Positions 1 through 64,000 of a DNA stretch of 64,000 nucleotides are shown piece after piece; position 1 is the first letter of the stretch; every line of letters starts with the position of its first letter. The position numbers were made by a program, and so were the translations under genes. The DNA comes from Comamonadaceae bacterium. GTDB lineage: Bacteria; Pseudomonadota; Gammaproteobacteria; Burkholderiales; Burkholderiaceae_C. The stretch lies in contig CANFOQ010000004.1 of assembly GCA_947448745.1 (NCBI GenBank), positions 1 through 64,000 of the forward strand, given 5' to 3'. The notes below the pieces were generated by a model. It saw only the letters and a list, made by a program, of their open reading frames with translations, had not been told where the DNA came from and searched no databases.

Positions 1-370
1 TGAGGATGTTGTTGTGCTTTCGAACGCTGTTGGGGTGAAGGCCTTCAGCCAAACGGTGATCTCGGTACTGGGTGATGTGCCAATGTCTGAGTTCATCCAA
101 GTACATGTCGCCAAACTGCGCCACAAAGCTTTTGAAGTACTGATTGGCATTGAGTTTGAATTTGCGTCTGTGGGCTGAGGTGTTCTCAGTCATGTAGATT
201 TCAAACGCATCCGACAACTTGGGGCGTTGCTTGCTGTTGAAGTCTTGAAGGTGTTTGATCAGCAACTCCTTGATCAAGTCCTCATCAACATCGATACCGC
301 TGACGTTGATGCGCCTTGTGATCTGGGTGTTGAGATAAGTGCGTGGTGCAATTTGAATTTCATGTGTCAT
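1..370 (-). CDS. tyrosine recombinase (integrase), 5' part only, runs off the window
   Basis: Reading leftward from ATG at 370, 123 codons stay open to the window edge. The peptide contains an alpha-helical SAM-like core-binding domain: YMTENTS, then FGDMYLDELRHWHITQYRD, then GLHPNSVRKHNNIL (about residues 55-123). That layout is typical of the N-terminal DNA-binding part of phage/island integrases; the catalytic Arg...Arg-Tyr domain would lie outside the window. Only a weak ribosome site precedes the ATG. It lies about 400 bp from a tRNA-Asn gene cut at the anticodon loop and is transcribed away from it, so it is probably the integrase that made that junction (inference). Family is fairly sure; the exact subfamily is not. 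Confidence 0.75.
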   Translation of the reverse strand, partial: MTHEIQIAPRTYLNTQITRRINVSGIDVDEDLIKELLIKHLQDFNSKQRPKLSDAFEIYMTENTSAHRRKFKLNANQYFKSFVAQFGDMYLDELRHWHITQYRDHRLAEGLHPNSVRKHNNIL

Positions 371-622
371 GTGATTCTTAAAAGTTGCACAGCCTAAGCA
401 AATGCAGCAGTTCAGTGGACTGCACATGAATTTAGTTTCAGCACCACGGTTTGGGCAACCGCTTCAGTGAGTGTCCCGAAGCATTGGACGGACTCTCAAG
501 CAGCTTGAAAAAATAGAAAATCAATAAGCACTCAAATCAAAGTTTTGGGCAATGAAAGCCAACTTTGTTTTGGGTCGTTAAGAGGAGGGTGCCAGCAGCA
601 AAAACTAGGTTTTCAAATCGTC

Positions 623-639
623 AGTTGCAATATGCAACT
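623..639. repeat. perfect inverted repeat, 7-bp arms
   Basis: AGTTGCA, spacer ATA, TGCAACT. It sits about 140 bp from the cut tRNA-Asn. Possible recombinase or regulator site; function is inferred from position only. Confidence 0.35.
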
Positions 640-712
640 TTCCATAATGTGAGAAGCCTACGAAGTATTCGTGCAATAACCGTGTAATTGATACCTTGGG
701 TTAAATATAGGC

Positions 713-731
713 TATAAATCGTTGATTTATA
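713..731. repeat. perfect inverted repeat, 7-bp arms
   Basis: TATAAAT, spacer CGTTG, ATTTATA, about 47 bp on the element side of the tRNA-Asn break. Candidate arm-type site for the adjacent integrase; AT-rich sequence makes chance occurrence possible. Confidence 0.35.
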
Positions 732-777
732 TGGGTTTTTTAGGGGTATTTTTTAGTAAGGAACTGTTTCTGCGGAG

Positions 778-815
778 TTAACAGTCCGGCGCTCTACCGA
801 CTGAGCTATCGAGGA
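778..815 (-). pseudogene. truncated tRNA-Asn (GTT), 5' half only
   Basis: On the minus strand the sequence from 815 matches the 5' half of a bacterial tRNA-Asn: acceptor strand TCCTCGA, D-arm AGCTCAGTCGGTAGAGC, anticodon arm start, and anticodon GTT at nucleotides 34-36 (782-780). After A38 the match stops: no variable loop, no T-arm GTTCGA and no acceptor 3' strand follow. A promoter-like sequence remains upstream. The break in the anticodon loop is where many tyrosine recombinases cut, so this reads as an attachment-site remnant. A functional tRNA-Asn must exist elsewhere in the genome. Confidence 0.75.
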
Positions 816-828
816 AAGTATGGGCAAG

Positions 829-859
829 ATTGTAACAAATAATTTTTTCCACTCTTCAA
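829..859 (-). promoter_or_regulatory. likely original promoter of the truncated tRNA-Asn
   Basis: Minus-strand -35 TTGAAG (859-854), 19-bp spacer, -10 TACAAT (834-829), about 14 bp before the tRNA 5' end. Its presence suggests the right side is the chromosomal half and the element lies to the left. The spacer is slightly long. Confidence 0.45.
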
Positions 860-999
860 ATGCGCCTCTCACAGGTTGAAAACGCCGCACTATTGATCAT
901 TTTTCATGCTCAAACAACGCATTGCAGGTTTCTTTCTCATGGGTCTTCATCAGCAGATTGAATCATTCAAACGCACCACTTTTTGAAGAGCTTTTCAAG

Positions 1000-1186
1000 A
1001 TGAGCACATCACAACACATGGCACTGATGGATGCAGTGCAAATTTATTTCCAAGGCGAAAAAATCGAAGCCTTGTTGTTCATATTGCCGCTTGGTTTGTT
1101 GAGTGTGGTTTTTGGTCTGTGCTTGATCACAGACAACCCCCAACAGTTTTGCCAAGGGTGTGGCTATTCCATTTCTGGCCGCCTAA
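1000..1186 (+). pseudogene. remnant of a small membrane protein, frameshifted and short
   Basis: From ATG 1000 (or 1027) the frame gives a hydrophilic start MDAVQIYFQGEK and one strong hydrophobic segment, ALLFILPLGLLSVVFGLCLI. After the codons at 1141-1149 the frame turns to cysteine/proline-rich sequence unlike a membrane protein. Skipping one T in the TTTT run at 1147-1150 gives FAKGVAIPFLAA and a stop at 1184-1186, a more natural continuation. I read this as a decayed gene just inside the chromosome-element border. The parent family is not recognised with certainty. Confidence 0.35.
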
Positions 1187-1222
1187 AGGCCAAGCCGTGC
1201 ATGTCATGGCCTTGTCACATAG

Positions 1223-1246
1223 TTCCAATATCATTGAAATATGGAA
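1223..1246 (+). promoter_or_regulatory. candidate ArsR operator overlapping the arsR start
   Basis: An imperfect dyad TTCCAATAT ... ATATGGAA (one extra base in the left arm) spans the arsR initiation codon at 1241. TATCAT at 1229-1234 could be a -10 element, which would put transcription start on or next to the ATG. ArsR proteins usually bind a dyad overlapping their own promoter; this is a position-based inference. Confidence 0.3.
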
Positions 1247-1567
1247 GACAAACTCGTCATCAAAGCACTGGCCGCACTGGCCCAGCCAAACCGGCTGCAA
1301 ATATTCCGTTCATTGGTGGTCAAAGGCCCTGAGGGTCTGACGCCTGCCTTGCTGGCAGACAGCTTGGGGATGCCGGCCAACACGTTGTCGTTTCATCTCA
1401 AAGAGTTGATGAACGCCGATTTGATTTCCCAAGAACGCAGTGGCCGCAACCTGATTTACCGCGCCCAGTACGACCGCATGAATGCGGTGCTGGCTTACTT
1501 AACGCAAAACTGTTGTCAGGGCGAAGTCTGTGAAGTCAGCCCCGACGACATTTGCAAAACCTGTTGA
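1241..1567 (+). CDS. arsR: ArsR-family arsenic-responsive repressor
   Basis: A 108-residue winged-helix protein: LAQPNRLQIFRSLV (helix 1-2 region), then the recognition helix region LADSLGMPANTLSFHLKEL, then the beta-wing SGRNLIYRA. It lacks the classic ELCVCDL site of plasmid ArsR. Instead cysteines cluster at the C-terminus: C91, C92, C97, C105 and C108. A C-terminal Cys-Cys...Cys site binds As(III) in Acidithiobacillus ferrooxidans ArsR, so the same is likely here. First gene of a four-gene arsenic operon, 15 bp before arsC. There is no clear Shine-Dalgarno sequence before ATG 1241. Confidence 0.9.
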   Translation: MEDKLVIKALAALAQPNRLQIFRSLVVKGPEGLTPALLADSLGMPANTLSFHLKELMNADLISQERSGRNLIYRAQYDRMNAVLAYLTQNCCQGEVCEVSPDDICKTC

Positions 1568-1582
1568 ATCAAAGGAACCTGC

Positions 1583-2086
1583 ATGACAGATACCCAAGCC
1601 CTGAACGTGCTTTTTTTATGCACCCACAATTCTGCCCGCAGCATCTTGGCCGAAGCTTTGCTGAACCACATGGGGCGCGGCAAATTCAAAGCGTTTTCGG
1701 CAGGCAGCAGCCCGAAAGACAACCAGCAACCCAACCCCATGGCCTTGGCCACCTTGCAAAAAGCCAACATTTCAATCGAAGGCTTGAGCAGTAAAAGCTG
1801 GGACGTGTTTGCAGAACCGAACGCGCCGCACATGGACCTGGTCATCACCGTGTGCGACAACGCTGCAGGCGAGGTCTGTCCCTATTGGCCCGGTCAACCG
1901 GCCACCGCGCACTGGGGCTATGCCGACCCTTCCGCAGGCGAGGGCAGTGACGACGAAAAAATGGAAGCGTTCAAACAAACCTTGCATCTGATCAAGCGCC
2001 GATTGGACATCTTCACCAGCCTGCCGATGGCCAGCTTGAACAAAATGGCATTGGAAAAAACAGCACGCGACCTGGCAAAACAATGA
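1583..2086 (+). CDS. arsC: arsenate reductase, low-molecular-weight phosphatase type
   Basis: 167 residues. The P-loop CTHNSARS begins at C13, and the redox pair C91 and C99 (VCDNAAGEVCP) matches the thioredoxin-coupled ArsC family, in which three cysteines relay electrons while As(V) is reduced to As(III). A good ribosome site (AAAGGA) precedes ATG 1583. The C-terminus is longer than in the staphylococcal enzyme, about 131 residues. It overlaps the aquaporin gene by 4 bp (ATGA), suggesting coupled translation. The product As(III) would leave the cell through the next gene's channel. Confidence 0.93.
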   Translation: MTDTQALNVLFLCTHNSARSILAEALLNHMGRGKFKAFSAGSSPKDNQQPNPMALATLQKANISIEGLSSKSWDVFAEPNAPHMDLVITVCDNAAGEVCPYWPGQPATAHWGYADPSAGEGSDDEKMEAFKQTLHLIKRRLDIFTSLPMASLNKMALEKTARDLAKQ

Positions 2087-2745
2087 TCCATTGGCAACGC
2101 TACTTTGCTGAATTGATCGGCACGGCTGCGCTGCTGTGCGCCGTCATTGGCTCGGGCATCATGGCCGAGCAACTGGCTGGCGGCAACATGGCCGTGGCCT
2201 TGTTGGCCAACACTTTGGCCACTGTGTTTGCCTTGTATGTGCTGATTGAAACCTTGGGCCCGGTCAGTGGCGCACATTTCAACCCCGTGGTGTCTTTGGT
2301 GATGGCTTGGCGCAAAGACTTGGCTCGTCATCACTTGCTGGGCTATGTGTTGGCGCAATTCATGGGTGCGGCTTTGGGGGCATGGTTGGCCCATGCGATG
2401 TTCGATCTTGAAATACTGCAATGGTCAGTGAAGGTGCGAACAGGGCCAGCGCAATGGTTGGCGGAAGCTGTGGCCACTGCTGGTTTGTTGTTCGTGGTGT
2501 TGCGTGCACATGCTGGCAAAGCCTCGGCTATGGTCGCTTGTTATATTGGCGCAGCTTATTGGTTCACAGCCAGCACCTCGTTTGCCAACCCTGCTGCTGC
2601 GTTTGGGCGCATGTTCTCCAATACCTTTGCGGGCATTTCGCCAGCCGATGTGCCTGCATTCATGTTGGCTGAGTTGGTTGGTGGCCTCTTGGGTTGGGGC
2701 TTGCACCGTTTGCTTTTGTCCAAACACGATCAACACCATCACTGA
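2083..2745 (+). CDS. aqpS: aquaglyceroporin of the arsenic operon (AqpS type)
   Basis: 220 residues with six predicted membrane segments and two half-helix motifs: HFNPV at residues 66-69 (first NPA box reads NPV) and FANPA at 168-171. Several residues nearby, SGAHFNP and STSFANPA, match the MIP family branch found in ars operons. In Sinorhizobium meliloti AqpS replaces an ArsB pump and lets As(III) made by ArsC flow out. No arsB or acr3 is present here, so the same downhill efflux route is likely (inference). Confidence 0.88.
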   Translation: MIHWQRYFAELIGTAALLCAVIGSGIMAEQLAGGNMAVALLANTLATVFALYVLIETLGPVSGAHFNPVVSLVMAWRKDLARHHLLGYVLAQFMGAALGAWLAHAMFDLEILQWSVKVRTGPAQWLAEAVATAGLLFVVLRAHAGKASAMVACYIGAAYWFTASTSFANPAAAFGRMFSNTFAGISPADVPAFMLAELVGGLLGWGLHRLLLSKHDQHHH

Positions 2746-2766
2746 CGCTTCCACCACCACAAGCCC

Positions 2767-3483
2767 ATGACCGACCACACTTTGCCCCAGTTGGACGCAG
2801 ACAGTTTCCAAACACCCCAGCTGCAGATGCTGCGCAGTGAAAAAGCCTCAAGCCATGCGCCGCGCATTTTGATGTTGTATGGCTCGCTGCGCGAACGGTC
2901 CTACAGCAAGTTGCTCACCTTAGAGGCCGCGCGTTTGTTGGAACGCATGGGTGCTGAGGTCAAGGTGTTCGATCCTTTGGGTCTGCCGCAGCCCGATGCT
3001 GCACCCGACAGCCATCCCAAGGTGCAAGAACTTCGCAACTTGGCGACATGGTCCGAGGGCATGGTCTGGTGCTCGCCAGAGCGGCACGGTGCCATGACCG
3101 GCATCATGAAAAGCCAAATCGATTGGATTCCCCTGTCGGTGGGCGCGGTGCGGCCCACACAAGGCAAAACTTTGGCGGTGATGGAGGTGAGCGGTGGTTC
3201 GCAGTCGTTCAATGCGGTGAACCAAATGCGCATCTTGGGGCGCTGGATGCGCATGTTGACCATCCCCAATCAAAGCTCGGTGGCCAAGGCTTTTTTGGAG
3301 TTTGAAGAAAACGGCCGCATGAAGCCTTCGGCCTACTATGACCGGGTGGTGGATGTGATGGAAGAGTTGGTGAAATTCACACTGCTCACGCGGGATGTCG
3401 CGCCTTATTTGGTGGACCGTTACAGCGAACGCAAAGAGTCTGCTGAAGAATTGTCAAAACGGGTGAATCAAAAAAGTCTTTGA
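2767..3483 (+). CDS. arsH: ArsH, NADPH-dependent FMN reductase / organoarsenical oxidase
   Basis: 238 residues, flavodoxin-like fold. The FMN phosphate loop is GSLRERSYS (39-47); later blocks [19 protein letters not shown] and [14 protein letters not shown] are ArsH hallmarks. Family members oxidise trivalent methyl- and aromatic arsenicals to less toxic pentavalent forms using NADPH. It is the last gene of the operon, 21 bp after aqpS, and its 3' end overlaps the convergent mobA by 16 bp. No clear ribosome site was seen before ATG 2767. Confidence 0.92.
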
Positions 3484-4088
3484 AAATCTTCCGGCGTGTT
3501 GAGATTGCGAAACGCCAAGGGGTCTTCAAACGGCACTTCCACGGTGTGATGCAGCGCAGTCCATGAGCCGATTTTTCGCCCGCCCTCTGCCATGAATTGT
3601 TGCAAGCTGTCCCTCAGCGTCACCTTCAGCACACAAAACACCGGTTGTCGGCGCACCACGCCATCGTCTTGCGGGGCTGCGGCCATGGCAATGTCTGCCC
3701 CTTGGCTTTGCAAGGCTTGCACCAATTGTTCGGCCAGATTCAAAGGAAAAAAAGGCGTGTCACACGGCACGATCAGCAGGTAGGGGTGCGGGCAATGCGT
3801 CATGCCCACCAAGAAGCCGGCCAAGGGCCCTGCAAAGTCGGCTTGCGCATCGGGCCACACATCGAATCCCAATGCTTGGTAGTCGCTCAAATGCCGATTG
3901 GCATTGATCGCAATGAATGCCACGGCCAAACTTTGCGCTTGCAAGCGCTGCACCGCATGCATCACCAAGCTTTGCCCTTGCAGCAGTTGCAAGCCTTTGT
4001 CCACGCCGTTCATGCGTGAACCTTGACCACCGGCCAACACCACCGCGCCGAGTTTCATGTTTTCAAGTGCTGGAGGTTTGGAGTGCAT
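3468..4088 (-). CDS. mobA: molybdenum cofactor guanylyltransferase
   Basis: 206 residues from ATG 4088, with AAAGGA nine bases upstream. The nucleotide-binding signature [15 protein letters not shown] and the later VPCDTPFFP (metal/GTP site) identify MobA, which joins GMP from GTP to molybdopterin to form the bis-MGD precursor. The next Met (4058), nearer the signature, is an alternative start. It shares one base with the upstream LysR stop codon (TGATG), so the two genes are probably cotranscribed. No molybdoenzyme gene is in the window. Confidence 0.9.
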
Positions 4089-5005
4089 CAAGCCGATCCT
4101 TTCACGTTCAATTTCAAACGCGGCTTCACAAAGTCAATGAAGGCACGGGTGGCGGGCAGCAGGTGTTTGGCATTCGGATAAACCAGTTGCAAGGGCGCTG
4201 CGTCTTTGGCCCAACCAGGCAAGATTTCAACCAACCGTTCTTGCGCACATTCGCTCGCCACAAAGGGTTGTGGCAAGCGGGCAATGCCACGCCCCAACAA
4301 CGCCATTTGCAAAATGACGTTCATGTCGTCGCAAATGAGTGGCCGGTTTTTCACCACCACCTCGCAGGCCGTGCGGCCTTTGCCCAACTGCCAAACTGTT
4401 TGGTTGGCCGTCTCTTGCACCGCAAACACCAAGCAAGGGTGATCGGCCAGTTCTTGCGGGTGTTGCGGCGTGCACTGGGCTTGCAAGTAAGCCGGGCTGG
4501 CCACCAAGACCATGCTGGCTTGACCGATGGTGGTGGTCACCAAACTGGAGTCTTCCAAGCTGCCCACGCGAATGGCCACGTCGATGCGTTCGTTGATCAA
4601 GTCCACATGCCGGTTGGTCAGTTGCATCAACAGCTCCACTTGCGGGTGTTCGAGCATGAAGTCGGACAAGATGGGCGGCAACAAGGTGTGGGCCAACAAA
4701 TTCGGGGCCGAGATGCGGATGCGCCCGCGCGGCTCGGCTTGGATGGCGGTGACAGCATGCTCAGCGGCCTGCATATAGGCCACAGCGCTCTCGGCCTGCG
4801 CCATGAAGGCCTGACCCGCATCGGTGAGCGACAAACTGCGGGTGGTGCGTTGCAGCAGCCGCGCACCCAAATGCGCTTCCAACTCAGCCACTTTGCGGCT
4901 GACATTGGATTTGGGGATGCCCAGTTGCGCTGCAGCCAAGCGAAAGCTGCCAGCCCCCACCACCTGGGTGAAGATGAAAGCCGCGTTCAAGTCGAGTTGT
5001 CCCAT
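4088..5005 (-). CDS. LysR-family transcriptional regulator
   Basis: 305 residues from ATG 5005. N-terminal helix-turn-helix: FTQVVGAGSFRLAAAQLGIPKSNVSRKV (about 10-40). It is followed by the RLLQRTTRSLSLTDAG linker and a periplasmic-binding-like effector domain (RIRISAPNLLAHTLLPPIL...). It resembles the large LTTR branch often divergent from oxidoreductases. It is divergent from an NmrA-like dehydrogenase gene with a clean LysR box between them, so that gene is the likely target (inference). The 3' end touches mobA. Confidence 0.88.
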   Translation of the reverse strand: MGQLDLNAAFIFTQVVGAGSFRLAAAQLGIPKSNVSRKVAELEAHLGARLLQRTTRSLSLTDAGQAFMAQAESAVAYMQAAEHAVTAIQAEPRGRIRISAPNLLAHTLLPPILSDFMLEHPQVELLMQLTNRHVDLINERIDVAIRVGSLEDSSLVTTTIGQASMVLVASPAYLQAQCTPQHPQELADHPCLVFAVQETANQTVWQLGKGRTACEVVVKNRPLICDDMNVILQMALLGRGIARLPQPFVASECAQERLVEILPGWAKDAAPLQLVYPNAKHLLPATRAFIDFVKPRLKLNVKGSA

Positions 5006-5024
5006 AGGTGGCCCAATGTATCCC

Positions 5025-5064
5025 AATCAACATGATTGATTCCATATTCTGGCGCAATTACAGT
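5025..5064 (+). promoter_or_regulatory. LysR box and promoter of the NmrA-like gene
   Basis: Perfect dyad AATCAA, spacer CATGA, TTGATT (5025-5041) contains the T-N11-A LysR pattern. Its right arm is also a -35 element: TTGATT (5036-5041), 17-bp spacer, -10 TACAGT (5059-5064). A bound LysR protein would sit on the -35, and the site also lies 20 bp before lysR, fitting autoregulation. Confidence 0.5.
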
Positions 5065-5108
5065 GGCTTTGTTTCAACGAGCTGGGCTCATTCACAGGAA
5101 AGACATTC

Positions 5109-5990
5109 ATGGCTGCAGAAAAAGTATTGGTGCTCAACGCCACGGGCAAAGTGGGACGCAATGTGTGCCGCGCCCTCAAAGAAGCGGGTTTCGAAGTGTT
5201 TGGCACCAGCCGCAGCCCGCAAAACAAACTCGGCCAGATGGGGGTGGAAGCCGTGGTGTGCAACTACACCGTGCGTGCCGACCTGGACCGCGCTTTGGCG
5301 CAAAGCGGTGCGAAAAAAATCTTCGTCATCACCGATTTCTTTGCCGCCGCCAAAAGCAGCAGCACGGTGGAGTTTGAACAGGGCAAGGCGGCGATTGATG
5401 CAGCCAAAGCCGCTGGCGTGAACCACCTCGTTTTCATGAGTGTGGCCGATGCCGAGTTTTTCGATGCGCACGTGACCCACTTGAAAGCCAAGGTGGCGCT
5501 CGAGGCCTACTTGAAGCAATCCGGTATACCGTTTTCCATCTTGCGCCCCTGTGCCTTCTTCGAGAATTTGGATGACGCATCCAACTGGAACCCGCTGAAA
5601 AAAGGACGGGTCAAGTTCTTGTCACTCAAGCATTGCAAGTACGTGGCCACCTATGACATTGGCCGCGCCGCTGCCGTGCAATTTCAAAACCCTGAGGCGT
5701 GGCTTGGCAAAACCCTGGATGTGATTGGCTGGGAAGGTGATTTGCAACAAGTGGCCCAAGCCTTGTCCAAGGTGAGTGGTGCGCCCGTCAAAGCCAGCTT
5801 GGCCATGCCGGTGTTTTTGCGCCGCTTGTTTTTGAAAGACATCCATCACATGTTCCTTTATTACGAGGAGCAACATGGCCCGCGCGGCACGCCGCAAGCC
5901 TTCAAACGCGTGGTGCCCGATGCTTTGTCAGCCGAAGATTGGTTTCGCTTCATTGGCCACTATGCCAATGGCGAGCGCATCGTGCCTTAG
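5109..5990 (+). CDS. NmrA-like NAD(P)-binding protein
   Basis: 293 residues. The Rossmann glycine motif is NATGKVGRNV (10-19), the NADP-selecting loop TSRSP follows beta-2, and the body is of the atypical short-chain dehydrogenase/NmrA type (FFAAAKSSSTVEFEQGK, NHLVFMSVADAEFF, ILRPCAFFENL). The canonical Tyr-x3-Lys pair of active dehydrogenases is not evident, so it may be a redox sensor or a quinone-reductase-like enzyme. The substrate is unknown. Divergent from a LysR gene. Its stop codon lies inside a direct repeat that belongs to the next promoter. Confidence 0.8.
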   Translation: MAAEKVLVLNATGKVGRNVCRALKEAGFEVFGTSRSPQNKLGQMGVEAVVCNYTVRADLDRALAQSGAKKIFVITDFFAAAKSSSTVEFEQGKAAIDAAKAAGVNHLVFMSVADAEFFDAHVTHLKAKVALEAYLKQSGIPFSILRPCAFFENLDDASNWNPLKKGRVKFLSLKHCKYVATYDIGRAAAVQFQNPEAWLGKTLDVIGWEGDLQQVAQALSKVSGAPVKASLAMPVFLRRLFLKDIHHMFLYYEEQHGPRGTPQAFKRVVPDALSAEDWFRFIGHYANGERIVP

Positions 5991-6029
5991 TCACTAGGGG
6001 TTAGTCCTAGGGGCACTTGCTGGTGTAAT
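5987..6029 (+). promoter_or_regulatory. tandem TTAGTC..CTAGGGG repeats before the acyl-CoA ligase
   Basis: Two head-to-tail copies: TTAGTCACTAGGGG (5987-6000) and TTAGTCCTAGGGG (6001-6013). The junction also forms a dyad CTAGG-N7-CCTAG. A TGTAAT hexamer at 6024-6029 could be a -10, with the poor -35 position falling in the second repeat. This is the layout of an activator-dependent promoter. The first copy includes the stop codon of the preceding gene. The regulator is unknown. Confidence 0.45.
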
Positions 6030-6076
6030 CCGGGCTCGGTGATGTCTTTTCACCGTTGACTTTCAAGGATGTAGCT

Positions 6077-7687
6077 ATGCCCCAAGCTGGACTGATGATG
6101 GAACTGCCTTTGCTGCTCTCAGGGGTGCTGCAACACGCTGAAGCGCAATTCGGTCAGGTGGAAGTGGTGTCCCGTGAAACCCACGGGCCGCTGTTTCGCT
6201 ACACCTATGCCGATTGCGCCAAGCGCTCGCGGCAACTGGCGAATGCGCTGGCCGGTTTGGGTTTGAAAGCTGGCGATGTGGTGGGCTCGATCGCTTGGAA
6301 CAACCACCGGCATTTGGAGTCTTATTACGCGGTCTCGGGCAGTGGCATGGTGATGCACACCTGCAACCCGCGCCTGCACCCCGATCAACTCATCTACATC
6401 ATCAACCACGCCGAAGACCAGGTGGTGTTGTTCGACGCCACCTTCGCGCCCTTGGTGAAAGCGATTGCCGCCCAATGCCCACATGTGAAGGCCTGGGTCT
6501 GTTTGGGTGACGCGGCCAGCACCGCTGCCTTGGAAGGCATCCCGCATTTGCATGCCTATGACGCCTTGGTCGACAAAGCCTCGGATCAATTCGAATGGCC
6601 GCAGTTTGACGAGCGAACCGCCGCTGCACTTTGCTACACCTCGGGCACCACGGGCAACCCCAAGGGCGTGCTGTATTCGCACCGCGCCATCGTGCTCAAT
6701 GCCATCTCCAGTTGTTTGCCGGGCTTGCTGAACCTGTCGCCGCAAGAAACCATCCTGCCGGTGGTGCCGATGTTCCACATCAATGCGTGGTGCATCCCTT
6801 ATTCCTCGTTTGTGGGTGGTGCCAAGTTGGTGCTGCCTGGTCCCAAGCTCGATGGCGCGTCGCTTTACGAGTTGATGGAGGCCGAGGGCGTCACCATCAG
6901 CGCCGGTGTGCCCACCATTTGGCAAGCGCTGCTGGCGCATGTGGAGCAACACCATTTGCGCTTCACCACCATGCGCCGCACGGCGGTGGGCGGCTCAGCC
7001 ATGCCCAAGGCCTTGATTGCCAAGTTCATGGAGGTCTACCAAGTGGAAGTGCGCCATGGTTGGGGCATGACCGAAACCACGGCAGTGGCCACCATGGGCG
7101 CGTTGTCGCCACAACAACAAGCCCTGCCGGCCACAGCACAGCACGACCATTTGGCCAAGCAGGGCAAGACCGTGTTTGGCGTCTCCATCAAGGTGGTGGA
7201 CGAAAACGGCCAAGACATTCCACGTGATGGCCAAACCCAAGGCGAGCTGATGGTGCGTGGGCATTGGATTTTGTCGACCTACCACAAGGGTGACAAATCG
7301 CCTTTGGTGAATGGCTGGTTCCCCACCGGTGACATCGCCACCATCGACGCTGATGGTGTGATGCAAATCCGTGACCGCGTGAAAGACGTCATCAAAACCG
7401 GCGGCGAGTGGATCAGCTCGATCGACCTGGAAAACGTGGCGCTGGAGCACCCTGCGGTGGCGATGGCCGCGGTGATTGGTGTGGAAGACCCGAAATGGGG
7501 CGAGCGGCCTTTGCTGTTCATCGTGCGCAAACCCTCGGCCTCGCTCGACAGCGTTGAAATTCTGGACTTCCTGGCCGGCAAAGTAGCCAAGTGGTGGGTG
7601 CCCGAGCGGGTGGTGTTCCTCGAGGCCCTGCCATTGGGCGGTACCGGCAAGATTCAAAAATCCGAGTTGCGCAAGACCTACCGCTAA
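6077..7687 (+). CDS. fatty-acyl-CoA ligase (AMP-forming)
   Basis: 536 residues from ATG 6077, chosen because AAGGA lies seven bases upstream; an in-frame ATG at 6056 lacks this. The P-loop is YTSGTTGNPKG (187-197), then VVPMFHINAW, GWGMTETT, the hinge DRVKDVIKTGGEW and catalytic Lys in GGTGKIQKSEL. This is the medium/long-chain acyl-CoA synthetase branch (AlkK-like): it activates a fatty acid with ATP to acyl-AMP then acyl-CoA for beta-oxidation. Convergent with a TetR gene 9 bp away, which could be its regulator but need not be. Confidence 0.9.
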   Translation: MPQAGLMMELPLLLSGVLQHAEAQFGQVEVVSRETHGPLFRYTYADCAKRSRQLANALAGLGLKAGDVVGSIAWNNHRHLESYYAVSGSGMVMHTCNPRLHPDQLIYIINHAEDQVVLFDATFAPLVKAIAAQCPHVKAWVCLGDAASTAALEGIPHLHAYDALVDKASDQFEWPQFDERTAAALCYTSGTTGNPKGVLYSHRAIVLNAISSCLPGLLNLSPQETILPVVPMFHINAWCIPYSSFVGGAKLVLPGPKLDGASLYELMEAEGVTISAGVPTIWQALLAHVEQHHLRFTTMRRTAVGGSAMPKALIAKFMEVYQVEVRHGWGMTETTAVATMGALSPQQQALPATAQHDHLAKQGKTVFGVSIKVVDENGQDIPRDGQTQGELMVRGHWILSTYHKGDKSPLVNGWFPTGDIATIDADGVMQIRDRVKDVIKTGGEWISSIDLENVALEHPAVAMAAVIGVEDPKWGERPLLFIVRKPSASLDSVEILDFLAGKVAKWWVPERVVFLEALPLGGTGKIQKSELRKTYR

Positions 7688-7696
7688 ACCAAGGTT

Positions 7697-8335
7697 TCAG
7701 CCCAGGCTGGCGGGCAGCAGCCCGGCAATGGCTTTGATCATTTCGTCTAGCGAGCGCTGATGCTGCGGGTCATCTGCATAAAACAGCAAATCGTGCGAAT
7801 ACCAGCCGTAGCTCAGCGCATGCGCCATGCGAGCCACCGACTGCAGCTTGTCTTCGGACGGGCTGTCTGTCGATTGGCGCAGGGCCGCGGCCCAAATTCC
7901 TACATAGCTTTCATGGATTTTGCGCAGCGCGGCTGCCGATGACACTTGCCGCTCCAGCAACAGCAGAGCGGTCCATTCTTGGGGCTTGCCAAAGCCTTCT
8001 TTGATCAGGGTTTGCAACAGCGTCTGGGTGTGCACGGCGAAGCTTTGACCGGCCAAGGGCGCGATCGCCTGCAGCAACTCCGAGGCACTGTCGGTGCAGC
8101 GTTTGTGGATGGTTGAAGCAGCCAACGCCCGCATATTGGGGACATAGTCATAGAAGGTGCCCACGCCTATGCCGGCCACCGAGACCAACTCGCGGATGGT
8201 GATTTTCTCGAATCCGCGTTCAATCAAAACCCGAACAAAGGCCTCCTGCAAAGCGCCCAGCGTGAACTGGGAACGGCTTTGAAGCGGCTTTTTCCGAAGA
8301 GAGGCGGGCTTTTTGGGCGCAGGCGGTTTGGGCAT
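7697..8335 (-). CDS. TetR-family transcriptional regulator
   Basis: 212 residues with a basic, proline/lysine-rich N-terminal tail (KPPAPKKPASLRKKP). The TetR helix-turn-helix follows: FEKITIRELVSVAGIGVGTFYDYVPNMRAL (about 42-71). The C-terminal ligand domain has no recognisable ligand signature. It ends 9 bp from the acyl-CoA ligase gene and is divergent from a small XRE gene. Two 13-bp direct repeats in that divergent gap are a candidate operator. Ligand unknown; fatty-acid response is one guess from context. Confidence 0.88.
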   Translation of the reverse strand: MPKPPAPKKPASLRKKPLQSRSQFTLGALQEAFVRVLIERGFEKITIRELVSVAGIGVGTFYDYVPNMRALAASTIHKRCTDSASELLQAIAPLAGQSFAVHTQTLLQTLIKEGFGKPQEWTALLLLERQVSSAAALRKIHESYVGIWAAALRQSTDSPSEDKLQSVARMAHALSYGWYSHDLLFYADDPQHQRSLDEMIKAIAGLLPASLG

Positions 8336-8380
8336 GTTTGGAATTCGAACACCTTTTAGTGCACTTGATCATAGACTTGC

Positions 8381-8413
8381 TAAACACCAAATTTGTCAGT
8401 TAAACAACAAATT
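8381..8413. promoter_or_regulatory. pair of direct repeats between TetR and XRE genes
   Basis: TAAACACCAAATT (8381-8393) and TAAACAACAAATT (8401-8413) differ by one base and are spaced exactly 20 bp, two helical turns. They lie just before the XRE ribosome site. This could be the binding site of either flanking regulator. Confidence 0.4.
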
Positions 8414-8424
8414 CAGGAAAAGCC

Positions 8425-8703
8425 ATGACAAAACTCATCTGGACCCCCGAGCACGGTCAACAGCTCAAGCAGATGCGTGAAGCCGCGGGCCTGTCCGTGT
8501 CCGAGTTGGCTACCCAGCATGCCTTGTCCAAGGGCCATGTCGTGCAACTGGAAGACGGCGGCAACAGCGCTTTTTACACGGCGGAGATCAAATTCACCGT
8601 AGGCCGCAAGCTGATGCGCGGCTTTGGCCACGACATTGCCCGGCTGAATGAGACCATGGTCAATGAAGCGCTGCTGACCGTAAACACGCCTGCAGCTGCC
8701 TGA
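8425..8703 (+). CDS. small XRE-type helix-turn-helix protein
   Basis: 92 residues. A cro/C1-type DNA-binding domain covers most of it: LKQMREAAGLSVSELATQHALSKGHVVQLEDGG (about 14-46), where the usual SxxYxSxLExG end reads SKGHVVQLEDG. The C-terminal tail has no known domain. A good ribosome site (AGGA) precedes ATG 8425. Its 3' end overlaps the convergent thiE by 44 bp. Target genes unknown; no toxin partner is next to it, so it looks like a stand-alone regulator. Confidence 0.75.
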   Translation: MTKLIWTPEHGQQLKQMREAAGLSVSELATQHALSKGHVVQLEDGGNSAFYTAEIKFTVGRKLMRGFGHDIARLNETMVNEALLTVNTPAAA

Positions 8704-9565
8704 CACTGGCGGCCACATCATCGGCCCCGGTGATGGCCCGCACCACCGCCACCGAACCCACTCCACTTTGCAAAACGCTGGGCATGGCGGTCAAGTCGAT
8801 GCCGCCAATCGCCACCAGTGAGCGATGCCGCATCAAACGCGCGTATTTGTTCAAACGCCCCAAGCCTTGCGGCGCGGTTTCCATGCGTTTCAAGGTGGTG
8901 GGAAACACCGCACCCAAGGCGATGTAGCTGGGTTCGTGTTGTGCGGCACGCAGCATTTCCACATAGCCGTGGCTGCTCAAACCCAGCCGCAAACCGCTGG
9001 CGCGGATGCGTTCCAGCGGCGCTTCTTGCATGTCCTCTTGGCCCAAGTGCACGCCATAAGCACCGGCCTCGATGGCGGCTTGCCAGTGGTCGTTGATGAA
9101 CAACAAGCTCTGGCTGCCTTGAACGGCTTGCACAGCGGCTTGCACCTCGCGCTGAACCGCTTGCGCATCGTCCGACTTGAAGCGCAGTTGCACCGTGGGC
9201 ACACCCAGCGCTACCATGCGTGCCACCCAGGCAGCGTCGGGCAGCACGGCGTACAAGCCCAGGGCATGCGGGCAGCTGGGAAAAGCCTTGGCGCTGGGCT
9301 CGGTGGACAAGCCAAAGTCAGCGGGCTCATCGGGCCAAGCAGCAGGGTCGAAGCTGCCGATGCGCTGGGTTTGCGCGGCCCAAGCATGGGCCACGCACTG
9401 GGCATCGTGTTCCAAAAAACCCAACAGCCGAGCGGCCATCAGGCTGGCGGCAAAGCTGTCGTCACCTTGCACACCTCGCTGCACATCCGCCAAAACAGGT
9501 GGGGTGCCGATTTGCAAACCGCCATGCAGCTGCGCCATGTGTTGCGCAAGTTCTAGGCTGTTCAT
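8660..9565 (-). CDS. thiE: thiamine-phosphate synthase with N-terminal extension
   Basis: 301 residues from ATG 9565, which overlaps the thiG stop by 4 bp. The C-terminal 200 residues are ThiE: LGLYAVLPD, PTVQLRFK, SLLFINDHWQAAIEAGAYGVHLGQEDM, IALGAVFPT, VAIGGI. It couples HMP pyrophosphate to thiazole phosphate, making thiamine phosphate. About 100 extra N-terminal residues include GDDSFAASLMAARLLGF, which looks like the anion-hole end of a ThiD/ribokinase-type kinase, suggesting a decayed fused kinase piece (inference). Usual ThiE length is about 210. The frame stays open upstream, but that part lies inside thiG. Confidence 0.9.
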   Translation of the reverse strand: MNSLELAQHMAQLHGGLQIGTPPVLADVQRGVQGDDSFAASLMAARLLGFLEHDAQCVAHAWAAQTQRIGSFDPAAWPDEPADFGLSTEPSAKAFPSCPHALGLYAVLPDAAWVARMVALGVPTVQLRFKSDDAQAVQREVQAAVQAVQGSQSLLFINDHWQAAIEAGAYGVHLGQEDMQEAPLERIRASGLRLGLSSHGYVEMLRAAQHEPSYIALGAVFPTTLKRMETAPQGLGRLNKYARLMRHRSLVAIGGIDLTAMPSVLQSGVGSVAVVRAITGADDVAASVRQLQACLRSAALH

Positions 9566-10356
9566 GCGTGGTGCCAAAAAGGGGTGCCCAACACGGGGGT
9601 GCTGGCTTGGGCGGTTTCTTGGGGCTGCATCGCCCCCGAAAGGTAGGCGGCGCGTCCGGCTTTCACCGCATTGGCAAAGGCTTCGGCCATGGCGGCGGGT
9701 TGGGTGGCCAAGGCCACGGCGGTGTTGAGCAGCACCGCGTCGTAGCCCCATTCCATCACTTGGCAAGCATGTGAGGGCAGACCCAAGCCCGCGTCCACGA
9801 TCAGCGGCACCTTCAGGCGTTCACGCAGCAGTTGCATGGCGTAGGGGTTGATCGGGCCCTTGCCGGTGCCAATCGGTGCAGCCCAGGGCATGACGGCTTG
9901 ACAGCCCACATCCACCAAGCGTTGGCACAGCACCAGGTCTTCGGTGCAGTAAGGCAGCACCTTGAACCCGGCTTTGATCAAGCGCTCGGCGGTCTCGGGC
10001 AGCTTCAAGGTGTCGGGTTGCAAGGTGTAGTCGTCGCCCATCAGCTCCAGCTTCAACCAATCGGTTTCAAACACCTCGCGTGCCATCTCGGCGGTGGTCA
10101 ACACCTCTTGCACGCTGTGACAGCCCGCGGTGTTGGGCAGCACCGGCACCTTCAGCTCTTTCAACAAATTGAAAAACTCGGGCGAGGCTTTGGCATGGGC
10201 TGTTTGCCGCCGCAGCGAGGCGGTCAGCATGGCCGGTTGCGCCAAACGCACCGCATCGGCCAGCACCTGCGGCGAGGGGTAGCGCGAGGTGCCCAGCAGC
10301 AGGCGGCTGGCGAAGGTTTCGCCGTACAGCACCAAGGGGTCGTGTGTGGGGGTCAT
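9562..10356 (-). CDS. thiG: thiazole synthase
   Basis: 264 residues, TIM barrel. Conserved blocks: SRLLLGTSRYPSPQ, PNTAGCHSVQEV, the Schiff-base lysine K102 in WLKLELMGDD, MPWAAPIGTGKG and DAGLGLPSHA. It builds the thiazole ring from deoxyxylulose phosphate, dehydroglycine (from ThiO) and sulfur carried by ThiS. Its ribosome site GGAGG lies within the last Gly-Gly codons of thiS, four bases away, so ThiS and ThiG synthesis should be coupled. Overlaps thiE by 4 bp. Confidence 0.96.
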   Translation of the reverse strand: MTPTHDPLVLYGETFASRLLLGTSRYPSPQVLADAVRLAQPAMLTASLRRQTAHAKASPEFFNLLKELKVPVLPNTAGCHSVQEVLTTAEMAREVFETDWLKLELMGDDYTLQPDTLKLPETAERLIKAGFKVLPYCTEDLVLCQRLVDVGCQAVMPWAAPIGTGKGPINPYAMQLLRERLKVPLIVDAGLGLPSHACQVMEWGYDAVLLNTAVALATQPAAMAEAFANAVKAGRAAYLSGAMQPQETAQASTPVLGTPFWHHA

Positions 10357-10360
10357 GGGG

Positions 10361-10570
10361 TCATCCTCCGGTGATGGGTGCGATCAATTCCACCTGGTCG
10401 TTGGCCGACAGCAGGTGGGTGGCGTACTGGCTGCGCGGCACAAACTGCAAGTTCACGGCTGCGGCAAATGGCGGCGTCACACCAGCCGCTGTGATGGCGT
10501 CTTGCAAGCAGGCAGGGGCGGGCAGTTGGTAGGCCACGTGGTTGATCAAAACAGTGATGTTGTCGCTCAT
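10361..10570 (-). CDS. thiS: sulfur carrier protein ThiS
   Basis: 69 residues, ubiquitin-like, ending in ITGG; the terminal Gly-Gly is adenylated and then thiocarboxylated to donate sulfur to ThiG. ThiS is normally 65-70 residues, so it is full length. It overlaps thiO by 4 bp and is followed by thiG after 4 bp. No thiF is in the window, so its activating enzyme (ThiF or MoeB) must be elsewhere. Confidence 0.95.
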   Translation of the reverse strand: MSDNITVLINHVAYQLPAPACLQDAITAAGVTPPFAAAVNLQFVPRSQYATHLLSANDQVELIAPITGG

Positions 10571-11661
10571 GCCTCACCTCCGATGGCCGCCTGCGTGGGC
10601 GCTGCGCTGTGCAACAGGCCAAACTGCTCGGCCAAAGTGGCATCGCCTTGCAGCAGGGCCAGCGCTGCATCCAGCATGGCGGGCGCGATCAAAAAACCAT
10701 GGCGGTACAGGCCGTTGATTTGCCACACCCGTGGCCCCAAAGCTTGGATGGCGGGCAGGTTGTCGGGCAAGGTCGGGCGGGCTTGGGTGTTGATTTCCAA
10801 AATACGCGCTTCGGCAAATCCGCTGTGCACGCTGTAGGCCGCACTCAGCAGTTCCAAGGTGGAGCGCACGCTGGCAGCCGACACATCGTCGGTTTCAATC
10901 TCGGTGGCACCGACCACGTAGATGCCGTTTTCTTTGGGCGCGATGTACAGCGGATAGCGTGGGTGGATGAGCCGAACAGGGCGGCTGATCTTCACCTCGG
11001 GCGCATGCAGCCGCAGCACCTCACCGCGCACCCCGCGCAAGCTGCGCCACTGGGGTTTGGCGCCCAATCCCCGGCAATCGAACAGCGCATCCGCCTGGGG
11101 GAAATCTGCTGGGGCATGCGGGCTGTGCCAATGCAATTCGGCGCTGCTGTGTTGCAGGCCCTGCAGCAAGGCGTCCAGCAGTTGGCGGTTGTCGAGTTGC
11201 CCTTCCTGTGGCAACCACAAGCCTTGCTGAAATTTCTCGGTCAACGACGGTTCCAAATCAGCCAATTCGGCGGCTTGCAGGTTTTGCGGAGCGGGCAAAT
11301 CAGGCAGTTGCTGGCGCGTGTGCTGCAGTTTGTCGGCAAAGCGTTTGGCGTCCGAGGCATCTTGGCGGTGCCAAACGATGACCGTGCCTTCGCGTTGGAA
11401 AAACACCGGTGCGGGCAGGCTGGCCAAGAGCTGTGGCCAGCGCTGCAAGCTGTACTGGCCCATGCGCACCACCGGCAGCTCGGTGATGGCCGACTCGGCC
11501 AGTGGGGCCAACATGGACGCTGCCACATGCGCTGCCGCGCCGTGGGCATCTGGCCCCTGGGCTTCAAACACCTGCACCCGATGCCCGGCTTGCACCAAAC
11601 CCCAGGCCAGCAAGCGGCCCATCAGTCCAGCCCCTAACACCACGCAATGTTGGGGGCTCAT
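10567..11661 (-). CDS. thiO: glycine oxidase, FAD-dependent
   Basis: 364 residues from ATG 11661. FAD dinucleotide motif CVVLGAGLMGRLLAWGLVQAG (about 6-26); DAAO-family end blocks YPLYIAPKENGIYVVGATE and ARPTLPDNLPAIQ, and INGLYRHGFLIAP. ThiO oxidises glycine to the iminoacetate that ThiG uses. It is the first gene of thiO-thiS-thiG-thiE, all linked by overlaps or tiny gaps. Only 26 bp separate it from the divergent thiD, which leaves no room for a TPP riboswitch on this operon. Confidence 0.93.
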   Translation of the reverse strand: MSPQHCVVLGAGLMGRLLAWGLVQAGHRVQVFEAQGPDAHGAAAHVAASMLAPLAESAITELPVVRMGQYSLQRWPQLLASLPAPVFFQREGTVIVWHRQDASDAKRFADKLQHTRQQLPDLPAPQNLQAAELADLEPSLTEKFQQGLWLPQEGQLDNRQLLDALLQGLQHSSAELHWHSPHAPADFPQADALFDCRGLGAKPQWRSLRGVRGEVLRLHAPEVKISRPVRLIHPRYPLYIAPKENGIYVVGATEIETDDVSAASVRSTLELLSAAYSVHSGFAEARILEINTQARPTLPDNLPAIQALGPRVWQINGLYRHGFLIAPAMLDAALALLQGDATLAEQFGLLHSAAPTQAAIGGEA

Positions 11662-11674
11662 GCGGCCACCCCGA

Positions 11675-11690
11675 CATAATCCGGTGTATG
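11675..11690 (+). promoter_or_regulatory. possible leaderless promoter of thiD
   Basis: CATAAT at 11675-11680 is a good -10 and lies 7 bases before ATG 11688, so transcription would start on or next to the ATG. No Shine-Dalgarno sequence fits in the gap. The -35 is poor (TTGGGG at 11650-11655, 19-bp spacer). Confidence 0.35.
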
Positions 11691-12545
11691 AACACACATG
11701 AATTCACCGGCCAATACGTCCGCGTGCTGACGATTGCCGGCTCGGACAGCGGCGGCGGCGCGGGCATCCAAGCCGATTTGAAAACCTTCAGCGCCTTGGG
11801 CTGCTACGGCATGACCGCCATCACCGCACTGACCGCCCAAAACACCCAAGGCGTGCAAGCCATTCAGGGGGTGCCGGCGGCGTTTTTGAAGGCGCAGTTG
11901 CAGTCGGTGTTGGATGACATTGGCGTGGACGCCGTGAAGATCGGCATGCTGCATGCGCCCGACATCGTCGAGGTGGTGGCCTGGGCCATCGACCATTACC
12001 AGCTGAACAACCTGGTGCTCGACCCGGTGATGGTGGCCACCAGTGGCGACCGTTTGATTGCCGAGGAAACCGTGTCGGTCTTGGTGCGCGAATTGTTTCC
12101 TCGCGTGCAGGTGGTGACGCCCAATTTGGACGAGGCTGCCTTGCTGCTGGGACGACCTTTGAGCCAGGTGCCGCAATTGCAAGCAGCGGCCAGCGATTTG
12201 CAAGCCTTGGGTGCGACAGCCGTGTTGCTCAAAGGCGGGCACTTGGAGGGCAACGAGGTGGTGGATGTGCTGAATCAAACCGGCCACGCGCCCGAGGTGT
12301 TCACCTCGGCAAGGATTCACAGCCCGAATGTGCACGGTACCGGTTGCAGCTTGTCCTCGGCCATCGCCGCGCATTTGGCGCTGGGGCACACCCTGTCTTC
12401 TGCGGTGGCGCATGCACGGCAGTACATATTGCAAGCCATCGCCACCGGAGCCCAGGTGCGCACCGGGCACGGTCATGGGCCGTTGAACCATGGCTTTGGA
12501 CCAGTGGTCATGCATGTGAAACCGCAACCGCCACAGGGCGGCTGA
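11688..12545 (+). CDS. thiD: hydroxymethylpyrimidine / phosphomethylpyrimidine kinase
   Basis: 285 residues from ATG 11688. Ribokinase-fold signatures: IAGSDSGGGAGIQADLKTF (17-35), GMTAITALTAQNT, LDPVMVATSGD, PNLDEAALLLG, and the catalytic HGTGCSLSSAIAAHLALG. It phosphorylates HMP twice to HMP-PP, the pyrimidine half for ThiE. Divergent from thiO, convergent with cytX (38-bp overlap), whose product probably imports HMP, its substrate. Confidence 0.95.
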   Translation: MNTHEFTGQYVRVLTIAGSDSGGGAGIQADLKTFSALGCYGMTAITALTAQNTQGVQAIQGVPAAFLKAQLQSVLDDIGVDAVKIGMLHAPDIVEVVAWAIDHYQLNNLVLDPVMVATSGDRLIAEETVSVLVRELFPRVQVVTPNLDEAALLLGRPLSQVPQLQAAASDLQALGATAVLLKGGHLEGNEVVDVLNQTGHAPEVFTSARIHSPNVHGTGCSLSSAIAAHLALGHTLSSAVAHARQYILQAIATGAQVRTGHGHGPLNHGFGPVVMHVKPQPPQGG

Positions 12546-13773
12546 ACCAAGCCAGCGCGAAGATGAAGGCCAAGGTTGGCAGGGCTGCACCGTATTGCGG
12601 GGCCCACGTGGCGACGGCGTGAAACACGCCAATGCCCGCCAGCCAAATGAGCGCTGCACCCCATTTCACCGAGACGTTGTCCGAGGCCACGGGGCCTGCA
12701 CCCAAGCGGCCCAAGATGACGCCGTACAGGGGCACAAACACCGAGCTGAGCATCAGCAAAAACGGCTCCAGGTCGTGCATGGGCAGCACCATGGCCAAGC
12801 CTGTGCACGCCAGCGCGATGGCCAAACCCCAGTGCTTCACACTCAAGCGCGACCACAGGCTGTGGCTGTTCACCGAAGCCGAATACACATCGCCATACGC
12901 GTTGTCCAATTCATCCAACAAGATCAATCCCAGCGCCAACAAACCAGCTTGCGCCAACAACAAGGTGTTGACCAAATTCGCATCGGGGGCGGACACGCTG
13001 ACCACCATCACACCCAAGGCATAGCACCAGATGTTGGCGATGGCAAAGCCGATCCAGCTGCCGCTCAGGGCACTGCGGCTGTCTTTGCCGTGGCGGGCGT
13101 AGTCGGCAATCAGCGGCAACCAAGACACCGGCATGGCGATGACCAAGTCGGTGGCCGACAAGAAACCCATCTCACCCGTGCCGGGGCGGCTCCAAAACGC
13201 CGCCCATCCTTGGGCTTGCAACAAGCCGACAAACTGGTAGCTCAGCCACAGCAGCGACAGCACCACCAAGGGCAAGCCAAAGCGGCTGACAAAACTGCGC
13301 ACCAAGCCCAGCATGGAGCCGACCATCAAGAGGGTCAGCACACCACCCCACAGCAGGGTGGCCACCACCGGTGCCACCGTCCCACTGCTGCCAAACATGG
13401 CCAGGGTGCCGTCGCGCATCACCACCAGTTCAAACGTGGTCCAGCCCACTAACTGCACGATGTTGAGCAGCACGGGCAGACGCGCGAACGCGCTGCCATA
13501 CACCTGGTGCATCAAACCAGCGCTGGACAAGCCGGTGTCGCAGGCGATCTTGGCCACCCAGGCCAGCAAGCCCGCGCCCAGCACCGAGCCGAGCACGATG
13601 GCCAGCAAGGCCTCTTGCGTGCCCATGGCGGGCACCAAGTACGCGCCCATTTGCATGACCAGCAAGCCCACGCCCAAAGAAAACCACAGGGAGGCGTGGC
13701 TGTACCAGCCAAAGACGCGTTGATCGGCACCCACGGGTGCCAAGGATGCGTTGTGTGAAGAGTTGTTTGCCAT
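12508..13773 (-). CDS. cytX: NCS1-family permease, probable hydroxymethylpyrimidine transporter
   Basis: 421 residues with about 12 hydrophobic segments and NCS1 (cytosine/purine/thiamine) features such as SLWFSLGVGLLVMQMGAYLVPAMG near the start and the WLPLIADYARHGKDSRSALSGSWIG loop in the middle. A TPP riboswitch lies in its leader and thiD is the convergent neighbour. Together these point to CytX, the putative HMP importer. It would let the cell salvage pyrimidine when thiamine is low. Substrate assignment is inferred from regulation and neighbours. Confidence 0.88.
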   Translation of the reverse strand: MANNSSHNASLAPVGADQRVFGWYSHASLWFSLGVGLLVMQMGAYLVPAMGTQEALLAIVLGSVLGAGLLAWVAKIACDTGLSSAGLMHQVYGSAFARLPVLLNIVQLVGWTTFELVVMRDGTLAMFGSSGTVAPVVATLLWGGVLTLLMVGSMLGLVRSFVSRFGLPLVVLSLLWLSYQFVGLLQAQGWAAFWSRPGTGEMGFLSATDLVIAMPVSWLPLIADYARHGKDSRSALSGSWIGFAIANIWCYALGVMVVSVSAPDANLVNTLLLAQAGLLALGLILLDELDNAYGDVYSASVNSHSLWSRLSVKHWGLAIALACTGLAMVLPMHDLEPFLLMLSSVFVPLYGVILGRLGAGPVASDNVSVKWGAALIWLAGIGVFHAVATWAPQYGAALPTLAFIFALAWFSRPVAVAVSHA

Positions 13774-13836
13774 TTTGTTCTTTCAAAACAATGGCAGTTC
13801 GGCGAGGCCTGCTGAAGAGAACAGCGGTGTGGGGCC

Positions 13837-13920
13837 ATGCTTCCCTGCGCGAGGATTACCTCAATCAGGTTCAAAGGGACTTTCTCAGCCTTGGTTGTTC
13901 AACCTCAGCACCCCCAGCGT
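13837..13920 (-). promoter_or_regulatory. TPP riboswitch (THI element) of cytX
   Basis: On the minus strand the conserved core appears in order: GGGGGTGC, CTGAGA, CCTTTGAACCTGAT, GGTAATCC, then CGCAGGGAAGC. These are the thi-box segments that bind the pyrimidine and pyrophosphate parts of thiamine pyrophosphate. It sits about 64 bp before cytX. No clear terminator hairpin with a U-run follows, so control may be at translation initiation (inference). Confidence 0.93.
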
Positions 13921-13921
13921 G

Positions 13922-13937
13922 CTTGCACGAGTGCAAG
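13922..13937 (-). repeat. small hairpin between fnr stop and the riboswitch
   Basis: CTTGCA, loop CTCG, TGCAAG, placed 10 bp after the reductase stop and directly before the riboswitch aptamer. No T-run follows. It may separate the two transcripts or protect the upstream mRNA end. Confidence 0.35.
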
Positions 13938-13947
13938 TGGCGTGATT

Positions 13948-14985
13948 CTAGACGCCCAGCAGCTTGTGCAGTCTGGGCGAGGCGGTGGTGTATTCGAGTG
14001 GGATTTTTTGGCCCGGGTTCAGGTAGGCCGCTGCGCCAAAGGCGGCCAAGGTGGCTTCATGAAAACCACTGAGGATGAGCTTGCGTTTGCCCGGGTAGTG
14101 GTTGATGTCGCCCACCGCAAAAATGCCTGGTGCACTGGTGGCAAAGTTTTCGGTGTTCACGTTCAACTGTTTTTTAGCCATGTCCAAGCCCCAATCAGCG
14201 ATCGGGCCCAGCTGGGGCGTCAAGCCCAACAACACCCAAAGTTGATCGCAAGGCAGTTGCAGGCTGCTGCCTTCTGGGGTGGTCAATTCAAGCCCAGAGA
14301 GCCGTCCTGCTTCGGTTTGCAGGCCTTGCACTTGGCCCACTTGCAGCCGCACTTGCCCCGAGGCACAAGCTTCACGGAACGCGGTTTGCAAATGCGCTGA
14401 GGCGTCCAAACTGGCGCGTCGGTGCACCAAGGTGACACTGGCCGGGCTGTTGGTTTGGCTGTCCAACACGGCTTGCACTGCGGCATCGTCACTGCCCACC
14501 ACCACCAGGTGTTGGTCTTTCAGTGTCAAGTTGTCGGGCATGTGGTGAAACACCTGCGTGCTTTCAAAGGCCTGCAATTCAGGCAGTGCCAATTGGCGTG
14601 GCATGAAGGCCCCGACACCTGCCGCAATGAACACCATGCGGCTGATGAACTGTTGACCCGCCGAGGTGCTGAGCAACCAGCCGCCATCGGCGTGTGCAGA
14701 CAAAGCCGAGACTTGCTGGTTCAAATGGCATTGTGGTTTGAAGGGTGCGGCTTGCTGCTGCAAGCGCTCCACCAGTTCGCGGCCAGTGCAAACTGGCAGG
14801 CCGGGGATGTCGTAAATGGGTTTCTCGGGGTAGAGCGCCATGCACTGGCCGCCCACCATGGGGAGGGCGTCCACCACGTGGGCGTGGATGTCTTGCAGGC
14901 CGAGTTGGAACACCTGAAACAAACCCACCGGCCCAGCGCCTATGACCAAGGCGTCGGTGCGGATGGGCGGGGTGTGGGCAGTCAT
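13948..14985 (-). CDS. ferredoxin/flavodoxin--NADP+ reductase, thioredoxin-reductase-like
   Basis: 345 residues from ATG 14985; an in-frame TTG at 15000 is possible. FAD motif VIGAGPVGLFQVFQLGLQ, then the Bacillus-YumC-type block GGQCMALYPEKPIYDIPG, NADP motif VVVGSDDAAVQAVLDSQ and C-terminal GIFAVGDIN. It lacks the CxxC of thioredoxin reductases, fitting the type-2 FNR family. It lies 27 bp after fdxA on the same strand and in line with the cys genes, so it probably reduces that ferredoxin with NADPH. Confidence 0.88.
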   Translation of the reverse strand: MTAHTPPIRTDALVIGAGPVGLFQVFQLGLQDIHAHVVDALPMVGGQCMALYPEKPIYDIPGLPVCTGRELVERLQQQAAPFKPQCHLNQQVSALSAHADGGWLLSTSAGQQFISRMVFIAAGVGAFMPRQLALPELQAFESTQVFHHMPDNLTLKDQHLVVVGSDDAAVQAVLDSQTNSPASVTLVHRRASLDASAHLQTAFREACASGQVRLQVGQVQGLQTEAGRLSGLELTTPEGSSLQLPCDQLWVLLGLTPQLGPIADWGLDMAKKQLNVNTENFATSAPGIFAVGDINHYPGKRKLILSGFHEATLAAFGAAAYLNPGQKIPLEYTTASPRLHKLLGV

Positions 14986-15012
14986 GGGCAGCTTGGCCAA
15001 GCCCAGCAGGCT

Positions 15013-15339
15013 TTAACGTTGCAGTTCAGACAGCTTGCCGGTTTTGTCTTTCCAATCATCGGCGTCAGGCAGCGGGGCCTTGCGCTTGGTGATGCTGGGC
15101 CAGCCGATGCGCGACAACTCGGCGTTCATGGCGGTCATGTGCTGCTGGTCAGCGGGCACATCTTCTTCGGCGTAGATCGCGTTGACCGGGCACTCGGGGA
15201 TGCAAACCGCGCAATCGATGCACTCGTCGGGGTCGATGGTCAGGAAATTGGGGCCTTCGCGAAAGCAATCGACGGGACAAACGTCCACACAGTCGGTGTA
15301 TTTGCAGCGGATACAGGCTTCGGTGACAACGTGGGTCAT
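15013..15339 (-). CDS. fdxA: ferredoxin FdxA, seven/eight-iron type
   Basis: 108 residues. Two iron-sulfur clusters are evident: [18 protein letters not shown] (9-26) and [17 protein letters not shown] (40-56). The spacing of the first motif, with a long insert, is that of [3Fe-4S][4Fe-4S] ferredoxins such as Azotobacter FdI. It sits between cysN and the reductase gene, 72 bp after cysN, all co-directional. It may carry electrons to CysI. Confidence 0.93.
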
Positions 15340-15410
15340 GGTGGGTTCTTCAAACGAAGGGATTCAACAAAAGGGGGGATTTTAGGGGCAGGGCCAAAGC
15401 AGGCTTGAAA

Positions 15411-16685
15411 TCAGGCTTGAACCAGCGCTGCCGCCGAGGTTTTATGGCTGGCGGTGTCCACCAAGACCAAGGAACCCAGGATGCGCGACTGCTCGAAAGG
15501 CAGGCTGACCAGGGGCTGCTGAAACGCCAGTTGCACATGGCCAATGGCGTTGGACGGCAGCTCGGTGGCCTCATGCTCTTCCAAGGTGTTGATGTCCAAG
15601 CGGTGCAGGATGCGGCTGACTTTGGCCTTGACCCAGCGGTGGCCATGCAACGCCCAGTAAACCCGACCGGCCACCAGCGGCTCATCGTCCAGCCAAGCCA
15701 AGGTGACGTTCAGCTGGGTTTCGGCTTTGACCGGGCTGCCCTCGGCCAGCAGCCAGTCGCCACGTGACACGTCCACTTCGTGGTCCAGCACCACACCGGC
15801 GCTGTGCCCAGCAACCACGTCACCGGCTTGGCGCACCGCTGACAACACTTCCTTGATGACCGCGCTTTGCCCGCTGGGGAACACCTTGACGCTGTCGCCC
15901 ACGCGGGCCACGCCGTTGCCGACCCGGCCCCAATAGACCCGGCGGCCTTTGGAGGTGTCGGCGCTGTCGTGGAATTTTTCGACCCATTGCACCGCAAAGG
16001 CCAAGGCACCTTCTTCGTCAGCGGGGGTCACCGGCAGCCGCTCGAGCAGTTCGAGCAGGCTGGGGCCGCTGTAGTTGCACCAATCGGCTTGGGCGCTCAC
16101 CACGTTCCAGCCTTTCAAAGCTGAGATGGGCACGATGGCGTTGACGTCCATGCCGGCGTCGTCCGCGAACTGTTGCAAGGCTTGGGCGATGTTGACGAAC
16201 GCGGTGCTGGCGTCGGCCACGGCATCGAGCTTGTTGATGGCGAAGATGACCGAGGGCACGCGCAGCAGTTTGAGCAACAGGCTGTGGCGACGGGTTTGCG
16301 GCAGCAAGCTCAAGCCGGGCTGGGCCCAATCCACCTTGGTGGCGTCCACCAAAACAACGGCGGCGTCGGCGCTGGATGCGGCGGTCACCATGTTGCGGGT
16401 GTACTGCTCGTGGCCGGGGGCGTCGCCAATGATGAACTTGCGGGTTTCGGTGCTGAAGTAGCGGTAGGCCACGTCGATGGTGATGCCTTGCTCGCGCTCG
16501 GCCGACAAACCGTCGGTCAGCAGCGCCAGATCGGTTTCACCTTGGCGTTGCACACCGGCCAAGTGGTCTTGCAACACGGATTTGGAATCGACCAGCAAAC
16601 GACCGATGAGCGTGGACTTGCCGTCATCCACAGAACCGCAGGTGATGAACTTCAGGGCAGGGCGGGTGGCGAGGTTGGTCGTCAT
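15411..16685 (-). CDS. cysN: sulfate adenylyltransferase subunit 1 (GTPase)
   Basis: 424 residues, EF-Tu-like. GTP-binding P-loop GSVDDGKST (17-25), DAPGHEQY (G3), NKLDAV (G4), then beta-barrel domains. With CysD it uses GTP hydrolysis to drive formation of APS from sulfate and ATP. Full length is without a fused CysC kinase domain, which fits the APS-reductase route used here. It shares one base with the cysD stop (TGATG). Confidence 0.95.
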   Translation of the reverse strand: MTTNLATRPALKFITCGSVDDGKSTLIGRLLVDSKSVLQDHLAGVQRQGETDLALLTDGLSAEREQGITIDVAYRYFSTETRKFIIGDAPGHEQYTRNMVTAASSADAAVVLVDATKVDWAQPGLSLLPQTRRHSLLLKLLRVPSVIFAINKLDAVADASTAFVNIAQALQQFADDAGMDVNAIVPISALKGWNVVSAQADWCNYSGPSLLELLERLPVTPADEEGALAFAVQWVEKFHDSADTSKGRRVYWGRVGNGVARVGDSVKVFPSGQSAVIKEVLSAVRQAGDVVAGHSAGVVLDHEVDVSRGDWLLAEGSPVKAETQLNVTLAWLDDEPLVAGRVYWALHGHRWVKAKVSRILHRLDINTLEEHEATELPSNAIGHVQLAFQQPLVSLPFEQSRILGSLVLVDTASHKTSAAALVQA

Positions 16686-17614
16686 CAGAAATAGCCTTCT
16701 TTTTTGCGTTTTTCCATGGAAGCGTCCGAGGTTTGGTCGTCCATGCGGGTGGCGCCACGTTCACTCACGTCGGCGGCCAGGGTTTCAAGCACGATGGCTT
16801 CAGGGTTGGCCGCGGTGCTTTCCACCGGGCAGGTGCAGGTGATGTCGCCCACGGTGCGAAAACGCACGTGGCGTTGCTGCACGGTTTCGCCGTCTTTGGG
16901 TGGCGTCATGTGGGTGACCGGCACCAACAGCCCTCGGCGTTCGATCACATCGCGGGTGTGGCTGTAATACAGCGAAGGCAGTGCGATGTGTTCGCGCGAG
17001 ATGTATTGCCACACATCGAGCTCGGTCCAGTTCGAGATGGGAAAAACACGGAAATGCTCGCCAGGGTGCAAGCGGGTGTTGAACAGGTTCCACAACTCGG
17101 GGCGTTGCGACTTGGGTTGCCACTGACCAAAGCTGTCGCGGTGGCTGAAGATGCGCTCTTTGGCGCGGGCTTTTTCTTCGTCGCGGCGGGCCCCGCCAAT
17201 CAAGGCGTCAAAACGAAATTCTTCAATGGCTTCGAGCAGCGTGACCGACTGGTGCACATTGCGGCTTTCGCCGGGATGCGCCAAACGCACCGTGCCGCGT
17301 TTCATCGAGTCTTCGACACTGCGCACGATCAGCTCTGCACCCAATTCTTTGGCGCGGAAATCACGAAAGTCGGTCACTTCCGGAAAGTTGTGGCCGGTGT
17401 CGATCATCAACAGCGGATAGGGAATGCGGCCGGCACCAAAGGCTTTCTCGGCGCATTTCAACATCACGAGTGAATCTTTGCCGCCCGAAAAAAGCAACGT
17501 GGGGCGCTCGAAAGCCGCGGCCACTTCGCGCAGGATGAAGATGGTTTCTTCTTCCAAGGCATCCAGGTGGGCGTTGCTGAGGTGGGGCAACTCGGTGTGG
17601 GTGATGGCGTTCAT
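16685..17614 (-). CDS. cysD: sulfate adenylyltransferase subunit 2
   Basis: 309 residues from ATG 17614 (GAGAAG just upstream); a TTG five codons earlier is a weaker choice. The ATP pyrophosphatase loop is SGGKDS (43-48). Later blocks RDEEKARAKERIFSHRD and FPISNWTELDVWQYI are typical CysD. It forms APS with CysN. It is preceded by a long hairpin that separates it from cysH. Confidence 0.96.
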   Translation of the reverse strand: MNAITHTELPHLSNAHLDALEEETIFILREVAAAFERPTLLFSGGKDSLVMLKCAEKAFGAGRIPYPLLMIDTGHNFPEVTDFRDFRAKELGAELIVRSVEDSMKRGTVRLAHPGESRNVHQSVTLLEAIEEFRFDALIGGARRDEEKARAKERIFSHRDSFGQWQPKSQRPELWNLFNTRLHPGEHFRVFPISNWTELDVWQYISREHIALPSLYYSHTRDVIERRGLLVPVTHMTPPKDGETVQQRHVRFRTVGDITCTCPVESTAANPEAIVLETLAADVSERGATRMDDQTSDASMEKRKKEGYF

Positions 17615-17650
17615 GTGCTTCTCGTTCAAATTTTGTAAAGAGTCGTTTCA

Positions 17651-17728
17651 GTGCGTTGTGGGTTGCGGCTGGTGACGATTTGTGGCGCGAAGCGGCTCAT
17701 GAGGAACCTGTCGCAACCCACAACGCAC
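17651..17728 (-). repeat. 17-bp perfect inverted repeat between cysH and cysD
   Basis: Arms GTGCGTTGTGGGTTGCG (17651-17667) and its exact complement at 17712-17728, separated by 44 bp. It begins 6 bp after the cysH stop and ends 36 bp before the cysD start. No T-run follows on the minus strand, so it is not a standard terminator. It may be an RNA-stability or processing element. Confidence 0.75.
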
Positions 17729-17734
17729 AGGCCA

Positions 17735-18466
17735 TCAAGCCTTTACATGCAAACCGCACTCCTTTGCGTTCTCGTCTTCCCACCACCAGCGGCCGGCGCG
17801 GAAATCCTCGCCCAAGCTGATGGCGCGGGTGCAGGGGGCGCAGCCGATGCTGGGAAAAAACTGGTCGTGCAGCGGGTTGTAGTCCACCTGGTGCGTGGCG
17901 ATGTAGTGCCACACGTCGCCCCAGGTCCACTCCACCAGCGGGTTGAGCTTCTGGATGGGCACGCCGTTGGTCAAGTCCGCTTCTTGGGCCGCGACTTCGG
18001 CGCGGGCTTGGGATTGTTCACGGCGCAAACCGGTGATCCAGGCTTTTTGGCCTTGCAAGGCGCGGCCCAAGGGTTCGAGTTTGCGCACACCACAGCAGGC
18101 TTTGCGGTTGGCGATGCTCTCGAAAATGCCTTGTTGACCAGGGCTCTTCACAAAGGCCAACACGGCTTCGTGCTGGGGTTTGAACACCTGAATGGGTGCG
18201 CGTGAATGCGCCTGCAAGCGTTCCAGCAAAGCCAAGGTGTCGGCGTGCAGTGCGCCGGTTTCCAGCACAAACACGGGAATGTCGAGTTGCAAACTGTTGA
18301 TGATGTGGGTGATGACCACGTCTTCAGCCCCCAAGCTGGAGGCTTGTTTCAAAGGCTGCAGTTCAGCGGCCGCGATTTGGAGTTGCGCTTGTGTGGCGGC
18401 CAGCTTTTCAGCGAAATGGGCGCTGGGTTTGGCGTGCAGCTGCGTGGCGGGGGTGTGAGGTTTCAT
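17735..18466 (-). CDS. cysH: assimilatory adenylyl-sulfate (APS) reductase
   Basis: 243 residues from ATG 18466, overlapping the DUF934 stop by 4 bp. The four cluster cysteines C124-C125 and C209/C212 (CCGVRK ... CAPCTR) mark the [4Fe-4S] APS-reducing type rather than the PAPS type. The catalytic cysteine is C237 in ECGLH. It reduces APS to sulfite with thioredoxin. The absence of cysC nearby agrees with this route. Confidence 0.94.
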   Translation of the reverse strand: MKPHTPATQLHAKPSAHFAEKLAATQAQLQIAAAELQPLKQASSLGAEDVVITHIINSLQLDIPVFVLETGALHADTLALLERLQAHSRAPIQVFKPQHEAVLAFVKSPGQQGIFESIANRKACCGVRKLEPLGRALQGQKAWITGLRREQSQARAEVAAQEADLTNGVPIQKLNPLVEWTWGDVWHYIATHQVDYNPLHDQFFPSIGCAPCTRAISLGEDFRAGRWWWEDENAKECGLHVKA

Positions 18467-18825
18467 CGTGCAAACAGAGGTTGGGGTTGGGCCACATCGC
18501 CTTGGTAAAAAGCGCTGAAGTGGGACAGCAATTCTCGCCCCTTGTCCAGGCTCTGGTCGGCACGCAGCACGGCGCTGGAAAAACCGCAACGTTGCATTTG
18601 CTGCAACTGGTCCACCAGCACATCGCCAGTGGCGCGAATATCGCCTTGGAAGCCGCAGCGACGGCGCAGCAAGAGGGCTTGGCTGAAAGCGCGGCCATCG
18701 GTGAAGCTGGGGAAATGCAGCTCGATGGTTTGCACGCCTTGCAGGTTTTGCGACAAGGCATCAGCGTCATTGCCCAGTTGTAAATCGGCGGCTTGAAGTT
18801 GGTCTGTGTGTGAAAGCAAGTTCAT
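18463..18825 (-). CDS. DUF934 protein of the sulfur operon
   Basis: 120 residues. Recognisable family blocks: IELHFPSFTDGRAFSQALLLRRRCGFQGDIRATGDVLVDQL and the end region LLSHFSAFYQGDVAQP. The family is regularly found between cysI and cysH in proteobacteria, and its biochemical role is not established as far as I know. It overlaps cysH by 4 bp and follows cysI by 9 bp, so equal expression is likely. An accessory role in sulfite or APS reduction is a guess. Confidence 0.85.
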   Translation of the reverse strand: MNLLSHTDQLQAADLQLGNDADALSQNLQGVQTIELHFPSFTDGRAFSQALLLRRRCGFQGDIRATGDVLVDQLQQMQRCGFSSAVLRADQSLDKGRELLSHFSAFYQGDVAQPQPLFAR

Positions 18826-18834
18826 GGGGTTCTT

Positions 18835-20637
18835 TCAGACTGCAGGGCTCAGGGCTTCGTCATCCGAGGGATGGCGAGCGGCATTGGCGGCGGTTTTGAA
18901 GGCCTCAAACCCCACGCGCTGCACCGCGTCAATGAAGGTCTCGCCATGCAGGCGCTGCTCGCCATACACCTGCAACACCGCGTCAATCACATCCACCACT
19001 TCGGCTGAAGAAAACGAGGGGCCCACCACCTTGCCGGGCTTGGGTGTGCCACTCAGAGCAGAACCATCTGAGCCACCCAACGTCACTTGGTACCACTCTT
19101 TGCCGTCTTTATCCACACCCAAGATGCCAATGTGGCCGCTGTGGTGGTGACCGCAAGAGTTGATGCAACCACTGATGTGCAAATCAATTTCACCCAAGTC
19201 GAACAATTCGTCAAGGTCTTGGTAGCGCTCGGTGATGGCTGCAGCCACAGGCAGTGAACGCGCGTTCGCCAAATCGCAATAGTCGCCACCGGGGCAGGCG
19301 ATCATGTCGGTCAACATGCGGATATTGGGTTTGGCCAAGCCCAGGGCTTTCGCAGCTTGGTAGAGCGCAGGCAGTTGGTCGGCCGCCACCCAAGGCAAGA
19401 CCAAATTTTGATCGTGGCTGACACGGGCTTCACCGGCTGAAAACTGGTCTGCCAATTGCGCCGAGGCGTCGAGTTGATCGGCGGTGGCGTCGCCAGGCGC
19501 TTGGCCCAAGCGCTTGAAGGACAAGGTGACGACCCGCAAATGCGGGTTGCGGTGGGGTGCCACGTTTTGTTGCAACCAACGTGCGAAGTTTTTATCGGCG
19601 TCTGCGGCTTGGGTCAGTTGCGTCAACACGTCCTCGGCGGACAAATGGGTTTTGTCAGCCAAACTGGGCGGCACAAAACTCGCTGTCACGCGATCCAACT
19701 CGGCTTGGGTGATGGTGTGCGGCGCACCGTCTTGCGTGACGATGCGCTGGTACTCGGCTTCGACTTGGTCAATGTAGTTTTGACCTTCGGCTTTCACCAA
19801 AATTTTGATACGGGCTTTGTACTTGTTGTCACGGCGACCAAACAGGTTGTAAACCCGAATCACGGCTTCCAAGTAATTGATGATTTGCTGCCATGGCAAA
19901 AACGCACGGATGACGGTGCCGATGATGGGTGTGCGGCCCATGCCGCCGCCCACCATGACACGAAAGCCCACGTCACCTGCGGCGTTGCGGTGCACTTGCA
20001 AACCCACGTCGTGCCAGGCCGTGGCGGCGCGGTCTTCTTCAGCACCGCTGATGGCGATTTTGAATTTGCGCGGCAAAAAAGCGAACTCGGGGTGCAAGGT
20101 GCTCCACTGGCGCAAGATCTCAGCAAAGGCACGCGGATCGACGATTTCATCCACCGCCACACCCGCGCGTTCATCGGCGGTGATGTTGCGTATGCAATTG
20201 CCACTGGTTTGAATGCCGTGCATGTTCACCGAGGCCAACAGGTCCATCACATCCGCGCTTTTTTCCAGCGGAATCCAGTTGTATTGGAGGTTTTGTCGGG
20301 TGGTGAAGTGGGCATAGCCGTAGCTCAGGGCCGGTGCGGGAATGCCACCAATCGCATCTTGTTTGGTTTGTGCCGAGTGAAACAGGGCTTCATCAGGACG
20401 GTCAAATTCACGCGCGATGCGGGCCAACACACGCAGTTGTGCGCTGTTGAGTTCGCCATAGGGCACGGCCACGCGCAGCATGGGCGCGTAGCGCTGCACA
20501 TACCAGCCGTTTTGCAAACGCAGTGGGCGGAATTCTTCTTCACTGAGTTGGCCGTTCAAACGGCGCGTCAGTTGGTCGCGGTATTGGGCGGCACGCTCTT
20601 GCACAAAGCGGCGGTCGAAGTCGGTGTATTGGTACAT
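18835..20637 (-). CDS. cysI: sulfite reductase, siroheme [4Fe-4S] subunit
   Basis: 600 residues from ATG 20637. Two ferredoxin-like half domains precede siroheme/cluster motifs: CPGGDYC (C448, C454) and CINSC (C491, C495). Siroheme contacts include HFTTRQNLQYNWIP and TSGNCIRNI. It reduces sulfite to sulfide with six electrons. No cysJ flavoprotein is present, and ferredoxin plus a ferredoxin reductase lie downstream, so it may be ferredoxin-linked. Nitrite reductase activity cannot be excluded from sequence alone. Confidence 0.93.
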   Translation of the reverse strand: MYQYTDFDRRFVQERAAQYRDQLTRRLNGQLSEEEFRPLRLQNGWYVQRYAPMLRVAVPYGELNSAQLRVLARIAREFDRPDEALFHSAQTKQDAIGGIPAPALSYGYAHFTTRQNLQYNWIPLEKSADVMDLLASVNMHGIQTSGNCIRNITADERAGVAVDEIVDPRAFAEILRQWSTLHPEFAFLPRKFKIAISGAEEDRAATAWHDVGLQVHRNAAGDVGFRVMVGGGMGRTPIIGTVIRAFLPWQQIINYLEAVIRVYNLFGRRDNKYKARIKILVKAEGQNYIDQVEAEYQRIVTQDGAPHTITQAELDRVTASFVPPSLADKTHLSAEDVLTQLTQAADADKNFARWLQQNVAPHRNPHLRVVTLSFKRLGQAPGDATADQLDASAQLADQFSAGEARVSHDQNLVLPWVAADQLPALYQAAKALGLAKPNIRMLTDMIACPGGDYCDLANARSLPVAAAITERYQDLDELFDLGEIDLHISGCINSCGHHHSGHIGILGVDKDGKEWYQVTLGGSDGSALSGTPKPGKVVGPSFSSAEVVDVIDAVLQVYGEQRLHGETFIDAVQRVGFEAFKTAANAARHPSDDEALSPAV

Positions 20638-20644
20638 GGAACGC

Positions 20645-21439
20645 TCAGATGAAAACAAGTTTGCTGCCAGCCCAAGCCAACAACACGGACAGGGCGGAAC
20701 GGATGACGCGCTCGGACACGCGGGTGACAAAGTGCGAGCCCAACCAAATGCCTGGCAAGGAACCGCACAGCAACAAGCCCAGCAATTGCCAATCCACGGT
20801 GCCCAAGGAGGCATGGCCCAAACCGGCCACCAAGGTGAGGGGCACTGCGTAGGCAATGTCCGCAGCAACGATGCGGTACAGCGGCAACTGGGGGTAGAGC
20901 AACATCAACACGGTGACGCCAATCGCACCGGCACCCACCGAGGTGAGCGTGACCAACATGCCAATCACCGCGCCAAACAACACGGGCAACAAAGGGTGCT
21001 TGGCCTGATCGGCCGGGTGTTCAAGAGTCTGTGCGTCTTCGGTTTCGGGGCGGCGTGGGCCGCGAATCGCTTTGTACAGGGTGGCTGCAGCGGTCAGCAT
21101 CAAGGCAATGCCCAGCGTGAACGTGATGGCGCGTTGCACTATCGGGTTGGACGTGCCCAAGTCGTGCAAGACCCACAGGGTGAGTAAAGCGGCTGGCACA
21201 CTGCCCAAGCTCAGGCTGAACACCACCCGCCAGGGAATGATGCGCTGGCGTGCAAAGTTCAACAGTCCGCCAAATTTGGTGCCAGCGGCGAAGAGCAAAT
21301 CAGTACCCACGGCCAGGGCAGGCTTGATGCCAAAGCCAAATATCAACAAGGGCGTCATCAGGGAGCCACCGCCAACACCAGTGAGGCCCACGATGAAGCC
21401 CACCACCAAACCCGCCAGAATGAATGCTAAATTTTCCAT
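20645..21439 (-). CDS. TauE/SafE-family membrane transporter
   Basis: 264 residues with 7-8 hydrophobic segments and the two TauE repeats (GLTGVGGGSLMTPLLI near the start; VTLTSVGAGAIGVTVLM in the second half). The family exports sulfite/sulfoacetate or moves other organic anions. As the first gene of the cysI-cysH-cysDN string it may release excess toxic sulfite or bring in sulfate. The -10 element lies only 9 bp before ATG 21439 and no Shine-Dalgarno is present. Confidence 0.85.
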   Translation of the reverse strand: MENLAFILAGLVVGFIVGLTGVGGGSLMTPLLIFGFGIKPALAVGTDLLFAAGTKFGGLLNFARQRIIPWRVVFSLSLGSVPAALLTLWVLHDLGTSNPIVQRAITFTLGIALMLTAAATLYKAIRGPRRPETEDAQTLEHPADQAKHPLLPVLFGAVIGMLVTLTSVGAGAIGVTVLMLLYPQLPLYRIVAADIAYAVPLTLVAGLGHASLGTVDWQLLGLLLCGSLPGIWLGSHFVTRVSERVIRSALSVLLAWAGSKLVFI

Positions 21440-21448
21440 AAGGGCGCG

Positions 21449-21477
21449 ACTATAGAGGGCGGTATCAGGGTTACCAA
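21449..21477 (-). promoter_or_regulatory. promoter of the tauE-cysI operon
   Basis: Minus strand: -35 TTGGTA (21477-21472), 17-bp spacer, -10 TATAGT (21454-21449). The predicted start is 0-3 bases from ATG 21439. The -35 overlaps the right arm of an inverted repeat at 21474-21492. Confidence 0.55.
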
Positions 21478-21492
21478 CTATTTTTTAGTTGG
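21474..21492. promoter_or_regulatory. inverted repeat at the tauE -35, candidate CysB operator
   Basis: Arms CCAACTA and TAGTTGG, spacer TTTTT. The core CAACTA/TAGTTG is shared with the second palindrome 40 bp away, and each touches a divergent promoter. CysB (gene at 37.7 kb) is the expected regulator. Confidence 0.45.
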
Positions 21493-21524
21493 AGGCATAT
21501 ACGATTTGGATATATCGAAATACC

Positions 21525-21553
21525 GCATAAGCAAACAACTAAATAGTTGTTTG
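21525..21553. promoter_or_regulatory. GCATAAGCAA box and inverted repeat before cysT
   Basis: GCATAAGCAA (21525-21534) runs into a palindrome with 10-bp perfect arms: CAAACAACTA (21532-21541), AA, TAGTTGTTTG (21544-21553). The same GCATAAGCAA box recurs before the sulfate-binding protein gene. Candidate CysB-type activator site. Confidence 0.5.
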
Positions 21554-21578
21554 AGAAATAAGGGGATTTGGACAGAAT
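21551..21578 (+). promoter_or_regulatory. promoter of the cysTWA operon
   Basis: -35 TTGAGA (21551-21556), 16-bp spacer, -10 CAGAAT (21573-21578). The -35 overlaps the last bases of the 21532-21553 palindrome, fitting activator or repressor control at that site. The leader to ATG 21624 is about 40 nt. Confidence 0.45.
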
Positions 21579-21623
21579 GCCGCTCCACGCCCATCCGGCA
21601 GCCTTGTTACGCACCTTTAACCC

Positions 21624-22481
21624 ATGAGCCTTCTCACTTTGACAAACGCCAGACCACGGTCCGCCAGGGTCTTGCCCGGTTTTGAAATCACCCTGGGCTT
21701 CACCATTGCTTACCTGAGCCTGATTGTGCTCATTCCACTGTCTGCGCTGGTTTTCAAAACCCTCAGCCTGAGTTGGGAGCAGTTTTGGCAAGCGGTCACT
21801 GCACCGCGCGTGGTGGCGTCCTACAAGCTCACCATTGGGGCCTCTTTCATTGCAGCCTTGGTGAATGCATTTTTTGGTTTGCTGTTGGCCTGGGTGTTGG
21901 TGCGCTACCAGTTCTTTGGCAAAAAAATCGTCGATGCCTTGGTGGACTTGCCTTTTGCCTTGCCCACTGCCGTGGCGGGTATTTCACTCACGGCCTTGTT
22001 GGCCGGCAATGGTTGGATCGGCCAATACCTGGAGCCCTTGGGTATTCAACTCGCCTTCAACCGCAACGGCGTGTTGATTGCGCTCATCTTCATTGGCTTG
22101 CCGTTTGTGGTGCGCACGGTGCAACCCATTTTGGAAGACGTGGAGAAAGAGCTGGAAGAAGCAGCCACCTGCTTGGGTGCCACCCGCTGGCAAACATTCA
22201 GCCGCGTGATTTTTCCAGCACTCGCACCCGCGCTGCTGACCGGTTTTGCCATGGCCTTTGCCCGCGCCATTGGCGAATACGGCTCGGTCATTTTCATCGC
22301 CGGCAACATGCCAATGGTGTCTGAAATCACACCGCTCATCATCATCAGCAAGCTCGAGCAATACGACTACGCGGGTGCCACCGCTGTGGCTTTGGTGATG
22401 TTGTGCGCCGCCTTCGTCATGCTGCTGTTGATCAATGGTTTGCAAGCCTGGCAGCGTGCACGTTCAGGAGCCTCGTCATGA
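21624..22481 (+). CDS. cysT: sulfate ABC transporter permease CysT
   Basis: 285 residues, six membrane segments, with the ABC-permease EAA loop [25 protein letters not shown] (about 170-195). The N-terminus [23 protein letters not shown] is typical of CysT/CysU. It pairs with CysW in the inner membrane for sulfate/thiosulfate import. No clear ribosome site is seen before ATG 21624. It overlaps cysW by 4 bp. Confidence 0.94.
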
Positions 22482-23383
22482 GTGTGCAACACACCACGCC
22501 CACACACGCGCTTAACAGTACTGGCGAGCCGGTGTGGCTGCGCCGCACCCTGATTGGCATCTCGCTGGTCTTTGTCGGCTTGTTCCTCATCCTGCCATTG
22601 GCCGCGGTGTTCACCGAGGCTTTGCGCAAAGGCTTCGAGGCTTTTTTCGAGGCCTTCAAAGAACCTGATGCCTGGTCTGCGATCAAACTCACCTTGCTGA
22701 TCACGGCCATCGCCGTGCCGCTGAACTTGGTGTTTGGTGTGAGTGCTGCGTGGGCCATCGCCAAGTTTGAATTTCGCGGCAAGGCCTTGCTCACCACCTT
22801 GGTGGACCTGCCATTTTCGGTGTCACCGGTGGTGGCAGGCCTCATTTATGTGCTGGTGTTTGGGGCGCAAGGTTGGTTCGGACCTTGGTTGCAAGCGCAT
22901 GACATCAAGGTTATTTTTGCGGTGCCCGGCATCGTGTTGGCCACGGTGTTTGTCACGTTTCCGTTCATTGCGCGTGAACTCATTCCGTTGATGCAAGCCC
23001 AAGGCAATGAAGAAGAACAAGCGGCGATGGTGTTGGGCGCGAGTGGCTGGCAAATTTTTTGGCGCGTGACCTTGCCCAACATCAAATGGGGTTTGTTGTA
23101 TGGCGTCATTTTGTGCAACGCCCGCGCCATGGGCGAGTTTGGCGCGGTGTCGGTGGTCTCCGGCCACATCCGGGGGCAGACCAACACCATGCCATTGCAT
23201 GTGGAAATTTTGTACAACGAATACCAGTCGGTGGCGGCCTTTGCCGTGGCTTCGTTGTTGGCCTTGCTGGCCTTGGTGACCTTGGTCATCAAAACCGTGG
23301 TCGAGTGGCAGCAGCAGCGCCTCATGGCCGAGTTGGCCGCACTCTCACCAGAACGTCCAGCTGCCCGAGTGGCCCCTGTTTAA
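22478..23383 (+). CDS. cysW: sulfate ABC transporter permease CysW
   Basis: 301 residues from ATG 22478, coupled to cysT by an ATGA overlap. Six membrane segments. EAA loop [28 protein letters not shown], and the CysW signature [20 protein letters not shown]. Partner of CysT in the sulfate/thiosulfate importer. Longer in-frame readings upstream lie inside cysT and are rejected. Confidence 0.95.
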
Positions 23384-23416
23384 GCTTGTTTGCAAACCCT
23401 TTTTTGAATTGACACC

Positions 23417-24439
23417 ATGAGCATCGAGATCCGAAACATCAGCAAACAGTTTGGCGATTTCCACGCCTTGCGCAACGTCAATCTGGACATCGCCTCGGGC
23501 GAACTCGTGGCGCTGCTTGGCCCCTCAGGCTGCGGCAAAACCACGCTGCTGCGCATCATTGCCGGCTTGGAAACCGCCGACCAAGGCAGCATCGCTTTCA
23601 GTGGTGAGGACACCACCCATGTGCATGTGCGTGAGCGTCAAGTGGGTTTTGTGTTTCAGCATTACGCGCTGTTTCGCCACATGACCGTGTTTGAAAACGT
23701 CGCGTTTGGTTTGCGCGTGCGACCCAAACACACACGCCCCACAGAAGCGGCGATTCAAAAGAAAGTGCACGACCTCTTGAACTTGGTGCAACTCGATTGG
23801 CTGGGCGACCGTTACCCCTCGCAGTTGTCTGGCGGTCAACGTCAACGCATTGCCTTGGCCCGTGCTTTGGCGGTTGAACCCCGCGTGTTGTTGCTCGATG
23901 AACCCTTTGGCGCACTGGACGCCAAGGTGCGCAAAGACCTGCGCCGTTGGTTGCGTCGTTTGCACGACGACTTGGACGTGACCAGTATTTTTGTCACGCA
24001 CGATCAAGAAGAAGCCTTGGAAGTGGCCGATCGTGTGGTGCTCATGAACAGTGGCAAAGTGGAGCAGGTGGGTTCACCGCAGCAAGTGTGGGACAACCCA
24101 GCGAATCCGTTTGTGTATGGGTTCTTGGGCGACGTGAATTTATTCAAACGTCGCGGCAACGAGGGCGAAACACACACCTATATTCGCCCACACGACTTGG
24201 ATGTGCGCCGTTATTCAACCGGTGACACCGGTATCGTGGCGCGGTTGGAGCGGGCCTTGGTGATTGGCTCGGTTGCCCGCTTGGAACTGTTGGCCCAAGA
24301 TGGCGAACAACCCGACAACATCATCGAGGCTGAAATACCCGCCAGCGAGTTCAAGGCGCACCACTATGTGGAAGGCGAACTACTGGTTTTAACGCCTCGT
24401 CAAGCGCAGGTGTTTGTGGCAGAGTCCACCCACCCCTGA
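23417..24439 (+). CDS. cysA: sulfate ABC transporter ATPase
   Basis: 340 residues. Walker [10 protein letters not shown] (about 35-43), ABC signature [16 protein letters not shown], Walker [14 protein letters not shown]-loop VTHDQEEA, and a C-terminal TOBE-like domain ([14 protein letters not shown]). It energises CysT/CysW. It lies 33 bp after cysW and 22 bp before metY, so the OAH sulfhydrylase is probably in the same transcript. Confidence 0.95.
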
Positions 24440-24461
24440 TCAATCAACCAAGGAGACACTC

Positions 24462-25736
24462 ATGAAAATCGAAACCATTGCCGTGCATGCAGGCTACAAG
24501 CCCGACCCCGTCACCAAGGCGGTTGTGCCGCCCATTTACCAAACAGTGGCCTATGCCTTCGACAGTGCCCAGCATGGTGCTGATTTGTTCGACCTGAAAG
24601 TGGCAGGCAACATTTACACCCGCATCATGAACCCTACCCAGTCTGTGCTGGAAGAGCGGGTGGCGGCGCTTGAAGGCGGCATCGCCGCACTGGCGTTGGC
24701 CTCTGGTCAAGCGGCCATCACTTATGCGATTCAAACCATCGCCGAAGCCGGGGACAACATCGTGTCGTCCAGCGCTTTGTATGGTGGCACTTACAACCTG
24801 TTTGCCCACACCTTTCCGCAGTTCGGCATTGAAACCCGCTTTGCAGATTACAAAAACCCCGCCAGTTTTGAACCACTGATTGATGCCAAAACCAAAGCCA
24901 TCTATGTGGAATCCTTGGGCAACCCGCAAGGCAACATCACCGACATCGCGGCCATTGCCGCCGTGGCCCACAAGCATGGCCTGCCGCTCATCGTGGACAA
25001 CACCGTGCCCAGTCCCTATTTGTGGCGTCCCATCGAGCATGGAGCGGACATCGTGGTGCAGTCGCTCACCAAGTACTTGGGCGGACACGGCAACAGCATT
25101 GGTGGTGCCATCATCGATTCGGGCAAATTCCCATGGGCCGAGCACAAAGCACGCTTCAAACGTTTGAACGAACCCGATGTGAGCTACCACGGTGTGGTCT
25201 ATACCGAAGCCTTGGGGCCTGCCGCTTTCATTGGCCGTGCTCGCGTGGTGCCTTTGCGCAACACCGGTGCGGCCATTTCACCGTTCAATGCCTTCCTCAT
25301 CCTGCAAGGCATTGAAACCCTGGCGCTGCGCATGGATCGCATCAGCGACAACGCGTTGGCGGTGGCACAGCATTTGAAGAAACACCCCAAGGTGAAATGG
25401 GTCAACTACGCGGGTCTGCCAGACCACCCCGACCATGCTTTGGTGAAAAAGTATTTGCGCGATGGCAAAGCCTCGGGTTTGTTGACCTTTGGCGTGGACG
25501 GAGGCCGCGAGGGTGGGGCGCGTTTCTTGGATACGCTGCAACTTTTCACCCGCTTGGTCAATATTGGGGATGTGCGCTCCTTGGCCACACACCCCGCATC
25601 CACCACGCACCGCCAACTCAACCCCGAAGAGTTGACCAAGTCGGGCGTCACGGAAGACACCGTGCGCTTGTGCGTTGGCATTGAACACATCGATGACTTG
25701 CGTGCAGACCTGGATCAAGCCTTGGCTGCTGTTTGA
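24462..25736 (+). CDS. metY: O-acetylhomoserine sulfhydrylase (PLP enzyme)
   Basis: 424 residues from ATG 24462, with ribosome site AAGGAG. Cys/Met-metabolism PLP fold: YTRIMNPTQSVLEERVAALEGG, SALYGGTYNLF, and the PLP lysine K204 in QSLTKYLGGHG. The sequence is of the OAH sulfhydrylase (MetY) type, making homocysteine from O-acetylhomoserine and sulfide. Its place at the end of cysTWA closes the path from sulfate uptake to organic sulfur. A strong terminator follows 20 bp later. Confidence 0.92.
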   Translation: MKIETIAVHAGYKPDPVTKAVVPPIYQTVAYAFDSAQHGADLFDLKVAGNIYTRIMNPTQSVLEERVAALEGGIAALALASGQAAITYAIQTIAEAGDNIVSSSALYGGTYNLFAHTFPQFGIETRFADYKNPASFEPLIDAKTKAIYVESLGNPQGNITDIAAIAAVAHKHGLPLIVDNTVPSPYLWRPIEHGADIVVQSLTKYLGGHGNSIGGAIIDSGKFPWAEHKARFKRLNEPDVSYHGVVYTEALGPAAFIGRARVVPLRNTGAAISPFNAFLILQGIETLALRMDRISDNALAVAQHLKKHPKVKWVNYAGLPDHPDHALVKKYLRDGKASGLLTFGVDGGREGGARFLDTLQLFTRLVNIGDVRSLATHPASTTHRQLNPEELTKSGVTEDTVRLCVGIEHIDDLRADLDQALAAV

Positions 25737-25756
25737 AGCTTCACCGCTTCATCCAA

Positions 25757-25782
25757 CCGACACTGCGGTGTCGGTTTTTTTT
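25757..25782 (+). terminator. Rho-independent terminator after metY
   Basis: Stem CCGACAC (25757-25763), loop TGCG, GTGTCGG (25768-25774), followed by eight T. Ends the cysTWA-metY transcript and isolates the sbp promoter. Confidence 0.92.
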
Positions 25783-25834
25783 CGTCTGTTCGCAAGTGCA
25801 TAAGCTCATGATTTATAAACCTAAGCAAGAATTT

Positions 25835-25849
25835 GCATAAGCAACCGAC
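25835..25849 (+). promoter_or_regulatory. second GCATAAGCAA box, before the sulfate-binding protein
   Basis: GCATAAGCAA followed by CCGACTA, compared with GCATAAGCAA plus ACAACTA before cysT. The shared 10-mer plus similar flank suggests a common regulator, probably CysB. It is about 80 bp before ATG 25928 in an AT-rich stretch. Confidence 0.45.
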
Positions 25850-25927
25850 TATTCAATCGTTCCCTTTTCTCATTTAAAAAAACACAATTCCTTCATTGCA
25901 ATCTCGCATTGAATTTGAAGGAACTTC

Positions 25928-26944
25928 ATGAATCGTCGTCGTCTTGTGGTGCACGCCTTGTCAGCCCTGGTGCTGGCCAGTGCCGTTGACAGCAGCCTGG
26001 CCCAAACACCTGTTTCTTTATTGAACGTGTCCTACGACCCCACACGGGAGTTGTATGTCGAGTTCAACGCGGCCTTTGCCAAAAGCTGGAAAGCCAGCAG
26101 TGGCCAAGACGTCACCATCAAACAAAGCCATGGCGGCTCGGGCAAACAAGCCCGCGCCGTCATTGATGGTTTGGACGCGGATGTGGTGACACTGGCCTTG
26201 GCTGGCGATGTGGATGCCTTGAACAAACAAGCTCAACTCATTCCCGCCAACTGGCAAAAACGGTTGCCCCACAATTCCTCGCCTTACACCTCCACCATTG
26301 TGTTGGTGGTGCGTCAAGGCAACCCCAAAGGCATCAAAGACTGGGACGACTTGGTCAAGCCCGGCATCAGCGTCATCACACCCAATCCCAAAACATCGGG
26401 GGGTGCGCGTTGGAATTATTTGGCCGCTTGGGAATTTGCCAAGCGCAAATACGGCGGCGATGCCAAAGCGCAAGAGTTTGTCACCAAGCTCTACACCAAT
26501 GTGCCCGTGCTCGATTCGGGTGCCCGTGGTTCATCGGTCACCTTCGCCCAGCGCAACCAAGGCGATGTGTTCATCTCTTGGGAGAACGAAGCGCATTTGC
26601 TGGAAAAAGAGTTTGGCTCCAAGGTGGACATCGTCTATCCGTCCATCAGCATCTTGGCCGAACCACCCGTGACCGTGGTGGACAAAAACGTGGACCGCAA
26701 GGGCACACGCAAAGTCGCCGAAGCCTACTTGCAGTACCTGTACTCCGATGAAGGCCAAGAGATTGCCGCCAAGAACTTCTACCGCCCGATCAACGAAAAA
26801 ATCAAGGCCAAGTTTGAAAAAACCTTGCCCAAGTTGCCCTTGTTCACCATCGACCAAGCCTTTGGTGGCTGGGACAAAGCAGCCAAAGAACACTTTGCTG
26901 ACGGTGCGCTGTACGACCAAATTTCTCAATCCATCAAACGTTGA
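25928..26944 (+). CDS. sbp: periplasmic sulfate-binding protein
   Basis: 338 residues with a signal peptide (MNRRR, hydrophobic [15 protein letters not shown], cleavage after SLAQ). Sbp/CysP signatures: [54 protein letters not shown] and SWENEAHL. It delivers sulfate to CysTWA. It has its own promoter region behind a terminator, with the porin gene 20 bp downstream. Confidence 0.95.
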
Positions 26945-26964
26945 ATTTTCAAAAGGAACAAACC

Positions 26965-28428
26965 ATGAACATCAGATACACCAGCATCGCATTGGCGGTG
27001 GCCGCCACCCTGGCGCAAAATGTGTGGGCTGCTGACGCCAGCGTCAAACCCAGCGGCTTTGGCCTCGTGTCTGCCGACGGCCAAAACAGCATCAACCTCA
27101 CAGGGGTGGTGCAGTTCGACGCCCGCTCCCTTGAAACCGGCTTGAATTACGTGAATGACAAAGACGCTGGCTCAGGTGCAGACAACTTCGAGATTCGCCG
27201 TGCCCGCTTGGGATTCAACGGCACCGTGTTCAACAACATTGATTACGAGATCCTCACCAATTTGGTGGGCTCGAATGCCAACTTGATCCACCGCGCCTAC
27301 ATCAACTACGGCCATGACAGCAATGCGCAAATTCGCGTGGGCCGTTTCAAACAACCCTTCTCTTTGGAAGAGCAAACCAGCGCCAACGCCATCGACTTTC
27401 AAGAACGTTCCTATGGCAACCAGTTGGTGGCCAGCCAGCGCTTGGGTGCCATGATTCATGGCGCACCCACCAAGGGCTTCACCTACGCCTTGTCCATTTA
27501 CCAAGACGGTTTCAATGAAGTTTCGAACACCGAAAACATTGGTGCTTTGGGTGTGGGCCGTGTGACGTTGAACTTGGCCGAGTTGCGCGACATCAAGGAC
27601 ACGGTGTTGCACTTTGGTGTGGGTTATGACAAGGGGTCGTACCAAACAGCGCCTGCCACCACCACGGATACAGGCAAAATTTCCGAAGGGCAGACAAGGG
27701 GAACCATCTTGGCTTTCCGTTCAGAAGACCGAGGCGTGGCCAACGTGTATCGGGCCCAAATCAGTGGTGACTACATCAGCCCCACCTACGGTGGCATCGC
27801 CAATAACGCGGCCAATGTGAGCAAAGAGCTGAAAGGCTTGGAGCTTGCCCTGGCAACGGGTGGATTCAAATACCAGACTGAGTATTTCGATTCTGCTTAC
27901 AGCGCAAAAGCTGTTAACTATGACTATGTGAATGGTGCGAATAAAGGTGATGCCACTTTGAACATCACTGCCAAGACCAACTACCATGAATTCATTTACA
28001 ACCTCACGGGTGAGAGTTGGGCGCAGTCCTACAAGAATGGTGCTTTCACAAGCGTCAAACCCAAATCCAATTTTGGAGGCGGCGGAACGGGCGCATGGCA
28101 GTTGGCTTGGCGTGTATCAACTTATAAAGTTGGGGAACCTGCGTCAACAACCGAAACTGGTTCAGGCACCTCTAAAACCTATACCAACACCTTCAATTCC
28201 TACACGGCTTCAGGCAAAGTCAATTCTTCCCGAGGAGAAAACGCTTCCACCGCCACGACCAACACCATCGGCGTGAATTGGATCTTGAACCCGAACGCTC
28301 GTGTGATCTTCAACTACGCTGAAACCAAGTTTGGCAACAAAGTGACTTACCTCAGCACCACACCGGCTGATGTGGGCTTCACCTCGAAAGAGCGCGTGGC
28401 CTCGGTGCGCACCCAGTTGAACTTCTAA
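26965..28428 (+). CDS. OprO/OprP-like porin linked to sulfate uptake
   Basis: 487 residues from ATG 26965. Signal peptide MNIRYTSIALAVAATLAQNVWAADA (cut after AWA-type site), then LTGVVQFDARS and FEIRRARLGFNGTVFNNIDYEI. The latter is the hallmark start of phosphate-selective porins (OprO/OprP family); GRFKQPFSLEEQTS also fits. The C-terminus ends in Phe (RTQLNF), as outer-membrane barrels do. Directly behind sbp, so a sulfate or sulfate-ester channel is more likely than a phosphate one (inference). Converges on mnmC after 9 bp. Confidence 0.85.
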   Translation: MNIRYTSIALAVAATLAQNVWAADASVKPSGFGLVSADGQNSINLTGVVQFDARSLETGLNYVNDKDAGSGADNFEIRRARLGFNGTVFNNIDYEILTNLVGSNANLIHRAYINYGHDSNAQIRVGRFKQPFSLEEQTSANAIDFQERSYGNQLVASQRLGAMIHGAPTKGFTYALSIYQDGFNEVSNTENIGALGVGRVTLNLAELRDIKDTVLHFGVGYDKGSYQTAPATTTDTGKISEGQTRGTILAFRSEDRGVANVYRAQISGDYISPTYGGIANNAANVSKELKGLELALATGGFKYQTEYFDSAYSAKAVNYDYVNGANKGDATLNITAKTNYHEFIYNLTGESWAQSYKNGAFTSVKPKSNFGGGGTGAWQLAWRVSTYKVGEPASTTETGSGTSKTYTNTFNSYTASGKVNSSRGENASTATTNTIGVNWILNPNARVIFNYAETKFGNKVTYLSTTPADVGFTSKERVASVRTQLNF

Positions 28429-28437
28429 GACCTGCGA

Positions 28438-29628
28438 TCACGTCAATTGACAGCGCATCGCTTTGAGCAAGCTCTCGGACACCGGGGGCTTGCTTTTTTC
28501 CATTTGCGCGGCCAACACGTTGGCGCACAACAAACTCAAGGTCAAACCTCTGGAGCCCATGGCGGTGAGCAGGTGCAAGCCGGGGAATTGCGCTTCGTCC
28601 AGGGGCCCGACTTTGGGCATGCGGTTCACCGATGCGCAGCGCACACCGCCCCACCATTTCAACTGTGCAGCATCTGCAAACTGCGTTTGCAATTGGGCTT
28701 CAACCGCGGGCAAGAGTTCTGCCAAGCGTTGTTGGTTTTCGTTCTGCGCGGCTTCATCGCTGGACGCTTTCATGGCGTTGCGCTCGAAGGTGGCCCCGGT
28801 GTACCAAGCAGGGCCATCCAGCGTGGGCACGCCACTCACAAAACTGCCGTGGCCATTCACGGCAAAGGGTGGCAAGGGCGTGACATTTTTTTGCAAGCCC
28901 CAGGACACCATGCCGGCAATCGGGTGCAAACCCATGTGGTCCACGTACAGCACTTGGTTCAAAAAATCAGGCGTGTGCGCACCCAAGGCCAACACGACAT
29001 GCGGTGCGGTTTCGGTGCTGTAGGTGTGCGAGCTGCCCATGTTGGGAATGCTGATGTGGTTTTTCACACGCAAGTGCCATTCGCCTGATGCGTGTCGCTG
29101 CATGCTTTCCACCTCGGCCCGCGTCACCACCAAGATGTTGTCGTGCTTGAGCAGCGCTTGCACCAAGGCTTGCGGTTTGATCCAGGCACCGTGCGCTTGC
29201 CACAGGGCTTGCGTGGCCGAAGGCGACAAGCCTGCTTGCGCCATTTGTTCATCGGAGGCCAGTTGCACATGACCGTGCCACACGTTGTCAACAGCTGGTT
29301 CTTGCCAAGGTTTTTTGTCAGCGCCACCGGGGGACAAGCGACGCTCTAAAACGCCATTGCCCAACCAATCCACACCTTCTTCCAAATGCGTTTGGGCAAA
29401 GCGGCGGGTCCATTGCATGCCATCTCGGGTGAGTTGCGACAAAGGGTTGTCGTCCACCGACACATGGCACGACATCACGCCCACCGGCACTCCCGAGCCA
29501 CCCGGGGCGATGGTCTCGGCCATTTCCAAGACATTGATCTGCCAACCCCGATCGGCCAACGCACGGGCAGCAGCAGCGCCGGCCAAGCCCGCGCCAACGA
29601 CGATGGCTTGTTTGTGGTCAGGGTTCAT
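28438..29628 (-). CDS. mnmC: FAD-dependent tRNA-modification oxidoreductase (MnmC C-terminal type)
   Basis: 396 residues. FAD motif AIVVGAGLAGAAAARALADRGW (8-29), APGGSGVPVGVMSCHVSVDDNPLSQLTRDGMQW and WWGGVRCASVNRMPKVGPL are MnmC oxidase-domain blocks. This half converts cmnm5(s2)U34 to nm5(s2)U34 in tRNA. The N-terminal methyltransferase half of the ~660-residue E. coli enzyme is absent here and upstream is yggX, so the methylation step must be elsewhere or missing. Confidence 0.85.
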   Translation of the reverse strand: MNPDHKQAIVVGAGLAGAAAARALADRGWQINVLEMAETIAPGGSGVPVGVMSCHVSVDDNPLSQLTRDGMQWTRRFAQTHLEEGVDWLGNGVLERRLSPGGADKKPWQEPAVDNVWHGHVQLASDEQMAQAGLSPSATQALWQAHGAWIKPQALVQALLKHDNILVVTRAEVESMQRHASGEWHLRVKNHISIPNMGSSHTYSTETAPHVVLALGAHTPDFLNQVLYVDHMGLHPIAGMVSWGLQKNVTPLPPFAVNGHGSFVSGVPTLDGPAWYTGATFERNAMKASSDEAAQNENQQRLAELLPAVEAQLQTQFADAAQLKWWGGVRCASVNRMPKVGPLDEAQFPGLHLLTAMGSRGLTLSLLCANVLAAQMEKSKPPVSESLLKAMRCQLT

Positions 29629-29637
29629 ACAGCCGAA

Positions 29638-29910
29638 TCAGGCCGCAGGCGGCACATAGCCTTGCGCGGCATCGGCACCATCGCCAAAGAAATGGTTTTC
29701 CATTTGACGCGCCAAATATTGACGGGCACGCAAGTCGGCCAGATTCAGGCGGTTTTCATTCACCAACATGGTTTGGTGTTTCAACCAAGCAGCCCAAGCG
29801 TCTTTGCTGACGTTTTCCCAAATGCGTTTGCCCAGATCGCCGGGGTAGGGTGGGAAGTCCAGGCCTTCGGCCTCTTTTTCAAGCTTGATGCAATGGACAG
29901 TGCGTGCCAT
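29638..29910 (-). CDS. yggX: YggX-family Fe(II) trafficking / oxidative protection protein
   Basis: 90 residues. [19 protein letters not shown] with the family's single cysteine (C7), [23 protein letters not shown] and [23 protein letters not shown]. The family protects Fe-S proteins from oxidation and helps iron handling. It is 9 bp before mnmC on the same strand, so they form a two-gene unit. Confidence 0.94.
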
Positions 29911-30047
29911 GAATTTCCTTGTGCGCTATAGACGAGGCGTGACTGTAGCAAGCTTTGAAAAGCCCTTGGCCAGCAAGCTTGACCTGCCGCAAGCCAAGGG
30001 CAGGGGGTGGCCGCTAAACTCCGTCACCACTTCATACTTTCTTCGAC

Positions 30048-30581
30048 ATGATCACGCGACTTTGGAACACCCTGAGCACCCGTCAAACCTTTGCGCTGTT
30101 GGCCTTGGGCTGCACAGGCTTGCTGGGTTTTGGCATGTATTTGCAGCATGTGGTGGGCCTGGAGCCATGCCCCATGTGCATCGTGCAACGCTACGCCATG
30201 ACCCTCATTGGCTTGTTGGCGTTGCTGGGTTTGGTGTGGCGCTCGGTCTTGGGAGGCCGTGTGTTGGCGGTTTTGTCGGTGATGTTGGCAGCCGGTGGCG
30301 CGTTTGTCGCGGCGCGTCAGAGTTGGTTGCAGTGGTACCCCCCTGAGGTGGCCAGCTGCGGCCGCGACTTCTACGGCATGATCGAATCCTTCCCCTTGCA
30401 ACGCGCCATCCCGCTCATCTTTCGGGGCAGTGGCGATTGCAGCAAAGTGGATTGGACGTTTTTAGGCGGCTCGATTGCCAACTGGAGTTTCGTGGCCTTT
30501 GTGGGCATGGCCTTGTGGTTGTTGTTGATGCTCTTCACCAAGCTGCGCACAGTGACTGCTGCGAATGATGACGCGTATTGA
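30048..30581 (+). CDS. dsbB: disulfide bond formation protein B
   Basis: 177 residues, four membrane helices. Redox pairs CPMC (C41, C44) and C104/C131 in the two periplasmic loops, with the quinone-site arginine in IVQRYA. It reoxidises DsbA and passes electrons to quinone. There is no evident Shine-Dalgarno before ATG 30048. It converges with argA over a 72-bp gap that has only weak hairpins. Confidence 0.93.
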   Translation: MITRLWNTLSTRQTFALLALGCTGLLGFGMYLQHVVGLEPCPMCIVQRYAMTLIGLLALLGLVWRSVLGGRVLAVLSVMLAAGGAFVAARQSWLQWYPPEVASCGRDFYGMIESFPLQRAIPLIFRGSGDCSKVDWTFLGGSIANWSFVAFVGMALWLLLMLFTKLRTVTAANDDAY

Positions 30582-30638
30582 GCTTTTTGATGTGAGCTGT
30601 GTTCCAGCTAGCGACAAGCCCCCAAGCTGGGAAGCCTC

Positions 30639-30655
30639 AAAGCGCCCATCGCTTT
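30639..30655 (-). repeat. weak hairpin at the argA end
   Basis: AAAGCG, CCCAT, CGCTTT overlapping the argA stop. There is no T-run on either strand, so it is at best a weak or Rho-assisted terminator. Confidence 0.25.
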
Positions 30656-32003
30656 AGCCCAGCTTTTTCACCAACACCACGCTCTTGCGGTCCACGTTGT
30701 ATTTGCGTTGCCGCGCTTCGGGCAACCAATCGATGGGCGACTGCACAAAGCCGCGCTTCAAAAACCAGTGCATGGTGCGCGTGGTCAACACAAAAATACT
30801 GTCCAAGCCTTGGGCGCGGGCACGTTGCTCGATGCGGCGCAAGATTTTTTCGCCATCGCCTTGGCCTTGCGAAGATGGTGACACCGTGAGGGCCGCCATT
30901 TCACCGGTGCGTTTTTCGGGGTAGGCATAGAGCGCAGCGCAACCGAAGATGACGCCGTCGTGCTCGATGACGCTGTAGTTGCCAATGTCGCGTTCCATCT
31001 CGGTGCGCTCACGCCGCACCAAGGTGCCGTCTTGCTCGAACGGTTCAATGAGTTGCAACACACCGCCCAAGTCGTCCGAGGTGGCTTCACGCAGGCTTTC
31101 CAAACGCTCGTCCACCACCATGGTGCCAATGCCGTCGTGCACATAAATTTCCAGCAGCAACACGCCGTCCACCGCGAACGGCAAGATGTGGCTGCGCTCC
31201 ACACCGGCTTTGCAGGCTTTCACGCAATGCTGCAAATAAAAACCAATGTCGGTGGGTTGCGTGGCCGAGGGCTCTTTGGCCAGCAGGGCTTCGGCCACGT
31301 CGAGGGGCATTTCCGTGTCGATTGGGTTGTCTTCGCTCTCGGGCTCGTGGGGCCGCAAGCGAATGCCGGGCACTTCGGTGACAAAGATGAGTTTGTCGGC
31401 GTGCAAAGCGATGGCCACCGAGGTGGCCACTTCTTCCATGGTCAGGTTGAAAGCCTCGCCCGTGGGGGAAAAACCAAACGGGGAGATCAACACCATGGCG
31501 TCGAGGTTCAGAATTTGGCTGATGCCAGAGACATCGACCTTGCGCACCATGCCCGAGTGTTGGAAGTCCACGCCATCGACGATGCCCACCGGTTTGGCGG
31601 TGATGAAGTTGCCCGAGATGACGCGCACCGTGGCACCGGCCATGGGTGTGTTGGGCAGGCCTTGGCTGAAGGCCGCTTCAATTTCATAACGCAGTTGGCC
31701 CGCGGCCTCTTGGGCGCAATCGAGGGCTACGCTGTCGGTGATGCGCATGCCGTGGGAGTACTGCGGCACATGGCCTTTTGCCGCGAGTTGTTCGTTCACC
31801 TGTGGGCGAAAGCCGTGCACCAACACCACTTTGACGCCCATGCTTTGGATCATGGCCAGGTCTTGCACCAAGCTGGGCAGCTTGCCCGCCGCAATGGCTT
31901 CGCCCGAAATAGCCACGACAAAGGTTTTGCCGCGGTGCATGTGGATGTAGGGCGCCACCGAACGGAACCAAGGGACGAAGGTGAAATTAAAGACAGTGGA
32001 CAT
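30654..32003 (-). CDS. argA: N-acetylglutamate synthase
   Basis: 449 residues. The N-terminal amino-acid-kinase-like domain (FVVAISGEAIAAGKLPSLVQDLAMI, VVLVHGFRPQVNEQL) lacks kinase function in ArgA but binds arginine. The C-terminal GNAT domain has AALTVSPSSQGQGDGEKILRRIEQRA. It makes N-acetylglutamate from glutamate and acetyl-CoA, the first arginine step, and is usually feedback inhibited by arginine. Divergent from hrpA with only 14 bp between start codons. Confidence 0.94.
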   Translation of the reverse strand: MSTVFNFTFVPWFRSVAPYIHMHRGKTFVVAISGEAIAAGKLPSLVQDLAMIQSMGVKVVLVHGFRPQVNEQLAAKGHVPQYSHGMRITDSVALDCAQEAAGQLRYEIEAAFSQGLPNTPMAGATVRVISGNFITAKPVGIVDGVDFQHSGMVRKVDVSGISQILNLDAMVLISPFGFSPTGEAFNLTMEEVATSVAIALHADKLIFVTEVPGIRLRPHEPESEDNPIDTEMPLDVAEALLAKEPSATQPTDIGFYLQHCVKACKAGVERSHILPFAVDGVLLLEIYVHDGIGTMVVDERLESLREATSDDLGGVLQLIEPFEQDGTLVRRERTEMERDIGNYSVIEHDGVIFGCAALYAYPEKRTGEMAALTVSPSSQGQGDGEKILRRIEQRARAQGLDSIFVLTTRTMHWFLKRGFVQSPIDWLPEARQRKYNVDRKSVVLVKKLG

Positions 32004-32017
32004 GGGCGCAGATAATC

Positions 32018-35000
32018 GTGGGTTGTGAGCCAGTGCGGCCCATTGTCACTCAAGTACCTTTCGTTTTGAACCTCAAGCCTGAATTGAAGATTGTCTTCCC
32101 CGAGAACCTGCCCGTCAGCGAACGGCGCGAGGACATCATGGCCGCCATGCAGGCGCACCAGGTCATCATCGTCTGTGGCGAAACCGGCTCGGGCAAAACC
32201 ACGCAGCTGCCCAAAATGGCCTTGGCGCTTGGCCGTGGCAGTTGGGCCAACGGCCCGAAGCCGCAAATGGAAAAATTGGGGTCAGACACCGATTTTGCGA
32301 AGCAAAACTCGGGCTCTGACCCCAATTTCACAGCACGTCAAAGCAAAGGCGCTGCCCCCGACTCCGGCAAATCCAAACGTCGCCAAATCATTGGCCACAC
32401 GCAGCCGCGCAGGATTGCCGCCACCTCGGTGGCCAAGCGGATTGCCGACGAGCTGAAAACCCCGCTGGGCGAGGTGGTGGGCTACAAGGTGCGGTTCCAA
32501 GACAAGCTGTCGCGCGACGCCTCGGTCAAGCTCATGACCGACGGCATTTTGTTGGCCGAGACGCAAACCGATCCGCTGCTGCTGGCCTACGACACGCTCA
32601 TCATTGACGAGGCGCATGAGCGCAGTTTGAACATCGATTTCTTGCTGGGCTATTTGCGTCAAATCTTGCCGCGCCGCCCCGATCTGAAAATCATCGTCAC
32701 CTCGGCCACCATCGACGCCGAGCGTTTTGCCCAGCACTTCGCCTCGGCCAAAGGCCCCGCACCTGTGCTGATGGTGTCGGGCCGCACGTTTCCGGTGGAG
32801 ATGCGTTACCGCCCTTGGGAAGAAAGCCGCGAACACGACCTGGGTAACGCGATTGCCGATGCCGTGGACGAGCTCTGGACAGGTTCACCACGTGGCGACA
32901 TCTTGGTGTTTTTGCCGGGCGAGCGCGAGATTCGTGATGCCGCCGAACACCTGCGCGGCCACTTGGCGCACAACGCCTACACCCGCCATGTCGAGGTGCT
33001 GCCGCTGTTTGCACGGCTGTCGCAAGCCGAGCAAGAGCGGGTGTTTGAAACCGGCGGCGCACCGCGCATCGTGCTGGCCACCAACGTGGCCGAAACATCG
33101 CTCACCGTGCCCGGCATCCGCTATGTGGTGGATGCAGGCATGGCCCGTGTGAAGCGCTACAGCTTCAGAAGCAAGGTGGAGCAACTGTTGGTGGAGCCGA
33201 TCAGCCAAGCCGCCGCCAACCAACGCGCTGGCCGCTGCGGCCGGGTGGCCGATGGCATCTGCATTCGCTTGTATGACGAGAAAGATTTCAACTGCCGACC
33301 GCGCTTCACCGAGCCCGAAATTTTGCGCAGCTCTTTGGCGGGTGTGATTTTGCGGATGATGTCTTTGCACTTGGGGGACGTGGCCGACTTTCCGTTTTTG
33401 GAAGCGCCTCGGCCCAAAGCGATTTCGGATGGTTTTCAACTGCTGAACGAGTTGGGCGCGGTGACCGAAGACCACAGCCTGACGCCGATTGGCCACGAGC
33501 TGTCCAAGCTGCCCCTGGACCCGCGCGTGGGGCGCATGATCTTGGCGGCCCGCGAGCAGCAGAGTCTGCACGAGGTGTTGATCATTGCCTCGGCGCTGAG
33601 CGTGCAAGACGTGCGCGACCGCCCCTTGCAAGCGCAAACCCAGGCCGACCAAGCGCACGCCAAGTTCAAGGACGACAAGAGCGAGTTCAGCGGCTATTTG
33701 CGCCTGTGGGATTGGCTGCAAGCTTCGCGTGGCGGGGAGGGCGCTGCCACGACGCCAGAAGCGGGTGCAGGCCCATTGAAAAAGGGCAACGCAGCTGCCA
33801 GCACCACCGTTGCCACACACAAACTGTCCAACCGCCAACACGACAACCTGCTGCGCCAAAACTTCATCAACATCCGCCGTTGGCGCGAGTGGCGTGATGT
33901 GCACAGCCAGTTGTTGACGGTGGTGAAAGAACAGCGCTGGACCATCAACGACCAGCCCGCCAGTTACGAGCAACTGCACCTGAGCATGTTGAGCGGTTTG
34001 CTGGGCAACATCGGTTGGAAGCAAGACGAAGAAGACATTTACCTGGGCGCACGTGGCATCAAGTTCCACCGCCACCCCGGCGTGCATTTGCGCAAGAAGC
34101 CTGGCAAGTGGTTGGTATGCGCCGAGCTGGTGGAAACCACGCGCTTGTTTGGGCGCGGCATCGCCAACATCGAGCCGACATGGCTGGAGCAGGTGGGTGC
34201 GCACCTGTTGAAAAAACAACTGTTGGACCCGCACTGGGAAGCGCGGCACGGCGATGTGGTGGCCTTTGAACGCGCCACCCTGTATGGCCTGGTGGTGTAC
34301 AGCGGGCGTCGCGTGCCCTTTGCCAAAGCCGACCCGGTGTTGGCGCGGCAAATCTTCATTCGCGAAGCGCTGGTGGAGGCGCAGTGGCAAACACCTCTGG
34401 CCTTCATGGCCGCCAACAAAAAACTCATCGCCCAAGTGATGGAGCTGGAACACAAATCGCGCCGCCAAGACGTGCTGGTGGACGAGGCCATGATCCAGGC
34501 GTTTTACGAACAGCATCTGCCCGAGGACGTGTGCAGTTGCAAAACCCTGGAGCGCTGGCACCGCGATGAAAGCCGCCGCCGCAGCGCAGCTGGCGACCAG
34601 ACCGAGCCGCTGTTGATGACCCGCGAAGCCCTGATGCGCCACGAGGCTGTGGGCATCACCGCGCAAGCCTTTCCAAAAATGGTGCGCTTGGGTGGCGTGG
34701 ACTGCGCCGCCCAGTATTTGCATGCCCCCGGCGACAGCAAAGACGGCCTGACCGTGACCGTGCCCTTGTTTGTGCTGAACCAAGTCAGCGACGACCGCGC
34801 CGAGTGGCTGGTGCCCGGGATGTTGAAAGACAAGATTCAGGCGCTGTTGAAAAGCCTGCCGCAACGACCCCGCAGCCGCTTTGTGCCCCTGCCCGAGAGC
34901 GCCGCCCGACTGGCGCAAGCACTGTCGGCACCCGAAGTGTTTGGCGCAGGCGGCTTGACCGATGTGTTGCTGAAAAAAGCCCGCGACGAAACCAGCTTGG

Positions 35001-36337
35001 ACATCAAACGCACCGACTTCAAACTCGACATGCTGAGCGCCCACTTTTTCATGAACTTCAAAGTGGTGGACGAACACGGCCGCCAGCTGGGGCAGGGCCG
35101 CAACCTCGGCGCCCTGAAAGCCGAACTCGGCGCCCAGGCCCGCGGTGCCTTCCAAGCCTTGGCTGGCCTGAAGGTGAAATCGCTGGCCGATGAGAAATTG
35201 GGGTCAGACCCCGATTTAGCTCAGCCGCAGAAGACGGGCTCTTCGAAATTGGGGTCGGATCCCGATTTTGCGAAGCAAAACTCGGGCTCTGACCCCAATT
35301 TCAATCAAGCATCTAAAGCAGGCGCTGACCCCAACTTAATCAAGTCGGCGAATGCGCAAAACTCAGGCAAGATTTCGGGGGCGGTCCAGAGGAATTTGGG
35401 GTCGGATCCCGATTTTGCGAAGCAAAACTCGGGCTCTGACCCCAATTTCAACCACTCGGCGAAAACCCGCCACACCACCTGGTCCTTCGGCGAACTCCCT
35501 GAGCTGATGGAAATCAGCAAAGGCGGCCAATCCCTCATCGGCTTCCCGGCCTTGGTGGACCTGGGCGACGCGGTCAGCATCGAGGTCTTTGACGAGCCCG
35601 AGCTCGCCGCCGCCAAGCACCGCGCTGGCCTGCGCCGCTTGTTTGCGCTGCAAATCAAAGACGCCCTCAAGTACCTGGAAAAAAACATCCCCGACCTGCA
35701 AAAAATGACCGTGGCCTACATGCTGGTGGGCAAGACGCCCGAGGGCGCGGGCGGCGGCACCTCGGAAGAACTGAAGCAGCAGATTTTGGACGTGGCGCTG
35801 GAACGCGCGTTTTTGCTGGAGCCGCTGCCCAACAACGAGGCCAGCTTCAAGCGCCGCGTGGACGAGGGCAGAGGGCGCTTGACCCTGATTGCCAACGAAG
35901 TGGCACGGCTGGCTGGCGGCATTTTGTTGGAGTTTGGCGCGGCCGCCCGCAAGATCAAGGACACGAAAAACGCGCCCGACGCCACCGCCGACTGCGCCCA
36001 ACAACTGCAGCGCCTGATGCCCAAACACTTCTTGGCCGCCACCTCGTGGCCGCAGTTGCAGCACTACGCCCGCTACCTGAAGGCCATCACCCTGCGGCTG
36101 GACAAATACCGCGCCGACCCCAGACGCGACGCCCAACGCCTGACCGAGCTGAAACCGCTGGAGCAAAAGTATTGGCGCCTGGTGGCCGAGCGCAAAGGCC
36201 AAACCGACGCGCGGATGCTGGAATTCCGTTGGTTATTGGAAGAACTGCGCGTGAGCTTTTTCGCGCAAGAACTGCGAACCCCGCAGCCGGTGAGTATCAA
36301 GAGGCTTGAAAAAGCTTGGGGGCAGTTGAATCATTGA
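32018..36337 (+). CDS. hrpA: ATP-dependent RNA helicase HrpA with in-frame palindrome insertions
   Basis: 1439 residues if GTG 32018 is used; GTG 32033 is an alternative. A GATAAT hexamer at 32011-32016 may be the -10, favouring a later start. Walker A GETGSGKT (54-61), DEAH box (197-200), SATIDAERF, then the HA2/OB-fold and DUF3418 C-terminal half. E. coli HrpA is about 1300 residues. Two insertions explain much of the excess: residues about 76-123, between motif I and motif Ia, and about 1059-1144. Both are made of palindromic repeats reading KLGSDPDFAKQNSGSDPNF. The frame is intact, so the protein is probably made. Converges on vapC with a 7-bp overlap. Confidence 0.92.
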   Translation: MGCEPVRPIVTQVPFVLNLKPELKIVFPENLPVSERREDIMAAMQAHQVIIVCGETGSGKTTQLPKMALALGRGSWANGPKPQMEKLGSDTDFAKQNSGSDPNFTARQSKGAAPDSGKSKRRQIIGHTQPRRIAATSVAKRIADELKTPLGEVVGYKVRFQDKLSRDASVKLMTDGILLAETQTDPLLLAYDTLIIDEAHERSLNIDFLLGYLRQILPRRPDLKIIVTSATIDAERFAQHFASAKGPAPVLMVSGRTFPVEMRYRPWEESREHDLGNAIADAVDELWTGSPRGDILVFLPGEREIRDAAEHLRGHLAHNAYTRHVEVLPLFARLSQAEQERVFETGGAPRIVLATNVAETSLTVPGIRYVVDAGMARVKRYSFRSKVEQLLVEPISQAAANQRAGRCGRVADGICIRLYDEKDFNCRPRFTEPEILRSSLAGVILRMMSLHLGDVADFPFLEAPRPKAISDGFQLLNELGAVTEDHSLTPIGHELSKLPLDPRVGRMILAAREQQSLHEVLIIASALSVQDVRDRPLQAQTQADQAHAKFKDDKSEFSGYLRLWDWLQASRGGEGAATTPEAGAGPLKKGNAAASTTVATHKLSNRQHDNLLRQNFINIRRWREWRDVHSQLLTVVKEQRWTINDQPASYEQLHLSMLSGLLGNIGWKQDEEDIYLGARGIKFHRHPGVHLRKKPGKWLVCAELVETTRLFGRGIANIEPTWLEQVGAHLLKKQLLDPHWEARHGDVVAFERATLYGLVVYSGRRVPFAKADPVLARQIFIREALVEAQWQTPLAFMAANKKLIAQVMELEHKSRRQDVLVDEAMIQAFYEQHLPEDVCSCKTLERWHRDESRRRSAAGDQTEPLLMTREALMRHEAVGITAQAFPKMVRLGGVDCAAQYLHAPGDSKDGLTVTVPLFVLNQVSDDRAEWLVPGMLKDKIQALLKSLPQRPRSRFVPLPESAARLAQALSAPEVFGAGGLTDVLLKKARDETSLDIKRTDFKLDMLSAHFFMNFKVVDEHGRQLGQGRNLGALKAELGAQARGAFQALAGLKVKSLADEKLGSDPDLAQPQKTGSSKLGSDPDFAKQNSGSDPNFNQASKAGADPNLIKSANAQNSGKISGAVQRNLGSDPDFAKQNSGSDPNFNHSAKTRHTTWSFGELPELMEISKGGQSLIGFPALVDLGDAVSIEVFDEPELAAAKHRAGLRRLFALQIKDALKYLEKNIPDLQKMTVAYMLVGKTPEGAGGGTSEELKQQILDVALERAFLLEPLPNNEASFKRRVDEGRGRLTLIANEVARLAGGILLEFGAAARKIKDTKNAPDATADCAQQLQRLMPKHFLAATSWPQLQHYARYLKAITLRLDKYRADPRRDAQRLTELKPLEQKYWRLVAERKGQTDARMLEFRWLLEELRVSFFAQELRTPQPVSIKRLEKAWGQLNH
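32273..32328. repeat. 56-bp palindromic element, copy 1, inside hrpA
   Basis: Left arm begins AAATTGGGGTCAGA and right arm ends TCTGACCCCAATTT, with centre TTTTGC-GAA-GCAAAA. The arms differ by a few bases (ACACC versus the complement of GGGCT). It encodes KLGSDTDFAKQNSGSDPNF in frame with hrpA, between helicase motifs I and Ia. Confidence 0.85.
35195..35220. repeat. left-arm fragment of the palindromic element in hrpA
   Basis: AAATTGGGGTCAGA followed by CCCCGATTTAGC; the right half is missing. It encodes KLGSDPDLA in the hrpA frame. It is the first unit of a four-unit cluster. Confidence 0.7.
35246..35301. repeat. 56-bp palindromic element, copy 2, inside hrpA
   Basis: Complete element: AAATTGGGGTCGGATCCCGA, then TTTTGC-GAA-GCAAAA, then the matching right arm ending CTGACCCCAATTT. 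It encodes KLGSDPDFAKQNSGSDPNF in frame. Confidence 0.88.
35325..35337. repeat. right-arm fragment of the palindromic element in hrpA
   Basis: CTGACCCCAACTT matches the element's right end CTGACCCCAATTT at 12 of 13 bases, and a partial GCAAAACTC-like piece follows at 35356-35363. It encodes ADPNL in frame. Confidence 0.55.
35393..35448. repeat. 56-bp palindromic element, copy 3, inside hrpA
   Basis: Same as copy 2 except the first bases read AATTTGGGG rather than AAATTGGGG. The reading is NLGSDPDFAKQNSGSDPNF, again in frame. The near identity of copies 2 and 3 points to recent spread or duplication. Confidence 0.88.
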
Positions 36338-36756
36338 GGCAAAACCCAAGGGTTGATGACTGTCAGGCCTGCTGCCTCAAAGGGGCCAGTGTCACGTGTA
36401 GCGACCATCAAGCCATGTTGAATCGCGGTTGCCGCAATATAGCCATCTGCTGCTGCAATCGCTTTGCCTTGTGTCGTTGCTAAGGCTCGCAGCGCTGCAT
36501 AAGCTTCGGTCGTTGCTTCATCAAAGTCCAAGATTCGACCCGCAAACAAGGGCAAGATGCGTTGCTCTAGGCTGGTGTGCAGGGTGTCTTTTCGCTTTCC
36601 TGCTGGCATGCATGCAACACCAAAACGCAACTCAGCCAAACTGATCGTGGACAAATACAGTGTTTCGACCATCTGAGCGTCCAGCCAAGCTAAAACCTTC
36701 GCATCGCCTGCAAGCTTGATAGGCTCAGAGATGACGTTGGTGTCAAGCAGAATCAT
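36331..36756 (-). CDS. PIN-domain toxin, VapC/FitB type
   Basis: 141 residues. Acidic PIN residues D5 (MILLDTNVISE), E42 (LAELRFG), D104 (AAADGYIAATA) and D122 (ATRDTGPF) are all present, so the RNase site looks intact. The family cleaves RNA, often initiator tRNA. It overlaps its antitoxin gene by 4 bp. Its 3' end overlaps hrpA by 7 bp. Confidence 0.92.
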   Translation of the reverse strand: MILLDTNVISEPIKLAGDAKVLAWLDAQMVETLYLSTISLAELRFGVACMPAGKRKDTLHTSLEQRILPLFAGRILDFDEATTEAYAALRALATTQGKAIAAADGYIAATAIQHGLMVATRDTGPFEAAGLTVINPWVLPQ

Positions 36757-36992
36757 TCGAAGCTGAGCGGTTCTGTGGGCGTTTTGTCGCGTTCAATCAT
36801 CAGATCTACGCCTCCAGCCAGCTGCCCGATTTCGGCCAGCAAAGAACCCAGTTTGACGCGGTCGTCTGGCCGGGCAGCGCTTTCAAGAATCGCGCGTACT
36901 TCGGCCTCGGTACTCCTTCCGGCCATCGCGGCCCGAACCCGCAATGCACGATGTGTTTCTTCAGGAATGTTGCGGACGGTGATGGACGACAT
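36753..36992 (-). CDS. ribbon-helix-helix antitoxin, FitA/StbC type
   Basis: 79 residues from ATG 36992, with GGAG seven bases upstream. The RHH start is SSITVRNIPEETHRALRVRAAMAGRSTEAEVRAIL, and the C-terminal tail (LIERDKTPTEPLSFE) would wrap the toxin. It should repress its own promoter, probably at the palindrome 37019-37046, and neutralise the PIN toxin. Confidence 0.9.
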   Translation of the reverse strand: MSSITVRNIPEETHRALRVRAAMAGRSTEAEVRAILESAARPDDRVKLGSLLAEIGQLAGGVDLMIERDKTPTEPLSFE

Positions 36993-37018
36993 GGGGATCT
37001 CCAAGAAATTGATCTCAA

Positions 37019-37046
37019 TGATTGCATATTACGTTAAATGCAATCA
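37019..37046 (-). promoter_or_regulatory. inverted repeat before the vapBC-like pair
   Basis: TGATTGCAT (37019-37027), 10-bp AT-rich spacer, ATGCAATCA (37038-37046): 9-bp perfect arms. It is about 26 bp upstream of the antitoxin ATG, where an RHH autorepressor would bind. Confidence 0.5.
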
Positions 37047-37090
37047 CTCATGTCATGATTGGCTAAATAAAAATTTAAAAATTGATATTG

Positions 37091-37107
37091 ATAAACAATT
37101 TGTTTAT
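37091..37107 (+). promoter_or_regulatory. inverted repeat before the higBA-like pair
   Basis: ATAAACA, ATT, TGTTTAT: 7-bp perfect arms ending 9 bp before the toxin ATG 37117. A likely HigA operator by position. The whole 37005-37116 divergent gap is strikingly AT-rich compared with neighbours. Confidence 0.5.
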
Positions 37108-37116
37108 GATGGATGA

Positions 37117-37398
37117 ATGATTGAAAGCTTCGCCAGCGATGAGACAGAAAGCTTGTTTGCTACGGGCAAGTCGCGTCGCTTGCCGCCAGAAATTCTCAAG
37201 CGGGCATTGATGCGGTTGACGCAACTTCACGCAGCGGCTGAGATTGAGGATTTGCGTTTGCCGCCTTCTAATCGCTTGGAAGCGCTGGTCGGTGACTTGG
37301 CTGGGAAGTGGAGCATTCGCGTCAATGACCGCTGGCGTTTGTGTTTCCGGTTTGAAGGCGGGCATGCCCATGAGGTCGACATTGTGGATTACCACTGA
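37117..37398 (+). CDS. higB: HigB/RelE-family toxin
   Basis: 93 residues. Family blocks SFASDETESLFATGKSRRLP, RALMRLTQLHAAAEIEDLRLPPSNRLEAL, GKWSIRVNDRWRLCFRF and a DYH C-terminus are typical of HigB, a ribosome-dependent mRNA endonuclease. It is transcribed before its antitoxin, the usual hig order. Divergent from the PIN-toxin pair. Confidence 0.92.
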   Translation: MIESFASDETESLFATGKSRRLPPEILKRALMRLTQLHAAAEIEDLRLPPSNRLEALVGDLAGKWSIRVNDRWRLCFRFEGGHAHEVDIVDYH

Positions 37399-37410
37399 GG
37401 AGTATTGAAG

Positions 37411-37719
37411 ATGAGTACCACTAAAAAAACCAATGGCCTGCCGGCTATTCACCCCGGCGAATTTCTTCGTGAAACGCTGGATGAACTGTCCATGACCCAA
37501 GCCGCTTTTGCGGACGCCATTGGCATCTCCGCCATGCGCGTGTCTCATGTGCTCAAAGGTGATCGACCCGTGACTGCTGAATTGGCTTTGCGACTTGGTC
37601 GCGCCTTGGGTCAAACCCCGCAATATTGGTTAAACCTGCAAGCCACTTATGACTTGAAACTGGCACAAATCGAAATAAAAGATGATTTAAATCAGGTGAG
37701 GTTGTTGGCGGGTTCGTAA
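37411..37719 (+). CDS. higA: HigA antitoxin, XRE type
   Basis: 102 residues from ATG 37411 (GAGGAG eight bases upstream); the in-frame TTG at 37405 is rejected. IHPGEFLRETLDELSMTQAAFADAIGISAMRVSHVLKGDRPVTAELALRLGRALG is the HigA helix-turn-helix, followed by TPQYWLNLQATYDL. It binds HigB and the promoter. It converges with cysB after 19 bp. Confidence 0.94.
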   Translation: MSTTKKTNGLPAIHPGEFLRETLDELSMTQAAFADAIGISAMRVSHVLKGDRPVTAELALRLGRALGQTPQYWLNLQATYDLKLAQIEIKDDLNQVRLLAGS

Positions 37720-37738
37720 ATGAGTCTTTAGACGGAAC

Positions 37739-38659
37739 TCAATGCGCCACCGACGCCGCAATCCTCTCGGCGTTCAACTCGGGGTTCAACAACTGCGCAA
37801 ACTCATACACAAACTGGCGCAAATACGCGTGGCGTTTGAAGGCAATACGCGCCAAGTTGTGGCCAAACAAATGGCCGGCAGGGCGCACCACCAGGTCGGT
37901 GTCGGTGATGTCACGCACCGCCATCTCGGCCACGATGCCCACACCCAAACCCAGTCGCACATAGGTTTTGATCACGTCCGAGTCAATCGCTTCCAAGGCA
38001 ATGCGCGGCGACAGGTGCAGCGCTGCAAAAGCTTTGTCAATGCGGGTGCGGCCGGTGAACGAGGGGTGGTAGGTGATGATGGGCTCGTTCGCCAAGTCGC
38101 TCAGTTGCAGGTCCGGCACGTTCACCAACGGGTGGTCGGCGGGCAGCACCAGCACGTGTTGCCATTCGTAGCAGGGCAGGGTGATCAACTCGGGGTAGTC
38201 CGACAGGCTCTCGGTGGCAATGCCAATTTCAGCGGTTTCATCCAACACCATGCGGGCCACTTGGTCGGGTGCACCTTGGTGCAGGCTGATGTTCACATTC
38301 GGGTAGGCGCTGCGCAGTTGTGCCACGGGCAGGGGCAGCACATAGCGGGCTTGGGTGTGGGTGGTGGCAATCGACAAGGTGCCCGAGTCTTGGGCGCTGT
38401 ACTGCTCGCCAATGCGCTTCAAGTTGCTCACCTCGCGCAAGATGATGTCAATGCTTTTGAGGACATGCTCGCCGGGCTCGGTAACCCGCTTCAAGCGCTT
38501 GCCGTGGCGGCCAAAAATCTCAATGCCCAACTCGCCTTCCAACTCCAGAATGGCTTTGGACACGCCGGGCTGTGAGGTGTGCAGCACTTTGGCCACTTCG
38601 GTCAGGTTGAGGTTGCGGCGGACCGCCTCTTGGACAAAGCGAAATTGGTGCAGGTTCAT
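37739..38659 (-). CDS. cysB: CysB-like LysR regulator of sulfur assimilation
   Basis: 306 residues. MNLHQFRFVQEAVRRNLNLTEVAKVLHTSQPGVSKAILELEGELGIEIF is the CysB/Cbl-type N-terminus. The sulfate/acetylserine-binding region carries TTHTQARYVLP and GAPDQVARMVLDETAEIGIATE. It should activate the cys genes when O- or N-acetylserine builds up. It lies 9 kb from the cys operons, separated by hrpA and two toxin-antitoxin pairs. cbiX, on the same strand, lies 60 bp upstream. Confidence 0.92.
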   Translation of the reverse strand: MNLHQFRFVQEAVRRNLNLTEVAKVLHTSQPGVSKAILELEGELGIEIFGRHGKRLKRVTEPGEHVLKSIDIILREVSNLKRIGEQYSAQDSGTLSIATTHTQARYVLPLPVAQLRSAYPNVNISLHQGAPDQVARMVLDETAEIGIATESLSDYPELITLPCYEWQHVLVLPADHPLVNVPDLQLSDLANEPIITYHPSFTGRTRIDKAFAALHLSPRIALEAIDSDVIKTYVRLGLGVGIVAEMAVRDITDTDLVVRPAGHLFGHNLARIAFKRHAYLRQFVYEFAQLLNPELNAERIAASVAH

Positions 38660-38719
38660 GGCATTAATGGCATAAGAAAGGCGTTCATTATGCCTTTTGC
38701 CAGGGGTAAGGCCGCCCGC

Positions 38720-39085
38720 CTAGCTGGGTTTGGCGATGGCGATCTGGGCCAGCAGGTTCAATAAATCCGGGTGTTCACCCACCGCAGGCAGGGGTTCCAA
38801 GGACACATCGGGGTGGGCATCGCGCAAGGCTTGCAGCATCACCGGCAGGTCTTCGCGCACATGCTTGCCCACGCCCAAAAACATGGGCACCACCCGCACC
38901 TGGGTGCAGCCTTGGCGCACCAAGTCGGCCACGGCGTCGCTCAATGAGGGGGTGCTCAGCTCCAAATAGGCGCAGGCCACGGCCACATCCGGCTGCAAGG
39001 CGGCCACACGCTCGGCCACGGCTTGCATGGGGCGGTGCCACAAGGGGTCCCGGGAACCGTGGGCGAACAACACAATGGCTTGCAT
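38720..39085 (-). CDS. cbiX: sirohydrochlorin chelatase, CbiX small type
   Basis: 121 residues. IVLFAHGSRDPLWHRPM holds the metal-binding histidine (H9), and VVPMFLGVGKHVREDLP the second (H76). It inserts Fe (or Co) into sirohydrochlorin, the last siroheme step, supplying the cofactor for CysI. The short single-domain form is common in bacteria. It begins one base after the lptG stop and is followed by cysB on the same strand. Confidence 0.9.
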   Translation of the reverse strand: MQAIVLFAHGSRDPLWHRPMQAVAERVAALQPDVAVACAYLELSTPSLSDAVADLVRQGCTQVRVVPMFLGVGKHVREDLPVMLQALRDAHPDVSLEPLPAVGEHPDLLNLLAQIAIAKPS

Positions 39086-39086
39086 G

Positions 39087-40199
39087 TCAGTGCCTCAGCA
39101 CCAGCCAGCCAAAGGCCAGCAAGGATGCGCTCATGTAAATCAGGCCAGGTGTGGCGGCGGCCAACCAGGGCGACCAGGCGTTCAGGTTGCCAATGAAGCC
39201 GAACAGGTTGTTGAACAAAATAAAGCTGATGCCAATGATGACGCCCATGAACACCATGCTATTCATGTTGGTGTTACGCAGGTGCAAATAGGCAAACGGC
39301 AACGACAGCACCACCATCACCAAGCAGCTCAGCGGGTAGAACACCTTTTTCCAAAAATCAATTTCATAGCGCTGAGAGGCTTGGCCGTTTTTGTTCAAGT
39401 GCTGGATGTAGTTGAACAAGTCGAGGGTGGCCATGCGCTCGGGCTTGAGCAAGGCCACCGACACCATTTCTTCACTCAGGTTGTTTGGCCAACGCAGGCT
39501 GTCCACCAGGCCGCGCTGGATGTTTTGGTTGGAGGCGTCCAGCGGCTTGAACTGGTCGGTGCGCACCGAGCGCAACAACCACGCGCTGCCGTCCGCTGAA
39601 AACGAACCTTGTGCGGCCATCATCATGCCTGACAAGCGACCCAAAGCATCGAACTGAAACACCCGCACACCGGCCAGTTGACCGTCGTTGCTCATGGCGG
39701 CCACATTCACCACCATGGATTGAGCGCCTTGCGTTTCTTTCAACCAAGCACCAGAGGCACCGTGGCTGATGGCCACCCCCAAGTACTTGGCTTTGAGCAA
39801 CTGGCCTTGCCGACTGGCTGCTGGGGACAGGTAGTCGCCCACGACAAAGGTGAACGCCACAAACACCAAGCCCAACTCCAGCAACAAGCGCAGCGCCTTG
39901 AAGGGTCCCAAGCCACTGGTGCGCAAGATGGTGAATTCCGAGCTTTGCGCCAAACGCGCCATGACAAAGATGGTGCCAATCAGCACGGTGATGGGCATCA
40001 ACTCGTAGACATGGTTGGGCACTTGCAGCACCACATACATCATGGCGTGGCGCATGGCGTAGGCGTTGTCGGGGCCTTGGCCGATGCGCTTGAGTTCATC
40101 CACCAAGTCGAAGAAGAAAAACAGACCGACAAAGCCCAAGGTGGCAAAGCCCACCTTGCTGAGCACATCCAAATAAATCATGCGGCGCAAGGTTTTCAT
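39087..40199 (-). CDS. lptG: LPS export permease LptG
   Basis: 370 residues from ATG 40199. Six membrane helices flank a periplasmic beta-jellyroll (YLSPAASRQGQLLKAKYLG...). The N-terminus YLDVLSKVGFATLGFVGLFFFFDLVDELKRIG is typical LptG. With LptF and LptB it extracts LPS from the inner membrane. It overlaps lptF by 4 bp. The open frame upstream of 40199 lies in lptF and is rejected. Confidence 0.95.
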   Translation of the reverse strand: MKTLRRMIYLDVLSKVGFATLGFVGLFFFFDLVDELKRIGQGPDNAYAMRHAMMYVVLQVPNHVYELMPITVLIGTIFVMARLAQSSEFTILRTSGLGPFKALRLLLELGLVFVAFTFVVGDYLSPAASRQGQLLKAKYLGVAISHGASGAWLKETQGAQSMVVNVAAMSNDGQLAGVRVFQFDALGRLSGMMMAAQGSFSADGSAWLLRSVRTDQFKPLDASNQNIQRGLVDSLRWPNNLSEEMVSVALLKPERMATLDLFNYIQHLNKNGQASQRYEIDFWKKVFYPLSCLVMVVLSLPFAYLHLRNTNMNSMVFMGVIIGISFILFNNLFGFIGNLNAWSPWLAAATPGLIYMSASLLAFGWLVLRH

Positions 40200-41302
40200 G
40201 CGGCTTGCCCCTGCAACGTGGGCACACGCCGCTTGGTTTTGAACACCAGGCCTTGCTGTGAGCGCCAAATCAATATCAACAAGGCCAACATCAACACCGG
40301 CAGGTGCAAGGACAGCAGCATCTCGCTCATGCTGAGCTTGCCTACCACCACCCAGTTGCGGCTGGTGTTGACGAAGTTGTAGTAGGTGAAAAAGCTGATC
40401 AAGGTCATGATCAAAGAGCCCGAGCGGCCGCTGCGCGGGTTGATGAAGGGAATGCCGATGGCCAGCAGCAGCAAATTGAACGCTGCCACGATCATGCCAA
40501 TGCGCCAAGTCAATTCACCTTGGTGCACCGGTGTCGGGTTGGCCAGCAGTGCTTGCGGTTGTTTGGCTTGCGCATCTTCCAAGCTGGTTTGAATCGGCTT
40601 GGTGTCCACCATCGAGCTGTAGCTCTCAAACTCAATCACCTTGAATTCGTTTTTCTCGGGGTTGATTTCAATGCGCTGGCCGTTGTTGAGCACCAGGTAG
40701 CGGTTGCCCAAGCGTGTTTCCACAAAACCAGTTTGCGAACTGACAATGGTTTGCACGTTGTTTTCATTGGCCACGATGAACACCCGGTTGCCTTGGCCTT
40801 GCGCGGTGCTTGATTTGTCAATGAAAAACACCCGCTTGCCGTCGGCCGACTCTTGGAACATGCCCGGTTGAATGCGCTCCAAGTCACCGCGCTTCTCAAA
40901 TTTTTCGCGCACCTCGTTGATTTGTTGGTTGGCCCACGGCCAAGCGAACAAGGACAGCACCGCAATGGCCAGCAGCCAGGGCAGGGCGAACATCAGGGCC
41001 GGGCGCACCAAGGCCAGGGTGCTTTGGCCACTGGCTTGCCAAATCACCATCTCACTGTCGGCGTACATCCGCGACAAGGTGGACACCGTGGCGATGTAAA
41101 GGCTGAGCGTGAGCAAGGAATGCAAGTTGCTGAGCATGGTGTAGCCCAAGACCAAACCCACATCCTGCGGGCTGATGCGACCAAACGAAGCGTCACCAAA
41201 GGTGCGGATCAACCAGACCGTCAACACGATGGTCGTCAAGACCACCAGGGTTGCCCAGAAATAGCGGGACAACTCGTTGCGGATGGAGGAATGGAATAAC
41301 AT
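40196..41302 (-). CDS. lptF: LPS export permease LptF
   Basis: 368 residues from ATG 41302. MLFHSSIRNELSRYFWATLVVLTTIVLTVWLIRTFG, then helices and a periplasmic domain (GMFQESADGKRVFFIDKSS...). Partner of LptG. Divergent from pepA with 24 bp between start codons, as is common in proteobacteria. The frame is open further upstream but runs into pepA. Confidence 0.95.
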   Translation of the reverse strand: MLFHSSIRNELSRYFWATLVVLTTIVLTVWLIRTFGDASFGRISPQDVGLVLGYTMLSNLHSLLTLSLYIATVSTLSRMYADSEMVIWQASGQSTLALVRPALMFALPWLLAIAVLSLFAWPWANQQINEVREKFEKRGDLERIQPGMFQESADGKRVFFIDKSSTAQGQGNRVFIVANENNVQTIVSSQTGFVETRLGNRYLVLNNGQRIEINPEKNEFKVIEFESYSSMVDTKPIQTSLEDAQAKQPQALLANPTPVHQGELTWRIGMIVAAFNLLLLAIGIPFINPRSGRSGSLIMTLISFFTYYNFVNTSRNWVVVGKLSMSEMLLSLHLPVLMLALLILIWRSQQGLVFKTKRRVPTLQGQAA

Positions 41303-41326
41303 ACAAAGCAATTGAAAAGGCTGATT

Positions 41327-42814
41327 ATGAACTTGGAACTTCAGACCCTCTCTTGGGCGCAGGCAGCATCCTTCAAAACAGATGCTTTGGTGGTCTTGGT
41401 GTCGAAAGCGGCCAAGCTTGAAACCGGTTTGATTGCCAACATGCTGGCCCAAGCCGAAAAGTCGGGCGATTTCTCTTCAGCGGCTGGCCAGTGCATGTTG
41501 TGGTGGAAGCCCCCTGGCCTGAATGCCTTGCGCTTGGTCTTGGTCGGTGTTGGCGAGGGCCGCGCCACCGATGTGCGCACTGGTGTCACCGCCGCCATCA
41601 ACGCCTTGAAAAAATCCAAAACTGCCAGTGTCACCCTGTGTTTGTCGGCACAAGTGGCCGAACACCTGGTGGTGGCCGCGCAAGCCGCTGCTGATGCCAC
41701 CTATGTGTACACCGCCACCAAGCCCAGCGCCAAAGCGCTGTCCATCGACAAAGTGGTGTTGGGTGTGCCCAGTGCCTCCGCCGCCAAAGCCGATTTCGCC
41801 TTGGCCCAAGCCCAAGTGGCAGGCGTCGCGCTGGCCCGCGAATGGGGCAACCGTCCTGCCAACCATGCCACCCCCAATCATTTGGCCCAAGCCGCCAAGC
41901 AATTGGCCAAACACGCCCGCGTCAGCTGTGAGGTGTTGGGCCTGAAAGAAGTCGAGCGTTTGGGCATGGGCTCGTTTGCGGCCGTGTCGCAAGGCTCGGC
42001 CCAACCCTTGCGCTTCATCGTGTTGCACTACAAGGGCGCTGCCGCCACCCAAGCCCCTGTGGTGTTGGTGGGGAAGGGCATCACCTTTGACACCGGAGGC
42101 ATTTCATTGAAACCCGGCCCCGGCATGGACGAGATGAAGTTCGACATGTGTGGCGCGGCCAGCGTGCTGGGCACCTTTGAAGCTTTGGCCCATTTGAAGC
42201 CATCCCTGAATGTGGTGGGCCTGATTCCCGCCTGCGAAAACATGCCGGGCGGCAAAGCCTTGAAGCCCGGGGATGTGGTCACCAGCATGAGTGGCCAAAC
42301 CATCGAGATTTTGAACACCGACGCTGAAGGCCGCTTGGTTTTGTGCGATGCGCTCACTTATGCCAAACGCTTCAAACCGCGCGCCGTCATCGACATCGCC
42401 ACGCTCACCGGCGCTTGCGTCATTGCCTTGGGTCATTTGCGCAGCGGCTTGTACGCCACTGACGAAGCCTTGGCCGCGCAACTGTTGGCCGCTGGCGAAC
42501 AAAGCCTGGACTTGTGCTGGCGCATGCCCTTGGACGATGAATACGCGGAAGGCTTGAAGTCCAACTTCGCCGATGTGGCCAACGTGGCTGATCGCTCTGC
42601 CGGCTCGGTCACCGCCGCCAAATTTTTGCAACGCTTCACCAAAGACTACCCATGGGCACACTTGGACATTGCTGGGTCAGCCTGGAAAAGTGGCGCTGCC
42701 AAAGGGGCTACTGGTCGGCCCGTGCCTTCCTTGCTGGCCTACCTCATGGCGCAAACACCGCTGGCCGACAAGCCCGCCAAGCGCAGCGCCAAAACGGCCA
42801 CCAAACGCCGTTGA
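41327..42814 (+). CDS. pepA: leucyl aminopeptidase (cytosol aminopeptidase A)
   Basis: 495 residues from ATG 41327, with AAAAGG upstream. Two-zinc M17 site: VGKGITFDTGGISLKPGPGMDEMKFDMCGA (Lys, Asp) and the signature NTDAEGRLVL (Asp, Glu). The N-terminal macro-like domain is present. It cleaves N-terminal residues from peptides. In some bacteria PepA also binds DNA as a regulator; nothing here tests that. holC follows 18 bp later. Confidence 0.95.
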   Translation: MNLELQTLSWAQAASFKTDALVVLVSKAAKLETGLIANMLAQAEKSGDFSSAAGQCMLWWKPPGLNALRLVLVGVGEGRATDVRTGVTAAINALKKSKTASVTLCLSAQVAEHLVVAAQAAADATYVYTATKPSAKALSIDKVVLGVPSASAAKADFALAQAQVAGVALAREWGNRPANHATPNHLAQAAKQLAKHARVSCEVLGLKEVERLGMGSFAAVSQGSAQPLRFIVLHYKGAAATQAPVVLVGKGITFDTGGISLKPGPGMDEMKFDMCGAASVLGTFEALAHLKPSLNVVGLIPACENMPGGKALKPGDVVTSMSGQTIEILNTDAEGRLVLCDALTYAKRFKPRAVIDIATLTGACVIALGHLRSGLYATDEALAAQLLAAGEQSLDLCWRMPLDDEYAEGLKSNFADVANVADRSAGSVTAAKFLQRFTKDYPWAHLDIAGSAWKSGAAKGATGRPVPSLLAYLMAQTPLADKPAKRSAKTATKRR

Positions 42815-42832
42815 TCCGGGGCTGACACGCGC

Positions 42833-43270
42833 ATGACCGAGGTGGCTTTTCATTTCAACGCGCCCGACAAACTCAGCTACGCCTGCCGCTTGTTGCGCAA
42901 GGCGTGCAGCAACTCCGCGCAAGTGGTGGTGATGGGCACCGACGAGTTGATGGCCGCCTTGGATGCCGCCTTGTGGACGTTTTCACCCACCGCTTTTGTG
43001 CCGCATTGCTTGGCCAGCGCCGATACGCAAACCTTGCGTCAAACGCCGGTGGTGTTGGGGCAGGGCACGCACGTGCCCAGTGGCTTACCGCATCACCAGG
43101 TGTTGGTGAACCTGGGTTCAGAGTTGCTGAATGGTTTTGAAACCTTTGAAAAAGTCATTGAAGTGGTGACGCAAGACGAGCAAGACCGTGCTTTGGCCCG
43201 AGTGCGCTGGAAGCATTACGCCGACCGCGGCTACCCCTTGGTGCGGCACGACCTGAACGTGAAAGCCTGA
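42833..43270 (+). CDS. holC: DNA polymerase III chi subunit
   Basis: 145 residues. MTEVAFHFNAPDKLSYACRLLRKAC and WTFSPTAFVPHCLA match HolC, and LVNLGSELLNGFETFEKVIEVV is the conserved core. It links the clamp loader (through psi) to SSB. The pepA-holC order is a common betaproteobacterial arrangement. The following small gene starts on the next base after its stop. Confidence 0.93.
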   Translation: MTEVAFHFNAPDKLSYACRLLRKACSNSAQVVVMGTDELMAALDAALWTFSPTAFVPHCLASADTQTLRQTPVVLGQGTHVPSGLPHHQVLVNLGSELLNGFETFEKVIEVVTQDEQDRALARVRWKHYADRGYPLVRHDLNVKA

Positions 43271-43576
43271 ATGAGCAAACCGCATATCCCCAAATCGCCC
43301 GTGCCCATGCTGACCGAGGTGGTGCAGGTCAATGGCAGTTTGCGTCCAGCGGTGTTTCCATGGGCACCGCAAGCCGCCAAAGCGGTACCAGTGCCCACCC
43401 CTCCCATCGCGCCTGTCTTGGCACCTGAAGAAGAGCAATTGGCAGACAAAGTGATTGCCCGTGTGCAGGCCCAATTGGCCGTGATCCTGCCCGAGATGAT
43501 GCGCAATGCAGTGGATGAGGTGCTGAATGAACATTTAAGCGAAGTTTCAAAAAATGATGTTCCAAATCAAAAATAG
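43271..43576 (+). CDS. unknown small protein downstream of holC
   Basis: 101 residues, family not recognised. The first half is proline/valine-rich and likely disordered (AVPVPTPPIAPVLAPEEEQ). The second half, ADKVIARVQAQLAVILPEMMRNAVDEVLNEHLSEV, is an amphipathic helix resembling coiled-coil or DUF2486-like tails. The start immediately after holC suggests coupled translation. A replisome-related role is only a guess from position. Confidence 0.65.
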   Translation: MSKPHIPKSPVPMLTEVVQVNGSLRPAVFPWAPQAAKAVPVPTPPIAPVLAPEEEQLADKVIARVQAQLAVILPEMMRNAVDEVLNEHLSEVSKNDVPNQK

Positions 43577-43675
43577 TAATAATGTTTTTCTAAAGTCCCT
43601 ATGGGATTTCGATCGTCGCAAAGTAGTATTATTTAAACGTTAATGATTCGTTAACTCAACTTCTAGGAGCGAACT

Positions 43676-44800
43676 GTGAAAATTCAAATGACTTTGGCGG
43701 CACTGCTGGCTGCTGTATCCGGACAAGTGCTGGCGCAAGACGTGGTCAAGATTGGTCACGTGGCCCCCATCAGCGGTGCCATCGCCCACTTGGGCAAAGA
43801 CAACGAATACGGAGCACGCATGGCCATTGAAGAACTCAATGCCAAAGGCGTGTCCATTGGTGGCAAAAAAGTGAAGTTTGAATTGCTGGCAGAAGACGAT
43901 GCCGCCGATCCAAAGCAAGGCACAGCAGCTGCGCAAAAACTGGTGGACCAAAACGTCAACGGCGTGGTCGGTCATCTGAACTCCGGCACGTCCATTCCTG
44001 CTTCCAAAATTTACAGCGATGCAGGCATTCCGCAAATTTCCCCTTCCTCCACCAACCCCAAATTCACACGTCAAGGTTACAAAACCACCTTCCGCGTGGT
44101 GGCTGATGACGTGCACCTGGGTGGCACCTTGGGTCGCTACGCTGCAAAAGACCTGAAGGCCAAAACCTTCGCTGTCATTGACGACCGCACGGCTTATGGT
44201 CAAGGTGTGGCAGACGAGTTCGCCAAAGCCGCAACGGCCGCAGGTGCTTCACAAGTGGGTCGTGAATTCACCACCGACAAAGCCACCGACTTCACTGCCA
44301 TCTTGACCACCTTGAAAGGCAAAAAGCCTGATGTCGTGTTCTTTGGTGGCATGGACGCAGTGGCCGGCCCCATGATCAAACAAATGAAGGCACTGGGTTT
44401 GAATGCCAAGTTCATGGGTGGCGATGGCATTTGCACCGGCGAACTGGCCAAGTTGTCTGGCGAGAACACTGGCGACAACCAAGTGTTTTGCGCTGAAGCA
44501 GGTGGTATTGATGAAAAAGCGGCAGCCGCTTTCAACGCCAAGTTCAAAAAGCGTTTCAACACCGATGTGCAAATTTATGCACCTTATGTGTATGACGCTG
44601 TCAACGTGATGGTGGACGCCATGGTCAAAGCCAACTCTTCAGACCCTGCCAAGTACCTGCCTGTGTTGGCCAAAACATCAGGCTACAAAGGCGTGACTGG
44701 TGACATCGCATTTGACGAAAAAGGCGACATCAAAAACGGTGCTTTGACTTTGTTCACTTACAAAGCCGGCAAGCGCGAACTCTTGAAAATCGTTCGCTAA
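43676..44800 (+). CDS. branched-chain amino acid-type ABC solute-binding protein
   Basis: 374 residues from GTG 43676 (AGGAG six bases upstream; codons MKIQMTL). Signal peptide with cleavage after VLAQ. Type-1 periplasmic binding fold: IGHVAPISGAIAHLGKDNEYGARMAIEELNAKG, GHLNSGTSIPASKIYSDAGIPQISPSSTNP. LivJ/LivK family; the ligand could be a branched-chain amino acid, amide or other small molecule. No permease or ATPase gene adjoins it. It overlaps ppx by 4 bp (convergent). Confidence 0.88.
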   Translation: MKIQMTLAALLAAVSGQVLAQDVVKIGHVAPISGAIAHLGKDNEYGARMAIEELNAKGVSIGGKKVKFELLAEDDAADPKQGTAAAQKLVDQNVNGVVGHLNSGTSIPASKIYSDAGIPQISPSSTNPKFTRQGYKTTFRVVADDVHLGGTLGRYAAKDLKAKTFAVIDDRTAYGQGVADEFAKAATAAGASQVGREFTTDKATDFTAILTTLKGKKPDVVFFGGMDAVAGPMIKQMKALGLNAKFMGGDGICTGELAKLSGENTGDNQVFCAEAGGIDEKAAAAFNAKFKKRFNTDVQIYAPYVYDAVNVMVDAMVKANSSDPAKYLPVLAKTSGYKGVTGDIAFDEKGDIKNGALTLFTYKAGKRELLKIVR

Positions 44801-46299
44801 TCGGCCATCAGTCGCAGTTCCCAGCTGGTTTTTTGCCAGGACAAGACTTCCTGTTGCAACAAATGGCTGGACTGCGGGAACCGCTGTGACCACAGTGGTT
44901 CCAACTTCAATTCAAAGCAGCGCGGCACCTGACTCGACAAGCTCAGGTGCATGCCCTCAAACTCAGGTTCGCGTCGGGCATGGCACAAAATCACAGCCAA
45001 CCGCAGACTCAGCAACTGGTAGATGAAGTAGGCATCTTCAAAGTCGATGTCCAGCTTGCGCAACTTGCCCTTGTGCCCCAACACCAACAAACTCAAGCGA
45101 TGCAATTCATGCATCACAAACCCGGGCGTGTCCGTGTTGTCCAGAATGTAGGCGCCGTGTTTGTGTGAATCGGTATGGGAAATTTGGGTGCCAATTTCAT
45201 GCAATTGCGCCGCCCAATGCAGTTTTTTCAAGTGTCTGGACCAGTCCAGCGGATCGTGCTGCGCCGGTTGCAGTTGCTTCAAAAAAGCGCATGCCACACG
45301 GCTTACGCGCTGCGCTTGAACGGCATCTGCATGGAATGTTTTTTGAATACCTTCCACGGTGATCGCACGCACATCTTTGTGCTCATCTTCACGCTCAATC
45401 AAGTCGTACAACAAGCCGTGTCGCAATGCGCCGGGCGTGACTTTCAGGGTTTCGATGTCGAACAAATCCATCACGGCGCTCAGCACGCTCAGGCCGCCGC
45501 CAATCACCGCTTTGCGGTCTTCGCGCAAACCTTCCAAGCGCAGTTTGTCCACGTGGCCAATGCCAATCAGGTGCTCTTTGAGCCAGTTCAGGCCCTTGCG
45601 GGTGATGACATCAGCAGGCCAACCTGCCGCATGCAAGGCTTCGGCCACAGCCCCAGCAGTGCCTGAGGAGCCATAAGCCACGTCCCAGGACTTTTTAGGG
45701 AACACGGCCAAGGCTTCGTCCATCACGGCTTTGGCTGCCACTTCGGCTTTGTGAAACGCTTGTGCGGTGAGGTCGCCGTTGGCAAAGTACTTCATGCTCG
45801 AAGCCACGCTGCCCAGCCGGTAAGACTCCAACACCTTGGCGAGCTTGCCCTGGCCCAAGATGCATTCGGTGGAGCGGCCGCCAATGTCGATGATGAGACG
45901 TTTTTCAGGGGAGGAGGGCAGAAGGTGCGACACGCCTTGGTAAATCAGTCGCGCTTCTTCCCGGCCAGACACCACCTCGATGGGGAAGCCCAAAATTTTG
46001 TGACCCTTGTCCAAAAAAACCTTGCGGTTGCGGGCTTCGCGCAGGGTTTGGGTGGCCACCACCCGCACTTGATTGGCTTTGAAACCGGCCAAGCGCTCAG
46101 CAAAGCGAGACAAGCAATCCCAGCCGCGTTCCATGGCCGCGCTGCTCAGGTTGCGATCGGCATCCAAGCCATTGCCTTGTCGCACGGTTTCTTTGATGTA
46201 TTCGATGCGCTGAATCAGGCCATGGCTATAGCGGCAAATTTCCAGCCGAAAGCTGTTCGAGCCCAAGTCGATGGCGGCAAGCAGGGAGCCGTTTTTCAT
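44797..46299 (-). CDS. ppx: exopolyphosphatase / pppGpp phosphatase
   Basis: 500 residues. ASKHA-fold nucleotide-binding start AAIDLGSNSFRLEICRY, VVATQTLREARN, IIDIGGRSTECILG and GSSGTAGAVAEAL, then a C-terminal HD-like domain (AAQLHEIGTQISHTDSHKHGAYIL). It releases phosphate from polyphosphate. It is divergent from the pst operon with a 256-bp gap containing a Pho-like box, so shared phosphate control is likely. Confidence 0.93.
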   Translation of the reverse strand: MKNGSLLAAIDLGSNSFRLEICRYSHGLIQRIEYIKETVRQGNGLDADRNLSSAAMERGWDCLSRFAERLAGFKANQVRVVATQTLREARNRKVFLDKGHKILGFPIEVVSGREEARLIYQGVSHLLPSSPEKRLIIDIGGRSTECILGQGKLAKVLESYRLGSVASSMKYFANGDLTAQAFHKAEVAAKAVMDEALAVFPKKSWDVAYGSSGTAGAVAEALHAAGWPADVITRKGLNWLKEHLIGIGHVDKLRLEGLREDRKAVIGGGLSVLSAVMDLFDIETLKVTPGALRHGLLYDLIEREDEHKDVRAITVEGIQKTFHADAVQAQRVSRVACAFLKQLQPAQHDPLDWSRHLKKLHWAAQLHEIGTQISHTDSHKHGAYILDNTDTPGFVMHELHRLSLLVLGHKGKLRKLDIDFEDAYFIYQLLSLRLAVILCHARREPEFEGMHLSLSSQVPRCFELKLEPLWSQRFPQSSHLLQQEVLSWQKTSWELRLMAD

Positions 46300-46461
46300 G
46301 GGTTGAGGGGTTGGAATTTCATGAGACTGTCACAATGGATCGCGAAGCGTAATCTGAAATGAATTCTAAATTACCAAAAGATGTTCAAAAATAAAGAGAT
46401 TAACAAAGTTTGATGACAGAAATAAGAAAGACAGATGACGGGTAGGATGATGACGGTGGAT

Positions 46462-46479
46462 TCGACATGAAACTGTCAT
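46462..46479 (+). promoter_or_regulatory. candidate PHO box before pstS
   Basis: Two 7-mers with 11-bp period: TCGACAT (46462-46468) and CTGTCAT (46473-46479); the second matches the PhoB half-site CTGTCAT exactly. About 77 bp before the pstS ATG. A lone CTGTCAC also lies at 46326-46332 in the ppx leader. The rest of the 46300-46555 gap is AT-rich with no gene. Confidence 0.5.
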
Positions 46480-46555
46480 ATTGGGGAATTACATTGATTC
46501 AAGTGTTGTTTCATTCCCCCGAATGAGTTCATTTTTCACCTTCCAAGGAGTATCC

Positions 46556-47581
46556 ATGAAATTGGTCAAAGTAGCGTTGTCTTCGGTTGCACTCAGTTTG
46601 ATGTCGATGGCAGCCCAAGCTACAGACATCACCGGCGCGGGCGCCACCTTCCCATTTCCTATCTACAGCAAATGGGCTGAAGCCTTCAAGACCACTTCGG
46701 GCTCTGGTGTCAACTACCAATCCATTGGTTCATCCGGTGGTATCAAACAAATCAAAGCCAAAACAGTCGATTTCGGTGCAACAGATGCACCCCTGAAAGC
46801 AGATGAAGTTGAAAAAGAAGGCATGGTGCAGTTCCCCGCCGTCATTGGTGGCGTTGTGGCCATCGTCAATTTGGAAGGCGTGAAACCTGGCGACATCAAA
46901 TTGACGGGCGAACTGTTGGCCAAAATTTTCTCGGGTGCCATCACCACCTGGAGTGACAAGCAAATCAAAGAGATGAACCCCGGCGTGAAACTGCCTGACG
47001 AGTACATCACCGTGATTCACCGCGCTGATGGCTCGGGCACCACTTTCACCTTCACCGAATACCTCAGCAAAGTCAGTGCCGATTGGAAAGACAAAGTCGG
47101 CGCAGGCGCTGCGGTGAAATGGCCTGCGGCCAGCTCCGTTGGTGGCAAAGGCAATGAAGGTGTTGCAGCCAATGTCTCACGCGTGAAAAATTCCATTGGT
47201 TATGTGGAATTTGCCTACGCCAAGAAAAACAAACTGTCACACATCAACTTGAAAAACAAAGACGGCCAAATCGTCGCTCCTGACGATCTGACATTCGCTG
47301 CTGCTGCTGCCGGCACCGATTGGTCCAAGTTCCCAGCCATGGCGGCCTCTTTGACAGATGCAGCTGGTGCCAAGTCTTGGCCCATCACCACCGCCACCTT
47401 CATCCTGATGTACAAACAACCGGTCAACAAAGCCGCTTCTGCCGAAGCCTTGAAGTTCTTTGAATTTGGTTTCAGCAAAGACGGCAAAAAAATGGCCATC
47501 GATTTGGACTACGTGCCACTGCCTGACAGCACCACCGAATTTATTCGCAAAAATGTTTGGTCGCAAATCAATACCAAGTAA
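46556..47581 (+). CDS. pstS: periplasmic phosphate-binding protein
   Basis: 341 residues from ATG 46556 (AAGGAG upstream). Signal peptide KLVKVALSSVALSLMSMAAQA, then ITGAGATFPFPIYSKWAEAF and the phosphate-contact loop HRADGSGTTFTFTEYL. It captures phosphate for PstCAB. A 10-bp-arm hairpin follows it, probably lowering expression of the genes downstream relative to this abundant protein. Confidence 0.96.
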   Translation: MKLVKVALSSVALSLMSMAAQATDITGAGATFPFPIYSKWAEAFKTTSGSGVNYQSIGSSGGIKQIKAKTVDFGATDAPLKADEVEKEGMVQFPAVIGGVVAIVNLEGVKPGDIKLTGELLAKIFSGAITTWSDKQIKEMNPGVKLPDEYITVIHRADGSGTTFTFTEYLSKVSADWKDKVGAGAAVKWPAASSVGGKGNEGVAANVSRVKNSIGYVEFAYAKKNKLSHINLKNKDGQIVAPDDLTFAAAAAGTDWSKFPAMAASLTDAAGAKSWPITTATFILMYKQPVNKAASAEALKFFEFGFSKDGKKMAIDLDYVPLPDSTTEFIRKNVWSQINTK

Positions 47582-47603
47582 TCTCGCTTTTTAAGAAGAA
47601 CAT

Positions 47604-47640
47604 GCCCGATCAAGCCCTTGCCAGACTTGATCGGGTGTTT
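47604..47640 (+). terminator. hairpin between pstS and pstC, likely partial terminator
   Basis: Arms CCCGATCAAG (47605-47614) and CTTGATCGGG (47626-47635), perfect 10 bp, 11-base loop, then TGTTTTGATT. The T-run is broken, so it may be leaky or stabilise the pstS mRNA end. Confidence 0.65.
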
Positions 47641-47655
47641 TGATTCAGGATCCCC

Positions 47656-48648
47656 ATGAATGCCAGCACCATGAACAGTGTTCAACCGCAAGAAGCGCAG
47701 CAGCTTCGCAAACTGCGCGTTCAGCGTTTGCAGGACTATTTTTTTGAAAAAGCCACCCTGGTGTTTGCCACCACCACCTTGCTGGCTTTGCTGGGCATCA
47801 TCGTCTCACTTGTCATGAGCGCTTGGCCTGCGTTACAAGCTTTTGGCATTCCATTTTTTTACACCATCGAGTGGGACATCATCAACTCCGAGTTTGGCGG
47901 CTTGATTGCTATTTTTGGCACAGTGGTGACAGCAACCATTGCCATCGTGATTGCAGTGCCACTGAGTTTTGGTATTGCGGTTTTTTTGACTGAGATTTGC
48001 CCCAAACAATTGCGCCGTCCCTTGGGCACCGCTGTCGAATTGTTGGCTGCTGTGCCTTCCATCATCTACGGCATGTTCGGCTTGTTTGTATTTGCACCCT
48101 TGTTTGCCGAATACATTCAACCCTTTTTAGCCCACACCTTTGGCAAACTGCCTGTCGTGGGGGTGTTGTTCACGGGTGCTTTCAATGGCATTGGCATCAT
48201 GGCCGCCGGCTTGATATTGGCCATGATGATCTTGCCCTTCATTGCATCGGTGATGCGCGATGTGTTTGAAATCGTGCCCCCCATCCTGAAAGAATCAGCC
48301 TATGGCTTGGGTTGCACCACTTGGGAGGTGGTGACAAACATTGTGCTGCCCTATACCAAGGGTGGTGTGGTGGGCGGCATCATGCTCGGATTGGGTCGCG
48401 CTTTGGGTGAAACCATGGCGGTCACCTTCGTCATTGGCAATGCGCACAAACTGTCGCCTTCCTTGTTTTCGCCAGGCAACTCGATTGCCTCCACCTTGGC
48501 CAATGAGTTTGGCGAGGCAGAGCCCGGTTTGCACTATTCATCCTTGTTTGCACTGGGATTGGCTTTGTTCATCATCACTTTTGTCGTGTTGTCCCTGGCC
48601 AAATGGATGCTGATTCGCGCAGAAGCCAAAAAGGGTTTCAGGACATGA
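47656..48648 (+). CDS. pstC: phosphate ABC transporter permease PstC
   Basis: 330 residues, six to seven helices. ABC-permease loop [27 protein letters not shown], and [19 protein letters not shown] are PstC signatures. It pairs with PstA. A second ATG (47671) a few codons downstream is possible. It overlaps pstA by 4 bp. Confidence 0.95.
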
Positions 48649-49580
48649 ACGCCAAGGCGCCATCTATGAATATGCATCACCTGTCTCACTCCCAGTCTGA
48701 AAACAGTGCCCAAATGAACCAAGCTTCCACATTCAACCAAGATATTTACGCCAGTCGCAAAAGAAAAAACCTGCTGGGGTTGACCTTGTCGATGTTGGCC
48801 ATGAGCGTGGGCTTGCTGTTTTTGTTGTGGATTCTGAGCATCCTTTTCTACAAGGGTTTTTCAAGTTTCAGCCTGGACTTGTTGCTCCATAAAACACCGG
48901 GCCCCGACAGCGAAGGCGGCGGTTTGGGCAATGCCATTTTGGGCAGCTTGATGATCGTGGTTTCTTGCACTTTGATCAGCACACCTGTGGGGGTGTTGGC
49001 CGGCATCTACCTCTCGGAGTACGGTAAAAACAGCCGCTTCTCCAATGTGACCCGGTTCTTGAACGACATCATGCTGTCAGCACCTTCCATCGTCATCGGC
49101 TTGTTTGTTTACGCTTTGGTGGTGGTCAATGCCAAGCATTTCTCGGGCTGGGCAGGAACCTTGGCTTTGACCTTGATTGCCATTCCGGTGGTGGTCCGAA
49201 CCACCGAAAACATGCTGAGCTTGGTGCCCGTGAGTTTGCGCGAAGCCGCCTTTGCTTTGGGCACACCCAAATGGAAAGTGTCTTTGTCGATTGTGCTCAA
49301 AGCCGCACGCAGTGGTGTCATGACCGGTATTTTGTTGGCCTTGGCCCGCGTCAGTGGCGAAACCGCGCCATTGTTGTTCACGGCCCTGAACAACCCCTTC
49401 TTCACCTATGACATGAATGCACCCATGGCCAATTTGCCTGTGGTGATATTCCAATTCGCCATGAGCCCGTACCAAAACTGGGTCGATTTGGCCTGGGGTG
49501 GTGCCTTGCTCATCACACTGGCTGTGCTGGGATTGAACGTATTGGCGCGTGTGTACTTCAGAGAAAAAATTGCCAATTGA
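48645..49580 (+). CDS. pstA: phosphate ABC transporter permease PstA
   Basis: 311 residues from ATG 48645 (ATGA overlap with pstC). Six helices. Permease loop [27 protein letters not shown] and [15 protein letters not shown] are typical PstA. About 40 polar residues, rich in His/Ser/Asn/Gln, precede the first helix ([17 protein letters not shown]), a longer tail than usual. Confidence 0.95.
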
Positions 49581-49616
49581 TTATTCAATGACTCTTTCAA
49601 CCTAAGATCGAAAACA

Positions 49617-50405
49617 ATGCAAGCAACCATGCCCGCTCCTGTCAGTGCCAAGAACAACATCATTGAGGTTAAAAACCTTGATTTTTACTATGGCAATTTT
49701 CACAGCCTGAAAAACATCAACCTGAATATCCAAGAGCACAGCGTGACTGCTTTCATTGGCCCCTCAGGTTGTGGCAAATCCACTTTGCTGCGCACTTTCA
49801 ATCGCATGTACGACCTCTATCCCGGTCAACGTGCTGAAGGTGAAATCAACTTCAAGGGCCAAAATATTTTGGATGCCAAACAAGACCTGAACTTGTTGCG
49901 CGCTCGCATTGGCATGGTGTTTCAAAAACCAACACCTTTCCCCATGTCCATATACGACAACATCGCCTTTGGCGTTCGTTTGTACGAGAACTTGTCGCGC
50001 AGCGACATGGATGACCGGGTGGAATGGGCCTTGCAAAAAGCCGCCATTTGGAATGAGGTGAAAGACAAATTGGGTCAAAGTGGTTTGTCTCTGTCAGGCG
50101 GGCAACAACAACGTCTGTGCATTGCCCGTGGCATTGCCGTCAAGCCTTCGATTTTGTTGCTCGATGAGCCTACCTCCGCACTGGACCCGATTTCTACCGG
50201 CAAAGTTGAAGAGTTGGTGTCAACACTCAAAAGCGAATACACCGTTGTCATCGTCACCCACAACATGCAGCAAGCGGCCCGCGTTTCTGATTACACGGCC
50301 TACATGTACCTGGGCGATCTGGTGGAGTTTGGCGTCACTGAACAAGTGTTCTTCAAGCCGCAACGCAAAGAGACTGAAGACTACATCACCGGCCGTTTTG
50401 GTTGA
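49617..50405 (+). CDS. pstB: phosphate ABC transporter ATPase PstB
   Basis: 262 residues. Walker [13 protein letters not shown] signature [14 protein letters not shown], Walker [14 protein letters not shown] and H-loop [13 protein letters not shown]. The insert [15 protein letters not shown] is PstB-specific. It energises PstCA. phoU follows after 26 bp. Confidence 0.96.
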
Positions 50406-50431
50406 ACGAAACATTTACCCCAAGGAATTCC

Positions 50432-51133
50432 ATGCCTGATAAACACCTGTCATCACAGTTTGACAATGAACTCAACAATGTTTCTTCACGTCTGATGGAA
50501 TTGGGCGGCTTGGTGGAGTCGCAAATTCAACAAGCGGTTTATGCGCTGTCTTTGTTCGTCGAAGAAGTTGCAGACCAAGTGATTGAGACTGAAAACCGCG
50601 TCAATGCCATGGAAGTGGAGATTGACCGTGAACTCTCCACCATCATCGCCCGCCGTCAACCGACCGCCAAAGACTTGCGCTTGCTCATGGCCATTTCCAA
50701 AGCCACTGCCAACCTCGAGCGTGCAGGCGATGAGGCCAACAAAATTGCCCGTATGGTCAAGTCTTTGATGTCCACGGGTGTATTCCGCTCCTTGCCTTCT
50801 TCTGAACTGCGCTTGACCACGGAAATGGCCAGCGGATTGCTGCGTAAATCACTGGATGCTTTTGCCCGCTTGGACACGGCAACAGCATTGATGATTTTGA
50901 AAGAGGATGATTTGATCGACAAAGAGTTCGACGGCTTTGTGCGAAAACTCATTACCTACATGATGGAAGACCCGCGCACCATCACCTCCAGTCTGGACCT
51001 GTTGTTCGTCGCCAAGGCGTTGGAACGAATTGGCGACCATGCCAAAAACATTGCTGAATTGATCATCTACATTGTCAAGGGTGAAGATGTCCGTCACGCC
51101 AGCATCGAACACATTGAATCAACTCTTCAGTAA
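50432..51133 (+). CDS. phoU: phosphate signalling protein PhoU
   Basis: 233 residues from ATG 50432 (AAGGA upstream; the TTG at 50402 is rejected). Two three-helix PhoU repeats with metal-binding E/D motifs (RAGDEANKIARMVKSL and RIGDHAKNIAELIIYIVKG). It couples PstB status to PhoR. It shares one base with phoB (TAATG). Confidence 0.95.
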   Translation: MPDKHLSSQFDNELNNVSSRLMELGGLVESQIQQAVYALSLFVEEVADQVIETENRVNAMEVEIDRELSTIIARRQPTAKDLRLLMAISKATANLERAGDEANKIARMVKSLMSTGVFRSLPSSELRLTTEMASGLLRKSLDAFARLDTATALMILKEDDLIDKEFDGFVRKLITYMMEDPRTITSSLDLLFVAKALERIGDHAKNIAELIIYIVKGEDVRHASIEHIESTLQ

Positions 51134-51837
51134 TGAGCAACATGAGACACATGCCTCGCGTTTTGATTGTGGAAGACGAAGCCCCCATTGCCGAGTTGAT
51201 TTCCATCAACTTGAAGCACAACGGCTTGTCTCCCATTTGGGCTGAAGATGGTGAAAGTGCCCAACGTGAAATTGATGCGGTTTTGCCAGATGTGATCTTG
51301 CTGGATTGGATGTTGCCGGGCCAGCATGGCGTGGTGTGGGCGCGCAAGTGGCGCAGCGACCCGCGCACCAAGTCCATACCCATTCTCATGCTGACGGCCA
51401 AAAGCGAAGAGCAAGACAAAGTGTCGGGCTTGGATGCTGGTGCGGATGACTACATCACCAAGCCCTTTTCCACCCAAGAATTGTTGGCCCGCATTCGTTC
51501 GGTTTTGCGACGCCGCGCACCAGAACAAGCCGAAGACAGCGTGACGATGGGTGGATTGCATTTGGATGGGGCAACCCACCGGGTGACTTTCAACGGCGAG
51601 GCCCTCAAGCTTGGTCCAACCGAGTTCAAATTGCTGAATTTTTTCATGCACCATGCAGAGCGCGTTCATTCACGGGCTCAGCTCTTGGACAAAGTCTGGG
51701 GCGACCACGTCTTCATTGAAGAGCGAACCGTGGATGTGCACGTCAAGCGCTTGCGCGAGGCCTTGGGTGCAGCGGGAGCCATGGTCGAAACTGTGCGTGG
51801 AGCTGGCTACCGGTTCACCAACAAAGCAACTGGCTGA
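51133..51837 (+). CDS. phoB: phosphate response regulator PhoB
   Basis: 234 residues. Receiver domain with phospho-acceptor D58 (ILLDWMLPG) and K in TAKS, and an OmpR-type winged helix (LGPTEFKLLNFFMHHAERVHSRAQLLDKVWG, EERTVDVHVKRLREAL). It binds PHO boxes such as the one before pstS. phoR starts 6 bp later. Confidence 0.96.
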   Translation: MSNMRHMPRVLIVEDEAPIAELISINLKHNGLSPIWAEDGESAQREIDAVLPDVILLDWMLPGQHGVVWARKWRSDPRTKSIPILMLTAKSEEQDKVSGLDAGADDYITKPFSTQELLARIRSVLRRRAPEQAEDSVTMGGLHLDGATHRVTFNGEALKLGPTEFKLLNFFMHHAERVHSRAQLLDKVWGDHVFIEERTVDVHVKRLREALGAAGAMVETVRGAGYRFTNKATG

Positions 51838-51843
51838 GACGCC

Positions 51844-53196
51844 ATGATTTTTGAGCGCGTTGTTGGTTTTTTGCTGATGATGGTGTTGGCTGGCCTGCTT
51901 GGTTTTTTCACGCTATTTGAAGGCCGCTCCATGTTGGGTGCGCTCACTGGCATGTGTGTTGCCGCGAGCTTGCTGTATCTGTTGGACATGGTCAGGGCCT
52001 ATCGGTATTTAAGGTGGTTGCGATCTGACGACCTCAGTGTCGATATTTTCAAAACTGGTTATTGGGAAGAAGCCAGTGGCCGAGTGCGCAAAATGCTCAA
52101 GCAAAAAGACCTGTCACGCATCGCAAGTGAGGACAGCTTGCGCCAATTTTTGGCGGCGATTCAAGCCTCTCCCAATGGTGTTCTTTTATTGGACCCTGAA
52201 TCCCGAATTCAATGGTGCAATCAAACGGCCGCCAAACACTTGGGCATTGATCCGCAACTAGATTCCCAGCAACTGATTGGCAACATGTTGCGCAGCCCGA
52301 CATTCAGCAGTTATGTGAGTGCCAAAGCCTTTGATGATGAAGTCATCATAGAAGGGCGTTTACACAGAGTCGACAATCCGCATAAAGTGGGCATACAAAT
52401 TTTCCCCTATGGTGACGGGCGCATGCTGTTGCTGTCCAGGGACGTCACATCTATAGAGCAAGCCGAGGTGATGCGGCGCGATTTTGTGGCCAATGTCTCG
52501 CATGAAATCCGCACGCCATTGACGGTCCTGCTGGGTTTTGTGGAAACTTTGCAAACATTGAGCTTGACGCCGCAAGAACAAAACAATTATCTGCAGCTCA
52601 TGGCCAAACAAGCCTTCCGTATGAAGTCCTTGGTAGAAGATTTGCTCACCCTTTCCCGGCTGGAAGGCAGCCCATTCCCAAGCCTTCAAGAATGGTCAAC
52701 AATCGATTCCATCGTTCATCGTTGCGAAGAAGACGCTCATGGTTTGATGAAGGCCTTGAACACGGATGGTGCGGCCATGCACCAGCTTTCATTCCATATC
52801 GACGAAGCATTGCAGGATGCTGAAGTCTCTGGTTCAAGCAAGGAATTGGCAAGCGCATTCACCAATCTCATCAGCAACGCCCTTCGATACACCCCAGCTG
52901 GGGGGCAGATCAAGGTTAAGTGGAGCCGCATCGGTGACAGTGCGGCTTTCAGCGTGGAGGATTCGGGCCCTGGCATCAGCGTCGAACACCTGCCTCGATT
53001 AGCAGAGCGCTTTTACCGCATCGACAGGAGCCGCTCTAGGGACACAGGTGGCACAGGCTTGGGCTTGGCCATTGTGAAACATGTGATTCAACGGCATGGT
53101 GGTCAAATGCAGATTGAAAGCAAATTGAACCAGGGTTCTAAGTTCACACTGTTGTTTCCTGCAGTGCGATTGCGCCTAGGTCAGACAGTGGCTTAG
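51844..53196 (+). CDS. phoR: phosphate sensor histidine kinase PhoR
   Basis: 450 residues. Two N-terminal membrane segments, a PAS domain (AAIQASPNGVLLLDPESRIQWCN), H220 in SHEIRTPLT, and ATPase boxes LISNALRYTP, EDSGPGIS and GGTGLGLAI. It phosphorylates PhoB under phosphate starvation. It overlaps the convergent MATE gene by 4 bp. Confidence 0.95.
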   Translation: MIFERVVGFLLMMVLAGLLGFFTLFEGRSMLGALTGMCVAASLLYLLDMVRAYRYLRWLRSDDLSVDIFKTGYWEEASGRVRKMLKQKDLSRIASEDSLRQFLAAIQASPNGVLLLDPESRIQWCNQTAAKHLGIDPQLDSQQLIGNMLRSPTFSSYVSAKAFDDEVIIEGRLHRVDNPHKVGIQIFPYGDGRMLLLSRDVTSIEQAEVMRRDFVANVSHEIRTPLTVLLGFVETLQTLSLTPQEQNNYLQLMAKQAFRMKSLVEDLLTLSRLEGSPFPSLQEWSTIDSIVHRCEEDAHGLMKALNTDGAAMHQLSFHIDEALQDAEVSGSSKELASAFTNLISNALRYTPAGGQIKVKWSRIGDSAAFSVEDSGPGISVEHLPRLAERFYRIDRSRSRDTGGTGLGLAIVKHVIQRHGGQMQIESKLNQGSKFTLLFPAVRLRLGQTVA

Positions 53197-54548
53197 TCCC
53201 TGGGCGTGCTTTGCACGCTTTGTTGCAGATGGTATTGAATCAACCACAGTAAACACATTGATACCAGCACCAAGCCCAAACTGTTCATGAGCCAAAAGGC
53301 CTCGGGTGAATTCATGGCTTCGAACGGCCCCAAGCCTTCGTAGGCCAGTTGAAAGCCGCCTGCCAAGCCGACACCCCAAAGTACAAAGCTGTAGACAAAT
53401 GCAGGGGCCAACGTGACCTTGAAACTGCGCAATATAAAAAAGCACAGTGTCTGCAGGGCATCCACCAGGTGGTAGAAACCAATCAATATCAACAATTGAC
53501 CAGCCATCTGTGCAACTGCCTCGTCTTTGGCGTAAATGTTGGCAATGGTTTGGTGAAACACCCATAGCAGGCAAGACAGGCAAAGCGCCAGTAGCATGGT
53601 GACTTGGAATCCATGCTTCAAGGCTTGTCGCATCATCACATCGTTCCCAGCACCTTTCCAAAAACTGATGCGAGCACTGATCGCAATCGAAAAGGACAAA
53701 GGCACCATATAGAGCAAGGCGGCCATGTTGCTGGCCACTTGATGACTGGCGGCTGCAGTGATTCCCAGCCTCGAGATGAACAAGGCCATCAAGGTGAACG
53801 AGGTCACTTCCACCGTGACGCTCAACCCATTTGGCAATCCCAAGCGGCACATGTTCATGAGCACTTTTGCATCAGGAGCTTCTAGCTTGCGCCAGATATG
53901 GCAGGTTTGGTAGGTGGGGTTTGATTTGAGCAACCACACCGCTATCGCCATCATGGCGAAGTTCACGCCGACGGTAGCCAGTGCACAGCCTGTCAAACCC
54001 AGAGGTGGCCATGGCCCATAGCCGAATGCCAGCGCGATGGAGAGTGGAATTTTCAAAAACAGCGCCGCGAGTTGAATGGCCGTCACCAATTTGGGTTTGC
54101 CCAAGCTTTGGCTGAGTGCGCTGAAGAGTCGAAAAAAAAGTGCCGGTGGCAAAGCCAAGGCCAATATGGCCAGGTAGGAAATAGTTTCAGCCTGTAAATG
54201 TTCAGGGACGTTGGTCCATTGCAATAACAATCTGGGCGACAACAGCAGCGCAGCGCCAAGCATCGTCAGTCCAAACCATAGGTAAACCCCCTGCCTGAAA
54301 GTTGGCCCAATGTCGCCATCTCGCTTGGCCCCATGCAGTTCGGCAAAGAGCGGCAGCAAGGCTTGAACAATGCCCAGCAACGCCACATAAACACTGATGT
54401 AAATGGCCGCACTGACAGACAAAATGGCCAAAGCTTGAGGGTCATAGCGTCCTGCAATCACGGTATCAGCTACGCCAAAGCTGACCACAGCCAATTGCCC
54501 AGCTAAAACGGTTAACGCATGCTTGATGATGAGCGATCGTTCTGTCAT
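53193..54548 (-). CDS. MATE-family efflux transporter
   Basis: 451 residues from ATG 54548 with about 12 helices in two halves. GQLAVVSFGVADTVIAGRYDPQALAILSVSAAIY matches the NorM-type start; LGLPNGLSVTVEVTSFTLMALFISRLG begins the second half. It exports cationic compounds by Na+ or H+ antiport. It starts 3 bp after the GT-like gene's stop, so the two are probably one unit; a joint role (lipid-linked sugar or drug handling) is not known. Confidence 0.88.
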   Translation of the reverse strand: MTERSLIIKHALTVLAGQLAVVSFGVADTVIAGRYDPQALAILSVSAAIYISVYVALLGIVQALLPLFAELHGAKRDGDIGPTFRQGVYLWFGLTMLGAALLLSPRLLLQWTNVPEHLQAETISYLAILALALPPALFFRLFSALSQSLGKPKLVTAIQLAALFLKIPLSIALAFGYGPWPPLGLTGCALATVGVNFAMMAIAVWLLKSNPTYQTCHIWRKLEAPDAKVLMNMCRLGLPNGLSVTVEVTSFTLMALFISRLGITAAASHQVASNMAALLYMVPLSFSIAISARISFWKGAGNDVMMRQALKHGFQVTMLLALCLSCLLWVFHQTIANIYAKDEAVAQMAGQLLILIGFYHLVDALQTLCFFILRSFKVTLAPAFVYSFVLWGVGLAGGFQLAYEGLGPFEAMNSPEAFWLMNSLGLVLVSMCLLWLIQYHLQQSVQSTPRD

Positions 54549-54551
54549 CAA

Positions 54552-56237
54552 TCAGGGATGGTTTTGATGAAAGATCAGGATTTCTTCGTTCTTGTCTGCG
54601 GGACGTTTGGATTTGAACGCCAGCGTCCAGTTGGGCCAAGTTTGTGCAAATGTAGGCGTGATGGCATGTGGGCGAGCCATCAACCAAGCGCACTCGTTGG
54701 GAGGGCTTGTTGCAGGCATAGGCTTGAACGCAATGGGCCCGTGGAAGCCCAAGCCTGCCAGTTGACTTCGCTCCAAATCCAAGGCGTAGACACAACTTGG
54801 ACGGTCCATCTTCTCCACCAATTGCGCCGCCCAGGGTCTGTAGCTCAATGCCTGGTCCAAGATGGGCAACCACAACGTCATGAGCAACAGCCAACACAAG
54901 GTGGCCCCACTGGCGGGCAGCACCAAACTTTTCCAGATGGCACTGGGGTGTCTGCCAATACGCCAATGCACCAACTTCAGCCAGACAACGGTCACTGACA
55001 AGGCAAGGCTGAAACTTACCGCATCAAACGCATGAACGAACCCTGGTACCAAGGCCTTGACATTCATGGCGGGCTGCGCTGGCATACCTGTTTGAAGTGA
55101 AACCCAGACGCCCCAGATGATCAGTGCGCCACCCGTGAAAAAAAGCAGTGTGAACCAATCGATCAAAGCTGCCACACTGCGGCTCAGGGTTGGCAGGGCA
55201 AAAGCAGCCAAGGCAGCTAAGCTTGGCAAGGCTAAAAGCAGTGTTTTTTCCGGGGCGCTGGTAAGCAAACTGGCCACCAAGGAAACAAGAAACATGAACA
55301 GCGGCAATATCAAGTGCTGGCTCCAGACGTGTGAGCCCCAATGACCACGCCATCGCCAAAGCGTCCATGCAGCCAAGGGCCATGCAGGCCACAGAAACCA
55401 CAGCAAGAGTTCAGCTTTTTGTCGCCATTGCAAGCTCAATTCATGCGTTGGCAGAATTCGCCATTGCCACAAATCCAGCGTCACGGTCACCAGCAACAGG
55501 ATGAACAAGGTCAACACCATCAACGCCATGTGATGGCGTTGAGATTGCGGGTGTTTGAACCATAAAAACCCGCTGCCTAAGCCAAGCATGAAAGCAATGC
55601 TTGGTGCACCGCTCAGGGTCATCATCAATAGTCCGATGCCCCATGCTGTCAGCGCTCTGTGTGGGAAATAGGCCAATGCGCAAGCACCTGCAAACACAGC
55701 TGCTGCACCATACAACTGCATGGCCATGGGTGTTGTCTCATGACTGGGCAGGGCCAATCCCAAACACGCCAAATACGCCAACAAACCGGCATCGGCCAGG
55801 GACCTTGCATAGTCTTTGGGTTGTGCTTCACCGCCAAAGGCAAATGCAACCGGTTGCGCTTGGGGATTTCTGGCCAAGTAATAAATGCCGTTCCATACCA
55901 ACACCATGCTGATCGATGACAACAGGCTGAATGGCAAACGAACAGCCAGTTCGGGGGACAGCCAGCCCTGCGTCGCTTGAATGCTCCAAGCCCCCAGCCA
56001 ATAGGGCAGGTAGGCTTTGAACTCCGGCTCAATGCCCGCCAATTGCAAATTGAAATAGGAAGACTGGTGTTCTGCCAAAGACCACATATAGCCAAAGGAA
56101 GCCACATCAATGCGTTTCCAAGGATCGTGTCCAACCAATCCCGCCAATACATACAGCAAGCCAATAGCCATCAAGGCCAGTCGAGGAAAGCGTCTGACGG
56201 CCTGCTGGGAAATCAATACGGGAGAAGGCGTATTCAC
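54552..56237 (-). CDS. multi-spanning membrane protein, GT-C (ArnT/PMT)-like
   Basis: 561 residues with about 12 hydrophobic helices and a short soluble C-terminus. The first loop, GHDPWKRIDVASFGYMWSLAEHQSSYFNLQLAG, and the following ELAVRLPFSLLSS resemble ArnT-type glycosyltransferases that move lipid-linked sugars to lipid A or proteins. The usual PDE acidic pair reads RID here, so the catalytic Glu is missing and activity is uncertain. Paired with the MATE gene. Confidence 0.7.
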   Translation of the reverse strand: MNTPSPVLISQQAVRRFPRLALMAIGLLYVLAGLVGHDPWKRIDVASFGYMWSLAEHQSSYFNLQLAGIEPEFKAYLPYWLGAWSIQATQGWLSPELAVRLPFSLLSSISMVLVWNGIYYLARNPQAQPVAFAFGGEAQPKDYARSLADAGLLAYLACLGLALPSHETTPMAMQLYGAAAVFAGACALAYFPHRALTAWGIGLLMMTLSGAPSIAFMLGLGSGFLWFKHPQSQRHHMALMVLTLFILLLVTVTLDLWQWRILPTHELSLQWRQKAELLLWFLWPAWPLAAWTLWRWRGHWGSHVWSQHLILPLFMFLVSLVASLLTSAPEKTLLLALPSLAALAAFALPTLSRSVAALIDWFTLLFFTGGALIIWGVWVSLQTGMPAQPAMNVKALVPGFVHAFDAVSFSLALSVTVVWLKLVHWRIGRHPSAIWKSLVLPASGATLCWLLLMTLWLPILDQALSYRPWAAQLVEKMDRPSCVYALDLERSQLAGLGFHGPIAFKPMPATSPPNECAWLMARPHAITPTFAQTWPNWTLAFKSKRPADKNEEILIFHQNHP

Positions 56238-56273
56238 GGGGATGAGTTTGTCATAAGCTGATGCGGACTGACG

Positions 56274-56304
56274 AAAAAAAAGCAGCTTTGAAGCTGCTTT
56301 TTTT
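56274..56304 (-). terminator. bidirectional-looking terminator after rpmE2
   Basis: Stem AGCAGCTT / AAGCTGCT (56281-56298) flanked by A7 on the left and T6 or more on the right, so it can work on both strands. On the minus strand it ends the rpmE2 transcript before the GT-like gene. Confidence 0.88.
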
Positions 56305-56317
56305 GTCGAGCCTCCAA

Positions 56318-56575
56318 TTACTTGGCGGCTGTTTTTCCGTACTTGTTGCGGAATCGCTCAACACGGCCACCCATGGTGTCCACAGATTTCTGTGTCCCAG
56401 TGTAGAAGGGGTGCGATTCGCTGGAGGTGTCCAGTTTGAACAAGGGCAGTTCGCGGCCGTCGTCCATCTTGATGGTTTCTTTGGTATTGGCACAAGTGCG
56501 TGTGACAAATTTGAAACCATTGGACAAGTCTTGGAAACAGACTTCGCGGTATTCGGGGTGAATGCCTTCTTTCAT
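56318..56575 (-). CDS. rpmE2: ribosomal protein L31, type B
   Basis: 85 residues from ATG 56575 (AAAGGAAAG upstream). [18 protein letters not shown] and [30 protein letters not shown] identify bL31. It lacks the CxxC zinc site, hence the type-B (zinc-independent) paralogue often induced in zinc limitation. It sits in the usual trxA-rho-rpmE2 order. Confidence 0.95.
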
Positions 56576-56658
56576 TTTCTTTCCTTTATCAATTCGATAG
56601 CCACAAGAGCCAATCTCTTGCACTTTTCGCAACCCAAGATTATGCCTTATTCAGCAAC

Positions 56659-57921
56659 TCAACCGCCTCGGCGCATCAAATCAAAGAAATCAACGTTTGT
56701 TTTGGTGGCCTTCATATTTTTCAGCATCAACTCCATGGATTCAATTTCATCCAAGTTGTAAATAAATTGTCGCAATATCCTGGTTTTTTGAAGAATTTCA
56801 GGTGCCAACAGCAATTCTTCGCGGCGGGTGCCGCTGCGGTTCAATTGGATGGCTGGGAACACGCGTTTTTCATAGAGACGGCGATCCAAGTGAATCTCGC
56901 AATTCCCAGTGCCTTTGAACTCTTCAAAAATCACTTCGTCCATGCGGCTGCCAGTGTCAATCAAGGCTGTTGCAATGATGGTGAGCGAACCACCTTCTTC
57001 AACTTTGCGGGCCGCACCAAAAAATCGTTTGGGTCTTTGCAGTGCATTGGCGTCCACACCACCCGTCAACACCTTGCCAGAACTGGGCACCACGTTGTTG
57101 TAGGCCCTGGCCAGACGTGTGATGGAGTCGAGCAAGATGATCACGTCTTTCTTCAACTCCACCAAGCGCTTGGCGCGTTCGATCACCATTTCTGCAACGT
57201 GAACATGTCGCGCAGCTGGTTCATCGAAGGTGGATGCAATCACTTCAGCCTTGACCGAACGCTGCATTTCAGTCACCTCTTCAGGGCGCTCGTCCACCAA
57301 CAGAACCATCATGTGGCTTTCTGGGTAGTTGGCTGCGATGGCATGGGCGATGTGCTGCATCATCACGGTTTTGCCGCTTTTAGGCGGTGCCACCAACAAG
57401 GCGCGCTGGCCTTTCCCAATGGGGGCAATGATGTCAATGATGCGGCCGGTGATGTTTTCATCGCCTTTGATGTCTTGCTCGAGCTTCATCTGTTCGCGGG
57501 GGAACAGCGGCGTCAAGTTTTCGAACATCACTTTGTGTTTATTGTTCTCAGGCAAGTCGCCGTTGACTTGATCGAGCTTGGTGAGTGCAAAGTAACGCTC
57601 GCCATCTTTGGGGATGCGAACTTCGCCTTCGATCATGTCGCCTGTGTGCAGGTTGAATCGACGCACCTGGCTGGGACTGATGTAGATGTCGTCTGTGCTG
57701 GCTGTGTAGCTGGTGTCGGGGCTGCGCAAAAAGCCAAAGCCATCAGGCAAAATTTCCAGCACGCCATCGGCAAACACCTGTTCTCCAGCGCGAGCTCGTT
57801 TTTTGATGATGGCAAACATCAACTCTTGCTTGCGCATGCGCCCCGTGTTTTCAATTTCAAGCTCTTCAGCTTGTTTCAAAACTTCAGAGACATGAAGTGC
57901 TTTGAGTTCGTTCAGGTGCAT
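56659..57921 (-). CDS. rho: transcription termination factor Rho
   Basis: 420 residues. N-terminal RNA-binding fold ([49 protein letters not shown]), P-loop [15 protein letters not shown], and [15 protein letters not shown] hexameric RNA-translocating ATPase. The 141-bp leader after trxA is a likely site of autogenous attenuation, though I see no specific element. Confidence 0.97.
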
Positions 57922-58062
57922 AGGGTTACTCCAGTGGGGAGTTCATCGCGAAAGGGGGGGAGGTATGCGCTGGGTTGCAGGCCAGCGGCTGAGATGGCGC
58001 TGTGTGCCAGCTGAGAACCGCTGGCTAGCGCACGGATGGATTATGACAGGAAAATCTGAGCG

Positions 58063-58398
58063 TCAGGACGCGAGTTGTTGGTCGATAAATTCAGTGAGTT
58101 GCGCTTTGCTCAAAGAGCCTACTTTGGTTGCGGCCAATTGACCATCCTTGAACAACATGAGGGTGGGGATGCCACGAATACCAAATTTGGCGGGGATGTC
58201 GCGGTTTTCATCCACGTTCAGTTTGGTGATTTGAAGTTTGCCTTCATATGTACCGGCGGCTTCATCCAAAACGGGTGCAATCATCTTGCAAGGACCGCAC
58301 CATTCAGCCCAAAAGTCCACCAAAACGGGTTGTTTCGAATTCAAAACGGTTGATTCAAAAGTTGCATCTGAAACGTGTTGGATGAGATCGCTTGCCAT
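58063..58398 (-). CDS. trxA: thioredoxin
   Basis: 111 residues from ATG 58398 (AAGGA upstream). Active site WCGPCK with C34/C37, [13 protein letters not shown], and the cis-proline loop [14 protein letters not shown]. It reduces protein disulfides, including ArsC and APS reductase in this organism's own pathways (inference). Divergent from dnaE. Confidence 0.96.
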
Positions 58399-58479
58399 GT
58401 GGAGTCCTTGGTTTTTCAAGAATTCTAAAGCCAATTGAGTCTCAGTGGCTTGAGGCTGAGCAAGACCATGGATCTTCCC

Positions 58480-58495
58480 TAGAATGGTTCCCATG
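58480..58495 (+). promoter_or_regulatory. -10 element placing dnaE transcription start at its ATG
   Basis: TAGAAT at 58480-58485, then 7 bases, then ATG 58493. There is no Shine-Dalgarno sequence in between. The earlier ATG at 58484 overlaps the -10, so it is unlikely to be used. The -35 is weak (TGAGCA, 17-bp spacer). Confidence 0.4.
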
Positions 58496-61400
58496 TTTGT
58501 ACATCTGCGTCTCCATACTGAATATTCTGTCGCCGATGGAACTTGCCGAATTGACGATGTGGTCGAGGCCGCCAAAGCGGATGGGCAGATCGCGCTGGGC
58601 ATCACGGATCTGAACAACTTATTCGGAGCGGTCAAGTTTTATTCTGCGTGCCGACAACAAGGTCTCAAACCCTTGTTGGGGGCTGAAGTGGGTGTTTATT
58701 TCCCCGATGAGGAGTTGAATAACGAGCCCTCCAAAATAGTGCTGTTGGTTCAAAACATGGCGGGTTATTTGAACTTGTGTGAATTACTGACCAAGCTTTG
58801 GACGCAATCACCAGACAAAACCCAAAATGCCATCGATTGGCGTTGGCTGCAACCGAAACGGACCGAGGGACTACTCGCTTTGTCAGGGGCACAGCAGGGT
58901 CCGATTGGCCAGTTATTGCTTGCGGGTAACCCAGCGCGTGCGCAAGCGCTTGCTGAAAATTTCAGTCAACTGTTTCCCAACCGGTTTTATGTGGAATTAC
59001 AGCGAGCGGGCAGGGCAGATGAGGAGCGCTACATCAGTGCAGCAGTCGACTTGGCCGCGGCCATGGGGCTTCCGGTTGTGGCCACACATCCCGTTCAATT
59101 CATTCATGAAGAAGACTTCGAGGCGCATGAGGCACGGGTGTGCATCTCCCAAGGCGAAATTTTGGGCAACCCAAAGCGGCCCAAACGATTTACCAAGCAG
59201 CAATTTTTCTACAGTGCGTCGGATATGGCGTCTTTGTTTGCAGATCTACCGACAGCCATTTCAAATACCCAAGCCATTGCAAAGCGCTGCAACCTGAATC
59301 TGACACTTGGCAAGCCACAGTTGCCTGCTTTTCCAACCCCCATCGTTGATGGCGTTTCGATTCCAACCGACGACTATTTCAGAACCGTATCCTTTCAGGG
59401 CTTGGAAAATCGACTGCGACATCTCTATCCGCAGGATGCAGAAAGAGAAGAAAACCGCGCTGTTTATGAAAACCGATTGAATTTCGAAATCGAAACGATT
59501 TTGAAAATGGGGTTCCCTGGTTATTTTTTGATCGTCAGCGACTTTATCAATTGGGCGAAGAACAATGGTTGCCCCGTTGGTCCCGGACGGGGGTCAGGTG
59601 CCGGGTCTTTGGTGGCCTATTCATTGAACATCACCGACCTCGATCCCTTGCGTTACAACTTGCTGTTCGAGCGGTTTCTCAACCCAGAGCGGGTGTCCAT
59701 GCCCGATTTCGATATTGACTTTTGTCAAACCAACCGCGACCGGGTGATTGATTACGTGAAGAATCAATACGGTCGCGAGGCTGTGAGTCAAATTGTCACC
59801 TTCGGCACCATGGCAGCACGGGCGGCCATTCGAGATGTGGGACGCACCTTGGACATGAGTTACCCGTTTTGCGAGGGATTGTCCAAGCTGATTCCCAACA
59901 AGCCAGGTCAGCACATGACCATCGCTATTGCACTTGAGCAAGAGCCGCAACTGGCTCAGCGTTTGTCCCAGGAAGATGAAGTCAAAATTCTTTTGAATTT
60001 GGCTCAAAAACTCGAAGGCTTAACGCGCAATGTGGGCATGCATGCGGGGGGGGTCTTGATTGCTCCAGGCAAGCTCACAGATTTTTGTCCGCTGTATCAA
60101 CAACCTGGCAGCCCTGCTGCGGTGAGCCAGTTTGACAAAGACGATGTGGAATCCATCGGCTTGGTGAAGTTTGACTTTTTGGGTTTGGCCACGTTGACCA
60201 TCTTGGAGATGGCTAAAAACTTCATTGTTGAAAGGCATCCATCACAGCTTGGCTTCGCTTATGAAGACATTCCGCTGGACGATGCCCCTACCTACCAATT
60301 GTTTGCCGACGGAAAAACCGAAGCCGTGTTCCAGTTTGAAAGCCGAGGCATGCAAGCCATGCTCAAGGATGCCAAACCCACGCGTCTGGAAGATTTGATT
60401 GTGCTGAACGCCTTGTTCCGGCCAGGCCCCATGAGTTTGATTCCCAGTTTCGTGGCGCGCAAGCACGGGCGAGAAACTGTTGAATACCCGCATCCTTTGG
60501 CAGAACCCATCTTGGCTGAAACCTACGGCATCATGGTTTATCAAGAACAGGTGATGCAGACCGCGCAGGTTTTAGGCGGTTACTCCTTGGGTGGGGCTGA
60601 TTTGTTGCGCCGTGCCATGGGTAAGAAAAAAGCCGAAGAAATGGCATTACACCGCTCTATTTTTCGCGAAGGTGCAGCAAAGAACAACATAAACACAGAA
60701 AAAGCAGACGCCATTTTCGATCTGATGGAGGAGTTCGCGGGGTACGGATTCAACAAATCGCATGCTGCTGCTTATTCTTTATTGGCCTATCACACCGCAT
60801 GGATCAAGGTCCATTTCACCGCTGAGTTTTTCTGCGCCAACATGACGGTTGAAATGGATGACACCGACAAGTTGAAGATATTGTTCGACGATGCCAAGTC
60901 CATGGGATTGCAATTTGACCGCCCCGACATCAACGCAGGTGTTTATGCTTTCATGCCTGTTTCTGAAAACAGAATTCGTTATGGATTGGGCGCCATCAAA
61001 GGCACAGGACAATCTGCCATCGAAGCCATTTGTGAGGCTCGCGATCTAGAAGGTGACTTCAAGAGCTTGTATGAATTTTGTGCGCGTGTTGACCGGTCCA
61101 GAATCAACAAGCGAACAGTAGAGGCCTTGATCAAAGCTGGGGCTTTTGATGGACTGTGGGACAACCGAGCTGAATTGTTGGCTTCAGTGGGCTTGGCTTT
61201 TGAATACGCCCAATCGCAAACAGAGCACACGAATCAAGTGGGCCTGTTTGATGCCGGCGATGTCCACGGCTCGAGCAAAAATGAACCGGCGTTGGAACAA
61301 ACCCTTGCTTGGGGTGTGCGCGAAAAACTAACGCATGAAAAATCAGCGGTTGGTTTTCATCTGTCGGGCCATTTGTTTGAAGAGACGCAATACGAGGTAC

Positions 61401-61969
61401 GCCAGTTTGTCAAAACCAAGCTGTCTGATTTGTCAGAAAGCAAAGAGCCTCAATGGGTTGCGGGCATCGTGCGCAGTGAACGGGCCATCAATACAGCCAA
61501 AGGCAAGTTGCATATATTTGAGCTCGATGACATGAGCACCTCTGTGGAAGTAACCGCCGATGAGGCCGTATTCATGCGCCATAAATTGCTCTTGAAAGAA
61601 GACCTGTTGATGGTGGCCATGGTCAGGGTTCAAGTAGATCGGCGCAATGGTGGCTTGCGATTGAGCCTCTTAGATGCCATGGATTTGACGCAGGCTCGTT
61701 GTCGCTTTGGAAAATATTTACAACTTTCGGTGTCACAAGACCTGCCTGACTTGGTGGCCTTGGTGAAACAGCACCCCCCAAAATTGGACATGACCTTCGG
61801 TTCAGAAGCCAAATCTTCTGGACTGGGCATTCGTTTGCAACTCCAACGCCCATCTAGCGCGGTTGAGATCCAATTGGGTGCCAAGGGCAGTTTTTACCCA
61901 AGCGATGCTGCATTGAACATGATCGCGTCTCAAACCAATGTGCAGCAATCTCGAATCGTCTACGATTAG
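58493..61969 (+). CDS. dnaE: DNA polymerase III alpha subunit
   Basis: 1158 residues from ATG 58493. PHP domain ([20 protein letters not shown]), then the polymerase core with [25 protein letters not shown] and the catalytic aspartates in [15 protein letters not shown]. Finger/thumb blocks [15 protein letters not shown] and [23 protein letters not shown], then the HhH and OB ([25 protein letters not shown]) domains. The replicative chain-synthesis enzyme. pgsA follows after 4 bp. Confidence 0.97.
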
Positions 61970-61973
61970 GTCT

Positions 61974-62540
61974 ATGTTCTTCAATATCCCCACCCTCATG
62001 ACTTGGACCCGCATCATTGCGATTCCCTTTTTGGTGTGGGTTTACCAGTGGCCCGTGGAAATGCCACTTCGCAATCTGATAGCGACGCTGATGTTCATTC
62101 TTTTTGCACTCACTGATTGGCTAGATGGTTACTTGGCAAGGAAGCTCAACCAAACATCTGCCTTCGGGGCATTTCTAGATCCGGTTGCAGACAAAATTTT
62201 GGTGTGTGCCAGTTTGCTGGTATTGGTCGATTTGGGGCGTGTGGATGTGATCGTCGCTTTGTTGATCATTGGTCGTGAAATTGCGATCTCATCATTGCGC
62301 GAATGGATGGCTCAAATAGGTGCGTACAAGAGTGTGGCCGTCCACATGTTAGGCAAGGTGAAGACCACGGTGCAGATGGTGGCCATTCCATTTTTGCTGC
62401 TGGACGCGCAAGTGGGTTGGGGCATCGACACTGGTCATTTGGGCAGATTTTTGATTTGGATCGCTGCCATTTTGACGGTTTGGTCCATGGTTTACTATTT
62501 ACAAAAAGCCATGCCGTTCATCAAGGAAAATGCAAAATAA
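61974..62540 (+). CDS. pgsA: CDP-diacylglycerol--glycerol-3-phosphate phosphatidyltransferase
   Basis: 188 residues from ATG 61974. CDP-alcohol motif DG-x2-AR-x8-G-x3-D-x3-D at 51-73 (DGYLARKLNQTSAFGAFLDPVAD), with several membrane helices. It makes phosphatidylglycerol phosphate. It sits 4 bp behind dnaE and is probably cotranscribed with it, an unusual pairing. Confidence 0.94.
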   Translation: MFFNIPTLMTWTRIIAIPFLVWVYQWPVEMPLRNLIATLMFILFALTDWLDGYLARKLNQTSAFGAFLDPVADKILVCASLLVLVDLGRVDVIVALLIIGREIAISSLREWMAQIGAYKSVAVHMLGKVKTTVQMVAIPFLLLDAQVGWGIDTGHLGRFLIWIAAILTVWSMVYYLQKAMPFIKENAK

Positions 62541-62553
62541 GCTTTTATCCACT

Positions 62554-62582
62554 CTGAACAAGTGTTTAAAACCCACTAGAAT
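62554..62582 (+). promoter_or_regulatory. promoter of hupB
   Basis: -35 CTGAAC (62554-62559), 17-bp spacer, -10 TAGAAT (62577-62582). Predicts a leader of about 150 nt before the GTG start. Confidence 0.5.
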
Positions 62583-62616
62583 AGTGCCGCACTGGTTGAA
62601 AGTTGGCTGTTGTACG

Positions 62617-62657
62617 AAGGCTTGAGCTGATGGATTTGTTTTCCGTTTTCAAGCCTT
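62617..62657 (+). repeat. leader hairpin of hupB
   Basis: Perfect 9-bp arms AAGGCTTGA (62617-62625) and TCAAGCCTT (62649-62657) with a 23-base loop, inside the 5' leader. Possible mRNA-level control of the abundant HU protein. Confidence 0.45.
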
Positions 62658-62741
62658 GCGAATTTCCAATTTTTGTTCTAAGTGCAAAAACATGTTGAAT
62701 TTAACCACCTAAAAATCACACCTGATGTCAAGGGGACCCTT

Positions 62742-63014
62742 GTGAACAAAACTGAACTGATCGAACACATTGCAGCACACGCTGATATTTCCAAAGCAGC
62801 GGCTACACGAGCTTTGGAATCCACCATTGATGCTGTCAAAGCCACTTTGAAAAAAGGCGGCTCGGTATCTCTAGTGGGCTTTGGCACTTTTGAAGTGACC
62901 AAACGCGCTGCTCGCAATGGTCGCAACCCTGCTACTGGCGCCGCTATCAAGATCAAGGCCGCCAAAGTTCCCAAGTTTCGCCCAGGTAAAGCATTGAAAG
63001 ATGCTTTGAACTGA
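62742..63014 (+). CDS. hupB: histone-like DNA-binding protein HU
   Basis: 90 residues from GTG 62742 (AAGGGG upstream). [32 protein letters not shown] and the arm [45 protein letters not shown] are HU signatures. Ninety residues is the normal HU length; earlier in-frame codons are leader. It bends and packages DNA and may bind the inverted-repeat structures noted above. Confidence 0.95.
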
Positions 63015-63029
63015 GCTGCGGATAAGGTG

Positions 63030-63105
63030 GGGTGCTTAGCTCAGTTGGTAGAGCGGCGCCCTTACAAGGCGTAGGTCGGCGGTTCGAGACCGTCAGCACC
63101 CACCA
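63030..63105 (+). tRNA. tRNA-Val (anticodon TAC)
   Basis: 76 nt including CCA. Acceptor GGGTGCT pairs with AGCACCC, D-arm AGCTCAGTTGGTAGAGC, anticodon loop CTTACAA, T-arm GGTTCGAGACC. The encoded CCA is at 63103-63105. A terminator begins 9 bases later. Confidence 0.97.
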
Positions 63106-63113
63106 CCCACTCT

Positions 63114-63142
63114 AAGGCGAACCCTGGTTCGCCTTTTCTTTT
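63114..63142 (+). terminator. Rho-independent terminator after tRNA-Val
   Basis: Arms AAGGCGAACC (63114-63123) and GGTTCGCCTT (63126-63135) with a CT loop, then TTCTTTT. Confidence 0.9.
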
Positions 63143-63159
63143 ATCAAAGAGTCCACGCC

Positions 63160-64000
63160 ATGTTTGAATTCATTCGCACGCATAAAAAGATCATGCAGAT
63201 CCTGCTGATCATTTTGATTTTTCCTTCATTTGTGTTGTTCGGCATTGATGGCTACAAGCGCTTCCAAGACAAAGGTGAAACGGTTGCCACGGTCGATGGC
63301 ATCAATATTTCCAAGGAAGAGTGGGAGAACGCACACAAGATTGAAATCGACAGGATGCGTGCTTCGATGCCTGGCGTTGACTCAAGCATGTTTGACACGC
63401 CTGCCATGAAATATGGCGTGTTGGAAAGAATGGTTCAGTCCAAGGTGCTTGAGGCCACGGCGCGAAAGTTGAACTTGACCATTTCCGACCAGCGCGTAGT
63501 CCAATCCATCGCCCAGATGGAGGCGCTTGCTTCTTTGAAAAAACCTGATGGCTCATTGGACATTGAAAAATACAAACAGTTGCTGGCAGCCCAGGGCATG
63601 TCGCCTGAGATTTTTGAAGCCCGCATGAGAGGGGATTTGTCAGTGCGTCAAGTGGTGAACGGCGTCACACAAAGCACAGTGACTTTTCCTTCACAAGTGG
63701 ACGTGGCCATGAAGGCCTTCAAGCAGCAGCGCGAAATTCAAGTGGCTATTTTTTCAGCGTCTGATTACTTAGACCAAGCCAAGCCATCGGATGATGAAAT
63801 CAAAGCTTATTTCAGCAAGCATGCTGATGATTACAAATCCATTGAAACGGCTGACATTGAATTCGTAACGCTCGATCTGGCCTCCATTGAAAAAACAATC
63901 AATGTGAGCGAAGCCGAGTTGAAAGCCTACTTTGATCAAAACCAAGCTGCGCTGATGTCCAAAGAGGAACGTCGCGCAAGTCACATCCTGATCAATGCCG
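63160..64000 (+). CDS. ppiD: periplasmic peptidyl-prolyl isomerase/chaperone PpiD, 5' part
   Basis: 280 codons from ATG 63160 to the window end, frame open. One N-terminal membrane anchor (KIMQILLIILIFPSFVLFGI) and a SurA-like chaperone domain (VDGINISKEEWENAHKIEIDRM...). The parvulin isomerase domain is just starting at the edge (ERRASHILINA). It is anchored in the inner membrane and helps newly exported proteins fold. Confidence 0.92.
   Translation, partial: MFEFIRTHKKIMQILLIILIFPSFVLFGIDGYKRFQDKGETVATVDGINISKEEWENAHKIEIDRMRASMPGVDSSMFDTPAMKYGVLERMVQSKVLEATARKLNLTISDQRVVQSIAQMEALASLKKPDGSLDIEKYKQLLAAQGMSPEIFEARMRGDLSVRQVVNGVTQSTVTFPSQVDVAMKAFKQQREIQVAIFSASDYLDQAKPSDDEIKAYFSKHADDYKSIETADIEFVTLDLASIEKTINVSEAELKAYFDQNQAALMSKEERRASHILINA

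Follow-up and report, generated by a model that had tools for sequence, protein, structure and literature searches.

The analysed window is a stretch of 64,000 nucleotides (G000:C4:1-64000), base 1 of which is the first base of contig C4 (82,419 bases) in a 2.45-Mb assembly of 67 contigs that is 96.24% complete. The window starts inside a tyrosine integrase gene at the contig edge, and nothing is assembled further left. An orphan tRNA-Asn 5' half (TCCTCGATAGCTCAGTCGGTAGAGCGCCGGACTGTTAA) lies on the minus strand, from its first base at 815 to the anticodon loop at 778, and equals the first 38 nt of the intact tRNA-Asn of congeners with 0 mismatches. Past the loop, the minus-strand reading goes on as CTCCGCAGAAACAG, and the 3' half is not rebuilt. 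The first foreign bases (770..777, minus strand; CTCCGCAG) form a cassette left end of the kind called type A below, and resemble the beginning of a tRNA 3' half. Two arm-like repeats, ATTACAC and ATTGCAC, follow at 671..688 on the minus strand, 11 bp apart, 89 and 100 nt past the loop. The stranded half retains a native-type promoter (829..837, minus strand), the extended -10 of which, TGTTACAAT, matches the consensus; its -10 TACAAT, at 834..829, stands 13 nt before the tRNA, within the native class (8-13 nt) defined below. The N-terminal part of the integrase occupies 1..370 on the minus strand and is cut by the contig end. Comparison with relatives places its start at 370, a further ATG in frame being found at 427; the start codon thus set is located ~0.4 kb beyond the foreign sequence at the tRNA half, and the reading runs off the contig. 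The first 815 bases of the window are 91% (90.9%) identical in DNA to the relative locus L074. The original prediction of a tRNA-Asn gene cut at the anticodon loop beside an integrase is borne out by the 38-nt identity to congeners and by the integrase N-terminus, and the window sequence confirms that the 5' half and its promoter remain on the chromosome side while the 3' half is unrestored on the element side. On the plus strand, positions 1241-3483 encode an ArsR-type regulator, an LMW phosphatase-like protein, an MIP channel and an FMN reductase, as assigned by Pfam, which we take to be a likely arsenic operon.

The integrase fragment of the window alone has no Pfam match. The full-length integrase of L074 (P0001, 342 aa) matches Phage_integrase (PF00589) above the cut-off (E 2.2e-08) and a PHROG integrase family (E 7.8e-30), and a second protein, P0002, also matches Phage_integrase above the cut-off. 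No NCBIfam family was found for the integrase, and no solved structure matched it in sequence at E <= 0.001. No phage or plasmid carrier turned up when the integrase was compared by tblastn (E <= 1e-20) with 50,697 records of phages and 72,556 of plasmids, and the left-end pattern of types A and B had 0 exact matches in IMG/VR. Three viral contigs carry integrase relatives at 60-61%, and no tRNA-Asn half was found on them at the threshold used. A tRNA-Asn half accompanies 12 of the 30 genome loci with integrase relatives, namely every near-full-length match of at least 72% identity (11 loci) and the truncated copy L147. The other 18 loci comprise ten at 58-64% identity (L130, L132-L140), L131, and seven that are mostly partial (L141-L145, L148, L149). 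In L131 (1-1403; the record is labelled uncultured Burkholderiales), an integrase at 61% is found behind a different tRNA 5' half (...GACTGTTAA, 29 nt visible), and the arm repeat offsets, 89 and 100, are the same as those of the window. The combination of another tRNA half with the same arm offsets suggests that the core may track the tRNA of its host. In L139, another distant relative, a tRNA-Lys 3' half was noticed by eye ~300 bp before the integrase match.

A DNA search with window positions 700-1300 against 61 genomes of the genus, that of the window included, gave matches in 43, often to a piece of ~46 bp recurring at 0.7-8 kb spacing. The fetched stretches carry tandem 38-bp tRNA-Asn 5' halves, the last of which belongs to an intact tRNA-Asn where the contig extends there. 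The halves are all repeated in the same direction. Many assemblies show this half joined to a foreign end of this kind, and the junction is therefore not due to chance. One of the two options originally offered, a restoring half at the other end of the element, holds in the relatives in an altered form: the far end brings a new 5' half and a promoter, and the host 3' half remains beyond it. The second option, loss of the original 3' part, is at odds with relatives that share the junction and keep an intact gene at the far end. Neither option anticipated the tandem arrays, the units without an integrase or the exchange of promoters described below. From these relatives, we infer that tRNA-Asn is also rebuilt at the far end of the window element.

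No tRNA was called by ARAGORN or Rfam at the window junction. The window assembly has 31 Rfam tRNA matches, and no intact tRNA-Asn was recognized among them, so that the suggested count of intact genes gives none, one of the 31 matches being untyped. ARAGORN found no tRNA-Asn on 29 of the 30 fetched loci, the thirtieth gene being covered by a neighbouring locus. The genus-type 3' half (pattern ...CGTAG, <=3 mismatches) was likewise without a match in the assembly. These two absences are what would be expected if the half were a dead fragment in an organism that uses another tRNA-Asn or has lost the distal part. However, the assembly, at 96.24% completeness, is split into 67 contigs and this contig stops inside the integrase; other assemblies also break at the same site, and relatives with the same junction hold an intact gene at the far end whenever they extend far enough, all of which renders a dead fragment quite improbable. 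Anticodon loops are known sites of tRNA introns, and a group I intron or another self-splicing element could be imagined here on that ground. No group I intron or other RNA was matched in Rfam at E <= 1 within window positions 1-3000, and the far end in relatives features an intact loop together with a full second 5' half, which introns do not bring; the probability of such an intron is negligible.

In the relatives, 18 half-to-half intervals were delimited. Their lengths are 7742, 2153 and 1677 bp in L072; 710 and 708 bp in L073; 1734 bp in L074; 2062 bp in L075; 2939 bp in L076; 1677 bp in L077; 2051 bp in L078; 1576 bp in L079; 8002 bp in L209; 21.3 kb across L209 and L208; 8874 bp in L210; 1577 bp in L213; 1581 bp in both L214 and L215; and 2136 bp in L216. 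The last half abuts the contig end in L079 and L215, and two of the 18 intervals come from the Limnohabitans sp. MMS-10A-178 record (L121). Ten intervals contain a near-full-length relative of P0001, and seven of these hold little else (1.6-2.1 kb). The first L072 interval (7742 bp) carries a truncated integrase (residues 1-136), and the remaining seven (0.7-2.9 kb) carry no integrase, nor any remnant of one by tblastn at E <= 1e-5. An integrase-less unit adjoining an integrase unit between halves was seen in one array only (L072).

Cargo was assigned to several integrase-less units. The 2153-bp unit of L072 carries GST and DUF1330 genes, L075 a predicted metal-dependent hydrolase (PF10118) and a protein without a family, L076 an AEP-TOTE primase-helicase (PrimPol-like according to PADLOC), L078 a protein with TPR repeats and a weak glycosyltransferase match, and L079 an extracellular solute-binding protein. 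The two L073 units (710 and 708 bp) are mutually 92.5% identical, have no ORF longer than 96 aa and, apart from tRNA, no Rfam match. Larger units have multi-gene cargo, as read from translations only. Intact tRNA-Asn genes have fully paired acceptor stems in 39 of the 39 readable cases (of 40 genes), and no tRNA besides the rebuilt tRNA-Asn was found inside the intervals across the 18 loci scanned. In L079, a TPP riboswitch maps to 2709-2811 on the plus strand, ~4.4 kb upstream of the tRNA-Asn half.

All-against-all comparison of the cassettes (alignments >45 bases) revealed ends in common and different interiors. Thus, the integrase-less L075 is 93.7% identical to the window across 237 bp and 94.2% identical to L074 across the last 139 bp, and the integrase-less L078 is 93.8% identical to L077 across 292 bp. 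Left ends fall into three types. Type A (CTCCG[CT]AG) is found in the window, the first L072 interval, L074, L075, L076 and L080-L082; the exact end of the window is common to the first L072 interval, L074, L076 and L080-L082, while L075 reads CTCCGTAG. Type B (GTCCG...) is found in the last L072 interval, L073, L077, L078 and L213-L216, and type C (TCCA..., with a terminator-like hairpin seen by eye) in the middle L072 interval, L079, L209 and L210. Each type includes cassettes with and without integrase. ATTRCAC repeats 11 bp apart occur in all 22 distinct left ends, at offsets of 87-90 and 98-101 past the loop; in L075 only one copy is intact, the other being mutated. Type C left ends have 7-9 mismatches to the arm consensus, which equals or approaches the minimum reached by shuffled sequences (8-10), so that the assignment of arms to type C rests on the fixed-offset ATTRCAC pairs.

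The right end of all 18 intervals features an extended -10 (TGCTACAAT, TGCTATACT or TGCTATAAT), standing 43, 79-84 or 116 nt before the half in each case. Promoters were surveyed in 68 distinct halves, 40 from intact genes and 28 orphan, after duplicate loci had been merged and halves with <115 nt of upstream sequence (including G083 and G003:C21) had been excluded. Over the 40 intact genes, the -10 distance is two-peaked, at 8-13 nt in 17 and 42-116 nt in 23. The native class (8-13 nt) comprises these 17 and 7 orphan halves, and the class at 42 nt or more comprises the 23 and 19 orphan halves; in the latter, the -10 within 115 nt is weak in the L054 intact gene and in L048. Two orphan halves, one of L054 and one of L146, have no -10 within 115 nt, and the two L054 copies have their -10 box at 116 nt. 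At 44 of the 68 halves, a TG-extended -10 matched in 5 or more of its 6 positions, as compared with a mean of 1.8 and a maximum of 6 in mononucleotide shuffles. The distance classes and this enrichment indicate, as far as sequence can tell, that the promoter of the tRNA is swapped by insertion, each cassette apparently replacing both the front half of tRNA-Asn and its promoter.

Upstream flanks, compared over alignments >100 bases, as was the window with other genomes, identify empty sites. Removal of the 2939-bp cassette from G031 restores the arrangement of G061 (90.7% over 679 bp, without gaps, through the tRNA end), and the upstream flanks of the two genomes are 92.5% identical over 1500 bp. 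G031 diverges from G061 beyond the tRNA because another island lies downstream in G031. Besides G061, G078 offers an empty site for the occupied G031. Flanks of the occupied G041, G053 and G047 are 68.5-78.4% identical to those of the empty G048, G050, G058, G065, G073 and G009. The alternative of a random fragment lacking an element boundary is contradicted by these orthologous sites, which are empty and share the upstream flank. Most of the genomes are fragmented metagenome assemblies, and in G003 the gene is present in two forms, each on its own contig, as might be seen if repeats and junctions were assembly chimeras of metagenome bins. Yet numerous independent records show these same ends, among them the Limnohabitans sp. 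MMS-10A-178 record on a 588,715-base contig and a 443,965-base contig, and internal spacing is nearly fixed; we consider chimeras highly improbable.

Identity at the element was compared with that of other aligned stretches. The element end of the window is 99.2% identical to G015 over 365 bp, where six other aligned stretches range from 67.8 to 74.0%; 90.8% identical to G045 over 819 bp (other stretches 70-74%); and 92.0% identical to G007 over 251 bp (other stretches 77-87%). Similarly, the last L072 cassette and L077 share 96.4% identity over 1716 bp, and their native upstream flanks gave no alignment >100 bp. Transfer of cassettes between species is supported by these differences in identity.

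The tRNA-Asn 5' half (<=1 mismatch) was found in 41 of the 84 genomes of the genus, the 43 without a match being incomplete, fragmented or diverged. As tallied by hand from the halves and promoters, an orphan half adjoins a cassette left end in 14 of these 41 congeners, 10 have an intact gene with a cassette-type promoter and no second half in the fetched sequence, and 17 show the native arrangement. A cassette end is hence present at tRNA-Asn in 24 of the 41, as a stranded half in 14 and as the promoter type alone in 10, and because of these last 10 some cassettes may be fixed and decayed. The complete congeners G048, G050, G058 and G065 each have one copy of the 5' half, and G003 and G010 each have two intact tRNA-Asn genes. 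In G003, contig C80 (L077) carries an occupied tRNA-Asn with a TCCTCGA/TCGAGGA acceptor stem, and contig C21 (L207) starts at an intact tRNA-Asn with a native-type half and a TCCTCAA/TTGAGGA stem; the pair perhaps reflects a population mix of filled and empty sites, or two loci. In a sample of 399 genomes of the family, six of which belong to the genus of the window, the type A and B left-end pattern, which leaves type C outside, was detected in two, both of that genus (1 of 141 genera). The arrangement may extend beyond the genus, since named records that feature it fall outside the genus set; records of relatives are labelled, for example, Limnohabitans or Comamonadaceae.

On this evidence, the window feature is very probably the outer junction, on the host side, of a small element with a tyrosine integrase that entered tRNA-Asn at its anticodon loop and belongs to the 5'-restoring type. 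In the relatives, integrated copies start with the stranded 5' half, followed by a degenerate 3' half, the arm repeats and either the integrase or cargo, and end with a promoter, a leader and a new 5' half fused to the host 3' half. The far-end fusion yields an intact tRNA-Asn under the promoter-like site of the element, and insertion strands the previous promoter and 5' half, both then directed into the element, as they are in the window. Repeated insertion leads to head-to-tail arrays, in which the newest cassette is presumably the one nearest the intact gene. The circular form would join the two cassette ends, and in the circle the cassette promoter may read through the half into the integrase, in the manner of the ICEKp1 3'-end promoter discussed below. 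Integrase-less cassettes with both ends may be moved in trans by the integrase of another cassette, and some of them could be deletion products.

The same integrase-less units might instead be cis-mobilizable relics, ordinary islands from which the integrase was deleted and which were left between att sites, moving, if at all, only along with a neighbour (accretion). Support for relics comes from Dehalococcoides, where islands that have an integration module and islands that lack one stand in tandem at ssrA (PMC3146451), from CIMEs in streptococci (PMC5704250), from the truncated integrase in the first L072 interval and from the 10 of 41 congeners with a cassette-type promoter and no second half in the fetched sequence. 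Relics would less readily explain why the seven integrase-less units (0.7-2.9 kb) keep both ends, the arm pair (one L075 copy being mutated) and a promoter-like 3' end, why near-identity to integrase cassettes is confined to the left end, and why no integrase remnant is found in the seven at tblastn E <= 1e-5. We regard relics as a serious possibility that falls short of probable. Mobility in trans leads to a different reading, related to integrons. Integron gene cassettes are single-gene units arrayed at one site by a tyrosine recombinase, and the present cassettes resemble them in being single-gene units arrayed at one site. Unlike in integrons, a tRNA gene serves as the site, the integrase lies inside one of the cassettes and the units carry promoters; the likeness concerns this organization. 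We tentatively propose a tRNA-anchored analogue of the integron, in which a lineage-specific, cassette-borne tyrosine integrase would capture single-gene cassettes in trans at tRNA-Asn and the promoter of this essential tRNA would be exchanged repeatedly by mobile DNA. Each cassette would pay for its entry with a new promoter and 5' half, and restoring islands of opposite polarity, some with the same arm repeats, would load the other side of the gene. If the system works as inferred, its compactness (a single integrase and a single site, with units of ~0.7-2 kb) would make it a natural setting in which to ask how gene cassettes lacking a recombinase spread.

Islands at tRNA genes, islands that restore the 5' half (uncommon) and tandem accretion are already known. 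Of the 3919 islands in Islander (PMC4383910), 159 carry a 5' tDNA fragment and 2083 have a site centred on the anticodon; recombination at the 5' side is described as considerably less frequent (PMC6563490, citing Zhao and Williams 2002). The present elements resemble the Islander 5'-fragment islands in having a tyrosine integrase, a crossover in the anticodon loop, a displaced 5' fragment upstream and a gene rebuilt at the other end. They differ in the near-minimal integrase-only units (1.6-2.1 kb), in the integrase-less single-gene units within the same arrays and in the recurrent replacement of the promoter at one tRNA gene across a genus. As for the features by which Islander-type islands are recognized, a PF00589 integrase is present in 10 of the 18 intervals and lacking in 7; an intact tRNA with a same-orientation 5' fragment upstream is found in relatives, the window holding the fragment only; and a related genome with an empty site exists (G061 and G078 for G031). 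Islander would not resolve integrase-less units, because it keeps tandem arrays only if every member has its own integrase (PMC4383910).

The ssrA islands of Dehalococcoides, 16 with and 15 without an integration module (PMC3146451), are similar in forming tandem arrays at one single-copy RNA gene. In contrast to the tRNA-Asn cassettes, they use a serine recombinase and the ssrA 3' end, have 20-bp repeats and are larger, and in that text the 5' part and promoter of the gene are not replaced. Streptococcal CIMEs, described as integrase-less and cis-mobilizable and as undergoing accretion (review PMC5704250), likewise lie between att sites in tandem with integrase-bearing elements. They are presented there as decayed ICEs or IMEs, whereas the units described here are small and have complete ends common to integrase cassettes. 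In ICEKp1, according to PMC13023037, int is read from the tRNA-Asn promoter when the element is integrated and from a promoter at the 3' end of the element when it is excised; ICEKp1 adjoins an intact tRNA-asn with its own promoter in use, while in the present cassettes a tRNA 5' half stands behind the 3'-end promoter, and the tRNA comes under the control of that promoter. By analogy, ICEKp1 points to a way in which a tRNA could recruit a promoter of this kind. tRNA-dependent lysogeny, where the phage brings an entire tRNA of matching isotype to make up for the disrupted gene (PMC10865867), is a different solution: relatives rebuild the gene at the junction, and no extra tRNA was found in the intervals of the 18 loci scanned. 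No description of this cassette system was found in the open-access papers searched, and the reversed polarity, the promoter swap and the occurrence of near-minimal cassettes and integrase-less single-gene ones in arrays of one kind look new.

The tRNA-Asn gene is loaded from both sides, with 5'-restoring cassettes upstream and 3'-restoring islands downstream. The tRNA-Asn 3' half (<=3 mismatches) was found in 49 of the 84 genomes, and several have extra, displaced 3' halves, which are those of ordinary 3'-restoring islands. The arm consensus occurs 85 nt past the loop in 5 of 14 distinct flanks that follow intact or displaced 3' halves, one flank being too short to judge, and in none of 8 empty-site flanks; not all 3'-side islands are thus of the arm-sharing kind. 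The 85-nt loop-to-arm distance is the same as in types A and B, where a degenerate tRNA 3' half follows the loop. Loading from both sides with shared arm consensus and spacing was seen in L076 (12874 onward), L072/L275, L078, L075 and L273. The integrase beside the L076 3' island (461 aa, Phage_integrase 2.7e-07) is distantly related to P0001 (25% over 120 aa). Shared arms would fit either descent of the 5'-restoring type from the 3'-restoring type or shared arm recognition. In the former case, an ordinary 3'-restoring island might have given rise to the cassettes, its 3' half decaying in place with the loop-to-arm spacing kept, after the other end had gained a promoter and a 5' half. If the system works as proposed, it would also lend itself to the study of how restoring islands come to switch polarity. 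In L257 (G008:C53, 2320 to 1075, minus strand), a 1245-bp 3'-restoring cassette at tRNA-Asn has no integrase-like ORF among those listed; its cargo consists of one ORF of the Zeta-toxin family and another of 66 aa without a family.
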